64,000 bases of DNA from Bremerella sp. P1 (lineage in GTDB: Bacteria; Planctomycetota; Planctomycetia; Pirellulales; Pirellulaceae): positions 3,224,001-3,288,000 of the forward strand of contig NZ_CP118164.1 of NCBI RefSeq assembly GCF_028748185.1. The letters run 5' to 3'. The position numbers and the translations under genes were made by a program. Shown in pieces: positions 1-64,000 of the stretch. Position 1 is the stretch's first letter. The number at the start of each line of letters is the position of its first letter. Below the pieces are notes generated by a model, which saw nothing but the letters and a program-made list of their open reading frames with translations, was not told the origin of the DNA and searched no databases.

Positions 1-518
1 ACGACTTTGCTTCGGACCCGTCGAGGTGACGAACCTCAAAGCTGCCAAACAATGCGGAGTTGCTGGCTTCCGTTCCACACTCTGGCTTCCTGCGTCGCGC
101 GGCTACCGTGCCGCACGTGGCCACAACCGTGTGGCCGTTAGCATTCATCGACAGCTGCTAGCGGTCTTGATAGCAAGTTTTTAGAAGCAAAGTTACTTTT
201 CAGAAACCGGTTCGCTATAGAACCCGACTAATCGCTAGCACTAGACCGCTAGCCATGTTCAGCCATGCGTTTGAGCCGCTGAACTGCCCATAGAAATGGG
301 GAAGAAGATGTTGATGTTAAGAGATACGCTTCGAAACGATGTTTGTCAAAAGAAACCGGATGAAAAAAAAGATCTGATTTCGTTGAGCTTGCTGGCGCCG
401 TCACTACGTAAAACGCTATTGGGTAAATGGTTGTCGGCCAGTTACTATTCGCCGGGATGTTATCTAACGCGAAAGTTAGCGACACCACGAGCACGCCCAG
501 CCAAGTCCAGGGGAACGG
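1..518. other. Non-coding stretch upstream of the anti-sigma-like gene, with an inverted repeat
   Basis: No convincing gene is seen. One plus-strand frame is open from the window edge to about 182 (start missing), but its composition is not protein-like and I do not call it. An 11-bp perfect inverted repeat lies at 157-167 and 243-253 (GCTAGCGGTCT / AGACCGCTAGC), and its arms extend a few more pairs inward (TAGC 171-174 with GCTA near 234). A weak promoter-like pair, TTACTT and TATAGA with a 17-nt spacer, lies inside the loop at about 193-221. Confidence 0.4.
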
Positions 519-2297
519 ATGCGCCTGACATTGCGAACGCTGCTAGCTCACGAACATGGATTGTTGAATGAGCAGCAAGCGGAACTCATCTCTCAGAAGA
601 TCGAACAAAGCCCGTTCGTGGCCCAGTTATTGCGCCACTTGAAAGATCGAACCGCGCGGCGCGAAATTGTCCCGCTCGGGATTGAAGCTCGTGGAACGGT
701 TTGTCTGGAAAAAGTATCGCGGTACCTCGACTACACGTTGCCAGGCGAAGAAGTGGTCAAGCTCGAGAACGAGTGCTTCGCTTCCGATCGCCTTCTGGCG
801 GAAGTGGCATCATGCCACGAGATCATTTCCCAGTGGCTTTCAACGCCAACCCCGACAGAGCCAGCCCTTCGTCAGCGTCTATTTGCGATCATGCCAGGGC
901 CAATCGGGGCAATCTCAGCGGCAAGCGACGAGCTCGCCATCGAGCTTCCAGCATTGGCTTATCAATCCGTGCCACCAAGTTCGCCCCTGGTTGAAAAGAG
1001 TGTTTCCGCAGAGCCGGCACCGGCTAAGTCAGGCTGGCTTGGCGGCGCGTTTCGCTTATTCGCATTGGCTGCCAGTGTTTTAGTCTTGGTAACCTATGTC
1101 ACCATGAATCGTGACAAGGTTGAGTCCATGATTGCCCAGCACTGGCAAGATAAATCGCAAGTTGCTTCAGAGCCCAAGGATATTCCTGAGATTCCGAAGG
1201 ATCAGATCGCACTTGTTTCCGCGGCCGAGTCGATGTCGCCCATCGAGACAACTTCGTCAAAAGAAGCCGTCCCTGCCCTGCTCCCGGAAGTCGCCACCAC
1301 GGCGTTTCATATGCCAATTCCCGTTGATCCGAACGCGGCAGATGCCGTGGCATGGAATGTCGAAGAGGCCAAGGGGGTGTTTCATCAGGAGTCTCAGGGC
1401 GGAGTTTGGCAGTCAGCGGAATTCAAGCCATTCAGCATTGGCCGAATTGTCGTGAGCCCTGGCGGGCACGTTCGGCTGATTCGTGAGGGGCTGCAACTCG
1501 AAGCACACCAACTCTCTGAGTTATCTGTGAGTAAGGATGGTGGGGCTAGACTGCGTTATGGCACCCTCGTCGTCAATCTGGAATCCGGCCAGGAGTTTGT
1601 GTTGTCTGTTGCTGGTCAACAGGTAAAGATCACCAGTTCACTCGATCCTGTTCAACTGGCGTTATCCACCAGAGCGGTTGTTTCTCGCGGACTCGACTTC
1701 GCCGACAACACAAGCAATCAGGAAGTTCACTTCGAAGGAATCTCGGGAGAAGCCGAATTGACCATACCCGGTTGTCGTGGTCCCATTCCGCTGAAGCACG
1801 GGCAAATGATCATTGCCCATATGAATCATGGAGTTCGAGGTGGCGAAAAGAGCGTTCTCAATGAAATGCAGCATGCCGCTTCGGTTTCGACACTCGCCGA
1901 GGCCATTTCCAGCTCAACTGAACCAATTCGCGATCTGAAAGACATGCTGTCTTCCGAAATCCCAGGAAAGCGTCTCGATGCGGCGATGACCCTCGCCCAA
2001 TTGGGGAATGCCGAGGCCTGGAACGGCGCCTGGGCCCAGATTGCAGATCAGCATACGCTTGAGCGGCACTTGTTGGATGTTCAGGCATTGCTGGCACAGG
2101 ATTCCATCTTGGCGGGAGATGTGAAGCGTCTCTTTTCGCAGCAGAACCTCGAGCATGGCCCCCTGGTTTATCGACTAATCTGTGGTTTCTCAGATGATCA
2201 GCTAACCGACGAAACTCGCCAGCAATTGGAAACTTTGCTCCGGCATCCCGAGCCGATCGTGCAGACCTGGACCCGTTTTCAGCTCTTAAAGCGGTAA
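519..2297 (+). CDS. Anti-sigma-like / FecR-like single-pass membrane protein
   Basis: 592 residues. Residues ~60-115 resemble the anti-sigma-type N-terminal segment common in planctomycetes (a YLDYTLPGEE motif, then a conserved ECFASD region and a helix ending in EIISQWL). One transmembrane helix lies at ~175-197. Residues ~300-420 form a β-rich segment resembling FecR/LamG-like sensor domains. The C-terminus (~470-592) is helical and HEAT-like. By family analogy the N-terminus would bind an extracytoplasmic-function sigma factor in the cytoplasm and the C-terminal part would sense outside, but no sigma gene lies in the window, so this is inference. ATG at 519 is preceded by a GGGG-A ribosome-binding stretch. 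No catalytic motif is visible. Confidence 0.75.
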   Translation: MRLTLRTLLAHEHGLLNEQQAELISQKIEQSPFVAQLLRHLKDRTARREIVPLGIEARGTVCLEKVSRYLDYTLPGEEVVKLENECFASDRLLAEVASCHEIISQWLSTPTPTEPALRQRLFAIMPGPIGAISAASDELAIELPALAYQSVPPSSPLVEKSVSAEPAPAKSGWLGGAFRLFALAASVLVLVTYVTMNRDKVESMIAQHWQDKSQVASEPKDIPEIPKDQIALVSAAESMSPIETTSSKEAVPALLPEVATTAFHMPIPVDPNAADAVAWNVEEAKGVFHQESQGGVWQSAEFKPFSIGRIVVSPGGHVRLIREGLQLEAHQLSELSVSKDGGARLRYGTLVVNLESGQEFVLSVAGQQVKITSSLDPVQLALSTRAVVSRGLDFADNTSNQEVHFEGISGEAELTIPGCRGPIPLKHGQMIIAHMNHGVRGGEKSVLNEMQHAASVSTLAEAISSSTEPIRDLKDMLSSEIPGKRLDAAMTLAQLGNAEAWNGAWAQIADQHTLERHLLDVQALLAQDSILAGDVKRLFSQQNLEHGPLVYRLICGFSDDQLTDETRQQLETLLRHPEPIVQTWTRFQLLKR

Positions 2298-2724
2298 ATA
2301 CGGTCGCATCAGGGGAAAAGTCACCGGGCAAATGGCCATTTTCTTGCTACTGCCGCTGGCGGTTTGCTCCCTCGCTCAGCCATATCCCAGGAAGCGACAA
2401 GCCACCGTTGTCCTAATATTAGCGGCGAACTGTCTTTAATTGAGTCGTTCTATCGCCTTCTCGGGGGGACCGATCGTGACGAACGGATGGTCGGAGAATG
2501 CCATTTAGCACTACTCGTCTTATGAAAAACGTCTAAAAATTGGTCGGAAACGGGTGGTGGCTCCATTTGTCAGCCTGATCGCTTGCTTGTAAACTGGGAG
2601 GTTTCCGCTATAGCATCCATGATGAAACGGGGACTACCTCTCCGTAGTCGCGTCTGGTTAGCTAATCGATGTGTCGAGCTTTTAGCCCCACTGAGCCGGA
2701 TCGTCCCGTCAGGAGATTTCATAC
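2298..2724. other. 427-nt gene-free stretch ahead of hpf, probable 5' leader
   Basis: No gene is supported. The stretch holds a possible sigma-70 promoter and a 6-bp hairpin (GACTAC 2632-2637 with GTAGTC 2644-2649, loop CTCTCC) in the presumed hpf leader. Nothing else recognisable was found. Confidence 0.4.
2587..2614 (+). promoter_or_regulatory. Possible sigma-70 promoter of the hpf-ptsN-ptsH-ptsI cluster
   Basis: TTGTAA at 2587-2592 and TATAGC at 2609-2614 are separated by 16 nt. This is a moderate match to the -35/-10 consensus in the gene-free region ahead of hpf. It would give a leader of about 100 nt containing the 2632-2649 hairpin. Not tested. Confidence 0.3.
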
Positions 2725-3066
2725 GTGCAAGTCAACATTTCAACACGCCACGGTCAATTGAGTCCTGCCTCACAAGAAACGATCACTGAGAAAGTTTCTA
2801 AGCTGAATCGATTGTTCGAGCGAATCACTGCGGTGGAAGTGACGATCGACCTGGAGCATACCGAAAAGCCTGAGGTTGAATTGCGTGTCACGGCCGAGAA
2901 GACGGAAGACTTTGTGGCAACGGACAAAGCGGAAAGTCTCTTGGCAGCTTTGGATAGCACCATCCACAAGATGGAACAGCAACTCCGCAAGCACAAAGAA
3001 AAGCTGAAGGCGCACCGTGGTAAGGGACAGCCCGCCACCGATGCAGAAACGAACTTCGAGGGATAG
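2725..3066 (+). CDS. hpf: Ribosome hibernation-promoting factor (short HPF/RaiA type)
   Basis: 113 residues covering the S30AE fold of the short HPF/YfiA family: an N-terminal V-N-I-S-T-R-H strand, a helix with KVSKLNRLFERI, a strand V-T-I-D-L-E, and a C-terminal amphipathic helix with KMEQQLRKHKEKLK. The family binds the 30S decoding centre in slow growth and either dimerises or silences ribosomes. The C-terminal dimerisation domain of long HPF is absent. The start is GTG 2725 after AGGAG. It is the first gene of a cluster with ptsN, ptsH and ptsI, an arrangement that recalls the rpoN-hpf-ptsN-npr locus of proteobacteria, but rpoN is not here. Confidence 0.93.
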   Translation: MQVNISTRHGQLSPASQETITEKVSKLNRLFERITAVEVTIDLEHTEKPEVELRVTAEKTEDFVATDKAESLLAALDSTIHKMEQQLRKHKEKLKAHRGKGQPATDAETNFEG

Positions 3067-3165
3067 AACAGCGACCATACTGGCGAAACTACGCTGGACA
3101 TCTGGCACCGAGTCTTTGCAGCGACTTGTTACCGGCCCGGTCCACCATGAAAAGGAACCTAGCTA

Positions 3166-3642
3166 ATGAAGTTTGCCGATTTTATCAGCGTGAAGGCAAT
3201 CAAGCCGGAATTGGAGTCGAAGGACAAAGAGGCCGTTATTCGTGAACTAGCGGCAAGTCTCGTGGCGTCTGGCGACATCATGGAAGACAGCGCCGAGAGT
3301 ATCATCAAGGCCATCTTGAAGCGTGAAGAACTCGGCAGCACCGGCATCGGCCGTGGTATCGCTGTCCCTCATACGAAGCATCCCAGCGTTGAGAAGTTGG
3401 TTGGGACGGTTGGCGTCAGCACCGAAGGCGTTGATTTCAACAGCCTTGATGGCGAATCGGTACATTTGTTTTTCCTGCTGGTTTCTCCTCCGGATCGTCC
3501 TGGCGATCACCTCCGAGCTCTGGAAAACATTTCGCGTCAGCTACGCGACGATATGTTCTGTAAGTTTTTGAAGCAGTCGAAGTCTGTTGAAGACATCAAG
3601 ACGCTGCTGGACGAAGCGGATAACAACCAGTTCGGCAGCTAA
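3166..3642 (+). CDS. ptsN: PTS EIIA protein, nitrogen/fructose type (PtsN-like)
   Basis: 158 residues, a full-length PTS EIIA-2 domain and nothing else. The phospho-acceptor is His69 in the motif GIAVPHTKH, matching His73 of E. coli PtsN. It would receive phosphate from HPr and act as a regulator, since no EIIB or EIIC domain is encoded nearby. AAGGA precedes ATG 3166. It sits 99 nt after hpf and 99 nt before ptsH on the same strand, so co-transcription is likely. In proteobacteria this protein links nitrogen and potassium state to metabolism; the target in planctomycetes cannot be read from the sequence. Confidence 0.93.
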   Translation: MKFADFISVKAIKPELESKDKEAVIRELAASLVASGDIMEDSAESIIKAILKREELGSTGIGRGIAVPHTKHPSVEKLVGTVGVSTEGVDFNSLDGESVHLFFLLVSPPDRPGDHLRALENISRQLRDDMFCKFLKQSKSVEDIKTLLDEADNNQFGS

Positions 3643-3741
3643 GAGTCGCATCAAAACCTTGGCGGAGATGTCGATTCGGCTCGAAACGGGGTTATCGGGC
3701 CGAATTTAAAGCGACATCCCATCACACGGGGCAACGTTCGG

Positions 3742-4038
3742 ATGGGCGATGAATCCATCATTCGAAAAGTAGTCGTGCCGAATCGGCAAGGGCTTCATGC
3801 GCGTCCAGCGAACATGTTCGTCAAGGTCGCGCTGCAGTATCAGTCTCAGGTCGAGATTACGCGTGATGGCCTAAAAGTAAGCGGTAAGAGCATCCTCGAT
3901 GTGATGACTTTAGCTGCTGAGCAGGGGACGGAGCTAACGATTATCGTGACCGGACCTGACGCGGAAACTGCGGCGGATGCCCTGGTAGATGTTGTGAAAC
4001 GCTTCATCGAAGAGGATGATGAAGAGAACGAATCGTGA
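3742..4038 (+). CDS. ptsH: Phosphocarrier protein HPr
   Basis: 98 residues. The active-site motif RQGLHARPA carries the phosphorylatable His19. Ser50 in SGKSILDVMTLA is 31 residues further on, the same spacing as His15/Ser46 of Bacillus HPr, so a regulatory serine site is present in sequence. Whether an HPr kinase exists in this genome is not visible here. The C-terminal tail is very acidic (EEDDEENES). It lies 52 nt before ptsI. It shuttles phosphate from Enzyme I to the EIIA encoded upstream. Confidence 0.95.
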   Translation: MGDESIIRKVVVPNRQGLHARPANMFVKVALQYQSQVEITRDGLKVSGKSILDVMTLAAEQGTELTIIVTGPDAETAADALVDVVKRFIEEDDEENES

Positions 4039-4090
4039 ATCGGTGCGTCGTTTCCGGCGTTCTCACACTAGTTAAAGCGAGTCTATCTTA

Positions 4091-5827
4091 ATGCGAGTTT
4101 TCCAAGGGATTGCCGTCTCCCCCGGCGTGGCCATCGCCAAGGCCATGGTGGTCGACGATCAGCAACCGAGGGTTACTCGCCGCTTTATCTCACGGGCCAA
4201 TGTCGACGCGGAACTCAAGCGTCTGGCCAATGCGATGGATCTGGTTGCCGAGCAAATTCAGACCAGCCAAGACGAAGTTGCTACAGAACTGGGAGACCAG
4301 TACGGTGCGATCTTCTCGGCCCACTTGCAAATGGTTCGTGACGAGAAGTTAAACGAGTCACTAGTCGACTCGATTCGGTATCGTCATTACACAGCCGAAT
4401 ACGCTGTCTCGCAGTCCTTCGCGCGCTATGTCCAGTTCTTCGAACGCGTTCCGAATCCATTCTTGCGTGAGCGTGCAGGGGATTTCCGCGATATTGAACA
4501 GCGTTTGCTCAACGTACTGTTCGGAGCGGACGCCAAACGCAAGCTGGCTGCCAAGCAGCCTTCGATCGTGATCGCTCACGATCTGACGCCTAGCGAAATG
4601 GCCAACCTCGACCGGGTTAACATTCGCGGCATTGTCACCGAGGTGGGCGGCCCAGGCAGCCACTCGGCAATCGTCGCCGAGGCCTTGGAATTGCCGGCGG
4701 TGGTCGGGGTCGGAGCCCATCTTCGTGAGATCCAAACCGATACGACACTGATCATCGACGGGCATCAAGGACGAGTGATCGTCCAGCCTGACGAGGAGAC
4801 GATCGCGCGGTACGAACAGGAAGTCGAACAGCAGCGTCAAACCAAGATCAAGCTTCGCGGTTTACGTGATCTTCCGGCGGTGACGACCGATGGCGAGACG
4901 ATCACGTTGATGGCCAACATCGAGTTTCCGCACGAGGCCGACGCATGTATCGAGCGTGGTGCCAGCGGCGTCGGGTTGTACCGTACCGAGTTTCTTTACC
5001 TTGGGCAGGATAGCGAGCCAACCGAGGAAGACCACTACCAGGTTTATTCCAAAGTGATTCGCGATATGCAGGGTAGCCCGATTGTTATTCGCACTTTGGA
5101 TTTAGGTGCCGACAAGATCTTTGGCGATGATCACCCGCCTGAGCAGAATCCATTTTTGGGACTGCGGAGTATTCGGCTATCGCTACGCAATACAGATCAA
5201 TTCCGCCGCCAGCTAAGAGCCATCCTGCGGGCCAGCGTGCTGGGCGACGTATCGGTGATGTTCCCGTTGGTGAGCACGCTGCACGAGTTGCGGCAGGCCA
5301 AAATGCTGCTTTCCGACTTGATGGAAGATCTCGAAGAACAGTCGATTGCCTTCAATCGAGACCTCAAAGTCGGCATTATGGTTGAGGTCCCATCGAGCGT
5401 CGTCATGTTGGACAGATTCGCTCAGGAAATCGATTTCATTAGTATTGGAACCAATGATTTGGTCCAGTATACATTAGCGGTGGACCGCAATAACCCAGAC
5501 GTGGCGGCCCTTTACAATAGCTGCGATCCGGCCGTTTTGAGACTCATCCAAATGGCGGTCGATTCGGCTAAAAAGGGAAATATCGAAGTCACTCTGTGCG
5601 GCCAAATGGGGGGGAATCCCGTTTACACCATGTTGCTAATTGGCATGGGTTTGCGTAGTTTGAGTGTTACGCCGAGCGCGATTCCGGAAATCAAACAAAT
5701 ATGCCGCACCGTCTCCGCTCAGAAATGTCGAGAGTTGGCGACTCGCGTGCGAGACATGGACAACGCGTGGGAAATTAAACGATTGCTACGAGAGCACTTA
5801 CGGCAATTGTTTCCCGACGATGCCTAA
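4091..5827 (+). CDS. ptsI: Phosphoenolpyruvate-protein phosphotransferase (PTS Enzyme I)
   Basis: 578 residues, the family's normal length. Order: N-terminal HPr-binding helices (~1-145), phosphohistidine swivelling domain with His191 in GGPGSHSAI, then the PEP-binding barrel with GVGLYRTEFLYL, GIMVEVPSS, FISIGTNDLVQY and the catalytic Cys motif VTLCGQMGG. It autophosphorylates from PEP and passes phosphate to HPr. The active-site loop reads GG-P-G-S-H rather than the usual GG-R-T-S-H; the histidine is kept. It is the last gene of the hpf-ptsN-ptsH cluster. The absence of sugar EIIB/EIIC genes suggests a regulatory phosphorelay. Confidence 0.96.
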   Translation: MRVFQGIAVSPGVAIAKAMVVDDQQPRVTRRFISRANVDAELKRLANAMDLVAEQIQTSQDEVATELGDQYGAIFSAHLQMVRDEKLNESLVDSIRYRHYTAEYAVSQSFARYVQFFERVPNPFLRERAGDFRDIEQRLLNVLFGADAKRKLAAKQPSIVIAHDLTPSEMANLDRVNIRGIVTEVGGPGSHSAIVAEALELPAVVGVGAHLREIQTDTTLIIDGHQGRVIVQPDEETIARYEQEVEQQRQTKIKLRGLRDLPAVTTDGETITLMANIEFPHEADACIERGASGVGLYRTEFLYLGQDSEPTEEDHYQVYSKVIRDMQGSPIVIRTLDLGADKIFGDDHPPEQNPFLGLRSIRLSLRNTDQFRRQLRAILRASVLGDVSVMFPLVSTLHELRQAKMLLSDLMEDLEEQSIAFNRDLKVGIMVEVPSSVVMLDRFAQEIDFISIGTNDLVQYTLAVDRNNPDVAALYNSCDPAVLRLIQMAVDSAKKGNIEVTLCGQMGGNPVYTMLLIGMGLRSLSVTPSAIPEIKQICRTVSAQKCRELATRVRDMDNAWEIKRLLREHLRQLFPDDA

Positions 5828-5833
5828 GGCGGT

Positions 5834-5859
5834 CGGGCGGATGAACATCCGACGGCCCG
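5834..5859 (+). terminator. Stem-loop just after ptsI
   Basis: CGGGC 5834-5838 pairs with GCCCG 5855-5859, and GGA(TG) 5839-5843 with (CA)TCC 5846-5850, with a 4-nt bulge. It begins 7 nt after the stop codon. There is no T tract, so it may be a weak terminator or an mRNA 3' end-protecting hairpin. Confidence 0.4.
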
Positions 5860-6457
5860 AACAAGTAGGCTCTGTTAAGCAGGGCCGGATAGACAAATCA
5901 CAGAAGAATAATTTTCCGGTGAATCGTAATTCGCCGGATCCCTTGACACAGGTCCAAGGCAAGAACGCTTTTATCGAAACCAGGGCAACCGCACCCGATG
6001 CAGGGACTTTTAAAAAGCCTGCCGCGGGAACGAGCCGATTCCAAGCGACCAGCGACAGTCAATTGACCCAAGCCAAGATGCTGCAAGTCAGTGAGAAGAG
6101 GACACGCCGAAAATCACCGCTAACCGCCTGAGCAAACCATCGCCACCACAGGGCGAGAAATAACAACAGCTCCCCAGCGAAGATGCGGAATGTAGATTGT
6201 GCGAGATCCCTTTTCCTGAGGTCAATTTGCGACAAATCGCCGTTTTTGAATCGTTGCCTCAACAAGGAATACACTGTTGGACAACCCGACAAGCCGCGTG
6301 AAAACACTCCAGGTTGCTCTTAAGCCACCGCAGTAGAAGATCCGGACCGGGCTCGACGTACGTCGCAAGATACCGTCGAGATAACCTCAGTCGACACCAG
6401 CCATTTCGAGAAAAAGCTTTCGCGGTCATGGACCCCATGCACCAAAGCGAGCTTTTC
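5860..6457. other. Long gene-free leader region before the RNase E/G gene
   Basis: About 600 nt with no supportable coding sequence. Short open frames on both strands have no recognisable product. TTGACA occurs at 5943-5948 but has no convincing -10 partner. By analogy with E. coli rne, whose 5' untranslated region mediates autoregulation by the enzyme, this region could be a long regulatory leader; that is inference only. Confidence 0.4.
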
Positions 6458-8155
6458 ATGAAAAAAGAGATGCTGATCAACGTATCGCAGCCGGAAGAAT
6501 GCCGGATTGCGATCGTGGAAGATGGAATTCTGGAAGAGTTCTATCTGGAACGGACCAGCCAGGAAAACTTTGTCGGCAACATCTACAAGGGTGTCGTCGT
6601 CAATCTCGAGCCAAGCATCCAAGCAGCCTTTGTCGACTTTGGTGTCGGCAAGAATGGCTTCCTCCACATCAGCGACGTCGAGCCACAATACTTCCGCCAA
6701 GGCGGTTACGATCCGGCTGCTCAGTACGATCGCCCCGAAGACCTGGCCGCATCGCGGTTTGGCAGTGACTTCGGTGACGACGACGATAACGACGACAGTG
6801 ATGATGACAGTCCATCCAGCGGTGGCGGAACCAAGACGCAACAGCGGCGTGGTCGTCGGCAACGTCCAGGTGCCCGACCTCGCGTGAAACCGCCAATCCA
6901 AGAGATCTTCAAGCGAGGCGACGAAGTTCTCGTGCAGGTTATCAAGGAAGGCATCGGCAACAAGGGACCAACCTTGTCGACCTATATCAGCATTCCAGGA
7001 CGCTACCTGGTGCTGATGCCGGCTCTCGGTCGCGTCGGTGTTTCTCGCAAGATCGAAGACGACCAAGTGCGGCGTCGCTTGCGTGGCACGCTCTTGGACC
7101 TTGATCCGCCGAAGGGTCTGGGCTTCATTGTTCGCACCGCCGGACAAGATCGAACCAAGAAAGACCTGTCGCGCGACATGGCGTATCTGCTTCGACTGTG
7201 GCGATTGATCGTCCGCCGCATCCGCAAGTCGACGGGACCTTGCGAGATTTACGAAGAAAGCGACATGATCATTCGCACCATTCGTGACATCTTCGCCGCT
7301 GATGTTGATGCGATCTACATTGATCGAAAAGAGCAATACGAGGCCGCCAAAGAGTTCCTGCAACTCGTGATGCCGCGGTTCGTCGATCGTTTGCAGCGAC
7401 ACGACACGAAAGAAGCCCTCTTCCGCAAATACAACCTGGACGAGGAAATCGCGAAAATCCACCAGCGCGAAGTTCCCCTGTCGCGCGGTGGTTCGATTGT
7501 GATCGATCAGACCGAAGCACTCGTGGCGATCGACGTGAACAGTGGTAACTTCCGCTACGATGGCAGTTCGGAAGAAGCTGCCTACCAGTTGAACCTGCTG
7601 GCCGCCAAGGAAATCGCTCGCCAACTTCGTCTTCGCGACTTGGGCGGTGTGATCGTCAATGACTTCATTGATATGCGACGTGAAAAACATCGCGCAAACG
7701 TTGAACGTGCCCTGAAGGATGCCGTGAAACGCGACCGTGCCCGAACAAAGATCTTGCGGACGAGCCCGTTTGGCTTGATTGAAATGACGCGTCAGCGTGT
7801 CCGGCCAAGCCTCAAGCGAAGCATCTTCCGCGATTGCCCTTGCTGCAGCGGTCGTGGCGTCGTGAAGTCGTCCGAAAGTATGGCGATTGAAGTGACGCGT
7901 GTCCTCATTGCTGCCGCCCAGCAGCCCAAGGCAAGCCAGATCAACTGCCGCGTCAACGAAGAAGTGGCTGCCTACCTGAACAATAAGAAACGCCGCGAGA
8001 TTGCGGTCATCGAAGACGATAACCGCGTGGTCGTTCACATCATTGGCAGCGAGTCGGTCTTCCCAGAGCACGTCGAGGTCGAATGTAAAGACGCGGAAGG
8101 CCGCCGGATTTACATGACCGACCCACACGATGCTTCCCGCAACGGGCGTCGGTAA
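6458..8155 (+). CDS. rng: Ribonuclease E/G family endoribonuclease
   Basis: 565 residues from ATG 6458, chosen because MKKEMLINVSQ aligns with the usual RNase E/G N-terminus; in-frame starts further upstream would add unrelated residues. Order: S1 RNA-binding domain, interrupted at ~100-145 by an acidic then basic low-complexity insert; RNase H-like/5'-sensor regions; DNase I-like catalytic domain with Asp in LVAIDVNSG and in VIVNDFIDM (Mg2+ ligands in the family); and a zinc-link motif CPCCSGRG near the C-terminus. It lacks the long C-terminal degradosome scaffold of E. coli RNase E. It processes rRNA and mRNA. rplU follows after 224 nt, a common rng-rplU linkage, but rpmA is missing here. 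Confidence 0.95.
   Translation: MKKEMLINVSQPEECRIAIVEDGILEEFYLERTSQENFVGNIYKGVVVNLEPSIQAAFVDFGVGKNGFLHISDVEPQYFRQGGYDPAAQYDRPEDLAASRFGSDFGDDDDNDDSDDDSPSSGGGTKTQQRRGRRQRPGARPRVKPPIQEIFKRGDEVLVQVIKEGIGNKGPTLSTYISIPGRYLVLMPALGRVGVSRKIEDDQVRRRLRGTLLDLDPPKGLGFIVRTAGQDRTKKDLSRDMAYLLRLWRLIVRRIRKSTGPCEIYEESDMIIRTIRDIFAADVDAIYIDRKEQYEAAKEFLQLVMPRFVDRLQRHDTKEALFRKYNLDEEIAKIHQREVPLSRGGSIVIDQTEALVAIDVNSGNFRYDGSSEEAAYQLNLLAAKEIARQLRLRDLGGVIVNDFIDMRREKHRANVERALKDAVKRDRARTKILRTSPFGLIEMTRQRVRPSLKRSIFRDCPCCSGRGVVKSSESMAIEVTRVLIAAAQQPKASQINCRVNEEVAAYLNNKKRREIAVIEDDNRVVVHIIGSESVFPEHVEVECKDAEGRRIYMTDPHDASRNGRR
6775..6811 (+). repeat. Low-complexity GAC/GAT run encoding an acidic stretch
   Basis: A run of GAY codons inside the RNase E/G gene encodes about ten Asp residues with occasional Asn and Ser. 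It is part of an insertion in the S1 domain and is followed by an Arg-rich, RNA-binding-like segment. Confidence 0.8.
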
Positions 8156-8178
8156 GTCTCGTAATTGCAATAGTTTAA

Positions 8179-8207
8179 GGGCGAGGCGTCGTTCGCGTGC
8201 CTCGCTC
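8179..8207 (+). terminator. Hairpin after the RNase E/G gene
   Basis: GGGCGAGGC 8179-8187 pairs with GCCTCGCTC 8199-8207 (9 bp, one G-U), loop of 11 nt. It is followed by only a few T residues, so it is probably a weak terminator or attenuator between rng and rplU, which has its own promoter. Confidence 0.45.
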
Positions 8208-8276
8208 TGATCTCACCGGGTACTAGCACGCTCGACGAGTCGCCAGGCCAATTCCAAGAAAACGGCCTCCGCGCCC

Positions 8277-8305
8277 TCGACAGTTCGCAGTTTGCCCGGT
8301 AAATT
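8277..8305 (+). promoter_or_regulatory. Predicted sigma-70 promoter of rplU
   Basis: TCGACA 8277-8282 and TAAATT 8300-8305 with a 17-nt spacer. Its position relative to the downstream leader matches exactly the TTGCCA/TAGAAT promoter at 16545-16574. Confidence 0.55.
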
Positions 8306-8343
8306 GTGTGGTTTCCCCTGAAGTCATTCGCCCCGCTAGGGGC
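8306..8343 (+). promoter_or_regulatory. rplU leader element shared with the basic-protein gene at 16.6 kb
   Basis: GTGTGGTTTCC followed by CCTGAA and a hairpin, GCCCC 8330-8334, loop GCTA, GGGGC 8339-8343. The same order (G-Y-GTGGTTTCC, CCTGAA, CCCC-N4-GGGG) occurs at 16575-16611. The CCCC stem starts 26 nt after the last base of the -10 box in both (8305 to 8331; 16574 to 16600). It probably overlaps the transcription start and first transcribed bases. Confidence 0.6.
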
Positions 8344-8379
8344 TGTTCAGAAATATAAAACTCGATTGGGTTCAATCGG

Positions 8380-8694
8380 ATGTACGCGATCATTCAAGAA
8401 GACGGTAAGCAAATTAAAGTCGAACAAGGCCAAGAGCTGCGGATTGATTTCCGCTTCGAGGCTACCGCCGGCGATGCGTTGACGTTCGACAACGTTCTGT
8501 TGGTCTCTGGCGAAGACGGCGTGAAGATCGGCAAGCCAACCGTTGATGGCGCCTCGGTCAAAGCGGAAGTCGTTGGCGTCGTCCAGGGCGAAAAGCTGAC
8601 CATTCAAAAGTTCCGTCGTCGTAAGAACAGCAAACGCAAGACGGGCCATCGTCAGCTCTACACCAAAGTGAAGATCAACGAGATCGTTGCTTAA
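8380..8694 (+). CDS. rplU: 50S ribosomal protein L21 (bL21)
   Basis: 104 residues, the family's normal size. MYAIIQEDGKQIKVEQGQ is the classic L21 start; the C-terminal basic patch KFRRRKNSKRKTGHRQ followed by a T-K-V-K-I strand is the L21 23S rRNA-binding motif. rpmA (L27), which usually follows rplU, is not downstream; a terminator is there instead. It has its own promoter and a leader shared with another ribosomal-type gene in this window. Confidence 0.97.
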   Translation: MYAIIQEDGKQIKVEQGQELRIDFRFEATAGDALTFDNVLLVSGEDGVKIGKPTVDGASVKAEVVGVVQGEKLTIQKFRRRKNSKRKTGHRQLYTKVKINEIVA

Positions 8695-8721
8695 GCTTCT
8701 CAGAGCCAAACTGCACACCTC

Positions 8722-8756
8722 GGAAAGCCGCAAGATTAGAATGCTTGTGGCTTTCC
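8722..8756 (+). terminator. Terminator of rplU
   Basis: GGAAAGCCGCAAG 8722-8734 pairs with CTTGTGGCTTTCC 8744-8756 (13 bp, one G-U), 9-nt loop, then TTATGCGCTCTTT. It begins 27 nt after the rplU stop. The strong stem supports transcription ending here, before the next element. Confidence 0.75.
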
Positions 8757-8832
8757 TTATGCGCTCTTTAGGTAAGTTCGCGCGATTCGAAAGGCTTCAT
8801 GCAGTTAGAGTTAAGAATTTTCAAAAAAAGAC

Positions 8833-9107
8833 TAGCCAAGCGTAAGCAATCTCGATAAGTTGTTGCCCATGCGAGAGGGAAACCCCCTCAGGGCCAGCAA
8901 TCGAAAACAAGATGGAGTCAGCTTTTCGACAGGTCATGACAGACCGCATCGCAGCAGCCCACACGCAATGGTGCGATATCCAACAGGACGTTGAAAACCA
9001 GTCAGGCAACTATTTGGGGATGGACTCGGCTTAGCAAATATCTATCGCTTGACTGCTACTTAGACAGTGCCCTGCAGTATTCACCCTACTGCAGGGTACT
9101 GTTTTTT
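8833..9107 (+). ncRNA. Candidate structured small RNA between rplU and dgkA
   Basis: A stretch lying between the rplU terminator and a second, strong plus-strand terminator, with no good gene. Long-range pairing closes it: TAGC 8833-8836 with GCTA 9055-9058, CAAGCG 8837-8842 with CGCTTG 9046-9051, TAAGC 8843-8847 with GCTTA 9029-9033. Inside are GCCC 8865-8868 with GGGC 8891-8894 enclosing GAGGG 8875-8879 with CCCTC 8885-8889, and ATCGCA 8948-8953 with TGCGAT 8972-8977. The T-tailed terminator at 9065-9107 serves only a plus-strand transcript, and the next gene is on the minus strand. It does not match the conserved cores of tmRNA, SRP RNA or RNase P RNA that I know; a 6S-like RNA is possible. 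A 40-codon open frame (8912-9034) lies inside but looks non-coding. Confidence 0.5.
9065..9107 (+). terminator. Strong orphan Rho-independent terminator
   Basis: A 15-bp stem: 9065-9079 pairs with 9087-9101 (one G-U), loop TTCACCC, then six T residues. The plus-strand gene before it (rplU) already has its own terminator 300 nt earlier, and dgkA is convergent. On the minus strand no T tract follows, so it marks the end of an unannotated plus-strand transcript. Confidence 0.88.
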
Positions 9108-9135
9108 CTTGAGCACCGCTGCGGACGATCGTTGG

Positions 9136-9528
9136 CTAGTTGGCTAGTGGTGGACTCCACCAAAACCAAAACGGTTGCCAGAACAAAAAGAAGCCCACAC
9201 CGACAGCAAATAGGCTGCTCGTCAGGACGGCCGCACTACCGATGTCTAAGGCAATTCGGATGTGCTCGTTCGGTTGATCATCGACCGCCTTGGCCAAGCA
9301 CTCAATCGCCGTGTTGAATAGCTCAGCGACGATTACAGAGCCGATCGTGAGGATTAAGACCGACCAGCGGCCGTAATCGAATTGAAGCAGTGCAGCACCA
9401 GAGAACGCGAGAGCAGCCGCAGGTAGGTGAACAGCGAAGCTCCCTTCGCTGCGTATCGCCCAAGCAAGTCCCGAGAATGCCAGGCCGAACTTGCGGATCC
9501 AGCCGCGAGGTGTCATTTCGTTCTTCAT
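9136..9528 (-). CDS. dgkA: Diacylglycerol kinase (undecaprenol kinase type, DgkA family)
   Basis: 130 residues from ATG 9528, preferred over a TTG seven codons upstream because GAGG precedes it. Three transmembrane helices (~33-52, ~55-75, ~100-120) and the signature AELFNTAIECLAKAVD with the catalytic Glu, plus the ARI/ALDIGSAAVL segment of the family. It phosphorylates diacylglycerol or undecaprenol at the inner membrane, recycling lipid from envelope glycan synthesis. It starts 26 nt after the lptD-like gene ends, so the two are probably one operon with an envelope role. Confidence 0.9.
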   Translation of the reverse strand: MKNEMTPRGWIRKFGLAFSGLAWAIRSEGSFAVHLPAAALAFSGAALLQFDYGRWSVLILTIGSVIVAELFNTAIECLAKAVDDQPNEHIRIALDIGSAAVLTSSLFAVGVGFFLFWQPFWFWWSPPLAN

Positions 9529-9554
9529 CGCGATCTGATCCTCAGGCAAACGCG

Positions 9555-12500
9555 TTACTCGAGCCCGTAAGCCCCCAGCGGTGGCAAAGGCTCGCCGTTG
9601 ATCTTGCTGTATTGTCCGGTCGCAAAGAATCGGGGTTCAAAGTTAATGCCAATACCGACATTGTTCCGGCTGGTATCGACGTTGAAGTTGAATGTGAACA
9701 TGCTCGATTCGCCGATTCGGGTCAGGAAGATATTCTGACCCAGATTCGTGTTCTCTTTCAGGTCGTAGGCCGTTCCCAGCCCGCCAAACCACTTTTCGCT
9801 CAATCGATACTGTAGCGATGCGACGATCAACTGGGTCTCGAACGGTTGAATTGTGTTGGTATAGCTGAGGTAAAGGTTTCCGATCTGTGTGCGGTTGATA
9901 TAGCTACCGACCGTGATGGTCTGTAGGCCATCGTCAAACAGGTCCCAGAAACCGTTCGAGAAGACATTGAAACGATTGCCGATCTGCCAGTCGAATTGAT
10001 AGTTCATCAGGCCGACGGTCTCACCGAAGTTGTCTCGATCGGCGTCAGGGAACAAGGTGCCACCCACATCAAACTTGATCCAGTCAATGATCTTCTCGTT
10101 GCCAGGACCGCCACGTTTGGTCTGCCAGGTTTGTCGCAGCTGAAGATTGGCCGCCGCGACATCATCGGCGATTTCACCCACAGGCGAGGTCACCCATCCT
10201 TGCTGATTCGTACGGAAGGCGTAGTAGCGAGGATCGACTGCGTTGGGGACAGGCGTGCCGGCAGGAAGGCCGTAGGTGTTGAACTTGAAGCGACGCTGGA
10301 AAGCCTCTTGCGAGTCATCGTTGATATTGTTGTAGATCGCCATACGCGAGAGGTCTTGGCTCGAGTCGGCGTAGTAGAGGTCGCCATAGAGCGTGACCTT
10401 ATGCGCGATGCCATTGATGTTCAGCAACTGGCTTTGAGCGGCTCGATTGACGCTCCAGGCCATGATGCTGCCGCGAATACCCCCTTGAGCATATCCCCGC
10501 AGCAGATCATCGCCGTTAATGTCTTGTCCCTGGTAAGTAACATCCCCTAGGGCATACGGGGTTATCTTCGAGCCAAACAATTCCATGGGAAGATCGATTT
10601 CGTGTCGCGTTGTGCCTACCAATCCTTCTACATCGACTTCGTAGGCAAGCGGATCGTACGTGGCGGCGTCGACTGGGTCTTCTGGTGCAGTCGAAGGTCT
10701 CAGGCGAGCGTAGCCAATCGACGAGTGCGAGAAATAGGTCAAGCGATCGAATAGCAGAGGTTGTCCCAGCATGTAGTGATCGAGCTTGGGCATCCACTCG
10801 GTCTGCATGAAGAAGTCGTTCACGCGCGACGAACCGTAAATATTGAAGCTCTGGTTGTCCACAAGCTTCTTAAGCTCGAACGACGTGTCGAAATCTTTCT
10901 GGGTGTCCCAGTCCTTTTCGTAGTAAGACTCAAGGAAATTACGGTCAGAAATCAAACCAAGTTCGCCGGTGAATTGCCAGTCGAAGAAGGTCATCTGGCG
11001 GTGACGCCCCCACACACGACCACGTAAATCGGTCTCAGGTGTCAGGTCGCGTCGATCGGCCCCCAAGTTATCTTTGCCAGTGTCGTAGATCCCCCACGCA
11101 TCCAGGAAGCCAGTCGCCGGATTGTTGAAGTAGGGGAAATACGTCTGGTTGAAATTGAAACGTGTGCCGACGCCAACGCCGCGTTCCGATAGGAAGTCGA
11201 GGTCGGTGACCCACTCGGTGCCTTCCCAAGGTTGGTCGATCCCCAGGATTTCGTAGTTGTCGAACTCGCTGCGGACCTGGAATCCAAAGACGTCATCGTT
11301 CTTGAAGCTGATCTTGTTTAAGTAGAAGACCGGATCATTGATGTCGGCGGAAAGGACCGGCCAGTAAAACACCGGGTAGCCACCAAAGTAGAGGGTGTTA
11401 TTCCGCGAAGTCGCCAGGCGTTTGTGGTCGATCTTCGGCTGACCCGTCAGTGGATCGATCTGTACTTCGCCCGTAATCGGGTTCATGACAGTCGACTGCT
11501 GGTCGGTGTATTCGATCTGGTTCGACTGGAACCAATAGCGTGGCACGCCCATGCGGCTGGTGGTGATCGCCGCACCAAATGCCTGGTAGCGATCTCGATT
11601 CACTCGCTGCAGAACATCAGCCTTCAGGCGGACCAGGCCCTGGTACTCTGGCACCGGGGTTAACAGTTCGGCGTTCAGGATCGTGCCATATTCTTCGGCG
11701 ACGTTGTAATACATGCGTTCGGCATAGACGACCTGCTCGCCTTGGCGGAAAACGACGTTGCCTTCCAGGTACAGCTCGTAAGCGCCATCACCAGTGACCC
11801 CTTCGGGGCTGGTCAATCCTTCAATCCCGTTCTTTGACCAGACAATCGCACGATCGGCAAGGAGGCTCACCGTATCGAGTTCGCTCAGCCCCTCAACAAT
11901 CAGGTTCATACCGGCGTCGAACTTGGCAATCGTTTCGCCGGTGTTCGGATCAGTATCGACTTCCAGCTGATAGCCATTGGTATAGCGTTGTAAGAGGCGA
12001 ACTCGAATCTCTGGCTGGGCAATCGAAATGGCCGGCGGCATCGGCTGGCCTGCTTCGAATTGGATTTGCTGAATGGGGGCCTGGATCGGTTCTTTCGGTG
12101 CGAAGTCTTCGTCCGATGGCTGTGCATTACGGCCACGGTGATAAATGGCCGGAGCTACCGCAGGAGGAGCTTTGGTCGGATCGACGGGCAATTGAATACG
12201 CGAGGTCGTGTAGAGTTGCCCCAGCCACGATGTGTCTTCCAGACGAACCTGGCCCGCTTCCGCATCGCGGTAGGTAACATTGACCTGGTTTTCGAGGTAG
12301 ACGGTGACCTTGTGAGGGACTAAGCGAAATGGCTGGGCGTACTCGATCCAAAGTACGGCGTCTTTTCCTTTCAACACCGTCTTGTCTTGGACGATCTCGC
12401 AATCGCCACGCAAGATCCAGACTTCTTGCTCACCATCTTGCCAGTGACGCGCGTCGTTGGCGCGAATGTAGATCGGTCGTGTCGCGTCTGATTGGGGAAG

Positions 12501-12560
12501 ATGAATTTCGGCGAACGATGTTGCCGATAAGATCCCAAGCAAGACCCACGCCGCGCACAT
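9555..12560 (-). CDS. lptD: LptD/OstA-like outer-membrane lipopolysaccharide assembly protein
   Basis: 1001 residues. A short signal peptide (AAWVLLGILSATSFA) is followed by an OstA-like β-jellyroll (~25-110) with a GD-C-E-I-V and KGKDAVLWI pattern, a linker, a second OstA-like module (~215-350, with YELYLEGNVVFRQG and VVYAERMYYN), and a long aromatic-rich C-terminal region (~350-1000) ending in alternating strands typical of an outer-membrane barrel. The family inserts lipopolysaccharide into the outer leaflet. Two OstA-like modules rather than one is unusual against the proteobacterial form. It is cotranscribed with dgkA; the GT-C gene precedes it at 226 nt. Identity as true LptD is inferred from architecture. 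Confidence 0.8.
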   Translation of the reverse strand: MCAAWVLLGILSATSFAEIHLPQSDATRPIYIRANDARHWQDGEQEVWILRGDCEIVQDKTVLKGKDAVLWIEYAQPFRLVPHKVTVYLENQVNVTYRDAEAGQVRLEDTSWLGQLYTTSRIQLPVDPTKAPPAVAPAIYHRGRNAQPSDEDFAPKEPIQAPIQQIQFEAGQPMPPAISIAQPEIRVRLLQRYTNGYQLEVDTDPNTGETIAKFDAGMNLIVEGLSELDTVSLLADRAIVWSKNGIEGLTSPEGVTGDGAYELYLEGNVVFRQGEQVVYAERMYYNVAEEYGTILNAELLTPVPEYQGLVRLKADVLQRVNRDRYQAFGAAITTSRMGVPRYWFQSNQIEYTDQQSTVMNPITGEVQIDPLTGQPKIDHKRLATSRNNTLYFGGYPVFYWPVLSADINDPVFYLNKISFKNDDVFGFQVRSEFDNYEILGIDQPWEGTEWVTDLDFLSERGVGVGTRFNFNQTYFPYFNNPATGFLDAWGIYDTGKDNLGADRRDLTPETDLRGRVWGRHRQMTFFDWQFTGELGLISDRNFLESYYEKDWDTQKDFDTSFELKKLVDNQSFNIYGSSRVNDFFMQTEWMPKLDHYMLGQPLLFDRLTYFSHSSIGYARLRPSTAPEDPVDAATYDPLAYEVDVEGLVGTTRHEIDLPMELFGSKITPYALGDVTYQGQDINGDDLLRGYAQGGIRGSIMAWSVNRAAQSQLLNINGIAHKVTLYGDLYYADSSQDLSRMAIYNNINDDSQEAFQRRFKFNTYGLPAGTPVPNAVDPRYYAFRTNQQGWVTSPVGEIADDVAAANLQLRQTWQTKRGGPGNEKIIDWIKFDVGGTLFPDADRDNFGETVGLMNYQFDWQIGNRFNVFSNGFWDLFDDGLQTITVGSYINRTQIGNLYLSYTNTIQPFETQLIVASLQYRLSEKWFGGLGTAYDLKENTNLGQNIFLTRIGESSMFTFNFNVDTSRNNVGIGINFEPRFFATGQYSKINGEPLPPLGAYGLE

Positions 12561-12786
12561 CGTCAGCGCACGCGTGAAGCACGCGGAACCGCACCAGGGT
12601 TTAGACTGGCGCGTCTTCGGACTTGTCCTGTGAGGGGGAAACAGGGTCCTGGCTTCCTTGCCGATTGACTCTGACTTGTTAGGAATTCTCAGGTCGCATG
12701 CGAGTTATTCTTTGGCGACGCGAGAGTTTAAAGCGGGGCGGATTATAGGGATGCGCCCAGACCAGAGCAAGCCAGCTTCGGGCTGA

Positions 12787-14106
12787 TTACCGCTTGGATA
12801 GCCGATTCCAGAACAACTCGATTCCTGCACATGCTAGCACGGCGAGAATCGGAACCAGCGGCGAACGCATTCGCATGTTGCTCCAAAAGAAGATATGGAC
12901 CAGCGTAAAGCTCGCTAGCAACATCAATGCGGCAATCCAGCCAGGCTTTCGCAGGTCTTTGCCGAGAGCGAAAAGACCTGCGATTACCAGTGCAAACTGC
13001 ACGAGGTACCACGCTCCAATCGCATACCGGACCAGCATACGCTTGCTGCTTTCTTCGTCTGAAAGCGCATTGGGAAGAAGCCGCCAGAACATGGTGAATC
13101 GAACCAAGGCACTGTAGGCAGCCATGTCGGGGTTCTGCTTCATCGTATCGATGGCTTCCCGATACGCGGCCCGATCGCGACTCAATTCGCTAGCAGACGT
13201 ACCCAGGTTTGGGTTGCGGCGGGCAAAGCGTCGATGGAATTCCGTGTTGTCCCAGACTGGAGTGCTGCCACTTCTTAGGTATTCGTAGTAGGAATCGTTG
13301 TTTCCCCAGAGCAGGGTGTGACCACCATGGGTCGTCCCGAGCACCGGGGCTTCGAACACGAGTAGATTCCGGACGACCCAAGGCGCGAGTAGGAACAGAA
13401 GCATCAAGCCGTAAGCAAGCACGGATGAGATTCGCAGCTTCCAGCCGCGGCAACAAAACCAAATAGCGATCGGCAACACGGCTGCCCAAACCAAAAAGGT
13501 AGGCCGGCAGAATATGGCCAGTCCGATCGCCCCAGCGATGTTTATGGCGCTAATGGTCGCGTCGCGACTTCCACGTGCATCGTCGCTTGCGAGGTTCTTG
13601 GTGACCAGGGACGAAACGGCAACCAGCGTCAAAATTGCCAGACAGGTTGCCAGTGTCTCGGTCATCACCAGGGTTGACTGATTCAGCAGGATGGGATCGA
13701 TCGCCACCAGCAGCCCGGCCAAGCTGCGCCAGCGACCCAGGCCCATCTGAATGGACCAAAAGAACGTCAGGCCTACCGTGACGACGCCCAGAACAACATG
13801 CAGGAGTAGAACTTCTTCCGGCAATACATTTCGCGAAATGCTGGTGACCGCCAAAAGAAGCGGATAAAGTGGCGGGCGAAATGCGGTTGGTTCAGCAGGG
13901 TCATCCAGCGTAAAGGAATGAATACGCAGGATATTGTCGGCCAGGAGTCGATAGCTGTCGGGATCCTCTGAGAAGTTCTCGTACTGCAGGTAGCCGATGC
14001 CGCCACGAATCAGCAGCGCGACGACCAAGACGACATACCATTGCCAATCCAACCAGACGCTTTCGCGACGAGGCGAAGTGGGAGAGGCATCGCTCGTAGA
14101 ATCCAT
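12787..14106 (-). CDS. GT-C family glycosyltransferase (ArnT/PMT-like), membrane protein
   Basis: 439 residues with about nine to eleven transmembrane helices. The first extracytoplasmic loop after helix 1 holds the acidic EDPDSYRLLADN motif and the following RPPLYP motif, both characteristic of the GT-C (ArnT, dolichyl-phosphate-mannose protein mannosyltransferase, PF13231) superfamily. It would transfer a sugar from a lipid-phosphate donor to a periplasmic acceptor. The substrate is unknown. It is divergent from the RND exporter gene at 14211, with a 104-nt shared upstream region, and lies upstream of the lptD-like gene on the same strand, which fits envelope modification. Confidence 0.82.
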   Translation of the reverse strand: MDSTSDASPTSPRRESVWLDWQWYVVLVVALLIRGGIGYLQYENFSEDPDSYRLLADNILRIHSFTLDDPAEPTAFRPPLYPLLLAVTSISRNVLPEEVLLLHVVLGVVTVGLTFFWSIQMGLGRWRSLAGLLVAIDPILLNQSTLVMTETLATCLAILTLVAVSSLVTKNLASDDARGSRDATISAINIAGAIGLAIFCRPTFLVWAAVLPIAIWFCCRGWKLRISSVLAYGLMLLFLLAPWVVRNLLVFEAPVLGTTHGGHTLLWGNNDSYYEYLRSGSTPVWDNTEFHRRFARRNPNLGTSASELSRDRAAYREAIDTMKQNPDMAAYSALVRFTMFWRLLPNALSDEESSKRMLVRYAIGAWYLVQFALVIAGLFALGKDLRKPGWIAALMLLASFTLVHIFFWSNMRMRSPLVPILAVLACAGIELFWNRLSKR

Positions 14107-14210
14107 CGTGGTGACCGATCAATAGAAGCCGACTCGTACGACCAGGGGGACTTCGTAGAATATAACAGACGCGGCACCCGGATGACGATGAGGGCCCCCA
14201 ACTAGGAATC

Positions 14211-16499
14211 GTGGTGAAGAAACTATTCGAGAGATGGATCGCTTTACGCTGGCTACTTTTGGCTATCGGGATTGCGCTGACGGTAGGGGCCGTCTATCTA
14301 GGACGAGGCCTCTCGTTTGATCGTTCGATCGAAAATATGTTTGCCGCGGACGACCCTCTCATTCAATCGCACGAACGATTCAATCGGATCTTCGGCGGCA
14401 ACGAGGTCATTCTAGGCGTCTACAAGGACGATCAACTCTTTGCTGACGATGGCAGTGGTCTGGACCGAGTTCGCGCCGTACGAACCAAAATCGAAGAACT
14501 GGATGGCGTCAAAGAGGTCCTCTCACTCGATCGCGATCTGACGCGAAACTTCGTGCTCGATCCCGAGTCGGAGGCTGGCATTCAGCTGAAAGAGCTGTTC
14601 GCCGGCTACACGCACAATCAAGAAGGCAGCATCGTCGCTTTGCCAATTCAGTTGATCCCCAAGAGTGCAACGACCATAAGTCGTGTCGAGTTGATTGGCC
14701 AGATTCGGGCCATCTTCAACGAACTTCCCGAAGGGATGATCACTGGTGAACCGGTCATGGTGGTCGATGGGTTCAAGTACGTGGAAGAGGATGGAGATCG
14801 CCTGGGCTGGGCAACCTCCCTTCTGCTGGCGGCGGTGATTCTTCTCGTCTTTCGCAACATCCGCTGGATGATCATTGCCATTGTGGTTGTACAAGTCACT
14901 TTGCAATGGACCCATGCGGCCTTGGCCGTAAGTGGTTTGCAGCTGAGTATGGTTAGCTCGATGCTGACGGCGATCGTGACCGTCATTGGTGTCGCAACGG
15001 TCGTCCATTACATACTTCGCTTTCGCCAATACCGTGATGAAGGACAAGAGCCGAAGGAGGCCTTGGCATCCGCATCGGGCTACTTGTTGGCTCCGGTATT
15101 CTGGGCATGTGCAACCGATGCGGTGGGATTCTCGGCACTGTTGATCACCAGTGTCGGCCCAGTGCACGACTTTGGCATCATGATGGCCGTCGGGGCCATG
15201 TTGGTGCTCCCCGCCGTTTTGGTTTTTCTGCCAGGGCTGGTTCTGGCTGGCAGTCCTTGGATGGTAGATCCGGCAAGTCCGTGGGGCGATGCCAAGCTGA
15301 GTTCTGGCTTGTCGCGGACGATCAACTCGATCGTAAAGCGGCCTGTGATTCTTACCGTGTTGATTCTGCTGGCGTTCGCCGTTTCGTTGTGGGGGGCCAC
15401 ACGACTTCGCGTGGAAAGCGATTTCACGAAGAACTTCCGCGATACGACGCCGATCGTTCAGGCCTATGCCTTTGTGGAGGATGAACTGGGCGGGGCGGGA
15501 GTTTGGGACGTCGCCATCCCCGCGCCAGAACACCTGACGTGGGAATACATCCAAGAAGTTCAGGCATTGGAAGATCGCCTGAGAACCGAGGTCCCGGAGC
15601 TTTCCAAGGTGCTGAGCCTGGCCGATGTTGTCTCGGCGATGATGGAAGCTGCTGAGAAGAAGAGCTTCATTCGGCTGCCCAAGTTCACCTTGATGCGTAT
15701 TGGCATGAAATCGCTTCAAGCTCAACTGCCAGAGACGCTCAATTCGCTCTACTCGAACGACCCCGATAACCCAGACGAATATTGGTTCCGAATCATGCTC
15801 CTCTCGAAGGAGCGGCAAGATGCACAGACCAAACAGGAAACGATTGAGGCTGTGCGGCGTGTCGTTGCCGAATTCTACGCCGAGAAGCAGGCCAATGCGA
15901 AAGAGGCCGAAGCCGAAGAGGACGACGAAACAACGGTCCACGATAGCGAACCGATCGTCAGTGGCTTTTTTGTGCTGCTGACGCATCTGATCGATAGCCT
16001 GATTCGCGACCAGTGGCAATCATTCGCCCTGGCGATCGCCGGCATCGGTTTAACGATGACGCTGGCATTTCGCAGCTTGAAGATGGCCCTGTTGGCCCTG
16101 ATTCCTAACGTGCTACCTATTTTGATGGTAACCGGGGCATTTGGCCTGCTTGGATACCGAATCAATATGGGTGCCGCCATGATCGCCGCCGTTTCCATGG
16201 GGCTGGGGGTCGATGCTTCGATTCATTACATCTATGGATTCCAACGCAGTATTGCGGCGGGACTGACCCCCAGTGCCGCCTTGGTCGAAGTTCAGCAAAG
16301 CGTCGGCAAAGCGGTCATATTTGCCACGTTTGCGCTGATCGCAGGCTTCAGTGTGCTGTGCGTAAGTGATTTTGTGCCCACGATTTACTTCGGCGTGCTG
16401 GTGGGGCTGACGATGCTTGGGGCGCTGGTGGGAAATCTGATTATCTTGCCCCTTCTCATCAAGCTTCTGGTGATTGGACGGACCGAATCATCGGCCTGA
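14211..16499 (+). CDS. RND superfamily exporter, MMPL-like
   Basis: 762 residues. Two repeats, each with one N-terminal transmembrane helix, a large periplasmic domain and a bundle of five more helices (~210-375 and ~595-760), 12 in total. The pattern matches the MMPL/COG1033 'predicted RND exporters' of planctomycetes and other bacteria, proposed to move lipids or hopanoids; the substrate here is unknown. A charged insert (KEAEAEEDDETT) precedes the second helix bundle. The start is GTG 14211; GTG 14214 is an alternative. The stop is followed by the leader of a ribosomal-type gene with its own promoter. Confidence 0.85.
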   Translation: MVKKLFERWIALRWLLLAIGIALTVGAVYLGRGLSFDRSIENMFAADDPLIQSHERFNRIFGGNEVILGVYKDDQLFADDGSGLDRVRAVRTKIEELDGVKEVLSLDRDLTRNFVLDPESEAGIQLKELFAGYTHNQEGSIVALPIQLIPKSATTISRVELIGQIRAIFNELPEGMITGEPVMVVDGFKYVEEDGDRLGWATSLLLAAVILLVFRNIRWMIIAIVVVQVTLQWTHAALAVSGLQLSMVSSMLTAIVTVIGVATVVHYILRFRQYRDEGQEPKEALASASGYLLAPVFWACATDAVGFSALLITSVGPVHDFGIMMAVGAMLVLPAVLVFLPGLVLAGSPWMVDPASPWGDAKLSSGLSRTINSIVKRPVILTVLILLAFAVSLWGATRLRVESDFTKNFRDTTPIVQAYAFVEDELGGAGVWDVAIPAPEHLTWEYIQEVQALEDRLRTEVPELSKVLSLADVVSAMMEAAEKKSFIRLPKFTLMRIGMKSLQAQLPETLNSLYSNDPDNPDEYWFRIMLLSKERQDAQTKQETIEAVRRVVAEFYAEKQANAKEAEAEEDDETTVHDSEPIVSGFFVLLTHLIDSLIRDQWQSFALAIAGIGLTMTLAFRSLKMALLALIPNVLPILMVTGAFGLLGYRINMGAAMIAAVSMGLGVDASIHYIYGFQRSIAAGLTPSAALVEVQQSVGKAVIFATFALIAGFSVLCVSDFVPTIYFGVLVGLTMLGALVGNLIILPLLIKLLVIGRTESSA

Positions 16500-16544
16500 C
16501 CAACAGGCCGCCGCACTAGCTGAGGTTGATTCGCCGGGGCTTGC

Positions 16545-16574
16545 TTGCCAATGTGCCGGGCTCTCTGGTAGAAT
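16545..16574 (+). promoter_or_regulatory. Predicted sigma-70 promoter of the 29-residue basic protein gene
   Basis: TTGCCA 16545-16550 and TAGAAT 16569-16574 with an 18-nt spacer, both good matches to consensus. It is followed in register by the same leader as rplU. Confidence 0.65.
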
Positions 16575-16611
16575 GCGTGGTTTCCACCTGAATAGCTTTC
16601 CCCATCAGGGG
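16575..16611 (+). promoter_or_regulatory. Leader element shared with rplU
   Basis: GCGTGGTTTCC, then ACCTGAA, then a short hairpin CCCC 16600-16603 / loop ATCA / GGGG 16608-16611 and a T-rich stretch. Order and spacing from the -10 box match 8306-8343 exactly. It may be a common initiation region or an antitermination/translation-control element for ribosomal genes. Confidence 0.6.
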
Positions 16612-16654
16612 ATTTTTGACTTAGTTTAATAGCGGATACGTAACGGAGAGTTTC

Positions 16655-16744
16655 GTGGGAACGAAGAAAACTGGTAAGGGTCGACGGAAGATTGGACGCA
16701 AGAAGCGACGTATGCGTGCAAAGATCCGTCACCGCAAGAAGTAA
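16655..16744 (+). CDS. Very basic 29-residue protein, AURKAIP1/COX24 (mS38/bS22-like) type
   Basis: GTG start with CGGAGAG five to six bases upstream; 29 codons then TAA. Seventeen of the residues are Lys or Arg, with two repeats of the type GRRKIGRKKRRMR. Size and composition resemble the short bacterial proteins annotated with the AURKAIP1/COX24 domain, related to mitochondrial mS38 and mycobacterial bS22, which sit in the small ribosomal subunit near the decoding centre; this assignment is by resemblance only. It has its own promoter, a leader shared with rplU, and a terminator, so it is a monocistronic expressed gene. The shared leader supports a ribosomal role. Confidence 0.72.
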   Translation: MGTKKTGKGRRKIGRKKRRMRAKIRHRKK

Positions 16745-16801
16745 TTGCGGTGAGCCGTCTTAGGACGTGACTCCCCTACAATTCCCCGCCCCGTCCATGC
16801 C

Positions 16802-16830
16802 GCCGTTGCCTAGGTTAATCAGGCAACGGC
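16802..16830 (+). terminator. Terminator of the small basic protein gene
   Basis: GCCGTTGCCT 16802-16811 pairs perfectly with AGGCAACGGC 16821-16830 around a 9-nt loop, followed by ATTTCTTTCT. No T tract on the other strand. Confidence 0.8.
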
Positions 16831-16894
16831 ATTTCTTTCTGCGCGCCCTATTCGGGTGGGATTTGCTCGTAGTCAAATGCCTTCTTTCGCGACG

Positions 16895-17716
16895 TCAGTC
16901 CTTCAGTCCGGTCGTCGCGATTCCTTTCAGGAACGTTTTCTGGGCGAAGAAGAACAGCACCACAATAGGCAACGTGAACAGTGTTGCGGCTGCCAGCAGT
17001 AGGTGCGTTTGATCGGCGTAGCTACTGACGAACTGCTCGAGACCATACGCCAGCGGAAACTTGTCCTTATTGCTCAGGAACAAGAGTGGACCGCTGAAGT
17101 CGTTCCAAGCGGCAACGAATTGAAACAGCCCAACGGTCGCCAGGGCCGGCACGGACATGGGCAGGATGATCCGCCAATAGATGCCCCACTCTGAGAGTCC
17201 ATCGATTCGAGCGGCCTCGCTGATGTCTTCCGGAATCGTGCGAAAGAATTGCCGCAGCAGAAAAATAGAAAACGCATCACCCAGGAACGTCGGCACAATC
17301 AACGCCCCGAGCGTGTTGTAGAGCCCTACTTCGCGTAGGAGCAGGAATCGGGGAATCATTGTCACGTGCCAGGGAAGCAGCATTGTGCCAATCAGTACGG
17401 CAAACAGCTTATCGCGGCCCCACCATTTCAACTTGGCAAATGCATAGGCAGCCATCGAACAGGAAAGCAAGGTTCCCACGACCGAGCCCAGGCAGAGTAC
17501 TAGCGTGTTGGAAAGGTATTGCCAGAACGGCATCGAACTGACCGCCGTGGCATAGTTTTCCCACTGCCAGGATTGTGGAATGAGCTGATTCGGATTGGCT
17601 TGAATCTCGGTCGGCGATTTGAGCGAACCGGAAAGCATCACGACTAGCGGTACGCTGTAGATCGTCGCGAAGAAGATGAGCAACGCATAGATCGTCGACT
17701 TCTGTAGCCAAGTCAT
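16895..17716 (-). CDS. ABC sugar transporter permease, MalG type
   Basis: 273 residues, six transmembrane helices, with the EAA loop EAARIDGLSEWGIYWRIILP that docks the ATPase in the MalG/CUT1 family. It pairs with the MalF-type permease and the binding protein encoded just upstream to import a sugar or sugar derivative. Its start overlaps the end of the binding protein gene by 4 nt (ATGA type), so translation is coupled. No ATP-binding subunit is in the window; a shared MsmK-type ATPase elsewhere is likely in such systems. Confidence 0.93.
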   Translation of the reverse strand: MTWLQKSTIYALLIFFATIYSVPLVVMLSGSLKSPTEIQANPNQLIPQSWQWENYATAVSSMPFWQYLSNTLVLCLGSVVGTLLSCSMAAYAFAKLKWWGRDKLFAVLIGTMLLPWHVTMIPRFLLLREVGLYNTLGALIVPTFLGDAFSIFLLRQFFRTIPEDISEAARIDGLSEWGIYWRIILPMSVPALATVGLFQFVAAWNDFSGPLLFLSNKDKFPLAYGLEQFVSSYADQTHLLLAAATLFTLPIVVLFFFAQKTFLKGIATTGLKD

Positions 17717-19089
17717 TGCTCGTTCCTCGCGCGATCGATTTGCGACTGGATTCTGGCTTCGGCTTCTTTCAGCATTTGCGGAAGATCAGGCTCCTTGGGA
17801 CTGGACATTGCCGACTCGGCTAGGTTCTTTACCTCGTTATTGAAGTAAGGAGCCCCAGGAATAACAGGGACCGGATATTGGTTCTCGCTGCCTGCCAGTT
17901 CGATGAATGTGCGAAACAGCGGTTCCTCGTCCAGGAATTGCTGAAAGGTTGGTTCGTCGACCACGTGCTGAGAAACGGGAATCCAGCCACCGGCCACGCA
18001 GGTCTTCGCCGCTGCGGCCTCTTGCCCATCAAAGCCACACCAAAACTTGATGAACTCCCAAGCCCCACGCGAGGCATTGGCTCCTCGTGGGATCACAAAG
18101 TTGTTGCCGTTGACCCAGCCTGCGTTGGGTTTGCCGCCAGGTGGTACCGGCAGGGGAATTGCATCGAACTGGGTGACTTCCTCTCGCTTCTCGGCCTGCG
18201 ACTTCTGAAACGCACGGATGTCATGGACACGCCATTGGCCATCCATGACGACTGCATAACGCTCCGCAAATAGTGGAAATGTTTTGCCAGGAAGGGATTG
18301 GTCACCGTGACGGAATCGAGCAATCTCGGAAGGACCGTAGCGATCACGGTAGCTGACCATCCAGGTCAATGCGGACTCGATCTCGGGCGATGTCAGCGTG
18401 ACTTGGCCATCGCTGGAATCGTAAAACCGACCGCCAAACACAGGACCCCAGGCCCAAATACGCCGCGAGTCTGGCAGATACCCGTGATGCTGGTATGGTT
18501 TGGACTGACCCGGCGGAGCGATCGTTTCGGCGATATGGTCCAGGTCGGCGATTGTTTTCGGTGAGGAAAGACCGTAGCGAGCGAGCATCGTTTTGTTGAC
18601 GTACAGGGCTCGGATATCAAGACCGTTGGGGACGCCGTACAAGCGATTCTCATAAGTCACGAGCCGACGTGCAGCGGGAAAAAGCCACACTTGAAGTCGT
18701 TCGACCTCGTCTGGTGTGGCGACTTCGTCCAATGCCAGAATCGCCCCGCGATGTCCCCAATCGGCGATCACGGGATCGTCGATATTCAATAGGTCAGGCG
18801 GATCGCCACCGGTAACACTAAGAAAGAACTTCAGGTCGAGGTTGTTGCCTGGCATGGCAATGGGGCGAACGTAGTATTCGTTCTGCGACTCGTTAAACCG
18901 CTTGGCAACATCTTCGACAATTGCTCGATCGGCCCCGCCCCAGAAGTGCCAGAAGACAACCTCTTCGCGATCGCTGGGGACTTGGACGTCACTCGCGGTT
19001 AGCCATTGCTGTGATGCCAAAAGGCCAATCCCTAGCACGGCAATCAATGCGATCGCGAGCATTCCGCGTAGTGACGAGGAAGCGTTCAT
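17713..19089 (-). CDS. ABC transporter extracellular solute-binding protein, family 1
   Basis: 458 residues. One N-terminal hydrophobic segment (~9-27), without a lipobox Cys, serves as signal peptide or membrane anchor; the rest is the family 1 sugar-binding fold, with VVFWHFWGG, DLLNIDDPVIADW and a late conserved AWEFIKFWCG. It captures the substrate outside the cytoplasmic membrane and delivers it to the two permeases. It overlaps MalF-type permease by 1 nt and MalG-type by 4 nt. The substrate cannot be read from the sequence. Confidence 0.9.
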   Translation of the reverse strand: MNASSSLRGMLAIALIAVLGIGLLASQQWLTASDVQVPSDREEVVFWHFWGGADRAIVEDVAKRFNESQNEYYVRPIAMPGNNLDLKFFLSVTGGDPPDLLNIDDPVIADWGHRGAILALDEVATPDEVERLQVWLFPAARRLVTYENRLYGVPNGLDIRALYVNKTMLARYGLSSPKTIADLDHIAETIAPPGQSKPYQHHGYLPDSRRIWAWGPVFGGRFYDSSDGQVTLTSPEIESALTWMVSYRDRYGPSEIARFRHGDQSLPGKTFPLFAERYAVVMDGQWRVHDIRAFQKSQAEKREEVTQFDAIPLPVPPGGKPNAGWVNGNNFVIPRGANASRGAWEFIKFWCGFDGQEAAAAKTCVAGGWIPVSQHVVDEPTFQQFLDEEPLFRTFIELAGSENQYPVPVIPGAPYFNNEVKNLAESAMSSPKEPDLPQMLKEAEARIQSQIDRARNEQ

Positions 19090-20096
19090 TAGCGTACTCC
19101 CTCATAAACCCAGCGCCGGGAGGTCGTGAATAAGAACCAGGTAGCGATGCCCAGCAGGGCAAACAGCAGCCATGCCACGGCCGATGCGTACCCCATATTC
19201 AAGTGTTGAAACGCACTTAGAAACAAGTGCAAGCTGATGACAAGGGTCGAGTCGGCTGGGGCTCCACGTCCTTCGCTCACGATGTAGATCTGCGTGAAGG
19301 CCTGAACCGATTGAATCAGTCCCATGACCAGATTGAAGAAGATGATTGGCGTTAACAGAGGGAGAGTGACATTGACGAATCTTCGGATGGGACCAGCGCC
19401 ATCGATCCTGGCCGCTTCGTAAAGCGATTTGGGGATGTCGCCAATCGCCGCCAGGTAAATCACCATGAAATTGCCCATGCCCCACAAGCTCATTAAAACG
19501 AGGGCGTCTTTCGAGCCGATCGGTGCTGAGTTGTTCGCCCAGGCCGCTTCCGTAAGCGAGTCGGGCGAAACAAGCTCTGCTGGCGAAGCGAACCATTGCG
19601 GTTGCCACAGTCCGAGTGAGCCGAGGACGGAGTTCACCAGGCCATCGGCTGGATTCAAGAGCCACATCCACAAGATACTGGCAGCGACTACCGGAATGAC
19701 CGATGGCAGGTAAAACAGCGTGCGAAAAATCGACTGTCCGCGGATATCGCACGAGAGAAGCGTCGCCAGGCCTACCCCCAAAATGATGGACAGCGGTACC
19801 GAGAGCAGCGCGTAGTAGCCAGTATTCCAGAGGGCATGGGCGATCCCAGTGCCGGTGGCGATTTCGTTTGCCAGTTGCTGGTAATTTTCCATCCCCACAA
19901 ACCGGGGTGGATTGATCAAATCGTACTGGCAAAAGCTCCAGTATAGCGAAACAACAAACGGATAAATGAATAACGCTAAGAGTCCCACCAGCCAGGGACT
20001 TGCGAAGCCGGCTGCGGTAATCCATGAACGCCAGCGGCGGCGCGACTCTCGCGAGGCCGTTTCGGCGATGTCTGAACTGTCCGCGTGATGTTGCAA
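19089..20096 (-). CDS. ABC sugar transporter permease, MalF type
   Basis: 335 residues with six transmembrane helices and the EAA loop EAARIDGAGPIRRFVNVTLPLL of the CUT1 MalF-type permeases. The first gene of a three-gene operon with the binding protein and the MalG-type permease; the order permease-binding protein-permease is less common than binding protein first. It lies opposite the penicillin-acylase-family gene, with 235 nt between the starts holding both promoters. A ~45-residue loop between helices 3 and 4 (~165-210) is longer than usual. Confidence 0.92.
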   Translation of the reverse strand: MQHHADSSDIAETASRESRRRWRSWITAAGFASPWLVGLLALFIYPFVVSLYWSFCQYDLINPPRFVGMENYQQLANEIATGTGIAHALWNTGYYALLSVPLSIILGVGLATLLSCDIRGQSIFRTLFYLPSVIPVVAASILWMWLLNPADGLVNSVLGSLGLWQPQWFASPAELVSPDSLTEAAWANNSAPIGSKDALVLMSLWGMGNFMVIYLAAIGDIPKSLYEAARIDGAGPIRRFVNVTLPLLTPIIFFNLVMGLIQSVQAFTQIYIVSEGRGAPADSTLVISLHLFLSAFQHLNMGYASAVAWLLFALLGIATWFLFTTSRRWVYEGVR

Positions 20097-20331
20097 AGCT
20101 TAAATCGTACTGTTTTTCAGAGGGGAACGAATTCCTGGATTCCCGGTAAGCGTACTGGTAATCTGTGTAGGGTTGTACCGATCATCCCAGAGACGTTCCC
20201 CCTACGATGCCACATTTCGGCCGCGGCGACAAACGGGGTTCGGAACCATGCTACGATGACAATAGGCCTACATTGGTTTCATGAACTTCCCGTGATCGGT
20301 GGCCAGGTCAGTTGAAACGGATCGAGAACGA

Positions 20332-22563
20332 ATGGAATTTCCCCGTCTAGCCAGAGATATTTCGATCGAACGCGACGATGCTGGTGTGCCCCATATTCAT
20401 GCCAAATCGCAGGATGACGCACTGTACGGCTTGGGGTATATGCACGCGACCGACCGGCTGACGCAGATTCTCTTTGCACGAGCGATCGCATCGGGACAGG
20501 CTGCCGAAACCATCGCTGCCCGTGACGAGCTGCTGGAAACGGACCGTTTTTTTCGTCGCGTGGGTCTGCACCGAAATCAGCCACGCGAGCGAGACTACTG
20601 GCCAGAAGAAACACAGAAGCAAGTCGAGCATTACTGCTCTGGGGTAAATGATGGGATGAAGGCCGTTGGGCACACGTTGCCCATGTGGGCCATCGGCTTT
20701 GAAGCGGCTCCCTGGGAACCTGTCTCCGTCTTATACATTGGCAACCTGTTAAGTTTTGGCGGGTTGGCTGTTAGCCAACTGGAAAACGAACGAATCGTCA
20801 TCGAGCTTATTCAGGCCGGTGGAGATGAAGCCGCATTGCGGGAGCTTTTCCCGGGGCGGCTAGAACACGTCGACTTCGACTTGGTGCGGAAGGTGCATCA
20901 TGTACGACGAATGTCTGACGAGGCACTGGAAGTTTTGATGGATCTGCCACGTCTGGCGGGCAGTAATGCTTGGGTGGTTGGGCCAACAAAGTCAAAAAGT
21001 GGTAGTCCCCTGCTCTGCTCTGATCCGCACCTGGAAACCAACCGATTGCCGGCCATCTGGTACGAAGCCGTGTTGAAGTGGAACGACGAATATGCGGTTG
21101 GGGCGACGCTACCGGGGTGTCCCTTGTTTGCCGTCGGGCGAACGAAGAAAGTCAGCTGGGGTGTCACTTACATGAAAGGGGACACGACGGACTTCTTTAT
21201 TGAAGAGGTCCGTAAGTCGAGAGAAGGAAATTGGCAGTATCGCCGCGAAGAGGATTGGATCGACTTCCAGGTTCGCGAAGAGGGCATTGGCTGCAAGGGC
21301 CGGCCGCCTGAGACCATGCGGGTATTTGAGAACCCGCAAGGCGCGCTGGAGGTTGATCCCGAACAGTTTGGCGATGGCTATTACTTTTCATTGGCGTGGA
21401 CGGGACTGTTTCCCCACTCCGGCATGGCGATTGCCTCGTGGCTGGATATGCTCAATGCCGAGAGTGCGGCCGAGGCGTTGGATGTGGCAAAAGAGTGCCC
21501 GCAACCGACGCTTTGCTGGGTAGCAAGCGATGTCGATGGCAACATCGGCTTGCAAGGTAACGGGCGATTCCCACGCCGTCGGTATGATGCCTCTGGTCTT
21601 GGCCCTGTTGCGGCATGGGATGCCCGCAATCATTGGCAGGGAATGATCGCGACCGATAAGTTGCCGCGGATCTACAATCCCGAATGCGGCTATATTGCGA
21701 CGGCGAACGAGGACATCAATGAGCCTGGCAAACCGAAGTTCGTTAGCCAGACATTGCCTGACTATCGGAAGCGGCGGATTGTCGAGCGGCTAGATGAACT
21801 TATGCAGATCACGCCTGAAGAAATGCAGAATCTGCAATACGATCTGTTGAGTGTTCAGGCACGCGAGATTCTTCCCCTTCTGCTTGTGTACGCACCAGAC
21901 GCACTCAAGGAAAAACTGGCTGACTGGGATTTCCGATATGATCCAGAAAGCACCGAGGCAGTCGCGTTTCAACGTTTCTATAGAAATACGCTACTCGAGA
22001 TTTTTGGGCATGAGCGCGGTATGGGGCCGCGGCGGACGTTGTACCTGGTCTCGCGCGCAGGGTTTTCGAGCATGATTATCGCGGCATGCGATGCGGTATT
22101 AAAGAAGGAGACTTCTCTCTGGTGGCAGACACGCGACAAGGGAGAGATGATCCGTACCGCTGGCGAGAAGGTATTGTTGGAACGGGAAATGACCTGGGGC
22201 GAGTTCAATAACTTTCACTTCACCGATCGCTTCTTCGGAGGTAGCCAGGTGGGAAGATTGCTAGGGTTTGATAGCCCCAAATATCCGATGCCTGGGTGTC
22301 ACGCGACGGTGTTCCAAGGGCATGTTCTGCAAACGGCGACGCGAGAATCAACTTTTGCGCCGAGTTACCATTTCGTCACGGATATGAGTACTGATGAGGC
22401 CTGGACGAATTTGCCTGGCGGGCCGTGTGAAAGTCGCTTCTCGTGGTACTACAAGAGCGACGTGCCGCTTTGGATGGACGGCGAATACAAGAAGCTTGCC
22501 CCCAAGTGGGAACCTAAAGAGACCAGCCTGCCAGAAGAATCACCACAAATACCACCCCCATAA
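20332..22563 (+). CDS. Penicillin acylase family (Ntn) hydrolase, no signal peptide
   Basis: 743 residues from ATG 20332 (a GTG 11 codons upstream is possible). It begins directly with the α-chain segment DISIERDDAGVPHIHAKS, and the GSNAWVV motif puts the autocatalytic nucleophile Ser at ~211, so a mature precursor would split into ~210 and ~530 residue chains. Family members hydrolyse amide bonds of penicillins, acyl-homoserine lactones or other N-acyl compounds. Unlike classical members, no signal peptide is seen, suggesting a cytoplasmic site. Its stop overlaps the convergent small membrane protein gene by 50 nt. The substrate is unknown. Confidence 0.9.
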   Translation: MEFPRLARDISIERDDAGVPHIHAKSQDDALYGLGYMHATDRLTQILFARAIASGQAAETIAARDELLETDRFFRRVGLHRNQPRERDYWPEETQKQVEHYCSGVNDGMKAVGHTLPMWAIGFEAAPWEPVSVLYIGNLLSFGGLAVSQLENERIVIELIQAGGDEAALRELFPGRLEHVDFDLVRKVHHVRRMSDEALEVLMDLPRLAGSNAWVVGPTKSKSGSPLLCSDPHLETNRLPAIWYEAVLKWNDEYAVGATLPGCPLFAVGRTKKVSWGVTYMKGDTTDFFIEEVRKSREGNWQYRREEDWIDFQVREEGIGCKGRPPETMRVFENPQGALEVDPEQFGDGYYFSLAWTGLFPHSGMAIASWLDMLNAESAAEALDVAKECPQPTLCWVASDVDGNIGLQGNGRFPRRRYDASGLGPVAAWDARNHWQGMIATDKLPRIYNPECGYIATANEDINEPGKPKFVSQTLPDYRKRRIVERLDELMQITPEEMQNLQYDLLSVQAREILPLLLVYAPDALKEKLADWDFRYDPESTEAVAFQRFYRNTLLEIFGHERGMGPRRTLYLVSRAGFSSMIIAACDAVLKKETSLWWQTRDKGEMIRTAGEKVLLEREMTWGEFNNFHFTDRFFGGSQVGRLLGFDSPKYPMPGCHATVFQGHVLQTATRESTFAPSYHFVTDMSTDEAWTNLPGGPCESRFSWYYKSDVPLWMDGEYKKLAPKWEPKETSLPEESPQIPPP

Positions 22564-22735
22564 AGCCAAGAATCCATACGGCCGTATCCCAGGCATGCTT
22601 CAAGATTGCTGGCCACAACTCGTGACGCGTAGCTCCATAAACGAGGCTTACCACCACGATCAACGGGAAGGCGTAAAGCAGCATCCGAGCGCCAGGGAAC
22701 ATGGCAAACAGGATGAGATCCAACATGGGTAACAC
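22514..22735 (-). CDS. Small two-helix membrane protein, unknown
   Basis: 73 residues. Two clear hydrophobic segments (~10-33 and ~50-72) with the RHELWP loop between. No known domain recognised. The stop lies inside the convergent acylase gene. It begins 18 nt after the DUF6677-like gene, on the same strand, so the two are probably cotranscribed. Called a gene because of this spacing, its strong hydrophobic pattern and length; confidence moderate. Confidence 0.55.
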   Translation of the reverse strand: MLPMLDLILFAMFPGARMLLYAFPLIVVVSLVYGATRHELWPAILKHAWDTAVWILGFMGVVFVVILLAGWSL

Positions 22736-22753
22736 TCTCTTGCGGTATGTGTT

Positions 22754-23374
22754 CTAAGCGGACGCGGAGGTTTCTTTCGACTCGGAATTCTTCGCGTCGG
22801 ACTCGGGCATATCGTCATCGCCAGAGTCTTCGCCTTGGGCTCTTTTCTTCTTCTCGGAATCAGGCACCATCCAGACGGGGCCTGCTCCGGCATCGTAAAT
22901 CACCAGCACGTTTAATAGACCAGCGATCATGGTGTACAGCGTACCCATCTCAAACAGGTAGCCGTACGTGCGATGAAGCTCGGCCATTTCGCCATCGATT
23001 GGCGGTGCCATGATACGGGCTCCAGCGATCTCGACTGGGTCCATCTTCTGGCGTACCAGTAACGCCTGGGCCAGCGCCGGAAGGGTAGGAAGACCAACGC
23101 CCAATTGGCAAATCAAGGGAAGCCGTTTTTCTTCGTTGTCCCACTTGGCATAAACGACCCGACCTCCGCCCATCGAAAGGCCGAGGAAGTAGATCGAGAG
23201 AATGCAAACCAGGAACAAAATTCCTTTGCCGCGACGACCCTGGTAGAGGTGTCCCGCACCGGGGATGAGCCATGCCAGGAAGATGGCGGTGGTAGGGTTC
23301 TTCAGATCCACTGGGACGGGGGCGAAGGGATCTTGGTCGGCCTTTGGGGAAGCAGACCCGGCATCATTCGACAT
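22754..23374 (-). CDS. DUF6677-like membrane protein
   Basis: 206 residues. N-terminal region with the TM2-like sequence AWLIPGAGHLYQGRRGKGILF, then a second hydrophobic segment (ILSIYFLGLSMGG), a cytoplasmic or loop middle part, a third hydrophobic segment (~155-172), and a charged C-terminal tail. It resembles a planctomycete conserved family (DUF6677); function unknown. Followed at 18 nt by the small membrane protein gene. Confidence 0.7.
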   Translation of the reverse strand: MSNDAGSASPKADQDPFAPVPVDLKNPTTAIFLAWLIPGAGHLYQGRRGKGILFLVCILSIYFLGLSMGGGRVVYAKWDNEEKRLPLICQLGVGLPTLPALAQALLVRQKMDPVEIAGARIMAPPIDGEMAELHRTYGYLFEMGTLYTMIAGLLNVLVIYDAGAGPVWMVPDSEKKKRAQGEDSGDDDMPESDAKNSESKETSASA

Positions 23375-23540
23375 AGGGTTAAACCGGTAAGAATATTCTG
23401 CGTAGGTAATCTCCCAATCTTAGCCGAATACGTCCTGGATTCCAGGCCAGTTGTGGGGGACGTTTCGATGGGGTGCGTGCGTAAGATCAACGCCGGCAAA
23501 GACTTTGGAGTGTAAAGCTGCTGCTGGCAGCCCATGCGAA

Positions 23541-24278
23541 TCAAAGAAGTTCTTCGCGAATTGCTTCTACCGTCTCTGGCGTTACCGTTTCGGACTCCGT
23601 GGCTTCGACGGCCAGTCGCGAAAGATCGAGAATCTGAGAAATCACCCGAGGCAGCCCTTCCGAATGCTGTGAGACCGCTTCGATCGCAGCCTCGTCGAGC
23701 GTAAGGTGAGCATCGGGGAAAGCGGCTTGATAGACCTGCGTGAAGCGAGCGACATCTTCGCTGGTCCAGGCTTCAAGCTCGATTTTCAGGTCGGCCATCT
23801 TTAAGAGCCGCACATCGAATGAGCGAAGTTTCGCGCTATCGACCGATAAAACTAGTGAACCGCCAGTCGTTGTCCCGCAGTGCAGTCGGGCTAACGTCAG
23901 TAGAATATCCGCCGTTTCCGGTGCCATTTCTTCGACGTGATCGATCACGACGACAACTCGGCGTTCTTCTAACGCATAGGTCGTCAGTTGTTCGCGGATC
24001 TGAAACCACAACTCTGTTGGTGTCGTAGCCAGGCCAACATCTGCTTTCAGTTGGATAGCGAGTTCCCACAGAAAGTCTTGCTCGAACGTCCCAGGCGTCT
24101 GTAAGTAAGGAACGATCGATCCCTCGCGACGAAGCTTGGAACTCCACTTTTCGAGCAGGGTTGATTTGCCACTTCCCAGAGGCCCGGTTAAAACCGCAAC
24201 GCGATCCTGACGCTGAAGGGCATACTCCAGTCGGGCGACGGCTTCCAGGTAAGCAGGGCTCTCGAAAAATAGACTCAT
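23541..24278 (-). CDS. ExeA-type AAA ATPase
   Basis: 245 residues from ATG 24278; the longer frame would run into the rsmE start region and its extra 48 residues do not look protein-like. Walker A at 31-40 (TGPLGSGKST) and Walker B in VVVVIDHVEEM; the layout (MSLFFESPAYLEAVARLEYAL then ATPase) is that of ExeA/MSHA biogenesis ATPases that load peptidoglycan-spanning secretin assemblies. No ExeB or secretin gene is nearby, so the partner is unknown. Divergent from rsmE with 143 nt between the starts; an inverted repeat sits between them. Confidence 0.85.
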   Translation of the reverse strand: MSLFFESPAYLEAVARLEYALQRQDRVAVLTGPLGSGKSTLLEKWSSKLRREGSIVPYLQTPGTFEQDFLWELAIQLKADVGLATTPTELWFQIREQLTTYALEERRVVVVIDHVEEMAPETADILLTLARLHCGTTTGGSLVLSVDSAKLRSFDVRLLKMADLKIELEAWTSEDVARFTQVYQAAFPDAHLTLDEAAIEAVSQHSEGLPRVISQILDLSRLAVEATESETVTPETVEAIREELL

Positions 24279-24313
24279 ACAGGCGACAATCAATGGATGG
24301 CTGCTAGCTGTCC

Positions 24314-24335
24314 GCAGCGGTGCTAGCACCACTGC
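24314..24335. repeat. Imperfect palindrome between the ATPase gene and rsmE
   Basis: GCAG-C-GGTGCTAGCACC-A-CTGC: a perfect 12-bp core palindrome flanked by 4-bp arms, one mismatch pair. It lies in the 143-nt divergent region, consistent with an operator, untested. Confidence 0.45.
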
Positions 24336-24421
24336 GCAGGGCATTCCTGCCTTGGGATTGTTTCGGTAGAATCCGCCCGCTGTCTTCATGCATTCCTGCT
24401 CCTCCATTACGCAAACCCGCA

Positions 24422-25126
24422 ATGTCAGAACGTTTTTTTATCGAGTACCCGCCTAAGGCTGCGGAAGTTACCTTCGATGAAGCGGAATCGCAGCATTTGG
24501 CCAAGGTAATGCGGGCCAACTTGGGCGACGTGGTAGTAGGTTTCGACGGCAAGGGAACGGAATACCAGATTGAACTTACGACCATAGGCAAGAAGAAGGT
24601 AGTCGGAACCGTCCGCAGCCAAGCCGAGGTCTCGCGAGAAGCATCACGCCGGCTGACGCTTGCCGTAGCGCTACCGAAAGGGGATCGCCAGCGATGGCTG
24701 GTCGAAAAGTGCGTGGAACTTGGGGTGACTCGTTTGGTTCCCCTGCTGACCAAACGAGGTGTTGCGCAGCCGGTAGAAAAGGCCATCGAGCGGCTCCGAC
24801 GTGCGGTGGTCGAAGCGAGTAAGCAGTGTGAACGAAACCACCTGATGGTGGTCGAGCAGGGGCAATCGCTGGAAGAGGTTTTCGCCTCGCGACCTGCGGC
24901 TTCCTACTTGCTTCACCCCAGCGGTGAAGCAATTCATCACGATGCCATTGTGCCTGCGAAAGAAGTCTTGGCGATTATCGGCCCTGAGGGCGGCTTCACC
25001 GATGAAGAAGTCGCGGAAGCCGCCGAGCATGGTTGCCAGATTGTGAGCCTCGGGCCACGTATTCTTCGTGTCGAGACGGCAGCGCTGGCGATCGCTACTC
25101 TGGTGACGGCTCTGCCTGGTCCTTAG
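24422..25126 (+). CDS. rsmE: 16S rRNA (uracil1498-N3)-methyltransferase RsmE
   Basis: 234 residues from ATG 24422; a frame 34 codons longer is not supported. N-terminal PUA-like part (1-70) and C-terminal SPOUT fold with the trefoil-knot motifs LPKGDRQRWLVEKCVELG, IGPEGGFTDEE and ILRVETAALA. It methylates U1498 of 16S rRNA in the 30S decoding region using S-adenosylmethionine. Convergent with the secreted unknown gene at 25095, overlapping by 32 nt. Confidence 0.95.
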   Translation: MSERFFIEYPPKAAEVTFDEAESQHLAKVMRANLGDVVVGFDGKGTEYQIELTTIGKKKVVGTVRSQAEVSREASRRLTLAVALPKGDRQRWLVEKCVELGVTRLVPLLTKRGVAQPVEKAIERLRRAVVEASKQCERNHLMVVEQGQSLEEVFASRPAASYLLHPSGEAIHHDAIVPAKEVLAIIGPEGGFTDEEVAEAAEHGCQIVSLGPRILRVETAALAIATLVTALPGP

Positions 25127-25613
25127 CGGCATCGACTGCGTCGCCCAGCTTTTCAATTCGACCGAACAACGCTCCGCCGACTTCACCGTGTGTCCAGGTG
25201 CCGGCGTACTTGTCTTCATCGATCACAACGTGTGCACTGAAGGTGCCCATGCCAGGAATGGTTGTCTTATCGAGCGAAATAACGGGGGTCATTCCTGCCC
25301 ACTTCACTTCCAGTGGCAACGGAAGTTGAACGTCCTTGTCGCCATACTTGATCCGGGCGTTGATCAACCAGATATCGCCTTCTTCCAACTTGCGTACGTT
25401 TCGGATCTCGTATCGTTCTGGCTTGGGTGCCTGGTCCTCTTTGCCAGAGATCGTAAACGAGCCGATCAACGCGACGTTGTCGAGTCGTTTCTCGAACAGG
25501 GCATAACGTTTGGCTTGGACATCACTAGCCTTCGTCGCCTTTTCTTCCTGGGCGAAAAGCGATGAGCTAAGAAGCAGGGCAACGACTAGCGACAGGCAAG
25601 CACTACGCGACAT
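25095..25613 (-). CDS. Secreted protein of unknown function
   Basis: 172 residues from ATG 25613, chosen so that a clean signal peptide (SACLSLVVALLLSSSLFAQ) begins the protein. The mature part has no recognised domain; it is β-rich, with a repeated pattern of strands around YEIRNVRKLEEG and a GM-G-T-F-SAHVVIDEDKYAGTW segment that recalls small β-barrel or lipocalin-like domains. Convergent with rsmE (32-nt overlap). Function unknown. Confidence 0.65.
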   Translation of the reverse strand: MSRSACLSLVVALLLSSSLFAQEEKATKASDVQAKRYALFEKRLDNVALIGSFTISGKEDQAPKPERYEIRNVRKLEEGDIWLINARIKYGDKDVQLPLPLEVKWAGMTPVISLDKTTIPGMGTFSAHVVIDEDKYAGTWTHGEVGGALFGRIEKLGDAVDAAKDQAEPSPE

Positions 25614-25691
25614 GGGACTTCTCCGAAACGGGGCGAATGGGAATTCGATGTAGTTCATCGTAGCGTGATTCGAAACGTCCGCCAAACAAGA

Positions 25692-26477
25692 TCACGGGAT
25701 CTGTACATTTCGTAGATATTCGAGCCCGTCGGAGACTTCCTGTACGGGATTCTCTGGGTGTTCTCGTTCGACGCAGAGGTAGCCACGGTAGCGGGCCTCC
25801 TCCAGCGAGGCGATCAATAGCGGAAAGTCGACCGTGCCGCGTCCAAGCGGGACTTCGATACCTCGCCCTCGAGCCAGGTCTTTGACACCATCCTTACCAC
25901 GAACATTCGCGACATACTTGGCGAGCGCCTGGTATGACTCATCGGCCGAGAAGCCATTGATGATGAGTGCTCCGGGATCGAAGTCGACACCAATCGAACC
26001 CTCGGGAAGTTGGTCCAGGAATTGTTTCATGACCGGACCGTCGACCTGTCCCGTCTTGGCAGCAAAGGTTACGCCGCAAGAATCGGCATGGCGCGCCAGG
26101 TCGTGCAGGACTTCCAGCAGGCGGGTATTGCTCTCGGCGGAGATTTCCTCGTCGATGCCCCCAATATGATTGACCAATACCTTGGCACCCAGGTCATAGG
26201 CGGAAGTCATCGCGGCTTTCGTAGCGGCAACGCGTCGATCAAGATCGTCCAGTACGTTGTAACCTCGGCGGGTCGGAAAGCTGACCGAGGCAACTTTCAG
26301 GTTGTAGTCGGCCAGTATTTTCTTGAGGTGTCGGATCCCCGTTTTGGTGAGTTCTTCCGGGCGAACTTCATTGCGAAGGTCGATTTCGACGGCATCGGCT
26401 TTCAATTCACCGGCCGTTTGCAGGGCCTTGCGGAATGGTTGTCGAAGACTGCGAAGTTGGACGCTCAGTGGAATCAT
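25692..26477 (-). CDS. Sugar phosphate isomerase/epimerase-like TIM-barrel protein
   Basis: 261 residues, the AP-endonuclease-2/xylose isomerase-like barrel of many planctomycete enzymes. Signs: an early V-E-I-D-L strand, LVNHIGG, EIDLR, GVDFDPG, a final VEREHPENP segment with a conserved Glu-His. Family members isomerise or epimerise sugars or act as metal-dependent sugar enzymes. No partner gene decides the substrate. Confidence 0.82.
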   Translation of the reverse strand: MIPLSVQLRSLRQPFRKALQTAGELKADAVEIDLRNEVRPEELTKTGIRHLKKILADYNLKVASVSFPTRRGYNVLDDLDRRVAATKAAMTSAYDLGAKVLVNHIGGIDEEISAESNTRLLEVLHDLARHADSCGVTFAAKTGQVDGPVMKQFLDQLPEGSIGVDFDPGALIINGFSADESYQALAKYVANVRGKDGVKDLARGRGIEVPLGRGTVDFPLLIASLEEARYRGYLCVEREHPENPVQEVSDGLEYLRNVQIP

Positions 26478-26681
26478 GGACGGTTATTGGCTGAGTTGAA
26501 GGGTAGCGGAACGATTCAACGTGACGATCGTGACGGTTGTATCGCTTTTTATCGTGATGGCGAATCGTGGTTTTCGCAAGGTGTGCCTGCGGTCACAGTT
26601 TGATGAGCAAGAGTTTAGCGGACTGCGCTCGTTTCTGCGCGGGATAATATTCGCTGAAATCAATTGCCTGGCAACTCGCCG

Positions 26682-29348
26682 ATGATGTCGTTCGCTTTAA
26701 TACCTCTGATGGTTATCGCCGCAGGCTGGAAGGATGCGCCAATTGAAGAGCGTCATCCGGAGGCGATCGAGCTGTTTCAGTGCGATTTCGAAGAAGATAC
26801 CGATCTCAACTACGATTTGTGGCCTGATCAATGGACGCGCCGGTCAGGACCAGGCTATCCACGCTATGTCGACGTGGAAATCAGTGATCAAGATGCGGCC
26901 AGCAAAGATCGTTCGCTCAATATCCGGCTCGACGGCGGAGCCGCTACGGCATACAGCCCACCGATCGCAGTACGGGATATCTTCAGTTATGTGCTGGAAG
27001 GGCAAATCAAAACCGAGGGACTCGAGTTTGATAAAGCCTACATCTCGCTCACCTTCTTCAATGACAAGCAGCAGCCGGTCGAAACGTACTACTCGGAAAA
27101 GTTCAAAGAGACCGGTGGATGGGTTAAAGTCCGAATCGGTCCTATCGCCCCTAAAAATAGCAACCTGGATTTAGCCGTGATCGGCCTGCATGTTGGGCCG
27201 GAAGGCGATGTCGATGAAGACCTTACTGGAAATGCCAGGTTCGACGATCTGTGGTTTGCTCGTCTGCCGAAGATGACGCTTGAAACCGCCGATGGCGGCA
27301 GCGTCTACCATGACGACCAACCAATCAAGGTGAACTGCACGGTCTCAGGAATCTTGGAACAAAACCCAACCGTCATCTTTGAACTAGTTGACGTTGGGCG
27401 TCAATCGCTTGCGCGGCAAGAGAGCAAGCTGGAAGGAAGAGTGGTTGCTCGCAAGGCCGAGAAAATCTCAGAACTGTTCGGCAAGAAGGCCTATCAGGAC
27501 GAGAACTGGGATGTTGGCTACGCTGGCAACATTCAGTGGGAACCACCGATCGAGCAGAATGGTTACTACGAAATCCGCGCCACGATGATGGGTAGTTCGG
27601 GATTGATGCACCGCCGTGTGATGACGGTCGCGGTCGTTTCTCGAGATACAGTTCCCGAGCGAGGTGAGTTTGGTTGGTCGCTGCCGACCGGAGAAGAGCC
27701 GCTCGATTTTCAACGCATGTTTGACCTTCTGGTCACTGCCGGCGTGAACTGGGTGAAGTTCCCCGTATGGTACAACGACGACGACTTTGAACGGGCCAAC
27801 AACATTGCCCGCTTTGCCGAGCGTTTGCACAAACACAACATTAATGTGGTGGCGGTGATTGATAAGCCGCCTGCCGACATTCGGAACTTGTTTGGTGAAC
27901 AGGAGACGATGCTGGTAGCAAATGTCTTCGCCGAGCCCTTGTTGTGGCGCCCCTATGTCGAACCGATTCTGACGCGTCTTTCACTCACCGTACACTATTG
28001 GCAGCTTGGTGCTGATGGTGATGTGAGCTTTGTTGGCTATACAAATCTGCAGGAAAAACTTCGGCAGATTCGCCAGGAACTACGTACTAGCGGGCAAGAC
28101 ATTGAACTGGGGATCCCCTGGCGATGGATGGCCGATACACCTCAGGGAAAAGATCTCCCCTATGACTTTCTGGCTTACTCAATCTTGCCACCTAGCGGAA
28201 GTATGGCTGGCTTGATACCGATGACGAAGGACGAGTTGGGAAGCTATCTGGAAAAATCGGAAGGCACGACAACTCGCTTCGCTACGATTTATCCTTTGCC
28301 TCGTTCCAAGTACACCACAGAGGAACGGGCGAGAGACTTGGTTGAAAAGATGGTGTCCGCCAAGATTCACCGGGCAGACGCGGCGTTCATTCCCAAGCCG
28401 TTCGATAGCGAATATGGCCTGATGAACGAAAATGGTTCTCCGTCCGAGTTGCTGTTGCCTTGGCGAACGACCGCGCGGTTGATCTCTGGGACGGAATACC
28501 TGGGAGCGATTCAATTACCCAACAAGAGTCGCAACCACGTATTTGCCCGCGGCAATCGCACAGTCATGCTCGTTTGGAATTCGCGCGAGACGAACGAAGT
28601 GTTGTATCTCGGAGATGACGTCAAAGTCATCGACCTGTGGGGCCGAGAGGTATCACCTCAGCAAGAAGGTAATAAACAGATCATTCCTGTCGGTCCGATT
28701 CCACAGTTTCTGGTGGGATTGAACGACAGCGTAGCCAAATTACGGTTGGCCTTTCAGTTTTCGCCTTCGGAATTAGAGAGTGACTTTGGAAGAACCCAGC
28801 GTATTGATGCGACTGTGCGGAATTCATTCCCAACAGCGATCAGTGGGGTCGCACGTTTGGTCGCTCCGGATGTCTGGAATGTGAATCCCGGTACACTTCG
28901 ATTCAAGCTGACTCGTGGTGGTGAGCTGAAATCGCCTTACAAAGTCTTGCTGCGGGCAGATGCCGATAGTGGCTTGCAGCCGGTACGCATTGACTTCCAG
29001 GTCAGTGCCGATAAGGAATACGCATTCAGCGTCTACCGCGACATTCTCGTTGGCAGTGGAATGATGCAGGTTGAATCGACGTCGTCGTTCGACAAAGAAA
29101 CTGGCGAATTGGTAATCGAAGCAACCATCCACAATCTGCAAGAACAACTCATTTCTTTTGATAGTTTGCTGTATGCCACCGGTCGCCGGCAAATGCGTCA
29201 ACGTGTCATGAATTTCGGGTTGGGGCGTACGTCCATTGTCTACCGAATTCCCGATGCGGATGACCTGAAGGGAAGCACGATCCTGCTCCGTTTGCGAGAA
29301 ATCGGCGGTACCCGGGTTTTCAATCACCGCGTGGAAGTCGAGGATTAA
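26682..29348 (+). CDS. Large secreted multi-domain protein with a glycoside-hydrolase-like barrel
   Basis: 888 residues from ATG 26682 (a TTG six codons upstream is possible). Hydrophobic N-terminus (~2-15) is a short export signal. A CBM-like β-sandwich spans ~35-195 (with FDDLWFARLP at its end), a second β-domain ~200-330, a TIM-barrel-like section ~345-560 (GVNWVKFPVWYN, VVAVID), and C-terminal β-domains. The barrel resembles clan GH-A enzymes, yet the position where Asn-Glu is expected reads W440-QLG-A-D-G. It may bind or degrade polysaccharide, or be an inactive relative. Function inferred only. Confidence 0.7.
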   Translation: MMSFALIPLMVIAAGWKDAPIEERHPEAIELFQCDFEEDTDLNYDLWPDQWTRRSGPGYPRYVDVEISDQDAASKDRSLNIRLDGGAATAYSPPIAVRDIFSYVLEGQIKTEGLEFDKAYISLTFFNDKQQPVETYYSEKFKETGGWVKVRIGPIAPKNSNLDLAVIGLHVGPEGDVDEDLTGNARFDDLWFARLPKMTLETADGGSVYHDDQPIKVNCTVSGILEQNPTVIFELVDVGRQSLARQESKLEGRVVARKAEKISELFGKKAYQDENWDVGYAGNIQWEPPIEQNGYYEIRATMMGSSGLMHRRVMTVAVVSRDTVPERGEFGWSLPTGEEPLDFQRMFDLLVTAGVNWVKFPVWYNDDDFERANNIARFAERLHKHNINVVAVIDKPPADIRNLFGEQETMLVANVFAEPLLWRPYVEPILTRLSLTVHYWQLGADGDVSFVGYTNLQEKLRQIRQELRTSGQDIELGIPWRWMADTPQGKDLPYDFLAYSILPPSGSMAGLIPMTKDELGSYLEKSEGTTTRFATIYPLPRSKYTTEERARDLVEKMVSAKIHRADAAFIPKPFDSEYGLMNENGSPSELLLPWRTTARLISGTEYLGAIQLPNKSRNHVFARGNRTVMLVWNSRETNEVLYLGDDVKVIDLWGREVSPQQEGNKQIIPVGPIPQFLVGLNDSVAKLRLAFQFSPSELESDFGRTQRIDATVRNSFPTAISGVARLVAPDVWNVNPGTLRFKLTRGGELKSPYKVLLRADADSGLQPVRIDFQVSADKEYAFSVYRDILVGSGMMQVESTSSFDKETGELVIEATIHNLQEQLISFDSLLYATGRRQMRQRVMNFGLGRTSIVYRIPDADDLKGSTILLRLREIGGTRVFNHRVEVED

Positions 29349-29394
29349 GGGAACAAGCGATTTGTGCCCTTCACTATCCTGACGAGAATCTCCC

Positions 29395-30213
29395 GTGGCT
29401 GAAACTTTGAACCTGACGAGCGTCTGCGAGTTCTTAGAACGATTCGCCCCCAGCCAATTGGCCGAGTCTTGGGACAATGTTGGTCTGCTCGTGGGCGACC
29501 AGACGCAGTCGATCGAAGGCATCGTGACCTGCCTGACCGTTACGCCTGAGGTCGTCGACGAGGCGATCGAAGCGGACGCTGATCTGATCGTTACGCATCA
29601 TCCGATGCCTTTCCGACCTCTCAAGCAGATCACCACCGACAACACCGTCGGGCAGATGCTCTTGAAGCTGATTCAAAATAAGATCGCCGTGTATAGTCCG
29701 CACACGGCGTTCGATTCCTGTGCCGAAGGGATTAACCATCAACTGGCAACCGGCATTGGTTTGACCGGTGTCCGACCCTTAGTACCGGTCGACTTGCTGG
29801 ACGCCCCAGAGCCAACTTCCCTGGTTGGTACAGGGCGTTGGGGTAAGTTCGCCGAAGGCAGTATGCCACTGGCTCGTATCGCCGAGTTGGCTAAGCAAGT
29901 GACCAGTGCTCCGATGGTCAAAGTGGTTGGTCGAGGAACGGCTGAGATTGAATCCGTCGCCGTTGGTTGTGGATCGGCCGGCGAACTTCTTTCCGCGACA
30001 ATCGAGAACAAGGTCGGCTGTCTGATCCTGGGGGAAACCAGTTTTCATACCTGTCTCGAGGCCAAAGCACAGAATGTCGCGTTGGTGCTCGTGGGTCATT
30101 ATGCGAGCGAGCGGTTTGCGGTAGAGAAGTTGGCGACGGTTTTGTCCGAGGCATTTCCAACGGCTAATGTGTGGAGCAGCAGGCAAGAAGCGGATCCCAT
30201 TCATTTCGCCTGA
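29395..30213 (+). CDS. Nif3-like dinuclear metal-binding protein (YbgI/NIF3 family)
   Basis: 272 residues. N-terminal metal-site motif LIVTHHPMPF, mid motif HTAFDSCAEGINHQLA and C-terminal GHYASERFAVE match the conserved His/Asp/Glu ligands of NIF3/GTP cyclohydrolase-type hexamers. Members form toroidal hexamers; the reaction is unsettled in the literature. The start is GTG 29395 after a GAGAA; it begins 46 nt after the large secreted protein gene but probably serves a housekeeping role. Confidence 0.9.
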   Translation: MAETLNLTSVCEFLERFAPSQLAESWDNVGLLVGDQTQSIEGIVTCLTVTPEVVDEAIEADADLIVTHHPMPFRPLKQITTDNTVGQMLLKLIQNKIAVYSPHTAFDSCAEGINHQLATGIGLTGVRPLVPVDLLDAPEPTSLVGTGRWGKFAEGSMPLARIAELAKQVTSAPMVKVVGRGTAEIESVAVGCGSAGELLSATIENKVGCLILGETSFHTCLEAKAQNVALVLVGHYASERFAVEKLATVLSEAFPTANVWSSRQEADPIHFA

Positions 30214-30506
30214 AAAATCTGCTCCGAGCGTTGCAACGCTGGATAATACTCGGCATCCAAACTAATGTTGCCACAACGGTTGTGTCCTCAGATGCGTTTT
30301 ACCCCCCAGGTTGCGTTGATTCTGTTGGGTGGTTTTATCGATATAACGCCTTTGGATAACAATAGTTAGGGCAATTGGAGTGCTCTCGTCTATCGCCTTT
30401 TCTCTGGTGGATAGGCCGTTGGGGCAGTCGACTTAAGTTGACTTCCTCGCACAATGGTTATCAAAAGCCCTCGGTAAATTAACTTAGCGCACGATTGGCG
30501 AACTTT

Positions 30507-31247
30507 ATGAAACATCGCGAGAAGTCACTCATCGCCCTGCCGGTCTATAACGAAGCGAGCACTATTCATGCGGTTTTGGACCAGGTCGTCGGCTACGGGC
30601 ATCCCGTGCTGGTAGTCAATGATGGTTCGACGGATGACACGCTGAAGCTTCTACAGCAGCGTGATGACATTATCGTCGTGACGCACGAAAAGAACTCAGG
30701 GTACGGCGCTGCCCTGCTTACCGCGTTTCAATATGCCGACGATCATGATTTCGACATCGTCGTGACGATGGATTGTGATGGTCAGCACGAGCCACAGCTG
30801 ATTCCTAAGTTCATCAAGGCGTGTCGCTCGGTTGATATCGTTTCAGGCAGCCGCTATCTCAAGCAGTTCGATGGCCAGAGCGAGCCACCGGCTCAGCGGC
30901 TCTTCATTAATCGCCGGGTCACGTCGGAACTGAACCGACTGCTCGGTTTTCAACTGACCGATTCGTTCTGCGGATTCAAAGCGTATCGCGTCGAGGCTCT
31001 CAAGAAGCTGAACGTGACGGAGACAGGCTACGCAATGCCACTTGAGCTTTGGGTTGAATCCGCCAAGGCCGGATTGAATATCGTCGAACTGCCTGTTCCA
31101 TTGATCTATCTCGACGAGAATCGTTCGTTTGGTGGTGCGTTAGACGATGGAAGCACGCGTCTGAACTACTACCATTTTGTCTTGGATCGCAGCCTTGCCC
31201 GTAGTGGTTTGGCCAGTACCGGCGCTCAGACCATGGCTTCGTGCTGA
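30507..31247 (+). CDS. Family 2 glycosyltransferase, dolichyl-phosphate-mannose-synthase-like
   Basis: 246 residues from ATG 30507 (TTG 30495 also open). GT2 fold with ALPVYNEASTI, VVNDGSTDDT and the metal-binding DCDGQH motif; the late part holds SGSRYLK and FCGFKAYR. No transmembrane helices. It would transfer a sugar from a nucleotide donor to a polyprenyl phosphate or similar acceptor. It lies 25 nt upstream of the BshC-like gene on the same strand and may form an operon with it. Confidence 0.9.
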   Translation: MKHREKSLIALPVYNEASTIHAVLDQVVGYGHPVLVVNDGSTDDTLKLLQQRDDIIVVTHEKNSGYGAALLTAFQYADDHDFDIVVTMDCDGQHEPQLIPKFIKACRSVDIVSGSRYLKQFDGQSEPPAQRLFINRRVTSELNRLLGFQLTDSFCGFKAYRVEALKKLNVTETGYAMPLELWVESAKAGLNIVELPVPLIYLDENRSFGGALDDGSTRLNYYHFVLDRSLARSGLASTGAQTMASC

Positions 31248-31272
31248 ACTACTCGCCTAAGAAACTCTTCGT

Positions 31273-32886
31273 ATGACTGCCGAGCAATCCGGAATCCGGT
31301 ATCAACGAGTTCGTGCGCCGCGCAGTCACGGTGAAGTTCTGGTCCAGCCCAGCCCGCTGATTGCGGAGCGTCTGATTGCCGAGAATCGCTCGAAGTTGGC
31401 TGCAGCGGGTAATCGTCCGTTGGGATATGGCGATGTCGAGCTCGATACAATACGCCTCCAGGCACGCGAAGATATCCTGAGAATCGCCCGGGAGCATACG
31501 TCTTCCTATCGCGATGTCTCCGACGTGCCTGCTTCCGATGCCCCGGTGATCATGACTGGGCATCAGCCGGCGCTCTATCATCCCGGTGTGTGGTTCAAGA
31601 ATTTTCTGGCGGACCGAATCGCTGCACACGTGCAAGGGATTGCGATCAATGTCATCATCGATAACGACGTCGCACCGACTCCTTCGATTTCGGCACTCAC
31701 TGGCACACCTGACGATCCTCGCCCGACACGGATTGCCTACGACCAACCTGGACCGCGAGTTGCCTGGGAAATGACCCATGCTCAGTCGATCGAAACGCTA
31801 CGATCATTTGCCGAGCGCGTCGAGAAAACATTTCAACCGTTTGTTGCTAATCCCTTAGTAACTCAGTTTTGGCCACAAGTCATCGCAGGTGTTGAGGCAG
31901 ACAAGCCGTTGGGCTTGGCCTTTTCTGCGGCTCGCAACGATCTGGAAGCATCGTTCGGTCTGCATATCCTGGACGTTCCTCTAAGTTCTTTGTGCCAGAC
32001 CGAATGGTTTTGCCGTGTTGTGGGCTGCATTCTCATGAACTCGCGGGGCTACCGCGGGGTCTACAATCAAAGTGTGCAGCAATATCGCGACGTTCATAAG
32101 ATCCGGAGTACCTCTCACCCAGTGCCCGACCTGGGAGCGGACGAAAACTGGGGGGAAGTGCCGTTCTGGGTTTGGACGAAAGAGAACGCAAGTCGGCGCG
32201 GGCTATGGGTTTCGGGCTCAGACGACCAGATGACGCTGTCGGATCAAGCAGGCTGGCAGATCAAGTTGCCCTGTGACCAGGACCTGCCCAGTCGACTTCA
32301 GCAACTAACGTCGCAAGGCATTTACATCCGTCCGCGGGCCTTAATGACGACGACCATCCTGCGGCTGGTCGCGTCCGATCTTTTCATCCATGGGATTGGT
32401 GGTGCCAAGTACGATCAGGTTACCGACGAGATCAATCGTCAATTCTTCAGCTTCGAACCGCCAGAGTACGTGACGGCCACCGCCACGGCCAACTTGCCGA
32501 TCGATGTTCACCTGAAAAGCAGCGATGATCTTCAGGAAATAGAAGGTCGACTGCGTGATGCCGAGTTCAATCCCCAGCGTGCGATCGATGGAGTCATGGG
32601 AGATGGCCCCAATTGGCAATCACTTTTAGAACAAAAGATGCGTTTGATTGCCAATGTTCCAAATTTTCCAGAAAAACGTTTGTGGCATCGACAGCTGGAA
32701 GAAGTGAATTCGAAGTTGCGAAATCAAATCGCGGAACCTGTTGCGCGCCTTCGAATTGAGCGCGACGAGGTTGTCAGTCAACTTCATCAGAAGCAGTTGC
32801 TGACATCGCGTGAATACTCGCTTTTGCTCTTCCCTGAGGATGGTTTGCGGAATTTGCTACTGGACCTTGCTGAAAAAGAGATTTAA
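31273..32886 (+). CDS. Unknown protein with remote similarity to BshC (bacillithiol synthase)
   Basis: 537 residues, in the BshC length class (~540). I see three BshC-like landmarks in the right order: TGHQPALYHPGVWF at ~95-108 (BshC TGQQAGL-type region), a central IYIRPRALM...HGIGGAKYD at ~350-385 (BshC RPL...AGPGE region), and a final LLFPEDGLRNLL (BshC P-QERxxN region). Identity is low, so this is inference. BshC adds cysteine to glucosaminyl-malate to make the thiol bacillithiol. The upstream GT2 and downstream acyltransferase-like genes do not match the normal bshA/bshB partners. No cofactor motif is evident. Confidence 0.5.
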   Translation: MTAEQSGIRYQRVRAPRSHGEVLVQPSPLIAERLIAENRSKLAAAGNRPLGYGDVELDTIRLQAREDILRIAREHTSSYRDVSDVPASDAPVIMTGHQPALYHPGVWFKNFLADRIAAHVQGIAINVIIDNDVAPTPSISALTGTPDDPRPTRIAYDQPGPRVAWEMTHAQSIETLRSFAERVEKTFQPFVANPLVTQFWPQVIAGVEADKPLGLAFSAARNDLEASFGLHILDVPLSSLCQTEWFCRVVGCILMNSRGYRGVYNQSVQQYRDVHKIRSTSHPVPDLGADENWGEVPFWVWTKENASRRGLWVSGSDDQMTLSDQAGWQIKLPCDQDLPSRLQQLTSQGIYIRPRALMTTTILRLVASDLFIHGIGGAKYDQVTDEINRQFFSFEPPEYVTATATANLPIDVHLKSSDDLQEIEGRLRDAEFNPQRAIDGVMGDGPNWQSLLEQKMRLIANVPNFPEKRLWHRQLEEVNSKLRNQIAEPVARLRIERDEVVSQLHQKQLLTSREYSLLLFPEDGLRNLLLDLAEKEI

Positions 32887-32945
32887 TCTAAAGGGAGAGT
32901 TCACTTCGCAAAGGGATTTGTCTTTATTGAACGGAGTCGGATTGA

Positions 32946-34313
32946 ATGCGTCGCGTCGTATCATCGACCTATTCGCCCCTGATTCAGCCGCCCGAATCTT
33001 CCTCTCATGCGAGTCTCTCTCGCAGAGATGCGGCCCAGTTTTGTCTGACAACCAGCCAGGAAGGCGAGCAGTTCGCCATCTTGCAATTAATGAAACATTG
33101 CCTTTTCGCTTACGACGAAAACGAGTTTCATTCGCAACAGGAACGCCCCGATTACGATGCACGCGAACGACTCACGTTCCGGCTAGGTAGTCAAATCATT
33201 GGCCACATTCGCTGTGTGTCGCAACAAGTATGGCTGCAAGGTTCATTGGTGCCCTACCTTCGCGCAAGCGAATTCGTTTTAGCACCCGAGCACGTAGATC
33301 TGAAGAACGTCGATGCGTTCTTTCAATGTCTTGATAAGACATTCGATCGTTACCCGGGCGCGTTCATGGTACATCGAACTAGCGCGGCCATGGCACAGCG
33401 ACTGGCTCGATTCGGTTGGGTAGCGTTATCGAGTAACTTCCGTAGCAAGGCAGCTACTGAGCCTTATTTGGCTTCGGTACGTGGCGCATTGAACGAACAT
33501 AAACCGCTCTTGCCATCGCGGAATGAATCTGGCCTTTGGATTCGCTTGATGCGTCAGGTCGAAGCCGAAGCATTGGTTTCGCTGTATGAGAATTCATTCC
33601 AAGCAAACCAGATTGGCACGCCTCGCTCGGTAGCCCTGTGGGATTGGATACTGCGACGCAAAGCATTCGACGCGCTCTATGTCGCGATACGCGGAGGAAA
33701 TAAGCTGGCTCTGGAAGATGCCATTGATCGAATTGCTGGCTACGCGGTTGTCAAGGACGAAAAGATCTTGGAGGTCGTTACCCAGCCGAACGAGCAAGGG
33801 GTGAAGCTTCCGCTGATCAATCGAATTTGCAGCGACCTGTACGAGTCCGACCATCTTGAATTCCATCTCGAAGCACCCGCATCAGATCCGGTTCATGACC
33901 TGTTGAAGGACATTCCTGCGGCTCAAAGGACGCCACCAGGGGAAGAAATCCTTGTTCGGATGCCTGACCCAATCCAGCAATTGGCCGAGTTAGCCCCGAC
34001 GCTCCATCAACGAGCCAAGTCGCGCGGTCTTGAACTGCCGCTGGACCTAGGGCTGCTGATCGATGGGGAAAAGTACTGCATTCACTTGGGCAAGCGAAAA
34101 GGTTCCCTCACCGATGGAAAGTTGGGCCGCAGCTATCTGGAACTGACGCACGCTCAGCTTGTCCGCCTGGTACTGGGAGATTTACCAATCCCGCAGCTAC
34201 TTCAGCAGGGGCGACTGGTGGCGTCCACTCAAGTTGCCGCGAATGTGGCATCGAAGCTATTTGACTTCGATCCTCCTTGGTTCCCGGCAATCGATGACTT
34301 GCCGATGCGCTGA
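32946..34313 (+). CDS. GNAT acetyltransferase with C-terminal SCP2-like domain (Eis-like)
   Basis: 455 residues. N-terminal half (~60-180) and centre (~195-300) each look like GNAT folds; the centre has the strand IAGYAVVKDEKILEV that marks the acetyl-CoA cleft of the family. The C-terminal ~110 residues (~365-440, LLIDGEKYCIHLGKRKGSL ... TDGKLGRSYLE) resemble an SCP2 sterol-carrier fold. This GNAT-GNAT-SCP2 order is that of Eis-type N-acetyltransferases. The start is ATG 32946 after GGAG. It follows the BshC-like gene after 59 nt. Substrate unknown. Confidence 0.62.
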   Translation: MRRVVSSTYSPLIQPPESSSHASLSRRDAAQFCLTTSQEGEQFAILQLMKHCLFAYDENEFHSQQERPDYDARERLTFRLGSQIIGHIRCVSQQVWLQGSLVPYLRASEFVLAPEHVDLKNVDAFFQCLDKTFDRYPGAFMVHRTSAAMAQRLARFGWVALSSNFRSKAATEPYLASVRGALNEHKPLLPSRNESGLWIRLMRQVEAEALVSLYENSFQANQIGTPRSVALWDWILRRKAFDALYVAIRGGNKLALEDAIDRIAGYAVVKDEKILEVVTQPNEQGVKLPLINRICSDLYESDHLEFHLEAPASDPVHDLLKDIPAAQRTPPGEEILVRMPDPIQQLAELAPTLHQRAKSRGLELPLDLGLLIDGEKYCIHLGKRKGSLTDGKLGRSYLELTHAQLVRLVLGDLPIPQLLQQGRLVASTQVAANVASKLFDFDPPWFPAIDDLPMR

Positions 34314-34481
34314 TTGGCGTGAGATCGGCAGGGATCGTGAGAAATCCCTCAGCTGGCGGGGACATGGCAAACGCATACGGATTGAGTATCATAAATCGCT
34401 TGGTTTTTTGGTCGGTCCGCCTTCCTTGTGTGGACCTCCTAATTTTTCCACTCGAATCGTAGATCTGCGTCTGCTGCTTCC

Positions 34482-34922
34482 ATGAAGATCGCCATTGCTT
34501 CGGACCACGCTGGGTATCACTACAAGACCATCATCATCGAGCATCTCAAATCGCTCGGGCACGAGGTCGTCGATTTTGGGACCGATTCGGACGAGTCATG
34601 TGACTACCCCGACTTTATCATTCCGGCAGCGAAAGCTGTTGCAGCGGGTGAATGCGAGCGTGGGATCGTTCTGGGCGGCTCGGGAAATGGAGAAGCTATC
34701 GCCGCAAATCGAATCCACGGCATTCGTTGCGCTTTGACGTGGAATGTCGAGACGGCCAAGTTAGGGCGTCAGCACAACAAGGCGAATATGATTTCCATCG
34801 GCGAGCGCATGACAGCCGAAGGGGATGTTCTGAAGATCGTCGACGCTTGGCTCGCAACCGAATTTGAAGGTGGGCGTCATCAACGTCGCATCGAAAAGAT
34901 TGACGTGCTTTCGCAGAACTAG
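34482..34922 (+). CDS. rpiB: Ribose 5-phosphate isomerase B
   Basis: 146 residues. IASDHAGYHYK opens the protein; GGSGNGE at 65-71 is the phosphate and catalytic loop; LGRQHNKANMISIGERM closes it. The loop carries Glu71 instead of the Cys66 of E. coli RpiB and matches the mycobacterial form, in which a Glu acts as the base. It converts ribose 5-phosphate to ribulose 5-phosphate in the pentose phosphate pathway. Transcribed towards the lipoyl-like gene at 34947, which is on the minus strand; their 3' ends are 24 nt apart. Confidence 0.93.
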   Translation: MKIAIASDHAGYHYKTIIIEHLKSLGHEVVDFGTDSDESCDYPDFIIPAAKAVAAGECERGIVLGGSGNGEAIAANRIHGIRCALTWNVETAKLGRQHNKANMISIGERMTAEGDVLKIVDAWLATEFEGGRHQRRIEKIDVLSQN

Positions 34923-34946
34923 CTATCTGCCAATGACTTCGGGCAA

Positions 34947-35201
34947 TTAAGCGCCAACCCGGATGTGTCCCAAAACTTGGCCTTCGTTGACGATATCGTC
35001 CTCTTCGGTGTGCTGTTCACAAAGAATGCCCGAGGCCGGCGATACGACGTCGAAGGTCACTTCTCCGGCGAGCACTTCAAGCACGCGATCTCCTTCACGT
35101 ACGAACGAACCGCGCGGTACTAGCCACAAACTGGTGCGAACCAGGATATCGGTCAGGCCAAGTTCCGGCAAAATTAGCGGTTGTAAGTCTTCGCGTAGCA
35201 T
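34947..35201 (-). CDS. Stand-alone biotinyl/lipoyl-like domain protein without the acceptor Lys
   Basis: 84 residues with the flattened β-barrel pattern of lipoyl/biotinyl domains: LILPELGLTDILVRTSLWLV, then FVREGDRVLEVLAG, then FDVVSPASGIL and a final IVNEGQVLGHIRV. In active carriers the hairpin tip carries a DK or MK; here the aligned residues are A-G-E and the Lys is replaced by Glu (codon at 35061-35063). No post-translational lipoylation or biotinylation is expected. It could be a degenerate carrier or a structural or regulatory domain. No 2-oxo acid dehydrogenase or biotin carboxylase gene lies near. Confidence 0.75.
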   Translation of the reverse strand: MLREDLQPLILPELGLTDILVRTSLWLVPRGSFVREGDRVLEVLAGEVTFDVVSPASGILCEQHTEEDDIVNEGQVLGHIRVGA

Positions 35202-35529
35202 TGATTTCCGATTTCTACATTCTGGCAGGTTCAGAAACTTGAGAACCTTCGGGCACTCTCAATCGTCCTGTTGATGCCACGCCTAGCTCAGGCGAGGGCT
35301 GGAGATTAATACCGGGGAAGCGGTATCGATTCAAGGTCGAATCAATCGCCCTCGACGCGGAAATATGGCAATAACTTAATTAGCTGTTGTCCTGATTCCG
35401 GCGGTCTTTCGCGAAAATAGGTGGGGAAAAAGCCATTTTTGCAAAATATTTGGCTGCAAAATCAGAATTAGCATACGGTAACAAAGCACCAGAAATCTGG
35501 GAAAGAGAATTTGGCTGATAGGGGGCATC
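35202..35529. other. AT-richer divergent intergenic region
   Basis: About 330 nt between the lipoyl-like gene and the plus-strand unknown gene, so it should hold two promoters. It is locally AT-rich (35370-35520) with an AGCCA/TGGCT inverted repeat around a TTTTTGCAAAATATT core near 35431-35455. No gene and no convincing promoter box is identified. Confidence 0.4.
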
Positions 35530-35991
35530 ATGGCCAAAAGTATCAAGTCAATTGCACTCGTGTGTGCAGTTCTCATCGCATTTGGGGTGATTTATGAGTC
35601 ATCGCTTCGCAAAATTGCCGACGGCGGGAAAGAGTGGCTCAGACGCCAAACAAACGAATTCTGCGAGCCAGGATATCGTCTCCATTCCGAGCACTGCTGG
35701 CACTGCGATAACGGCGAAACCTACTACGTCTATATTTTTGAAACGACCCCGATGCATCGCGGATTCAGTCCCGGCGTCCAGGTCCTGTTGGAAGACGACA
35801 ATCACGGAGAGCTGCATCGCTTTCATATCAACTCCGAACATCGATTACTGAACACGGCTCTCCTGCAATCGGTGACACCCAATCGATTGGAACTGGTGTT
35901 CCGCGTCGATGAGCCGGCACCGGATCTTTATTGTTACTATTGGAAAGTCGAAGGCGGGCGACTGCTCAGAGCAGACTTCATGGCCACGTAG
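35530..35991 (+). CDS. Secreted or anchored small protein of unknown function
   Basis: 153 residues. Residues ~5-22 (IKSIALVCAVLIAFGVIY) form a signal or anchor helix; the rest is soluble, with a Cys-rich region (FCEPGYRLHSEHCWHC) and a β-strand-rich body ending in a YCYYWKVEGGRLLRADF segment. No domain recognised. The AT-rich upstream region may carry its promoter. ATG 35530 follows a GGGGG stretch. Confidence 0.6.
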   Translation: MAKSIKSIALVCAVLIAFGVIYESSLRKIADGGKEWLRRQTNEFCEPGYRLHSEHCWHCDNGETYYVYIFETTPMHRGFSPGVQVLLEDDNHGELHRFHINSEHRLLNTALLQSVTPNRLELVFRVDEPAPDLYCYYWKVEGGRLLRADFMAT

Positions 35992-36226
35992 CCGAGGCCT
36001 CGAAACGCTTCTTCGCCTAGACGAATTGGGCAGATTCTAAAGCGCTGAAATCTTCCTGCGCAAATTGCTTGTCGCTTCTGAAACTCCTGTCTACTGTTTA
36101 ATTAGTACGTCATTGCGAGTGGGAAAGCGTAAAAAGCTCCTACTCGCTTTGTCGTCTACTTGCCAGCCACTTTTCTGCATGGCCTGACTCATCATGGCAG
36201 GGGCAAATACGAACAGAGAGAGCACA

Positions 36227-38458
36227 ATGAGAAACTTTAAACGAGTAAACCGAATCGCTCGGAACAAGCGAATCGGCGGCGAGCAATTAGAGCAACGCCA
36301 ATTACTAGCAAGCGATCTTTCGGTCGTCATCGATTCGGTATTGGACGAAGTAAGAACGATCGATGGAACCGGGAACAATCTAATCGACCCTTCACTGGGA
36401 AGCACCGATACAGCGTTCATTCGAATCGTCGCGTCAGACTATGCCGATGGAATTTCTGAGGCCGCCGGCGAGGATCGTCCCAGTGCCCGGGAGGTCAGTA
36501 ACAACGTTGTCGCTCAGTCGACATCCGTGATAAACGATCGATTCCTGACCGATTTCGTATGGCAATGGGGACAATTCCTCGATCACGATATCGACCTGAC
36601 CGGCGAAGCCGATCCCCACGAATCGTTGCCCATCGAGGTACCGACCGGTGACATTTATTTCGATCCAACCGGTACCGGCACGGCAACCATTTCGCTGAGT
36701 CGTAGCGACTATGATCCTACCACGGGCACCGCGATTGATAATCCTCGGGAGCAGATCAACTCGATCACGGCCTTCATTGACGGCTCGATGATCTATGGAT
36801 CCGACGATTCACTAGCGGCAGCACTGCGAACATTTGAAGGAGGACGCCTGAAGACAAGTGAAGGAAACTTGCTGCCATACGAAGGAGATGTCTATGAAGA
36901 TTCGGAAGGTTCTATCTTCTTCGTTGCTGGAGATGTCCGGGCCAATGAACAAGTCGGTTTGACCGCGATGCACACCCTTTTTGTTCGCGAGCACAATCGG
37001 CTGGCTGACGAAATTGCCGCTGCGAATCCAGATCTTACGGACGAAGAGATTTATCAACAGGCCCGCGCGATCGTTATCGCCGAGATCCAGGCGATTACTT
37101 ACAACGAGTTCCTGCCGGCTCTGCTTGGTCCCGACGCAATTGCACCCTATCAAGGTTACGACCCGACGGTTGATCCGAGCATCGCCAATGAGTTTGCTAC
37201 CGCAGCGTACCGGTTCGGGCACAGTATGCTGTCTGGCGAAGTGCTTCGACTTAACAACGATGGAACAGTTGCTGAGGAAGGCTCGCTTTCACTCCGTGAA
37301 ATGTTCTTTAATCCTCGGGAGATCACCGACAACGGAATTGATTCGTTGCTCTTGGGACTTGCCTCGCAGCAAGCTCAGGAGATCGATAGCATGCTGGTCG
37401 ATGACGTCCGTAACTTCCTGTTTGGTCCTCCTGGAGCAGGCGGGTTCGATCTGGCTTCGCTCAACATTCAACGAGGGCGTGATCATGGCCTGGCAGACTA
37501 CAACACGACTCGTGTGGCCTATGGCTTAGATCCGGTCACCTCGTTTGACGAGATTTCCTCGAACCCAGACGTTGTCGCGGCACTTCAAGCAACGTATGAC
37601 TCGGTGGACGATATCGACTTGTGGGTTGGTGGATTGGCAGAAGATCATGTTCCCGGCGCAAGCATGGGGGAACTCTTCCGCACGATCCTGGTCGATCAGT
37701 TCACGCGTCTACGCGATGGAGACCGCTTCTGGTATCAAAACGTGTTCACGGGACGCCAATTGGAAGCGATCGAACAGACTTCGCTCAGCGAGATCATTAC
37801 TCGAAACACAGACATCACTTCCTTGCAGGAAAATGTCTTTTTCGACGCCTCGGTTTGGATTCATGATGCTTCCGAGAATCGATCAGAAGTGACCTGGGTG
37901 ACAGGCACAGGAGACGAAGTCACCATTCAGGAGACCGATCGTAACGGGACCACGGCTGAAACGAATGTGACGACCGACGTCGGTCAGGTCCAGGTGGTTG
38001 GCGAGGATCTTCAGCGCGACGTGTTCGTGCTCGACTTGAGTCAGCTTGATTCCACGATGGATGGTGGTTTCGTTGTACAAGGGCAAGAGGGCCGAGGCGA
38101 TGTTCTGGTCCTGGTCACTGGTGATGGTGTCGATTCGATCGTGATCGGTGAGGATACCATTGAGTGGAACAACCAGTTGATCGCCTATAGTGGCATCGAA
38201 CGCATCGTGATCTTTTCCAGTGATCCCAGTGACTCAGTAGAAGTCGAAGCAGGGATCGATGTTCGCGTCGATACGCTGAGCGAGGAAGTGCCAACAACCA
38301 ATCGAGAACTTCTCGAAGTTCTCGACCGGCCTGCCCAACCACGACGTGGCGAGGAGCCTCGACGCGGTGATGATGATCGTCGACGCGAAGAAGACGCGCG
38401 TCGAAGAGAAGACGACTTCCGCCGTGCAGTTGATCGTATCGTTGCCGACTTCGCGTAA
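36227..38458 (+). CDS. Animal-type heme peroxidase (peroxidasin-like), secreted
   Basis: 743 residues from ATG 36227 (GAGAGAG just upstream; another ATG eleven codons earlier). Residues 18-30 hold the planctomycete LEPR-type motif (EQLEQRQLLAS), seen at the N-termini of large exported planctomycete proteins. The peroxidase domain (~70-560) keeps the distal Asp119-His120 in WGQFLDHD, a RAxE-like helix (VGLTAMHTLFVREHN), and the proximal His in AYRFGHSML. It would use H2O2 to oxidise halides or phenols outside the cell. The C-terminal ~45 residues are Arg/Asp/Glu repeats. The stop is followed by a perfect palindrome. Confidence 0.9.
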   Translation: MRNFKRVNRIARNKRIGGEQLEQRQLLASDLSVVIDSVLDEVRTIDGTGNNLIDPSLGSTDTAFIRIVASDYADGISEAAGEDRPSAREVSNNVVAQSTSVINDRFLTDFVWQWGQFLDHDIDLTGEADPHESLPIEVPTGDIYFDPTGTGTATISLSRSDYDPTTGTAIDNPREQINSITAFIDGSMIYGSDDSLAAALRTFEGGRLKTSEGNLLPYEGDVYEDSEGSIFFVAGDVRANEQVGLTAMHTLFVREHNRLADEIAAANPDLTDEEIYQQARAIVIAEIQAITYNEFLPALLGPDAIAPYQGYDPTVDPSIANEFATAAYRFGHSMLSGEVLRLNNDGTVAEEGSLSLREMFFNPREITDNGIDSLLLGLASQQAQEIDSMLVDDVRNFLFGPPGAGGFDLASLNIQRGRDHGLADYNTTRVAYGLDPVTSFDEISSNPDVVAALQATYDSVDDIDLWVGGLAEDHVPGASMGELFRTILVDQFTRLRDGDRFWYQNVFTGRQLEAIEQTSLSEIITRNTDITSLQENVFFDASVWIHDASENRSEVTWVTGTGDEVTIQETDRNGTTAETNVTTDVGQVQVVGEDLQRDVFVLDLSQLDSTMDGGFVVQGQEGRGDVLVLVTGDGVDSIVIGEDTIEWNNQLIAYSGIERIVIFSSDPSDSVEVEAGIDVRVDTLSEEVPTTNRELLEVLDRPAQPRRGEEPRRGDDDRRREEDARRREDDFRRAVDRIVADFA

Positions 38459-38472
38459 CAGCGTGAATCTCT

Positions 38473-38506
38473 GTTGCGATACGGAAACATGTTTCCGTAT
38501 CGCAAC
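38473..38506 (+). terminator. 34-bp perfect palindrome after the peroxidase gene
   Basis: GTTGCGATACGGAAACATGTTTCCGTATCGCAAC is its own reverse complement; on the plus strand TCTTTTT follows at 38508-38514. It starts 14 nt after the stop codon. Such a stem can act as a Rho-independent terminator; the extended symmetry also allows a DNA-binding dimer. Confidence 0.75.
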
Positions 38507-38608
38507 ATCTTTTTGCATCGGGCACTCATTGCGGATGAGTTTCGCTGTTGCCGTAAGTATTGTCTAGACAGTGGTTTGTGGTGGTTTGTGTGTGCGGTTG
38601 CGTCTCGA

Positions 38609-39580
38609 ATGGCATCCCCTTTGCAAATTCTCGTTTCGTCCGAGAATTCGGATCAGGCTCGCACACTGGCGGGCCTGTGGAAACAGACCAGCTACTGCCT
38701 CCTCGAGAACGTCTCCTCTATGCACGCCCGCGAACACGTCCAACTTGCTGCCTACCTCGCCGTCCATGCTCCCGCCTATCTACGAGGAAACGTGACCCAC
38801 AGTCCAACGGCACTAGAGCACTTCTGGATTTCCTCCAAGTGTCGTCTTGATCGTTGGGGGATTCGCCTGAAGACCCACACGCAGCTTCTCGAGTCTGGCT
38901 CGGCGATGGACTTTCCCCGTTTCTGGAATGCGGCACGTCCGGTAATCGAGGAGATTCTGGTTAGCGATATTCTGACACGGGTCTGGATTTCGGTGTGCGT
39001 CGCGCACGATCGAATTCAGCGAGAGAGCATCGCAGAGCCTGTGGCGCGAAGTGTCTTTCTAGGGCATATGGAAGCCAGGAATCGGGCGTTAAACCTTCTT
39101 CTGCATGGACGAGGCCTAGAGGCAACCATGATGGTGCCGTTGAATCGACTGCGACGGCGTTCGGAGCGCTGGACCGATATGTTGTTGGGGTACATTGCCG
39201 CCGATACCGACGTGAACAGCTTCGGCTACGATCAGGCTCGTGTCCGCGAGTTCGGCAATGACATCCGTAGCGAACGTGGATCGACGAACAAGAACGCCTC
39301 TTGGACGATGTTACTGGAAACTGCGCTGGAGGCCTTTGGCAGCCAATTGGTGAATGAGCCTGCCAATGCAGACTTGAATCGAGATATTGCGAACGCGGTG
39401 ATGGGCAGTTTCGGCGATGAACTGTTCAGCCAAAACACGTTAATCAATCCGATGTGGGAATCGCGAATCATCCATCTGGCCGACGACGCACAGCAATTGG
39501 TCGAACAGTTGCTTTCGCCAGAAACGCCGGACATCGAGCAACAACGAAAAGAAGTTTCGCGTCTTTCATTTCCTGCTTAA
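38609..39580 (+). CDS. Protein of unknown function
   Basis: 323 residues from ATG 38609; longer frames start inside the palindrome and are unlikely. Mostly α-helical, with no transmembrane helix and no motif I recognise; conserved-looking blocks include HAREHVQLAAYLAVH and WISSKCRLDRWGIRLKTH. Its stop codon shares a TTAA with the stop of the convergent YcxB-like gene. Function unknown. Confidence 0.65.
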   Translation: MASPLQILVSSENSDQARTLAGLWKQTSYCLLENVSSMHAREHVQLAAYLAVHAPAYLRGNVTHSPTALEHFWISSKCRLDRWGIRLKTHTQLLESGSAMDFPRFWNAARPVIEEILVSDILTRVWISVCVAHDRIQRESIAEPVARSVFLGHMEARNRALNLLLHGRGLEATMMVPLNRLRRRSERWTDMLLGYIAADTDVNSFGYDQARVREFGNDIRSERGSTNKNASWTMLLETALEAFGSQLVNEPANADLNRDIANAVMGSFGDELFSQNTLINPMWESRIIHLADDAQQLVEQLLSPETPDIEQQRKEVSRLSFPA

Positions 39581-40737
39581 GTACTTGGGGATTGAAACGG
39601 ATTGTCTGTGACTTCTGCCAAGACAATTTCTTCATGTCGATCATGTGCAATATCGACACATTGCTTCAACCGCTCGAATAGCGCTGATTGTTTTTCTGGG
39701 TCTGGCAGTGCTGTCTTGGGAATGGCCAGGTAGATAAAGGGCATCGTGTCATAGATTACGATGGCTTCCCGGTCGTCGGCTACCTGATCTAGAACGCTCC
39801 AACGACTAAAGCCGATTCCTTCCTCGGTAACGGTGGCGACGCCCTCATCGAAGAACCAGGCTTCATCTGGTCGACTGCCTTCCTGCTGGACCGATAGCTC
39901 CTTTAGAAATTGAAGGCGGCTGTGCCATTGAAGTCCGAAGACCAGCAGTAGAATTGACGTCATCGTGAGCGCCAAATAGTAGAAGAAGTCCGTATTGATT
40001 TCCATTTGATATCGCAGCACGATCAGCAGCATGGCCAAAATGATTGGCAAAATCAGTTGCTTAATCAGCCCCCAGGCCGTGGGCACGGTGTTCTTCCCAT
40101 CGGTATCAATTCCCATGGCGGTCAGTCGCGCGTAAAGCTCGGGACAAGCATCCCATTTCAGATGCTCAATCAACTGGAATTGATCGAGATCGTTGCCTTG
40201 ACGAAAGGCCTCCCAGGCCAGCAGTGGAGATGGGTTCTCGAGGGCTCTCGTTCTTAGCGACTCCGCTCGGGCGACGAATGCATCTGCTTCGTCAGGCGAG
40301 GAAAAGTATCGCTTGGGAACGACATACGCACGCAACTTCTGGACGTAGATCGCGATATAGTCTGGCAGATTTCGCACACTGGGCACCGTGTTCCAGCGTC
40401 GCCGTGCGGCACCGCGTTCGGTTGTCGCTTCCAGGTAATCGTCCAGTAGACGCACGGTTTGTGGGCCAGGAATGACCTTGGCATTCTTGCCGATGCTGGC
40501 CCAGGCACGCCAATACAGGATCGTTAGTAGCAGGGCACACAAGCCGACGATACCCAACAGGCAAGCCAGAAAGAACCACTCGCTTAAGATGGCAAAGAGT
40601 ACCGCCAGTGGCCATACAGCCAACAGGACCTTGAGGGTACGCCAGTAGTCCTGAAATCGATCATTCCAGGGTAAGCCATAGAGAATGGCGGCGATGTCTT
40701 CCGGCTTGTTTTCGTAAGTAACTTCCATGGACATCAT
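39577..40737 (-). CDS. YcxB-like membrane protein with an internal duplication
   Basis: 386 residues. Two similar halves: each has two transmembrane helices (~40-85 and ~230-270) followed by a soluble β-domain with the YcxB-like signature, LPDYIAIYVQKLRAYVVPKRYF in the first (~128-150) and REAIVIYDTMPFIYLAIPKTA in the second (~320-340), each ending in a helix with an A-R-A or E-R-L pattern. YcxB proteins have no assigned function. A TTAA tetranucleotide forms both stop codons of this gene and the convergent gene upstream. Confidence 0.7.
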   Translation of the reverse strand: MMSMEVTYENKPEDIAAILYGLPWNDRFQDYWRTLKVLLAVWPLAVLFAILSEWFFLACLLGIVGLCALLLTILYWRAWASIGKNAKVIPGPQTVRLLDDYLEATTERGAARRRWNTVPSVRNLPDYIAIYVQKLRAYVVPKRYFSSPDEADAFVARAESLRTRALENPSPLLAWEAFRQGNDLDQFQLIEHLKWDACPELYARLTAMGIDTDGKNTVPTAWGLIKQLILPIILAMLLIVLRYQMEINTDFFYYLALTMTSILLLVFGLQWHSRLQFLKELSVQQEGSRPDEAWFFDEGVATVTEEGIGFSRWSVLDQVADDREAIVIYDTMPFIYLAIPKTALPDPEKQSALFERLKQCVDIAHDRHEEIVLAEVTDNPFQSPST

Positions 40738-40866
40738 GTAAAAGCAGTTTGAAGTCGCATCATCAGGCCGATAGTCGATTGAATTTCATGGAAATCCGTT
40801 CCCTACTTGGTGACAATAAGGAGACGTTTGCTCGACTTTCGTTCCTCTCAATATATTTCGTTCAAT

Positions 40867-42588
40867 ATGTCTGCATCGACTTTTCGCCTGATTATATCGG
40901 CCTGTCTGCTCGTCGTAACTATTGGCGGTTCTGCTTGGGGCGCGGATCGTCCGAACGTCGTTTTGATCATGACCGACGATCAAGGTTACGGCGATGTCGG
41001 TATCCATGGTAACCAGGTACTGCGAACGCCGCACCTGGATCAATTTGCACGGGAAGGGACGCAGCTAACCCAGTTTTATTGCAGCCCTGTCTGTGCGCCC
41101 ACGCGAGCCGCGTTGATGACGGGCCGTTACTTCTACCGGACCGGTGTCATTCATACCTCACGCGGAGCAGCCAGAATGACCACCGAGGAGAAGACGTTGG
41201 CCGAAGTGTTTCAGGATGCCGGATATGTTACCGGAATCTTTGGTAAATGGCACTTAGGCGATAACTATCCTCTGCGACCGCAAGACCAGGGCTTTCAGGA
41301 AAGCCTGGTCCACAAGTCAGGCGGAATCACACAAGCTCCCGATCAACCCAACGACTATTTCAACCCCCTGCTGTGGAAGAACGGCCATCCGGTTCAGGCC
41401 CAGGGGTACTGTACCGACGTGTTCTTCGCCGCCGCGATCGAATTCATTCAGGATAGCCGAGATGTCCCCTTCTTCGCGTACATCGCAACCAATGCACCGC
41501 ACACCCCACTGATTGTGGAGGAAGAAGCCTGGAAACGCTACGCTGATCAAGATCAGGACGAAGTAACTGCCAAGGTCTACGCCATGGTTGAAAACATCGA
41601 CGACAACTTCGCGCGACTGATTAAGACACTTGATGCGTTAAACCTGCGAGAAAACACCATCGTCATCTTCCTGACCGACAATGGCCCGCAGCAGAAACGG
41701 TTCAACGGTGGCCTGAATGGGCGCAAATCGATGGTGCTGGAAGGGGGAATTCACGTCCCCTGTTTCGTGCAGTGGCCTGCGAAGTTGGAGGGTGGCAACA
41801 AGGTGAGTACGCGTCACGCTCACATCGATTGGTTGCCGACATTGATCGAAGCGACCGGAATCCAGGCTGATTTGCCGAATAAGATTGACGGCGTCAGTTT
41901 CTGGCCTCAGCTGAGTGGCAGCAAACAGGAAGTGGAGCCACGGAACCTTTTCTTTCAAGTGCATCGTGGACTGGAACCAGAACCTTATCACAATGCGGCG
42001 GTTGTGGGTGAACGCTACAAGCTGGTCATGAATGTCGGCAGCTTTGGTAAGGAGAAACTTGCTGATGTGCCTGAAAAGCAGCGAACCGGGATACAGCTGT
42101 TTGATTTGAGCAAGGACCCCGGTGAACAAAATGACTTGGCGCCGCAAATGCCTGAAAGGGTAGAGGTATTAACTAACGCCTACGATTCCTGGTTTGCCGA
42201 CGTGAAGGCTTCCCGCGATTTCGCGACGCCCGCGATTATGTTGGGATCAAAAGCGACCGACTCGACGCTGCTTTGCCGTTACCAAGATGGACACTACGAA
42301 GGCCAAAGTCATCTAGGCTGGAAGGTGGAAGTGCGAGAAAACCTTTTCCTTCAACTGCGTTTGAATCAGGAAGCCAAACCAGGCGAGAAACTAATGGTGC
42401 GGTGGTTAGGGGATGTGAACGCCTACGAAATCGAAAACCCCAAGGAGCCGATCACACTTGTGCAATTGACACCAGGGACCGGCCTCTTGGACGTTTGGCT
42501 TCAAGCCGATGGTAAGCCGCGCGAGTTCATCAAGGACAATTCAACAACCGGGGATGTTGTCGCCACACCATTCCGGCTGGGTGACTAA
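40867..42588 (+). CDS. Secreted sulfatase (arylsulfatase A-like)
   Basis: 573 residues from ATG 40867; this leaves a proper signal peptide (LIISACLLVVTIGGSAWGA). Alkaline-phosphatase-superfamily fold with metal ligands in VLIMTDDQG, the formylglycine motif C76-A-P-T-R (CxPxR core kept), FGKWHLGD, and a late FLTDNGPQQ. It cleaves sulfate esters from sulfated polysaccharides, a typical planctomycete trait, once the Cys is converted to formylglycine by the maturation enzyme. A C-terminal β-rich domain (~440-573) may bind substrate. Convergent with the HtrA-like gene, 2 nt apart. Confidence 0.93.
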   Translation: MSASTFRLIISACLLVVTIGGSAWGADRPNVVLIMTDDQGYGDVGIHGNQVLRTPHLDQFAREGTQLTQFYCSPVCAPTRAALMTGRYFYRTGVIHTSRGAARMTTEEKTLAEVFQDAGYVTGIFGKWHLGDNYPLRPQDQGFQESLVHKSGGITQAPDQPNDYFNPLLWKNGHPVQAQGYCTDVFFAAAIEFIQDSRDVPFFAYIATNAPHTPLIVEEEAWKRYADQDQDEVTAKVYAMVENIDDNFARLIKTLDALNLRENTIVIFLTDNGPQQKRFNGGLNGRKSMVLEGGIHVPCFVQWPAKLEGGNKVSTRHAHIDWLPTLIEATGIQADLPNKIDGVSFWPQLSGSKQEVEPRNLFFQVHRGLEPEPYHNAAVVGERYKLVMNVGSFGKEKLADVPEKQRTGIQLFDLSKDPGEQNDLAPQMPERVEVLTNAYDSWFADVKASRDFATPAIMLGSKATDSTLLCRYQDGHYEGQSHLGWKVEVRENLFLQLRLNQEAKPGEKLMVRWLGDVNAYEIENPKEPITLVQLTPGTGLLDVWLQADGKPREFIKDNSTTGDVVATPFRLGD

Positions 42589-42590
42589 GC

Positions 42591-43712
42591 CTAATCACCC
42601 AGGCCAAGTTCAACCGGCACCGAGACCTTCTCTCCTTGTCGCATGACACTCAGGACAACCTGTTCCCCAGGCTTCTTATTCTCGATGGATGAGAGCAGGT
42701 CATCGGCTGACTGAACTTGCTGACCTTCGATCCCCACGATCGTGTCGGCTTCGCTGCGATCGAGGCGGGTTTGCTCGTAGACGAACGGACCGCGCTGGAC
42801 CTGTTCACGGACGAGTCGAAAGCCACGAATTCCGGCCTGATCGGCGGGACCACCAGGGGCAACCGTAGCCACCGTCAGTCCTTGGTCCGTTTGATAAACG
42901 CGGGTGATCCCAATGTCAGGACGAATAACGCGGCCGTTCTTTACCAACTGAGGTACCACGCGCTGAATTGCTGCTACCGGAATTGCGAAACCGACGCCTG
43001 TATTTTCGCCAGTGCTTGATGCGATCGCTGTGTTCATGCCGATCAGATGACCACTGCTATCAAATAATGGGCCGCCTGAGTTTCCGCGATTCAGAGCCGC
43101 ATCGATCTGAATGATCGACTTCATCGTGCGGCCGCTACGCGATGGCAACACGCGGTTAAGGCTCGAGATAATACCAATGGTCATCGTTCGTTCCAGTCCG
43201 AACGGATTACCGATCGCATAAACCTTCTGGCCGACTCTTAGACGCGAAGAATCACCGAACTGAACTGGATGAAGTACTTCTTCCGGGGCATCGATTTTTA
43301 ATACAGCGATGTCGTTTACTGGGTCCTGGCCGACGAGTGCCGCGGCGTAGCTTTCGCCATCAAAAAGTGTGACGCGAATCTCGCGAGCTCCTTCGATCAC
43401 GTGATAGTTGGTCAGGATGAGCCCTTGCTTGTCGAGCACACTTCCGCTTCCGGAGCCTTCCGCAGGGCGCTCCATCAGAAAAAAGTTGTCGATCTGGACA
43501 CTTCGCGTCGTGATATGGACGACGGCACGGTTGCCTTGCTCGTAAACATAGATGTTTCGCTGCTCATCAGGCGTTAGCTCCAGTTGCTTGGCACTCCACT
43601 GAGGGGTGAAGTCTTGGGGGGCGGTAGCAACGCGTTCTTGGGCACTAATCGAAGTAGAAAACAGGCAAACAGCGACGAATAGAATGGGGAGAAAACCACG
43701 AAGTGCAGTCAT
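42591..43712 (-). CDS. Trypsin-like serine protease with one PDZ domain (HtrA/DegP family)
   Basis: 373 residues from ATG 43712, which gives a signal peptide. Catalytic His in LTNYHVIEGA, Asp in DPVNDIAVLKI and Ser in NRGNSGGPLF, then a single PDZ domain (~285-365). HtrA proteins degrade damaged periplasmic proteins. It starts upstream of ppk on the same strand but is separated by 117 nt, so promoters may differ. The stop lies 2 nt from the sulfatase stop. Confidence 0.93.
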   Translation of the reverse strand: MTALRGFLPILFVAVCLFSTSISAQERVATAPQDFTPQWSAKQLELTPDEQRNIYVYEQGNRAVVHITTRSVQIDNFFLMERPAEGSGSGSVLDKQGLILTNYHVIEGAREIRVTLFDGESYAAALVGQDPVNDIAVLKIDAPEEVLHPVQFGDSSRLRVGQKVYAIGNPFGLERTMTIGIISSLNRVLPSRSGRTMKSIIQIDAALNRGNSGGPLFDSSGHLIGMNTAIASSTGENTGVGFAIPVAAIQRVVPQLVKNGRVIRPDIGITRVYQTDQGLTVATVAPGGPADQAGIRGFRLVREQVQRGPFVYEQTRLDRSEADTIVGIEGQQVQSADDLLSSIENKKPGEQVVLSVMRQGEKVSVPVELGLGD

Positions 43713-43828
43713 CGATCGTACTCCTGTTGCGAAGGGTGACTCTCCTGGGGAAAAACAAACTTTCGAAATCATTCACACATGTCGATGTACGACCAAGGTG
43801 AAAATTGGTTCAGCAGCGGAGATAAGAA

Positions 43829-46000
43829 CTATTTAATACGTTCTTTGAGGCGCTGTTGAGTGAGAAGCATCATCGTACGATGCGAGCCAAGCCTCGAGAT
43901 GTCGCTGTCGTCGTCGGACGGCACCAACTGCTCGTAATCGCCCTCGGGATTCATAACCCATGCCTGGCGACGGTCCTTCATCAACACATCCAGGATCTCC
44001 CACAGCCGTTCCTTGTGGGCACGTAATTCAAGCGGTGTGCACGCTTCGACTCGGTTGCTTAGGTTCCGCTGCATCCAGTCGGCCGAACCGATGTAGTACT
44101 CGCCATCGAGTGGATCGTCCGATCCATTGGCGAAGTAGAAGATACGCGAGTGCTCGAGAAATCGTCCGATGATACTACGCACGGTTACGTTTTCCGTGAG
44201 TCCTGGTACCCCGGCTCGGAGGCAAGAGAACCCACGCACGATGCATTCGACTTGAACGCCTGCCTGGGACGCGGCGATGATGCCCTGGCACATCTCAGGG
44301 TCTTCCAACTGGTTGACCTTGAAGATGATCATGGCTGGCTTGCCTGCTTTTTTGTTTTCAATCTCGCGGCGTGTCTTTTCCAAAAACTGTTCACGCATGT
44401 TGGTTGGCGCGACCAGCAGCTTTTGAAAACTGGGTTCCCGAGAACGCCCTGTCAGGGCATGGAATAAATTCACCACGTCGGTCGTCAACATCGGGTCGCA
44501 AGTGAATAGTCCCAGGTCGGTATAGAGCCGGGCCGTTTTTACGTGGTAGTTACCAGTACCGATGTGGGCATAGCAGCGGATGCCGTCCGATTCTTGCCGA
44601 ACGACCAGCGCAATTTTCGTGTGAGTCTTCAGGCCAAGCACACCATACACGACATGGGCCCCGATCTTCTCGAGTTCCTTGGCCCAGTGCAGGTTGCGTT
44701 CTTCGTCGAAACGAGCCTTGAGTTCGATCAAACAGGCAACTTGCTTGCCAGTCTCGGCGGCACGGATCAAGCTGCGGACAAACGGCGTATCGTCACCGAC
44801 ACGGTATACCGTCATCTTGATCGCGATCACTTTTGGGTCGTTCGCTGCCGCACGAATAAACTGCTCGACACTGGCATCAAAGCTTTCGTAAGGATGATGC
44901 ACCAGGAAGTCGCCTGACTTGATGACCGAGAAAATGTCGGCTTCTTCACCAGCAAGGTCTGCTGGAACGATCGGGTTCCAGGGTTCGTCGCGAAGCTCTT
45001 TAATGTCGAGCGACGCCAAAGGCCACATGCCGGCATAATCCAACTCGCCAGGCACCTCGTAGACGTCATCTTCAGAGAGATCGAACTGGTGCATCAATAG
45101 CGAGCGCACCCATGGGTTCGGGTCTTCGGAAAGTTCGAGGCGAACGACAGGCTCAAATTTTCGTTGACGCAGTTCTTCAGCAACGATCGTACGGATGCTT
45201 TCCGACTCGTCATCGTCTTCGATTTCGACCTCAGAGTTTCGCGTAATCCGGAACAGCGTCGAGTCGATGATTGTCATGCCGGGGAATAATTTCTCGGCGT
45301 TGTAATGAATGAGATCGGCCAGGCGAATGTACGACCGCGCGTCATCCATATCGGAGTCGAGTTGAATCCATTGCGGCAGGATGTTGGGAACCTTGACCCG
45401 GGCAAACAAGTTCTCTTCCGAGTCTGGTACTCGCAGGACGAAACCTAGCGATGTCGATAGGTTCGACATATAGGGGAATGGGTGCCCAGGATCGAGTGCC
45501 AACGGAGTGAGTGCCGGGTAAACATTGCGATTGAAAAAGAGGTGTGCTTTCTCGCGCTGCGAATCGGTGAGTTGGTCCCAATCCAAGAGATGGATGTTGT
45601 GCTCGGCGAGCAGCGGCTTGAGTTCCTTGCGGAAACACTTGGCTCGCTTCTTCAGCATGGGAATGATGACCTGACGCATCTCCTGCAGACGCTGTTGAAC
45701 CGGCACCGGGCCAATGACTTTGTTCTTGAGCCGTTCGGCCTGACTGCGGGTACGCAAAAGGCCAATCCGCTTCATGAAGAACTCGTCCAGGTTCGACGTG
45801 AAAATGGCCAGAAACTTGATTCGCTCGAGGCCCGGGTTGCGGTCGTCGAGCGCCTCGTGCAGGACGCGGCTATTGAATTGAAGCCATCCGAGATCACGGT
45901 CGGAATAAGCATCTCGCCATGAAGTGTCCGTCAGATCCGTTTCCGACGAGGAAGTCTTCAGGTTCTGGTCAATCAAGCGTGCCGTAATTTCCTGCGTCAT
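43829..46000 (-). CDS. ppk: Polyphosphate kinase 1
   Basis: 723 residues, normal length for Ppk1. N-terminal helical domain (RDLGWLQFNSRVLHEALD, LDEFFMKR), the LDPGHPFPY segment, then two phospholipase-D-like domains; the catalytic His lies in the C-Y-A-H-I-G-T-G-N motif, followed by KTARLYTDLGL. It makes long-chain polyphosphate from ATP. It is transcribed towards the HtrA-like gene; 210 nt separate its start from gmhB on the opposite strand. Confidence 0.97.
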   Translation of the reverse strand: MTQEITARLIDQNLKTSSSETDLTDTSWRDAYSDRDLGWLQFNSRVLHEALDDRNPGLERIKFLAIFTSNLDEFFMKRIGLLRTRSQAERLKNKVIGPVPVQQRLQEMRQVIIPMLKKRAKCFRKELKPLLAEHNIHLLDWDQLTDSQREKAHLFFNRNVYPALTPLALDPGHPFPYMSNLSTSLGFVLRVPDSEENLFARVKVPNILPQWIQLDSDMDDARSYIRLADLIHYNAEKLFPGMTIIDSTLFRITRNSEVEIEDDDESESIRTIVAEELRQRKFEPVVRLELSEDPNPWVRSLLMHQFDLSEDDVYEVPGELDYAGMWPLASLDIKELRDEPWNPIVPADLAGEEADIFSVIKSGDFLVHHPYESFDASVEQFIRAAANDPKVIAIKMTVYRVGDDTPFVRSLIRAAETGKQVACLIELKARFDEERNLHWAKELEKIGAHVVYGVLGLKTHTKIALVVRQESDGIRCYAHIGTGNYHVKTARLYTDLGLFTCDPMLTTDVVNLFHALTGRSREPSFQKLLVAPTNMREQFLEKTRREIENKKAGKPAMIIFKVNQLEDPEMCQGIIAASQAGVQVECIVRGFSCLRAGVPGLTENVTVRSIIGRFLEHSRIFYFANGSDDPLDGEYYIGSADWMQRNLSNRVEACTPLELRAHKERLWEILDVLMKDRRQAWVMNPEGDYEQLVPSDDDSDISRLGSHRTMMLLTQQRLKERIK

Positions 46001-46210
46001 CAGTCCTTAGAGCCTTTTCTGCGGAAAGCTTTGCTTGTGTCAAATCTTAGCTGAAATATAGCATTCTATCTGATATGTACCCCAACTGGGGACCCAGGCG
46101 TAGGTTTCGGCTTGAATTAACGGTGAAGATTGGTCTTGGGATTGGTCGACGAAAATACTACAACGACCCCTCGATTAGGTCTCTTTGAGTTCTAGTATGG
46201 AACTGCTGGC

Positions 46211-46915
46211 ATGGCGATAGACACGAAAATCTGGACTGGACCTGGCCGACCGGCCGTCTTCCTGGACCGCGATGGCACGATTAATGAAGAGGTGAAATAC
46301 CTCGGTTCGCCTCATCAGCTGCGAATTATCCCCGGAGCCGCCGAGGCGATTGCACGCCTTAATCAGGTGGGTATTCCGGTGATTGTTGTCACCAACCAGT
46401 CAGGTATCGCTCGGGGGTACTACACTGAGGACGATGTCCAAGACGTGCACAACTACATGGATAAGCTGCTGGCCGACCATGGGGCTTCCGTCAATGCGTA
46501 CTACTACTGCCCGCATCATCCTGATGCGATCGTGAAAAAATACGCGGTCGATTGCGAGTGCCGCAAGCCTCGTATTGGGATGCTGAGTGCAGCAGCGGCT
46601 CAGGAAAACGTCTACCTCAGCCAAGCCTACGTGGTGGGAGACAAGCGATCCGACCTGCGAGCCGCCGTCAACGCGGGCGCTCGCGGTATCCTGGTACGAA
46701 CTGGGTACGGTAAGAAGACGGAAGAAGAACTGATTCGCGAATCGGAAGCGACCGGAGCGGCCCTGGTCACGAACATTGTGGATGACTTATCCGCCGCCGT
46801 TGAGCAAATCTTGACGGCACTTGGGCAATCGCAACCACAAAGCGTGAAGCCACCCAAGTTCGCGTCTACTTATCGCCATCATCGACCGGAGCTAGGTCGA
46901 CATTACCCTCACTAG
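46211..46915 (+). CDS. gmhB: D,D-heptose 1,7-bisphosphate phosphatase (GmhB-like HAD)
   Basis: 234 residues. HAD nucleophile and acid Asp19/Asp21 in FLDRDGTINEE, VTNQSGIARGY (motif II region), and a zinc-type loop CPHHPD ... CECRKP, then GDKRSDLRAA (motif IV). GmhB removes the C7 phosphate in making ADP-heptose for lipopolysaccharide core; the family also includes histidinol phosphatases, so the exact substrate is inferred. C-terminal ~30 residues are proline- and glutamine-rich. It overlaps the convergent zinc-ribbon gene by 50 nt. Confidence 0.88.
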   Translation: MAIDTKIWTGPGRPAVFLDRDGTINEEVKYLGSPHQLRIIPGAAEAIARLNQVGIPVIVVTNQSGIARGYYTEDDVQDVHNYMDKLLADHGASVNAYYYCPHHPDAIVKKYAVDCECRKPRIGMLSAAAAQENVYLSQAYVVGDKRSDLRAAVNAGARGILVRTGYGKKTEEELIRESEATGAALVTNIVDDLSAAVEQILTALGQSQPQSVKPPKFASTYRHHRPELGRHYPH

Positions 46916-47930
46916 CAGTCTCAGCCTCGCCATGCTGCTTGGGGGGAGGAATCTCGGCACCGATTGGCCCGAGTTCTTCCGATGCTTCGGTGATCATTTC
47001 GACCAGCATCGGAGCGATCGGTGTTGGTTCCGTTGGATCCGCTTTGGTTTCTTCCGTTGACGTTTCGGCTACTTCGGGCTCGGTGGCTGGCTGCGATGGC
47101 TTGTCCATCGGCTCTTCCGCGATGATCGGTTCGCTCACCGGCATTTCCCCATTGACCTTGCGTCCTGCTGGTTTGGGTTTCGGCTTCTTCTGGGAAGCCG
47201 TTTGTTTCGCAGCATTCACCTGTTGCTGAAAGGCCGCTGCTAAAGGGCTTTCTTCCGAAGCATCAACGGGCTTGTTGCTCGATACCTGGTTATCGGTATT
47301 CGTTGTTTCCTCAACAGGTCCTTCTTCGATGATCTCTTCGGTTGGAATCGATTCAACGGGGACTTCAACTTCAGGGTTGGTTTCATCTGGCGTGCCGCCT
47401 TCTGATGCCAACGTCCGCATCTCAGGCGTTCTCAATTCCTCGGGGACGAGGAAGTACGCTTGAGGCGGAAGGTGCGGAACGATCTTGAAGACATCCTGGT
47501 GACCGAACCACATGATCATCATCACGGCGATCGCCAAACCGGCGACACCACCAACGATGATCTTGGCGAATTCAAGGAAAACGTTGGGTTCCGCTTTCTT
47601 GGGTTTGCGAGAGGGACGCGACGAGTCGATCTTCGCCATGGGCGGGCTGCTGGAAAGCGGACCCGAATCCTTAATCTGAAAATCGGTCTTCGGTTCGCTG
47701 GGCTCACCGGTCAGGTTGTATTCGGTCGTATCGGCAAGACCCGTCGGGACCGCGATAGTGACTTCGGAGCCAGGCCCGGAAACGATTTCGGCTTCCGGCG
47801 GCAAGCTCGAAAGGATTTCGCTCAGGGGGAACTCTTCACTGCAACGTGGGCAGCGAATAACCGACATCTCCTTCGCCATGGCGGGAATGCGAATGGAGTC
47901 ATGACAACGAGGGCAGGAACTCAACAGCAT
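46866..47930 (-). CDS. MJ0042-type zinc-ribbon membrane protein with acidic tail
   Basis: 354 residues from ATG 47930; an upstream extension is unlikely. The N-terminus has the pattern C6-PR-C9 ... C27-PR-C30, a planctomycete/archaeal MJ0042 finger. One transmembrane helix at ~118-135 (IVGGVAGLAIAVMMIMWFG) separates it from a long Pro/Glu/Thr/Ala-rich tail that is probably disordered. Function unknown. Overlaps gmhB by 50 nt at the 3' end, so no room for a separate terminator. Confidence 0.75.
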   Translation of the reverse strand: MLLSSCPRCHDSIRIPAMAKEMSVIRCPRCSEEFPLSEILSSLPPEAEIVSGPGSEVTIAVPTGLADTTEYNLTGEPSEPKTDFQIKDSGPLSSSPPMAKIDSSRPSRKPKKAEPNVFLEFAKIIVGGVAGLAIAVMMIMWFGHQDVFKIVPHLPPQAYFLVPEELRTPEMRTLASEGGTPDETNPEVEVPVESIPTEEIIEEGPVEETTNTDNQVSSNKPVDASEESPLAAAFQQQVNAAKQTASQKKPKPKPAGRKVNGEMPVSEPIIAEEPMDKPSQPATEPEVAETSTEETKADPTEPTPIAPMLVEMITEASEELGPIGAEIPPPKQHGEAETASEGNVDLAPVDDGDK

Positions 47931-48204
47931 GTGGGGCTCCGAAACGTGACGATTTCGACTGGCTGACCCAAAGCGCGGGAGGGGAATTGGACAAGGGCTC
48001 CCCCAAGGCAGCCAGAGGCAATCGGCTATTTTAACAGGAATGTACGAAATTGGGTGGAATCTAGCCAATTGCACCCCAAGTTTTCTGCAAAACAAAGGCC
48101 GATTGCGCCTAGGTGGAAGTTTTAATTTCTGCGAGCTAAACTAGTAGGACCTACCTAACCTTCCTCAAACCACCCTTCATCCGCTCGAATCTGGAGCATT
48201 GCCT

Positions 48205-49416
48205 GTGACTGGTAGCCCTTGGACTTCTCGGCTTATTCCCTGCTACGTAGGGATTGTTATGTCGGTACTGATTTGTGCTGATTGCTTCGCTCAGTTTGGC
48301 GGCGGCAAGAGCGAAATTAAGGCTGACATTCGTGACGGTGATCGCATTGCCCTTGTGGGCGGCACTTTCATCGAACGAGAACAGCAGTACGGATATTTCG
48401 AGTTGGCCCTGAATCTGGCCCTGCCGGAAACCAATTTCAGCGTGCGAAACCTTGGCTGGAGTGGTGATACGGTCACGGCCATTTCTCGGGCACGCTTTGG
48501 TAATCAGCAAGAAGCCTGGTCCCACCTGACCAAGTCGCTGGACCTAGTCGACCCAACCGTCATCTATGTTGGCTACGGAACCAACGAAGCATTTCGTGGT
48601 AAGGAAGGCTTGGAAGAGTTCAAAGCAAACTATGCGAAATTGCTGGACGAACTGGAGAAGCGGACCCAGCGGATCGTAATGATCAAGCCATTGCCAATGG
48701 AAAACCTGGGACCTCCTCTTCCCAATCCCGAAGCGTACAACGCGAATGTGGAGTTGTACGGGAAAGCGATCGAGGAATTAGCTTACGATCGTGGTCACAG
48801 CACGATGGGCATGAACGCATCATTCGCTAAGTATCAACCGTCGGGTAAAGACGAGCCAGAGCATCTGACCGACAATGGCATGCATCTGACGGAATTCGGG
48901 TACTGGTATCTTGCTCCCAAGATGGTGGCGAGCTTGGCCCCTTGGACCAGTGAATTGCCGCTCAAGGCCGTTGCGGCCAATCCCTTGAAACCTCAGGATA
49001 AAGTGCTTGTTCCACTGCCGTATGCATCGGCCCCTGGTAAAGAAGCCCCTCAATCTATCCAGTGTGCGATCCAATTCTTCCAGCCAGGCAAGAGCGTGCT
49101 GAAAGGGCCTGGGGACGCACCTGAAGTTTCTGCCACCACAGAACAGTGGGGACGCGGGGTCGATATTCCTGCTACGGCTCTGTATGCCAAAACCGAACAG
49201 CTTCGTCAGGCGATACTCCGCAAGAACCAGCTTTTCTTCGATCGTTTTCGACCGCAGAACGAAACGTACCTCTACCTGTTCCGTAAGCATGAACAGGGAA
49301 ATAACGCGGTTGAGATTCCTCAATTCGATCCACTGATCGAAGAGCAGGACAAGAAGATCTTCGAGTTGAAACAGCCGGACGCGTTCGATGTGACGTTTGA
49401 AAAGACGGCCGACTAA
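48205..49416 (+). CDS. SGNH/GDSL-type hydrolase, planctomycete subfamily
   Basis: 403 residues from GTG 48205 (GGAG eight bases upstream; TTG 48199 is an alternative). Signal peptide with PCYVGIVMSVLICADCFAQ. SGNH blocks: I at VGGTFIERE (normal nucleophile Ser replaced by Thr54), II NLGWSGD, III YVGYGTNEA, V HLTDNGMHLTEFGY. If active, it would be an esterase or acyl hydrolase acting outside the cell. It is followed, 54 nt later, by the large cytochrome gene, an order frequent in planctomycetes. Confidence 0.82.
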   Translation: MTGSPWTSRLIPCYVGIVMSVLICADCFAQFGGGKSEIKADIRDGDRIALVGGTFIEREQQYGYFELALNLALPETNFSVRNLGWSGDTVTAISRARFGNQQEAWSHLTKSLDLVDPTVIYVGYGTNEAFRGKEGLEEFKANYAKLLDELEKRTQRIVMIKPLPMENLGPPLPNPEAYNANVELYGKAIEELAYDRGHSTMGMNASFAKYQPSGKDEPEHLTDNGMHLTEFGYWYLAPKMVASLAPWTSELPLKAVAANPLKPQDKVLVPLPYASAPGKEAPQSIQCAIQFFQPGKSVLKGPGDAPEVSATTEQWGRGVDIPATALYAKTEQLRQAILRKNQLFFDRFRPQNETYLYLFRKHEQGNNAVEIPQFDPLIEEQDKKIFELKQPDAFDVTFEKTAD

Positions 49417-49470
49417 CCTCCTCGCCTTATTCTGTATCCATCTATCCTACCTATTGAGATATCCGTTCCT

Positions 49471-52400
49471 ATGAACCGCCCTGCCCTTGCCTTGCTGCTG
49501 CTGTTGATCGCTCCGGCAGCCTTGTTTGCTCAGCGTGATCTAAAGGTCATCCCCGATACCGATCCGGCCGCAGAACAGCGTTCGTTCACGGTGGCCGAAG
49601 GATTCGAAGTGAATCTGTTCGCTTCCGAACCGATGATCGCCAGCCCGATTCAAATCAACTTCGACGCCCAAGGCCGCTTGTGGGTTGCATCGAGTTCCGT
49701 CTATCCCCAGATCGAGCCTGGCCAGGTCGCGGATGACAAGATCCTGATGCTGGAAGATACCGACGGCGACGGTGCCGCCGACAAGTCGACTGTCTTTGCA
49801 GATGGGATGTTGATTCCCACCGGCGTGCTGCCAGGCGATGGTGGCGTTTACGTGGCCAACAGCACCGAACTGTTGCACATGAAAGATACCGACGGCGACG
49901 GCAAGGCGGATCAGAAACGCGTTGTGTTGTCCGGCTTTGGAACGGAAGATACGCACCACATCCTGCACACGCTTCGCTGGGGCTACGACGGGATGATGTA
50001 CTTCAACCAGTCGATTTACATTCATAGTCACATCGAAACGCCACACGGTGTGCGGCGACTGAACGCCGGCGGCATCTGGCAGTTCCGACCCGAAACGATG
50101 GAACTGGATGTCTTCTGCCGCGGTTTTGTGAACACCTGGGGACACCACTTCAACAACTATGGTGCGCATTTCGCAACCGATGGTGCCTATGGTGAAGGTA
50201 TCAACTACACCTTTCCTGGTGCCGTGTTTGTCACGGCTAAAGATTCGCGACGACTCCTGCAAGGTTTGAATCCCGGTAGCCCCAAGCATTGCGGATTGGA
50301 GTTGGTCGGCGGATCGCATTTGCCGGAAGACTGGCAGACCAGTGCGATTACCAATGACTTCCGCGCTCATCGGGTGTGCCGATTTGTGCTGGAAGAAGAC
50401 GGTTCCGGCTATGCCAGCCGCCAAGCCGAGGATGTCATTAAGGCGGCACACGGAGCGTTTCGTCCTGTCGACGTTAAGATGGGACCCGACGGAGCGATCT
50501 ACATCGCCGACTGGTACAACCCGATCATTCAACATGGCGAAGTCGACTTCCGTGACCCACGCCGCGACCATGTGCACGGGCGTATCTGGCGTGTGACCAA
50601 GAAGGGAAGCCCTCTGGTCAAGCCGCAGAACCTGCACGAGGCTTCCATTGAAGAGCTTCTGGCCGCTTTGAAGTCCCCAGAGAAGTGGATTCGCACGCAC
50701 GCCAAGCTTCAGCTGAAACAACGACCGCGAACCGACGTTCTCAAGCAGCTTGCTGCCTGGATGCAGAAACTGGCCAAGTACGATCCATCCACCGAGCACC
50801 AGCGTCTGGAAGGACTGTGGGCTTATCAAGCGTTGGACGAGATCAACGAGCCACTCCTGTTGGAACTCTTAAGTTCATCCAATCACAACATTCGTGCGGC
50901 CGCTGTTCGAGTTGCCTCGCAGTGGCACGATGAGGTTTCCGATCCCCTTGGCTTGTTTACGGCAGCCGTTCGTGACGAGCATCCACGGGTGCGTTTGGAA
51001 GGTGTGCGAGCGTTGGCTACGGTCCCCAGTTCCCAGGCGATGATCGTCGGGCTGGAAGCAACACGTCAGCCGATGGATCGATTCTTGGACTTCGCCGTTT
51101 GGCAGCTGGTCGAAGATCTCGCTCCAGTCTGGATTCCTGATCTGCAGCAAGCGGTCGCCAAGAATGATAAGAACTCGAAGATCCTTCAGGATGCGAAAGC
51201 GCATCCTGAAAGCTGGGCGTTTGCCTTCGAGGCGATTCCAAATCCGGAAGTCGCCGAGGCCGCGATTATCTTGCTGCCAGAAGCAGATGCGGAAACATCT
51301 GGCCGGCTGGTCGAATTGGCCGCTCAGCGAGGCGGATCCCAGCTCTTAGGTAACTTGCTTTCTTCGATCCTGCCAGAGGGAAGCCGGGCCGGCGATAACT
51401 CGCAGATCGTGCCGATCCTGAAGTCCTTCCTCGTCGCGATGCAAGTCCGCAAGACGAAGCCGGAAGGCGACCTCGCAGCGATTGAAAAGCTGTACGCGTC
51501 AGACTCGCCAGAAGTTGCTGCATTGGCTTTCGATACAGCGATTGCCTGGAACGTTGCCTCTCAGGACCTAGTGCGTTCCTATGCTTCAGGTGAGAAAGAA
51601 CTGCCGCCAGCGGCACGTGTCGCTGCGGTTCGGGCGCTGGCGAAAATGCCAGGGCAGCCAACCGCCAAGTTGTTGGTCGACTTGATTCATTCGGACTCTG
51701 CCGATCAGGCCGTTCGTTTGGCAGCCCTGGAAAGCCTGGCGACGTTCGCACTCCCCAATGCTGCAAATCAAACCGCCGTGCTCCTGGCGAAGGAAGGAAA
51801 TGCCATTCCGGCCGACGCGCTACTTGTTCCGTTTGTCAGTCGAAAGCAAGGACAAGTTCGCCTCGCCGAAGCACTTAAGGAAAAGAAGCTTCCACGAGAC
51901 CAGGCACAACTGGCGCTCCGCTCAGTACGAGGTAGCAGCCAGGCAGCGCCGGAACTTGTTGCCGCGATTCAAGCATCTGGTGGTCTGACTGAAGGGGTCC
52001 GTCAGTGGTCCGACGAAGAACTGGCCGAGATTACGAAAATGGTCATGCAGTCAGGGGATCCATATGCTGGGGAAGCGATCTTCCGAAAGGAAGCTCTCAA
52101 CTGCTTCAAATGCCACGCCATTGGCGAAGCTGGTGGAAATGTCGGACCGAACTTGATCAGCCTCGGTGCGAGTGCTCAGCCTGACTATATTGTCGAGTCG
52201 CTTCTACGTCCGAGTGCGAAGGTGAAGGAAAACTTCCATTCATTGATCATTTTGACCGACGAAGGAAAAGTGCTGACGGGGATTCCCGTTCGCGAAAACA
52301 AAGACTTGCTCGTCCTGCGTGACGCCGAGGGACGCGAGATCGAAATCCCTCAAGAGACAATCGACGATCGTGCCGAGGGACGTTCGCTCATGCCGGATGG

Positions 52401-52938
52401 TTCGATCGATGCTTTGACAACGAAAGAGATTGTCGACCTGGCCACGTTTATGTCGAAGCTGGGTAAAGCAGAAGAGTTCTCGATCGGCAGTCAGAAGTAT
52501 TTGCGTAACTGGAAGACGCTGACGTACAACAACGAGTCGAATCGAGCGATCAATCGCTCGAGCAACAATACGGTTGCCGCCGGGCATCCATCGTTCGTAT
52601 GGAAGCCCATCTTCAGCCAGGTCGACGGCGGAGTGCCTGTGGCGGAGCTTCCCGTGTATCACCCACATCGTAACCAGCCGCAGTTCGCTTATCTGCAAAC
52701 GGACATCGAAGTCGCTAGCGGTGGTAAGTTCCGGTTTGCTTTCGAGGGACCGGAAGGACTATCGGTGTGGCTCGACGGCAAGCCTATCCCGACGGCTAAA
52801 GAACTGGAAGCGGATTGGCAACCCGGTGTGCACCAGATCACGCTTGCTATCAACTTGGGTGAACGTAAAGAGACGGTGAAGGTGCGTCTTCTGGAAGAGG
52901 AGTCGACAGGCCGCTTGGCCACTGCGTCGAAGAAATAG
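49471..52938 (+). CDS. PVC-type β-propeller/HEAT/cytochrome c protein
   Basis: 1155 residues with signal peptide (ALALLLLLIAPAALFAQ). Residues ~25-380 are a PQQ-dehydrogenase-like β-propeller (FSPGF-type entries, DTDGDGKADQ calcium-like loop, DGMMYFNQSIYIHSH, VDVKMGPDGAIYIADWYNPII), ~390-850 are HEAT-like helices, C878-xx-C-H is a single c-type heme motif (NCFKCHAIGEAGGNVGPNL), and ~965-1155 a C-terminal region ending in a sugar-binding-like β-domain. Such proteins are thought to oxidise sugar alcohols or aldoses and pass electrons via heme; the reaction is not established. It pairs with the SGNH gene upstream. Confidence 0.92.
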   Translation: MNRPALALLLLLIAPAALFAQRDLKVIPDTDPAAEQRSFTVAEGFEVNLFASEPMIASPIQINFDAQGRLWVASSSVYPQIEPGQVADDKILMLEDTDGDGAADKSTVFADGMLIPTGVLPGDGGVYVANSTELLHMKDTDGDGKADQKRVVLSGFGTEDTHHILHTLRWGYDGMMYFNQSIYIHSHIETPHGVRRLNAGGIWQFRPETMELDVFCRGFVNTWGHHFNNYGAHFATDGAYGEGINYTFPGAVFVTAKDSRRLLQGLNPGSPKHCGLELVGGSHLPEDWQTSAITNDFRAHRVCRFVLEEDGSGYASRQAEDVIKAAHGAFRPVDVKMGPDGAIYIADWYNPIIQHGEVDFRDPRRDHVHGRIWRVTKKGSPLVKPQNLHEASIEELLAALKSPEKWIRTHAKLQLKQRPRTDVLKQLAAWMQKLAKYDPSTEHQRLEGLWAYQALDEINEPLLLELLSSSNHNIRAAAVRVASQWHDEVSDPLGLFTAAVRDEHPRVRLEGVRALATVPSSQAMIVGLEATRQPMDRFLDFAVWQLVEDLAPVWIPDLQQAVAKNDKNSKILQDAKAHPESWAFAFEAIPNPEVAEAAIILLPEADAETSGRLVELAAQRGGSQLLGNLLSSILPEGSRAGDNSQIVPILKSFLVAMQVRKTKPEGDLAAIEKLYASDSPEVAALAFDTAIAWNVASQDLVRSYASGEKELPPAARVAAVRALAKMPGQPTAKLLVDLIHSDSADQAVRLAALESLATFALPNAANQTAVLLAKEGNAIPADALLVPFVSRKQGQVRLAEALKEKKLPRDQAQLALRSVRGSSQAAPELVAAIQASGGLTEGVRQWSDEELAEITKMVMQSGDPYAGEAIFRKEALNCFKCHAIGEAGGNVGPNLISLGASAQPDYIVESLLRPSAKVKENFHSLIILTDEGKVLTGIPVRENKDLLVLRDAEGREIEIPQETIDDRAEGRSLMPDGSIDALTTKEIVDLATFMSKLGKAEEFSIGSQKYLRNWKTLTYNNESNRAINRSSNNTVAAGHPSFVWKPIFSQVDGGVPVAELPVYHPHRNQPQFAYLQTDIEVASGGKFRFAFEGPEGLSVWLDGKPIPTAKELEADWQPGVHQITLAINLGERKETVKVRLLEEESTGRLATASKK

Positions 52939-53060
52939 ACGCGAATGATGAGAATTGGGGGCAATCTTGCCTTGACCTGCAACTTGCCCCTTTGGTAGTT
53001 ACACGCTTCGGTCCAGCTAATTAGTATCGTCACAGGCTGACTGGGGACTTGAGCGTAATC

Positions 53061-54254
53061 GTGAAAAAAAATTCTCATCTGCCGTTTTCCAGCATTGCGG
53101 GTTACCTGTTGCTAGCACTTGGCGTGTTTGCTTCTGGGCAAGAGGCCGCAGCCCAGGGAACCGTTGCGCCGGCACCCGTCACGGGATCCGCAGGTGCTTC
53201 TATTCAGGGCTGGGATCCGTATTCCACGACACCGCAGTACGGGTCGTATAGTCAGCCGGGCTACAGCGCGCCAAGTTATGCCGCACCGCCGACTTCCAGC
53301 TACCCGCCGCCGAGCAGTTTTCCGCCGGCGCCATCGTCGCCGCCTGCAAACTTTTCGACCGGTCCGAACTCGTTCTATCCACAGCAGCCGCAGCCTTTGT
53401 ATCAGCCGGCTCAGCCATTTGCTCCCCAGCAGCAGTACCAGATTCCGTACGAACGCTTCATGGAGAACCTGGCGTTTCAGTACACGTTTTTGCCCAAGTT
53501 GAGCGACGAACCTGACGCATTGCAGACGCAAGACTTCGAGACCTCAGTCACGGCGTTGTTCCCGAACTTCCTGTTTAGCGATCACCCATTGCTGGTGACT
53601 CCTGGGTTCGTGCTGCATCTGTGGGATGGCCCGTCCACCATGGTTCAGGACCTGCCGTCGAAGGCCTATAGTGCTTACCTCGACTTGGCTTGGAATCCAG
53701 AACTTACGCCCCGCTTGTATGCCGAACTCGGTTTTCGCGTGGGCGTCTACACTGACTTCGAGACAATCAACTCCGACAGTTTGCGGTTTCAGGGGTTAGG
53801 TGTGGGCAACATTCGTTTGACACCCACGATGACCTTGAAGGCCGGTGCGGTTTACATTGATCGAATGGACAAGAAGCTGTTGCCGGTCGTTGGTCTGTTA
53901 TGGGAACCTGACAGCCTGACTCGCTTTGATATTACCTTCCCTTACCCGCGGCTTTCCAAGTACTGGACGACTGTCGGCGATCGTAAGGTGTGGTGGTACG
54001 TCGGTGGTGAATTCGGCTACGGCAGTTGGACCATCCAACGCTACGATTTTGTGGCTATGGATAAAGTGAGCGACCAGATCGATATCAATGACTACCGCGT
54101 CTTCGTTGGTTTGGAAGCGACGCACCCCAATCGTCTGCGAGCCTACGCGGAAATCGGATATGTATGGGACCGAAACATTCTGTATCGGGCTCCTACGATT
54201 CCCAACCTGAAAGTGGACGACACCTTGATGTTACGTGTTGGGTTTAATTTCTAA
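53061..54254 (+). CDS. Outer-membrane barrel-like protein, proline-rich linker (paralog A)
   Basis: 397 residues from GTG 53061. Signal peptide (SSIAGYLLLALGVFASGQEAAAQ), then a linker rich in Pro, Gln and Ser (~40-130), then a C-terminal β-barrel-like domain (~140-397), very similar in order to the next gene: a conserved AYLDLAWNPELTP, TDFETINSDSLRFQG, GAVYIDRMDKKLLPVVGLLW and WWYVGGEFGYGSWTI. The alternating aromatic strands fit a planctomycete outer-membrane barrel family (DUF6268-like). Function unknown. The neighbour at 54264 is a paralog. Confidence 0.75.
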   Translation: MKKNSHLPFSSIAGYLLLALGVFASGQEAAAQGTVAPAPVTGSAGASIQGWDPYSTTPQYGSYSQPGYSAPSYAAPPTSSYPPPSSFPPAPSSPPANFSTGPNSFYPQQPQPLYQPAQPFAPQQQYQIPYERFMENLAFQYTFLPKLSDEPDALQTQDFETSVTALFPNFLFSDHPLLVTPGFVLHLWDGPSTMVQDLPSKAYSAYLDLAWNPELTPRLYAELGFRVGVYTDFETINSDSLRFQGLGVGNIRLTPTMTLKAGAVYIDRMDKKLLPVVGLLWEPDSLTRFDITFPYPRLSKYWTTVGDRKVWWYVGGEFGYGSWTIQRYDFVAMDKVSDQIDINDYRVFVGLEATHPNRLRAYAEIGYVWDRNILYRAPTIPNLKVDDTLMLRVGFNF

Positions 54255-54263
54255 GGCGAGGCA

Positions 54264-55397
54264 TTGAAACACCCATCGACTTACGCTGCATGTCTTCTCG
54301 TTCTTGGATGCCTCTTCGGAAGCGAATGGACGGGGCATGCCCACGCGCAGATGCAGCCTTGGGCGCAGCGTGATCTTAGCACGCTACCGCGTGAATCAAC
54401 GTATCACCCGATTCAGCGCATTCCACCAACGGAAGTCTTTCCAGGCGGATATCAACTACCGAAATACCCGAAAAATGGTTCGCCGGGCAATCCGCCTGTG
54501 CCGGCTACTCTCGTTTCCGAGAATCCCCCAGAGCTTAGTACGCTTTCGGATGATATCGAGAAACAAGATGCTCTCTACCTGACAGAAGAGGAAGTCTTCT
54601 CGTCGCGTCCGAAATTGAGTCCAGCGAAAGATGGCTTTCTGCAATCGTTGACGATTCAAAGTACCTGGATAGCTGGCAGCGGTGACAATATCGGTATGAC
54701 CGAAGTTAGTGGTAGCGCGACCGTCGGATTTCCAGCCCCAACCCGCGAATCGCCTCTGTTGTTGACGCCTGGTTACGGCATGTACTTTCTGGTCGGTCCC
54801 GATTCGGTCGAGGCGCCGGCAACCCTTTATCAGGCTTATCTCACAACGCGTTGGATGTCGCAGTTGTCGCCGAAATGGGGAACCGTACTGTCGGTCACGC
54901 CTGGCGTTTACAGCGACTTTCAGCGAACTGATAGCAACGCATTTCGCGTTAGCGGCATGGCGATCATGTCCTACCAATGGACCGAATCGATTCAGTTTCT
55001 CTTTGGTGTGGCCTATCTCAATCGTGATGACTATTCCATCTTGCCGGTGGTCGGTTTGGTTTGGACACCTGACGATGACCATCGCCTGGAACTGACCTTC
55101 CCACGTCCTCGCTACTTGCAATTATTCTCGTACGGCGACGGCTATGAGGATTGGTGGTATGTCTCTGGCGAGTTTGGCGGAGGAACTTGGAGCGTAGAAC
55201 ATCCCCTCGGCGAAAACGACTCACTCACCCTAAGCGACTACCGCCTGATCATTGGGATGGAACGCAAAACGGATGGGGGCGGTAAGTCGTTTTTAGAGCT
55301 TGGTTATGTATTCGGCCGTAAGTTCGAATACAAGGATGATCCAGTCGAACTCAACATGAGCGATACGATCATGTTGCGAAGCGGTTGGTGGTATTAA
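54264..55397 (+). CDS. Outer-membrane barrel-like protein (paralog B)
   Basis: 377 residues; start TTG 54264 with GGCGAGG just upstream, overlapping the paralog's terminal region. Signal peptide (ACLLVLGCLFGSEWTGHAHAQ). The barrel-like part parallels paralog A: AYLTTRWMSQLSP, SDFQRTDSNAFRVSG, GVAYLNRDDYSILPVVGLVW, and DWWYVSGEFGGGTWSVE. A tandem gene duplication is evident. The stop codon shares TTAA with the convergent DUF4112 gene. Confidence 0.72.
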   Translation: MKHPSTYAACLLVLGCLFGSEWTGHAHAQMQPWAQRDLSTLPRESTYHPIQRIPPTEVFPGGYQLPKYPKNGSPGNPPVPATLVSENPPELSTLSDDIEKQDALYLTEEEVFSSRPKLSPAKDGFLQSLTIQSTWIAGSGDNIGMTEVSGSATVGFPAPTRESPLLLTPGYGMYFLVGPDSVEAPATLYQAYLTTRWMSQLSPKWGTVLSVTPGVYSDFQRTDSNAFRVSGMAIMSYQWTESIQFLFGVAYLNRDDYSILPVVGLVWTPDDDHRLELTFPRPRYLQLFSYGDGYEDWWYVSGEFGGGTWSVEHPLGENDSLTLSDYRLIIGMERKTDGGGKSFLELGYVFGRKFEYKDDPVELNMSDTIMLRSGWWY

Positions 55398-55855
55398 CGA
55401 CGGTCTGACTGCTTGCTCAATTCTTTCTCGAGCAGCTTCATATTGCGGCGGTTCGCTCGGAACGTGACGTCGAACAGGTCGCCGACCAGCGGAACGAAAC
55501 CGATGATAAAGTCGATCAGGACATTCCACACCATCTTGATTAACGTCCAGCGGCTTGCTCCTAATCGATAGGCTTCCCAAAGGAAGTAAGCCGAGACCGC
55601 CGTTGTCGACGCATCACCGACGATCGGTATTAGGCCGAGCACTGCATCCCAACCGAGTTTAATGTTGGTGCCGGGCAACGCGACGGCATCATCAAACAGA
55701 TGCGCAATCGTTTGAAGTCGCTTGATCAACTTCTCTCGATCTTCTCTCGAAATGGAGTGCTGGACATGCTTGCCCGCCTTCCGAACGGCACTGGGGGTGC
55801 CAGGTCGACGAGGCATCAAGCGGGACGAATTCGGACTCAAATATCGAATATTCAT
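55394..55855 (-). CDS. DUF4112 domain protein
   Basis: 153 residues (ATG 55855; ATG 55816 is a likely alternative). After a basic N-terminus it has the DUF4112 pattern FDDAVALPGTNIKLGWDAVLGLIPIVGD and a second similar half WNVLIDFIIGFVPLVGDLFDVTF, with two hydrophobic helices that may associate with the membrane. Function unknown. Convergent with paralog B; the two stops share TTAA. The 211-nt upstream region to the membrane protein at 56067 holds its promoter. Confidence 0.88.
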   Translation of the reverse strand: MNIRYLSPNSSRLMPRRPGTPSAVRKAGKHVQHSISREDREKLIKRLQTIAHLFDDAVALPGTNIKLGWDAVLGLIPIVGDASTTAVSAYFLWEAYRLGASRWTLIKMVWNVLIDFIIGFVPLVGDLFDVTFRANRRNMKLLEKELSKQSDRR

Positions 55856-56066
55856 GGTTCGTTACCGGGGTTAAAGGTACCGCACGCAAACGTGCTGCTT
55901 TACCTTTTCGCAATCGCTATACCAGTCGCGAGTCAATTGGCAGCGAATCAGAAATGGCTCGGGATCGTTTCGCCTAACCCGTTTTGAATAAACCCTTTGG
56001 GGCATCTATCGATATGATCCAGATTCTCGTAGTGATGTGAATTTCACCGACTTGGCAGGTCGGCAT

Positions 56067-56978
56067 TCACTCTGGCAAAGTTGCGACAATCCCGAGAATG
56101 ACCGCAACGGCGGATGGAATTGCGGCTATCAAGATGACCAGCGTCGCTCGCATTGCGGCAGGGATTCTTTCAGAGAGAAGGGCTCCAAGAACAGCTGCCA
56201 GCAGCGGTCCGGCCATAGGAAGCCAATAGCTAACCAGCGGTACATCGCTCCATGAATTCACCTGGGCGATCAGCAAAATGCCAGCGAGATAGGTAGTTAA
56301 GGTCAGGCCGATACCACCAAGAAGGGAACGTCCAAGAAACAGTCCCACGACAACTAACCCTAATGACGCGCCAAAAGTCAGACCGGCTACCTGGGCGAAT
56401 CTCAAGCTTTCCGAAATCGCGACGATCGCTGTGGCCGCGAGACAGGTGCCCAGCCAAACCACGGCGAATGGCCAGCGACTGCTCTCAGAAGAGAGATCGG
56501 TTGCGATCGAGACGACCGCAACGCCGACGCACCAGCATAAGAGATAGGGGACGTACGGAGGGGAAAGGTCTTCCCAAGTTGGCATCAGTAGATAGCCAAC
56601 TCCGGCAGCAACCGCCGCATAGATAACGGGAAGCACAGCAAGGCGAATCAGAGCCGAGTTCCCCAACACGCCGACTGTGGCTGCCGCAAACGTGGCGATG
56701 GCAATTCCGATGGGCAGCCACTCGTAGTGGGCATCCGGGATCCAAGGGCCCAGATTCAGCATGAAGTATCCGACTGCGGCCCCTGCCACCAACGGCAGCG
56801 AGGTCTCAAGGGGCGTGACGCGAGGATTCGCCTCGGATGTCGTCTCTTGAGAGTCGACATCGTTCTTGTCCCCAGAGCTGAATGGTCGGGAGATCCAGAA
56901 GAACACCAAGCGGAGCCCGGCCGCTATGAGTAGCGGTGCGGCGAGGCCCCAAAGTAAGTCATTCCAAGAGAATGGCAT
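56067..56978 (-). CDS. Polytopic membrane protein of unknown function
   Basis: 303 residues with about eight transmembrane helices and no recognised domain. Loop residues such as SSESSRWPF and the start SWNDLLWGL-type do not identify a family. It starts 6 nt after the YceI-like lipoprotein gene and is likely cotranscribed with it, so a link to lipid or isoprenoid-related membrane processes is conceivable but only a guess. Confidence 0.72.
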   Translation of the reverse strand: MPFSWNDLLWGLAAPLLIAAGLRLVFFWISRPFSSGDKNDVDSQETTSEANPRVTPLETSLPLVAGAAVGYFMLNLGPWIPDAHYEWLPIGIAIATFAAATVGVLGNSALIRLAVLPVIYAAVAAGVGYLLMPTWEDLSPPYVPYLLCWCVGVAVVSIATDLSSESSRWPFAVVWLGTCLAATAIVAISESLRFAQVAGLTFGASLGLVVVGLFLGRSLLGGIGLTLTTYLAGILLIAQVNSWSDVPLVSYWLPMAGPLLAAVLGALLSERIPAAMRATLVILIAAIPSAVAVILGIVATLPE

Positions 56979-56984
56979 GTTCGC

Positions 56985-58019
56985 TTATTTGCCAACCTTG
57001 ATGGTCATGGTCACGTCTTCGTGAACGTTGTCCGTTCCGTAGTCCATGCCAAAGTCCACACGGTTGATGACAAACTCGGCGTCCATAGCAATGTCTTTGC
57101 CGACCTTCACCTTGGCAGGGAAGCTGATCGACTTGGTTTCGCCCAGCAAGGTCAAGTCGCCAGTGACCTTGGCGGTACCGTCTTCGCCGGTCTCGATCGA
57201 CTTGGAAACGAACTTCGCTTCCGGGCTTTCACGAACGTCGAAGAAGTCGGGGCTCTTCAGATGATTCGTTAGTTTCTCAATTTCCGTCTCCAGCGATGCG
57301 GTATCGATGACAACAGTAACCTCAGTCAGCTTGCCATCGGCGGCCTGGGCCACGCCGTTGAACTTACCGAACTTTCCGGTGCGTGGATCAGGTTTGTCAC
57401 CTTTGTGTGTGCCCACGAACTGAATCAATGTGTTGTCAGGCGTCAGCTTCACTTCTACGGGGCCGCTTGCTTCCACGGCGACGGTCGCGGTTTCCTCGGC
57501 AGGCTTCTTCATCTCGGCACCTTCTTCAGGAGCCGGTTTCTCAGCAGGCTTTTCTTCAGCGGCGGGCTCTTCAGTCGCCGTCTCTTCTGCGGGCTTCTCC
57601 TTCGGTGCTGCTTCTTCCGCTGGCTTGTCCGTCAGCCCTTCAACTTCATCGGCTGGGGTTGGTTGAGCGGCGGCTTCAGGATTGACTTCTTCCGTCTTCA
57701 TTTCTTCTTTAGGAGCTTCCGGCGCCGGGGCTGGCTCTTCCTTGGGCGTCTCCATTGGAGGCGCTGGTTCCTCCTTAGGCGTTTCCATCGGAGGTGCCGG
57801 CTCTTCGGTTTTCATCTCCGGCTTTTCTTCTGGGGCAGGAGCAACTTCTTCGGCGGGCTCCTCTTTCACGACCGGTGGCGGAATTGTTTCGTTAGTAACA
57901 GCCGGGGCAGCCGTTTCATTCGTGCCGGGCGTACCGCCTGTGCCACTACCGCCAGTCGGTGGCTTGCAGCCGGTACAAGCAATCGCTGCGACCAAAACGA
58001 AACCTAGAAATCGCATCAT
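56985..58019 (-). CDS. YceI-family lipoprotein with long acidic repeat linker
   Basis: 344 residues. Signal with lipobox ending A-C-T-G-C at residue 18, so it is a lipoprotein. Residues ~30-185 are a low-complexity Pro/Glu/Ala/Lys linker with an 11-residue tandem repeat; residues ~190-344 are a YceI domain (LIQFVGTHKGD, VVIDTASLETE, FKSPDFFDVRE, VNRVDFGMDYG), which binds isoprenoid-type lipids in other bacteria. The linker likely spans from the membrane to the cell wall. The next gene downstream is the membrane protein at 56067, 6 nt away. Confidence 0.88.
   Translation of the reverse strand: MMRFLGFVLVAAIACTGCKPPTGGSGTGGTPGTNETAAPAVTNETIPPPVVKEEPAEEVAPAPEEKPEMKTEEPAPPMETPKEEPAPPMETPKEEPAPAPEAPKEEMKTEEVNPEAAAQPTPADEVEGLTDKPAEEAAPKEKPAEETATEEPAAEEKPAEKPAPEEGAEMKKPAEETATVAVEASGPVEVKLTPDNTLIQFVGTHKGDKPDPRTGKFGKFNGVAQAADGKLTEVTVVIDTASLETEIEKLTNHLKSPDFFDVRESPEAKFVSKSIETGEDGTAKVTGDLTLLGETKSISFPAKVKVGKDIAMDAEFVINRVDFGMDYGTDNVHEDVTMTIKVGK
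57733..57798 (-). repeat. Tandem 33-bp repeat in the YceI lipoprotein linker
   Basis: Two adjacent 33-bp units (57733-57765 and 57766-57798), differing at about seven positions; the differences are nearly all synonymous, so both encode APPMETPKEEP. The pattern suggests expansion by slippage and then selection on the peptide. Confidence 0.7.
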
Positions 58020-58159
58020 CGTATTCTCCTTGATGTCTTGGGTGTGTGTTGGGGCCTTGGGCGGACGCTAAGAACGAGATCATCTAGGGTGTGCAGACAA
58101 AGCCAGGCTTTTGTCACTTGTCATTAAACCATACGTCCGGGACGGTTTCCATTTTTCGT

Positions 58160-60199
58160 TCATGTTGCTAAGTATTCGGAGGCACTTACCGGAGCGTTGC
58201 ACTGGAAGTTCTCGCAAACATAGACGGTCGGCTGGCCATCCAGCGGAGATTTGCCTGATACCATCGGCTGTAACTTGGCACCCAGGTCTTCTCCTTCAAT
58301 CGCCAGCACGAACAGCGTGTTGGGCTGATACCGATGGTGAATCGCTCGGAGAAGTTCGTCACAAGAGGCACGGTCCGCAGCGGCAATCACGACCTCCGAA
58401 CCGGGCTGCTGTAGGTAGTCGTAGGCGATCAATAGCTGGCCTGCGGCGATTGGATGCTTCTGCAAGACATCGGCTGCCGCCGACATCGTTTCCTTTGCCA
58501 ACTGCAGGTACTTTTCATTACTCAGCAGCTTTCCAAGTTTTGCCAGGACCAATGCCGCAACTCCATTGCCGCTGGGTACGCTGTGGTCATAGAAGTCCTT
58601 GTTGCGGGCAATCAACTGCTCATGGTCGTCGGCGGTATAGAAGAACCCACCTGACTCCTTGTCATAGAAATGCTCGATCGCGGTGTCGATCAGTTGCTGC
58701 GAGTGCTCCAACCATTTTGTATCGAATGTAGCTTCGTACAAAGCGAACATGGCCGAGGCTAGATACGAGTAATCATCAAGATAGCCAGGCAGCTTGGCGT
58801 GGCCGTGTCGATAGGTATGCAGCAACCGACCGGCTTTGTCAGTCATCTGCTCAAGCACAAACGTTGCGGCCTTCTTCGCGGCGTCAATGTACACTTCGTT
58901 TTGGAACGTTGCCCCTGCTTTCGCAAACGCCTCAATCATCAGGCCATTCCAGCTGGCGAGGATCTTGTCATCCTTGCCGGGGCGTATTCGCTTGCAGCGT
59001 GCGTTGAACAGCACTTCCCGGGCCTGCCGCATTTCGTTACGAAGCTCATCTTCGGTCGTGCCAAGGTCTTGGGCGTACTGGGCAATCGACTTCTTCAGCC
59101 GTGGGATACTGTGTCCTTCGAAGTTGCCTGACTCGGTGATGTCGTACACTTGGCGAAAACGCTGAGCCACGACAGGATCGCCCAGCAACTTGTCGACTTC
59201 TTCTGGGGACCAGACGTAGAACTTGCCTTCCTCCCCTTCACTGTCGGCATCTTCGGTGCTGTGAAAGCCGCCTTGCTCGTCGGTCATGTCCCGCAAGATG
59301 TAGTCGCACGACTCCTTCACGACGCGAGCATAATTTTCGTTCTTCGTCAGACGATACGCATCGACGTAGTTGGCAATCAGCAGGGCGTTGTCATACAGCA
59401 TCTTCTCGAAGTGAGGAACGAGCCAGTACTCGTCGACGCTGTAGCGAGCGAAGCCCCCACCGAGATGATCGTAGATGCCCCCCATCGCCATTTTGTCGAG
59501 CGTCGTGGTAACCATCGGCAGCAGCTGTTCGTTCCTAGTCTCGGCGAAATGCCGCATCAGCAGATCGATGTTCATCGTATGGGGGAACTTCGGAGCCGAA
59601 CCAAAACCACCATGCTTGGGGTCGAACGACTGTTCCATTTGCCGAACGGCCATGCTGACTCGGCCTGGGGGAATCTCGGTGGATTCTGCCGAACCAAGGC
59701 CAATCCTTTGCAGACGCTCGGTGAGAAGACGTGACTGCTGCAGTGCTACCTCCCGGCGGTTCTCCCAGGCATCGACCACCGCGCGAAGAACTTGATCGAA
59801 GCCAGGCATGCCCCGGCCGGCCGTTGGGGGCCAATACGTCCCGCCGAAAAATGGCATCAATTCAGGCGTCAGGAAAACCGACATTGGCCAGCCGCCGTGC
59901 CCCGTAAGGAGTTGCACGGCATTCATGTAGATTTGGTCGAGATCAGGGCGTTCTTCGCGGTCGACCTTGATGCTCACGAAGTGCTCGTTCAGGTAGTCGG
60001 CAATCTCCTGCGACTCGAAGCTCTCGTGCTCCATCACATGGCACCAATGACACGCTGAATAGCCAATCGATAGGAAAATGGGTTTCTCTTCCTGTTTCGA
60101 CTTCTCCAGCGCTTCCTGCCCCCAGGGATGCCAGTGGACAGGGTTATTGGCGTGCTGCAGGAGATAGGGACTCGTTTCGTGAGCGAGACGGTTCGGCAT
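58160..60199 (-). CDS. Thioredoxin-domain protein of the YyaL/SSP411 (DUF255) family
   Basis: 679 residues. N-terminal thioredoxin-like domain with C50-HW-C53 in [17 protein letters not shown], then an (α/α)6-barrel-like domain with the conserved [14 protein letters not shown] and [13 protein letters not shown] regions. Bacterial relatives of human SPATA20 have unclear function. The gene ends at 58160 after panB (starts 60199, 53 nt below panB end) and may be an operon partner of panB. Confidence 0.9.
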
Positions 60200-60252
60200 G
60201 ATCCGGGTTCCTTCGCGCGACGAACCGCCGCACTGTGCGAGGAGCGATTGAT

Positions 60253-61062
60253 TTAGCGAAACGAATGTGCCTGGTCAGGGAATTCGCCAGACTGGACGTC
60301 TTCGCAGAATTGGCGAACGGCATCGGTAACGGACTGGCGAATATTGGCGTACTGTTTGACGAACTTCGGTACGTGCCCTTCGGTCAATCCGATCATGTCA
60401 TTAAGAACGAGAACTTGCCCGTCGCAAGACTTGCCGGCTCCGATGCCGATCGTCGGAATGTCCAACATCTTGGAAATTTCTGCGGCGTCATCTTGAGGAA
60501 TGCATTCCAGCACAATACTGAATGCCCCGGCATCCGCAGCGGACTTGGCATCGTGGATCAATCGTTCCCGATCTCGCTGCACACGATAGCCGCCCATTTG
60601 ATGTACCAGTTGCGGTCGCAGGCCAATATGCGCCATAACCGGGATACCGGCGTTGACCAGTCCCGAAATCACCTCGGCCTGATCCGCGCCTCCTTCCAGT
60701 TTGACGGCCTGGGCACCCGTTTCTTTGAGAATACGGCCAGCGTTGCGAATGGCTTCGTAGACACCCAAAAGGTTTGAGGGAAACGGCATATCGACGATGA
60801 CCAGTGCATTGTTGACTGCGCGGGTAACCATCTCGGCGTGGTAAATCATCTCGTCCAGCGTGACGGGAATCGTCGAGTCGTGTCCCTGCACCACCATCGA
60901 CAAGGTATCCCCGACCAAGATGGCGTCGACCCCGGCCTGATCGACCAAGCTGGCCATGGGATAGTCATATGCCGTTAGTACAGTAAGCTTTTTGCCCTCG
61001 GCCTTGCGGCTAACAAATTGGGGAACGGTCAATCGGGATTTGCCGCGTGGGGGTGTGGACAT
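60253..61062 (-). CDS. panB: 3-methyl-2-oxobutanoate hydroxymethyltransferase
   Basis: 269 residues, family length. [29 protein letters not shown] and VIVDMPFPS are the Mg2+/ketoisovalerate site; [17 protein letters not shown] and IGIGAG follow in the normal order. It makes ketopantoate from 2-oxoisovalerate and methylene-tetrahydrofolate, the first committed step of pantothenate/CoA synthesis. panC and panD are not in the window. It precedes the YyaL-type gene on the same strand. Confidence 0.97.
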
Positions 61063-61352
61063 GGGCCTAAGCCTTTCCTGGGTGCAAGTGTCGAGCCAGT
61101 CAGTACTTATTTTCTCTGTTAGTTACCTTAGCGGCAACCAGTGACTAACACTGTTGGGCAACGCAAAGACGGATAAGACCCCTCTGATGCCAGACTCTTC
61201 TTGCAAGTGCCACTTGCCACTGGACGGCTGACTTCGATCACCCTTGCGAAAGGTCTTACAGGAAAAAATTGGAATTTTCCTCGGCCAACCGTTATCCTTA
61301 GAGACACAGCAGCCTTCCATGCGCTTCCCACCGCAACAATTTCAGGACTCCC

Positions 61353-62174
61353 ATGCATCGCCAAATTGCTCGCTTCCTAGCGGCCGCTTCCTTTTCACTG
61401 GCCGTGTTAGTTCTCTCGCTTCCTGCTCATGCTCAAAACCCCAATCAGCCTCAACAGGGAATGCCGAACTTCAATGGACGGCCTGGTCAGAAGCAGGAAC
61501 GTACAAACTTGACCGGCACGCTCACCGCTGCTCAGGCACCGCTGATCAAGCTGAAGCCTGAGAAGGGGAACCAGGAATGGACCATTCGCGTCGATTCGAA
61601 GCCTGAAGAAATCATCGTGCGCGGCGAAGCGGAAAAAGGTTGGGTTCGCCCTGGTATGTTCGTCCACTTCGAGGCCACGCTCGATAAGAAAGGCGTCGGC
61701 CAATCCGCGGTAAGCCAAGTGAGTGTCTTCACTCCCACACCTCAGCTAGAACTGGGTGTGACTGAGCAAGCTGCCCTGCCAGATTTTTCGTCAGCCGGCT
61801 CGGAAGAGGCGACCGAAAGCACTGGTGAAGAAGTCGCCAAGTACACGGTCGTTGGTCGCCTGTCTGGTGTAGCACGTGATGGTAAATGGAGCGTGACTGC
61901 TGGCAAAGCCAAGGTGACTGTTGAAGTGGCTGAAGACGCTAAGATCAGCGTAGAGCTGCCTGACCCACGGTTGATTCGCATAGGCGATACGGTCAAGGGA
62001 ACGGTCTACTATTACAACCAAGGCGTTGGCGTCTTGCGGGGAGACGTGGAAGTAGAAGCCGCCGAGCCCTTTGCCGCTCCGGAAGATCCTCGCGATGCCC
62101 GCCGCAACCGCCGCACCCGAGAAAAAGACGCCCCAGCCAACCCAGCTGAGGCCAAGAGTATTTTTGATATGTAG
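61353..62174 (+). CDS. Secreted protein with two OB-like repeats, unknown
   Basis: 273 residues; AGGA eight bases before ATG 61353. Signal peptide (AASFSLAVLVLSLPAHAQ). Two similar β-rich modules, LTGTLTAAQAPLIKLKPEKG and VVGRLSGVARDGKWSVTAGKA, each followed by R-x-GD/RPGM and a VHFEATL- or KGTVYY-type strand, suggesting duplicated OB-like folds. Function unknown. It ends in a strong terminator and the next gene is transcribed separately. Confidence 0.6.
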   Translation: MHRQIARFLAAASFSLAVLVLSLPAHAQNPNQPQQGMPNFNGRPGQKQERTNLTGTLTAAQAPLIKLKPEKGNQEWTIRVDSKPEEIIVRGEAEKGWVRPGMFVHFEATLDKKGVGQSAVSQVSVFTPTPQLELGVTEQAALPDFSSAGSEEATESTGEEVAKYTVVGRLSGVARDGKWSVTAGKAKVTVEVAEDAKISVELPDPRLIRIGDTVKGTVYYYNQGVGVLRGDVEVEAAEPFAAPEDPRDARRNRRTREKDAPANPAEAKSIFDM

Positions 62175-62216
62175 TAACCGCCGAACACTCAACAGTGTCT
62201 CGACGGTGAACCGGGA

Positions 62217-62239
62217 GGGGAGGTCCATGTGACCTTCCC
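62217..62239 (+). terminator. Terminator after the gene at 61353
   Basis: GGGGAGGTC 62217-62225 pairs with GACCTTCCC 62231-62239 (one G-U), loop CATGT, then seven T residues. Strong Rho-independent form. Confidence 0.88.
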
Positions 62240-62370
62240 TTTTTTTATTGCCTTTGAGTGATTGCTGGTCCCATTGAGATTGCCATCGAAATCGTTGCGA
62301 TTGCCAGCCCAATCGCTTATCTTGTCGCGAGGATCTGATCTTCTAATCTTTTCAACTCTTCGGCAGATCT

Positions 62371-62940
62371 GTGATGAACGCGCGATTTTTACGAGCCGCT
62401 TTCATTTTGTTCGTGGTGCTCGGCGGCCTCCTCGTGTACGGCATCCTCCGACCCTTTGATGGCGACGAGCAAGTAAGTATCGGCGATCACACGTTGACTT
62501 CCCATCGAGCAAAGGTGATCGATCGGGGAGAAGCAGATACGCAGGACGTTGTTGTTCAGCCAAGTCCTGAGTTCTTGATTGAGTACGCGTTCGGTGACGG
62601 ATTGCAAGGCTTCAATATTCTTCGAATCAATGCGGATGGCACCGGAGAGTACAACTACTGGGATCAAGCATCGGAGTCGACCCGCCAGAAGAAGTTGACG
62701 TTCGAGTTGTCGCCAGCTGAGTTAGAAGAGGTCTGCGGCAAGCTGAATGAGTCAGGATTCATGGCGTTGGCCAGCGAGTATCGCGGAGACGTGCCGGATG
62801 GTACGCAGATTGCCATCACCGTAGTAACGGAGAACGTCGAGAAAGAGGTCTACTGTGACAATCACTTTCCGGTGGCAGTCGTCGCCGTAGCGGACTATCT
62901 TGAGAAAGAAGTCATCCAGCCCAATCGCACGAGCTCCTAG
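62371..62940 (+). CDS. Small membrane-anchored protein, unknown
   Basis: 189 residues; GTG 62371 or ATG 62374. Residues ~6-25 (FLRAAFILFVVLGGLLVYGIL) form an N-terminal anchor; the rest is soluble and β-rich, with FEILRINADGTGEYNYWDQ-like and ITVVTENVEKEVYCDNH segments but no domain I recognise. It sits between the terminator at 62217 and the sulfatase gene at 62991, 50 nt upstream of the latter. Confidence 0.6.
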   Translation: MMNARFLRAAFILFVVLGGLLVYGILRPFDGDEQVSIGDHTLTSHRAKVIDRGEADTQDVVVQPSPEFLIEYAFGDGLQGFNILRINADGTGEYNYWDQASESTRQKKLTFELSPAELEEVCGKLNESGFMALASEYRGDVPDGTQIAITVVTENVEKEVYCDNHFPVAVVAVADYLEKEVIQPNRTSS

Positions 62941-62990
62941 TTTGCTCGCTCCTCATCCCCAAAAACTCCCGCCGGTAAAGGTGCCCTGCC

Positions 62991-64000
62991 ATGCGTTTTT
63001 CTCTGATTCTATGCACGATCGCGTGCTTGTATTGCGTTCATGTTGCCGAAGCTGAAGCAGCCGAAGCAAAGCGACCAAATATCGTCTTAATCATGTGTGA
63101 TGACATGGGATTCTCAGACATTGGCTGCTACGGCGGTGAAGTCGAGACTCCCAATCTGGACAAGTTGGCGACCAGTGGAATGCGGTTTCGTACGTTCTAC
63201 AATAACGCGAAGTGCGAACACACGCGGGCCTCACTTTTAACTGGGCGTTGGTGGCATCATGTGGGAGCTTCTGCAAGCGTCGTCTACAAGGCTCCGACGT
63301 TTGGCGAGCGGATGCGAGAAGCTGGTTACCGTACTCTAATGGTGGGCAAGTGGCACGCAGGCCAAACACCTTTTCAGCGAGGGTTTGATCGGTACTACGG
63401 TCTGACTGACGGTTGCTGCAACTTCTGGAACCCAGGCCACGCGCGATCAGGCGAGCCTGAACCGGCCAAGAAACGCGTTCGCCGCTGGGCGATCGATGGC
63501 GAAGAGTTCAAGCCGTTCACGCCGGATTCAAAGGACTTCTACACCACCGATGCGTTCACCGATCATGCGGTGGAGTATCTGGAAACCTACAAGGACGAAG
63601 AGCAGCCGTTTTTGCTCTACGTCGCCTACACGGCACCTCATTATCCGCTGCATGCCAGCGAGGAAGACATTGCCAAGTATCGTGGCAAGTATGGCGAGAT
63701 CGGCTGGGACAAACTGCGGCAGCAGCGTTTTGCCCAACAGCAGAAACTGGGAGTACTGCCGGCGAACGTGACACTCTCGCCGCGTGATCCTGACCTACCA
63801 GCATGGAGTGAAATTGACGAGCAGGATCGCGACTGGTGGGATCTGCGCATGGCGACCTATGCCGCGATGATCGACCGCATGGACCGCAACATTGGCCGCA
63901 TTCTGCAGAAGCTGGAAGCGATTGGAAAAGTGGACAACACGGTGATCTTCTTTCTTTCCGATAACGGAGCGTGTGAAGACTCGGCCGATCGTTCGACCGT
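62991..64000 (+). CDS. Secreted sulfatase, partial (cut by window edge), atypical active site
   Basis: 336 codons are in the window; the C-terminus lies beyond 64000. Signal peptide (SLILCTIACLYCVHVAEAEA), then metal ligands IVLIMCDDMGFSD and the active-site loop K-C75-E-H-T-R. The Cys is kept but the Pro of the usual CxPxR formylglycine motif is His77. GKWHAGQ, DGCCNFWNPGH, and a final FLSDNGACED (metal ligand) follow the sulfatase plan. It may still be matured by an alternative route, or be inactive. The gene lies downstream of the 62371 gene with 50 nt between. Confidence 0.92.
   Translation, partial: MRFSLILCTIACLYCVHVAEAEAAEAKRPNIVLIMCDDMGFSDIGCYGGEVETPNLDKLATSGMRFRTFYNNAKCEHTRASLLTGRWWHHVGASASVVYKAPTFGERMREAGYRTLMVGKWHAGQTPFQRGFDRYYGLTDGCCNFWNPGHARSGEPEPAKKRVRRWAIDGEEFKPFTPDSKDFYTTDAFTDHAVEYLETYKDEEQPFLLYVAYTAPHYPLHASEEDIAKYRGKYGEIGWDKLRQQRFAQQQKLGVLPANVTLSPRDPDLPAWSEIDEQDRDWWDLRMATYAAMIDRMDRNIGRILQKLEAIGKVDNTVIFFLSDNGACEDSADRST

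Follow-up and report, generated by a model that had tools for sequence, protein, structure and literature searches.

A candidate structured noncoding RNA between rplU and dgkA in one planctomycete genus, with a possible link to CsrA

The window analyzed here is a 64,000-nucleotide stretch of planctomycete DNA, corresponding to G000:C1:3224001-3288000, in which a conserved block was located 3′ of rplU and facing dgkA (Table 1). The dgkA reading frame matches PF01219 (E 1.4e-24, covering 9139-9525). Upstream of rplU, the ORF at 6314-8155 matches PF10150 (E 3.6e-97) and encodes a protein of the RNase E/G family, so that an RNA-processing enzyme is encoded just before rplU and the RNA candidate. 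Beside dgkA lies an ORF of 1001 aa (9555-12560, minus strand) for which Pfam gave nothing at E 0.001 and that we take, by eye, to resemble an outer-membrane LPS-assembly protein. A search with a crude rpmA motif, which had no control of its own, found rpmA beside rplU at none of 30 loci. Two short features were also observed around the block. Directly after the rplU terminator hairpin, a TATGCGC-like stretch (8757-8765), with TGCG in all nine members of the genus, forms a conserved exception within an otherwise variable linker, and a 9-base perfect inverted match connects 8831-8839, at the RNA 5′ end, with 9132-9140 in the stop region of dgkA.

Table 1. Features of the rplU-dgkA interval, in window coordinates.
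Feature	Position	Strand	Details
rplU, ribosomal protein L21 (neighbor)	8380-8694	+	PF00829, E 1.6e-34
rplU terminator hairpin	8722-8756	+	arms 8722-8734/8744-8756; seen in the alignment of 9/9 genus members
Possible promoter element, weak	8809-8823	+	GTTAAGAAT in this species; 5/15 columns invariant
Structured noncoding RNA candidate	8824-9106	+	conserved block and pair counts; 5′ end placed at the onset of conservation
5′ strand CGAUAA-UU--U-CC, possible pseudoknot with head loop 9017-9028	8853-8867	+	10 pairs, two helices
Multiloop domain	8870-8953	+	closed by 8870-8874 (UGCGA)/8949-8953 (UCGCA)
Hairpin 1	8875-8889	+	core 8875-8879/8885-8889; two-sided changes in 3/5 pairs
Hairpin 2	8901-8929	+	two-sided changes in 4/8 pairs; invariant A-N-GGA in loop
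Hairpin 3, GGUC/GACC	8932-8945	+	paired in 9/9, never varies
Small hairpin, AGGAN loop, resembles CsrA site	8981-8993	+	4 bp in 7/9; one sequence has 3 bp and another 2 bp
Long hairpin	8999-9055	+	stems 8999-9007/9047-9055 and 9011-9015/9036-9040
Intrinsic terminator, loop UCACC invariant	9063-9106	+	two-sided changes in 5/17 pairs; 97.4% of cells paired
dgkA, prokaryotic diacylglycerol kinase (convergent neighbor)	9136-9549	-	ORF; start codon uncertain

The original prediction for this region was of a gene for a structured RNA that has a terminator to itself, lying between that terminator and the one of rplU in a stretch without a good gene. Each of these points held up: the element occupies the same place in all nine genus genomes, contains covarying helices, shares no ORF and matches no Rfam family. 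Both terminators appear in the alignment of all nine members, the second with arms 9064-9079/9087-9102 and six T at 9102-9107. No ORF of 25 or more aa is common to the nine sequences, and two of them have none of that length on the plus strand. A conserved short protein, named in the prediction as the alternative that could account for conservation, was looked for and rejected, as ORFs of this size differ in place between species. Across the whole window, no Rfam 15 family was found at its gathering threshold, and relaxing the limit to E 10 brought up no more than three matches touching the region, all at chance level. The prediction had seen no tmRNA, SRP RNA or RNase P RNA here, and rightly so: the models for tmRNA (RF00023), RNase P RNA (RF00010) and small SRP RNA (RF00169) gave no match at the locus and scored over their cut-offs elsewhere in the genus genomes, the first two in 9/9 and the third in 8/9. 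Its suggestion of a 6S-like RNA was not supported, as RF00013 gave no match at the locus even at E 10. None of the nine genus genomes had an RF00013 match over cut-off, and 6S has been listed as absent in two related species (Wehner et al. 2014, as cited in a passage of PMC5673643). As a side observation, the genome carrying the window has a pair of matches resembling small SRP RNA, separated by about 40 bases (G000:C1:6743522-6743617 and 6743660-6743745); such pairs occur in 6/9 genus genomes, the second match each time falling below the family cut-off.

Conservation has well-defined borders. Among the nine sequences, 111 of 283 columns are invariant in the block, compared with 6/52 in the linker (8757-8808) and 0/24 in the bases that follow the block. 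This drop on both sides of 8824-9106 counts for a gene of its own. Mean pairwise identity of the RNA candidate is 73% (lowest 65%). The corresponding values in the same genomes are 88% (RNase P RNA) and 94% (tmRNA); the candidate thus varies more than these RNAs and resembles a regulator more than a core RNA.

To the extent that the searches could detect it, the element belongs to one genus. A DNA search of 60 genomes returned matches in nine, which are all nine genus genomes (own included), and in none of the 51 outside the genus. All nine copies adjoin rplU and eight are followed by dgkA; at the ninth locus (L008; its genome, G002, is 68% complete), dgkA was not found by tblastn in the available stretch. 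A covariance model, R1, run against 241 genomes of the family recovered all nine members of the genus with E-values no higher than 4.5e-76. The other 232 gave no strong match under filters stricter than those of a parallel 40-genome search, and the seven weak ones, at E 0.002-0.09, have the appearance of chance hits, being by eye coding-like or unrelated DNA that lacks the full motif set. With the laxer filters, R1 gave one extra match in the 40 genomes (G038, E 0.0145), as well as four further opposite-strand matches that reflect the palindromic terminator. A scan of 21 rplU loci from other genera gave three short matches, with E-values of 0.013, 0.27 and 3. Finally, a 23-base head-loop pattern, searched in genome contigs in a way that may omit records near the window, hit a single contig, consistent with C1 of the genus member G002. 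Because search sensitivity is limited, absence outside the genus is valid at that sensitivity only. Within this scope the RNA candidate was found in the genus only, in line with the planctomycete-specific RNA originally named as a possibility.

The consensus structure was evaluated in an alignment of the nine sequences fitted to R1 (A2), which is biased towards the structure named when fitting, and in an unfitted alignment (A1). The 70 pairs of A2 are 93.4% standard, compared with 89.5 in shuffles and 35.7 to 43.3 in versions slid along the sequence. Two-sided changes occur in 17/70 pairs versus 8.1 in shuffles (sd 1.8; 0/500 as high), and the covariation score is 0.190 versus 0.118. One of the five whole-structure measures, the number of further pair types, showed no excess (36 versus 33.2, with 57/500 shuffles as high). 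In A1, two-sided changes were counted in 17/66 pairs versus 7.2 in shuffles. Because the nine sequences are related, several of them closely, the shuffles overstate the evidence somewhat. The segment 8760-9110 also folds better than 100/100 of its dinucleotide shuffles (z -3.25). Taken together with the borders of conservation, these comparisons leave us highly confident that a structured noncoding RNA gene, presumably transcribed, exists at this position.

The central part of the predicted fold is a multiloop domain whose closing stem is paired in 97.8% of cells, with one mismatch in one sequence; its changes are to G-U only, none being two-sided. Within this domain, the core of hairpin 1 is what stands of a longer hairpin first drawn at 8865-8894, the outer CCC/GGG of which is, by eye, missing in some relatives. 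A second proposed hairpin, at 8948-8977, was likewise retained in part: its CGC/GCG segment (8964-8966/8973-8975) is present in 9/9 and never varies, but the remainder is not found in all nine, and 8949-8953 can pair with 8870-8874. For hairpin 3, the CGC/GCG hairpin and the multiloop stem, the evidence is conservation and not covariation. The hairpin 2 loop displays GGA at 8914-8916 within an A.GGA that is kept in 9/9 with N varying, and the small hairpin contains CAGGANG in 9/9 and ACAGGANGU in 7/9 of the genus sequences. In the long hairpin, two-sided changes affect 2/9 pairs of the outer stem and 2/5 of the inner one. By eye, the outer stem is mostly replaced in four species with complementarity kept. 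Its pairing in A2 reaches 78.8% of cells, because two sequences (L035 and L036) are misaligned there; judged by eye, both re-pair with different letters. The terminator loop region (9080-9086), with UCACC in 9/9, is more conserved than a plain terminator needs, and TTCACCCT, from the same loop, occurs once in the window.

The helices of 8833-8847 with 9029-9058 that had been proposed to close the whole structure fared poorly. One of them, UAAGC/GCUUA, is by eye lost in several relatives, and UAG-CAA/UUGACUG is paired in 88.9% of cells with no two-sided change, which is not above shuffles. We rejected this closing helix as being the main fold. Its 3′ arm doubles as that of 8999-9007/9047-9055, where two-sided changes do occur. 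Since the closing helix and the long hairpin share this arm (UUGACUG has two possible 5′ partners), both conformers could exist, and the closing helix may be an alternative one. A further tertiary element was considered for the head loop of the long hairpin, GGGAYGGANUCG, which is near-invariant and includes an A-Y-GGA (A.GGA in 9/9). The two helices that it could form with the 5′ strand are paired in 100% and 92.1% of cells. Because just one of these pairs has a two-sided change, we put the pseudoknot forward as a proposal only.

The recurrence of GGA in these loops may point to CsrA. According to portions of PMC10729762, a CsrA site is A(N)GGA presented in a hairpin, and Planctomycetes are among the holders of CsrA. 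In the RNA candidate, GGA outnumbers every other invariant triplet (4 versus 0.88 expected, P 0.0068, letters shuffled among invariant columns), and A(N)GGA is invariant at 3 places (P 0.0046, same shuffling), with P 0.0076 and 0.0038, respectively, in a first run; this test was post hoc and would fail correction for 64 triplets. Control RNAs had no such excess (RNase P RNA, 7 versus 6.71 expected; tmRNA, 6 versus 5.19). The sites fall in loops of the consensus fold, with a predicted openness in single-sequence ensembles that is near average and uneven. In excerpts of PMC7652899, the CsrB repeat is given as CAGGA(U/A/C)G and the SELEX consensus as RUACARGGAUGU. The former is matched in 8/9 genus sequences, N being G in the ninth, and the small-hairpin site resembles the latter less one base. 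As ACAGGANGU recurs five more times in the window, always within ORFs of 150 or more aa, the motif alone is weak evidence. Potential partners are plentiful: CsrA family matches number 7 in the window's own genome (G000) and 5 to 11 per genus genome (n=9), and they are found, several per genome, in 40/40 relatives examined. Three CsrA sequences of G000 that were read through have L4 and R44, the CsrA residues highlighted in a figure legend of PMC7652899. Two of the G000 matches, at 382548 and 386507, are on opposite strands and separated by about 4 kb.

Based on these features, the reading that we rank first is that transcription from near 8824 to the terminator at 9063-9106 yields an RNA of about 280 nt, which folds into a three-hairpin multiloop domain followed by the AGGAN-loop hairpin and then the long hairpin, whose head loop may dock onto the near-invariant 5′ strand. 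The invariant GGA sites in the hairpin 2 loop, the CAGGANG of the small hairpin and the A-Y-GGA of the head loop would bind CsrA-type proteins, and the outcome would be either a lowered level of free CsrA, with effects on its targets, or CsrA control of the RNA itself. As a whole, the statement that an independent noncoding RNA gene acts in trans through predicted CsrA binding is tentative, and we regard it as plausible without calling it probable. Several observations count against it. Only three or four GGA sites are conserved, CsrA is present in 40/40 relatives while the RNA candidate is in the genus only, and formation of the pseudoknot would hide the GGA of the head loop. An unlikely elaboration makes use of the last point: the RNA could be a planctomycete CsrA sponge with an origin separate from CsrB/RsmZ and a different architecture, in which the pseudoknot hides the head-loop GGA and folding competes with CsrA binding, so that the sponge is switchable for one or more CsrA paralogues, with the UUGACUG arm part of the switch.

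Two other modes of action are close rivals of the CsrA proposal. The RNA may act in trans by base pairing with mRNAs and not via CsrA, using as a seed either the UCACC of the terminator loop, which may serve this role, or the unpaired 5′ end AAAAAGACUAGNCAA. We consider this a real though somewhat doubtful possibility: UCACC is invariant and the 5′ end mostly so, features that the fold explains in neither case, but a conserved multiloop domain and head loop would seem to exceed the needs of a seed RNA. Only slightly more doubtful is a structured RNA with another protein, a small molecule or a function so far undescribed, the GGA excess then being due to chance or to the fold. The long invariant stretches (head loop and CGAUAA-UU strand), the possible pseudoknot and the lack of an Rfam match would all suit such an RNA, whereas its limitation to one genus and the lack of a specific pointer to any partner would not. 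It is improbable that the block is the 3′ untranslated part of the rplU mRNA, or an RNA derived from that transcript, instead of a gene. It does lie on the same strand, 129 bases after rplU, and a scan found no consensus sigma-70 promoter just upstream of 8824; however, the intervening terminator hairpin is kept in every genus member and conservation is low in the linker that follows it. That the block is non-functional, as conserved DNA or a chance fold, is very improbable even with nine sequences only, several closely related, since two-sided changes are well above both shuffles and slid controls and conservation stops at the terminator.

By kind, the RNA is a candidate bacterial regulatory RNA absent from Rfam 15. 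In the portions of the open-licence literature available to us, no CsrA antagonist RNA was found described for planctomycetes. Some RNA work on the phylum does exist, and the part of a review that tabulates small RNAs of the PVC group has eight (PMC9029176). CsrA genes are numerous in the genus genomes, and post-transcriptional control in the phylum would become open to study through a conserved RNA gene whose fold is defined and whose binding is simple to test. Even if CsrA is not bound, this would be an RNA family that Rfam 15 does not contain.

Among described elements, the Rhodopirellula-1 motif has a table row that assigns this candidate structured RNA to Proteobacteria and Planctomycetes and gives no Rfam number (Weinberg et al. 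2010, PMC2864571). Our candidate resembles it in being structured and without such a number, and differs, as judged from that row alone, in being found in one genus only. Like 6S RNA (RF00013), the candidate is stand-alone and of regulatory size, but it consists of several hairpins and not of one long interrupted hairpin. RsmY and RsmZ are CsrA-binding RNAs. So are CsrB/CsrC and McaS, with 22 GGA in CsrB and 4 in McaS, according to parts of PMC10729762 and PMC7652899. With three or four conserved GGA sites, the candidate is near McaS and far below CsrB. It shares with these RNAs a stand-alone arrangement ending in a terminator, predicted loops that carry A(N)GGA and CAGGANG, and CsrA in the host genome; unlike them, it has an elaborate multiloop and a possible pseudoknot and matches no Rfam family. 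The RNA candidate may work like CsrB, yet we do not file it as a member of any described Rfam family.
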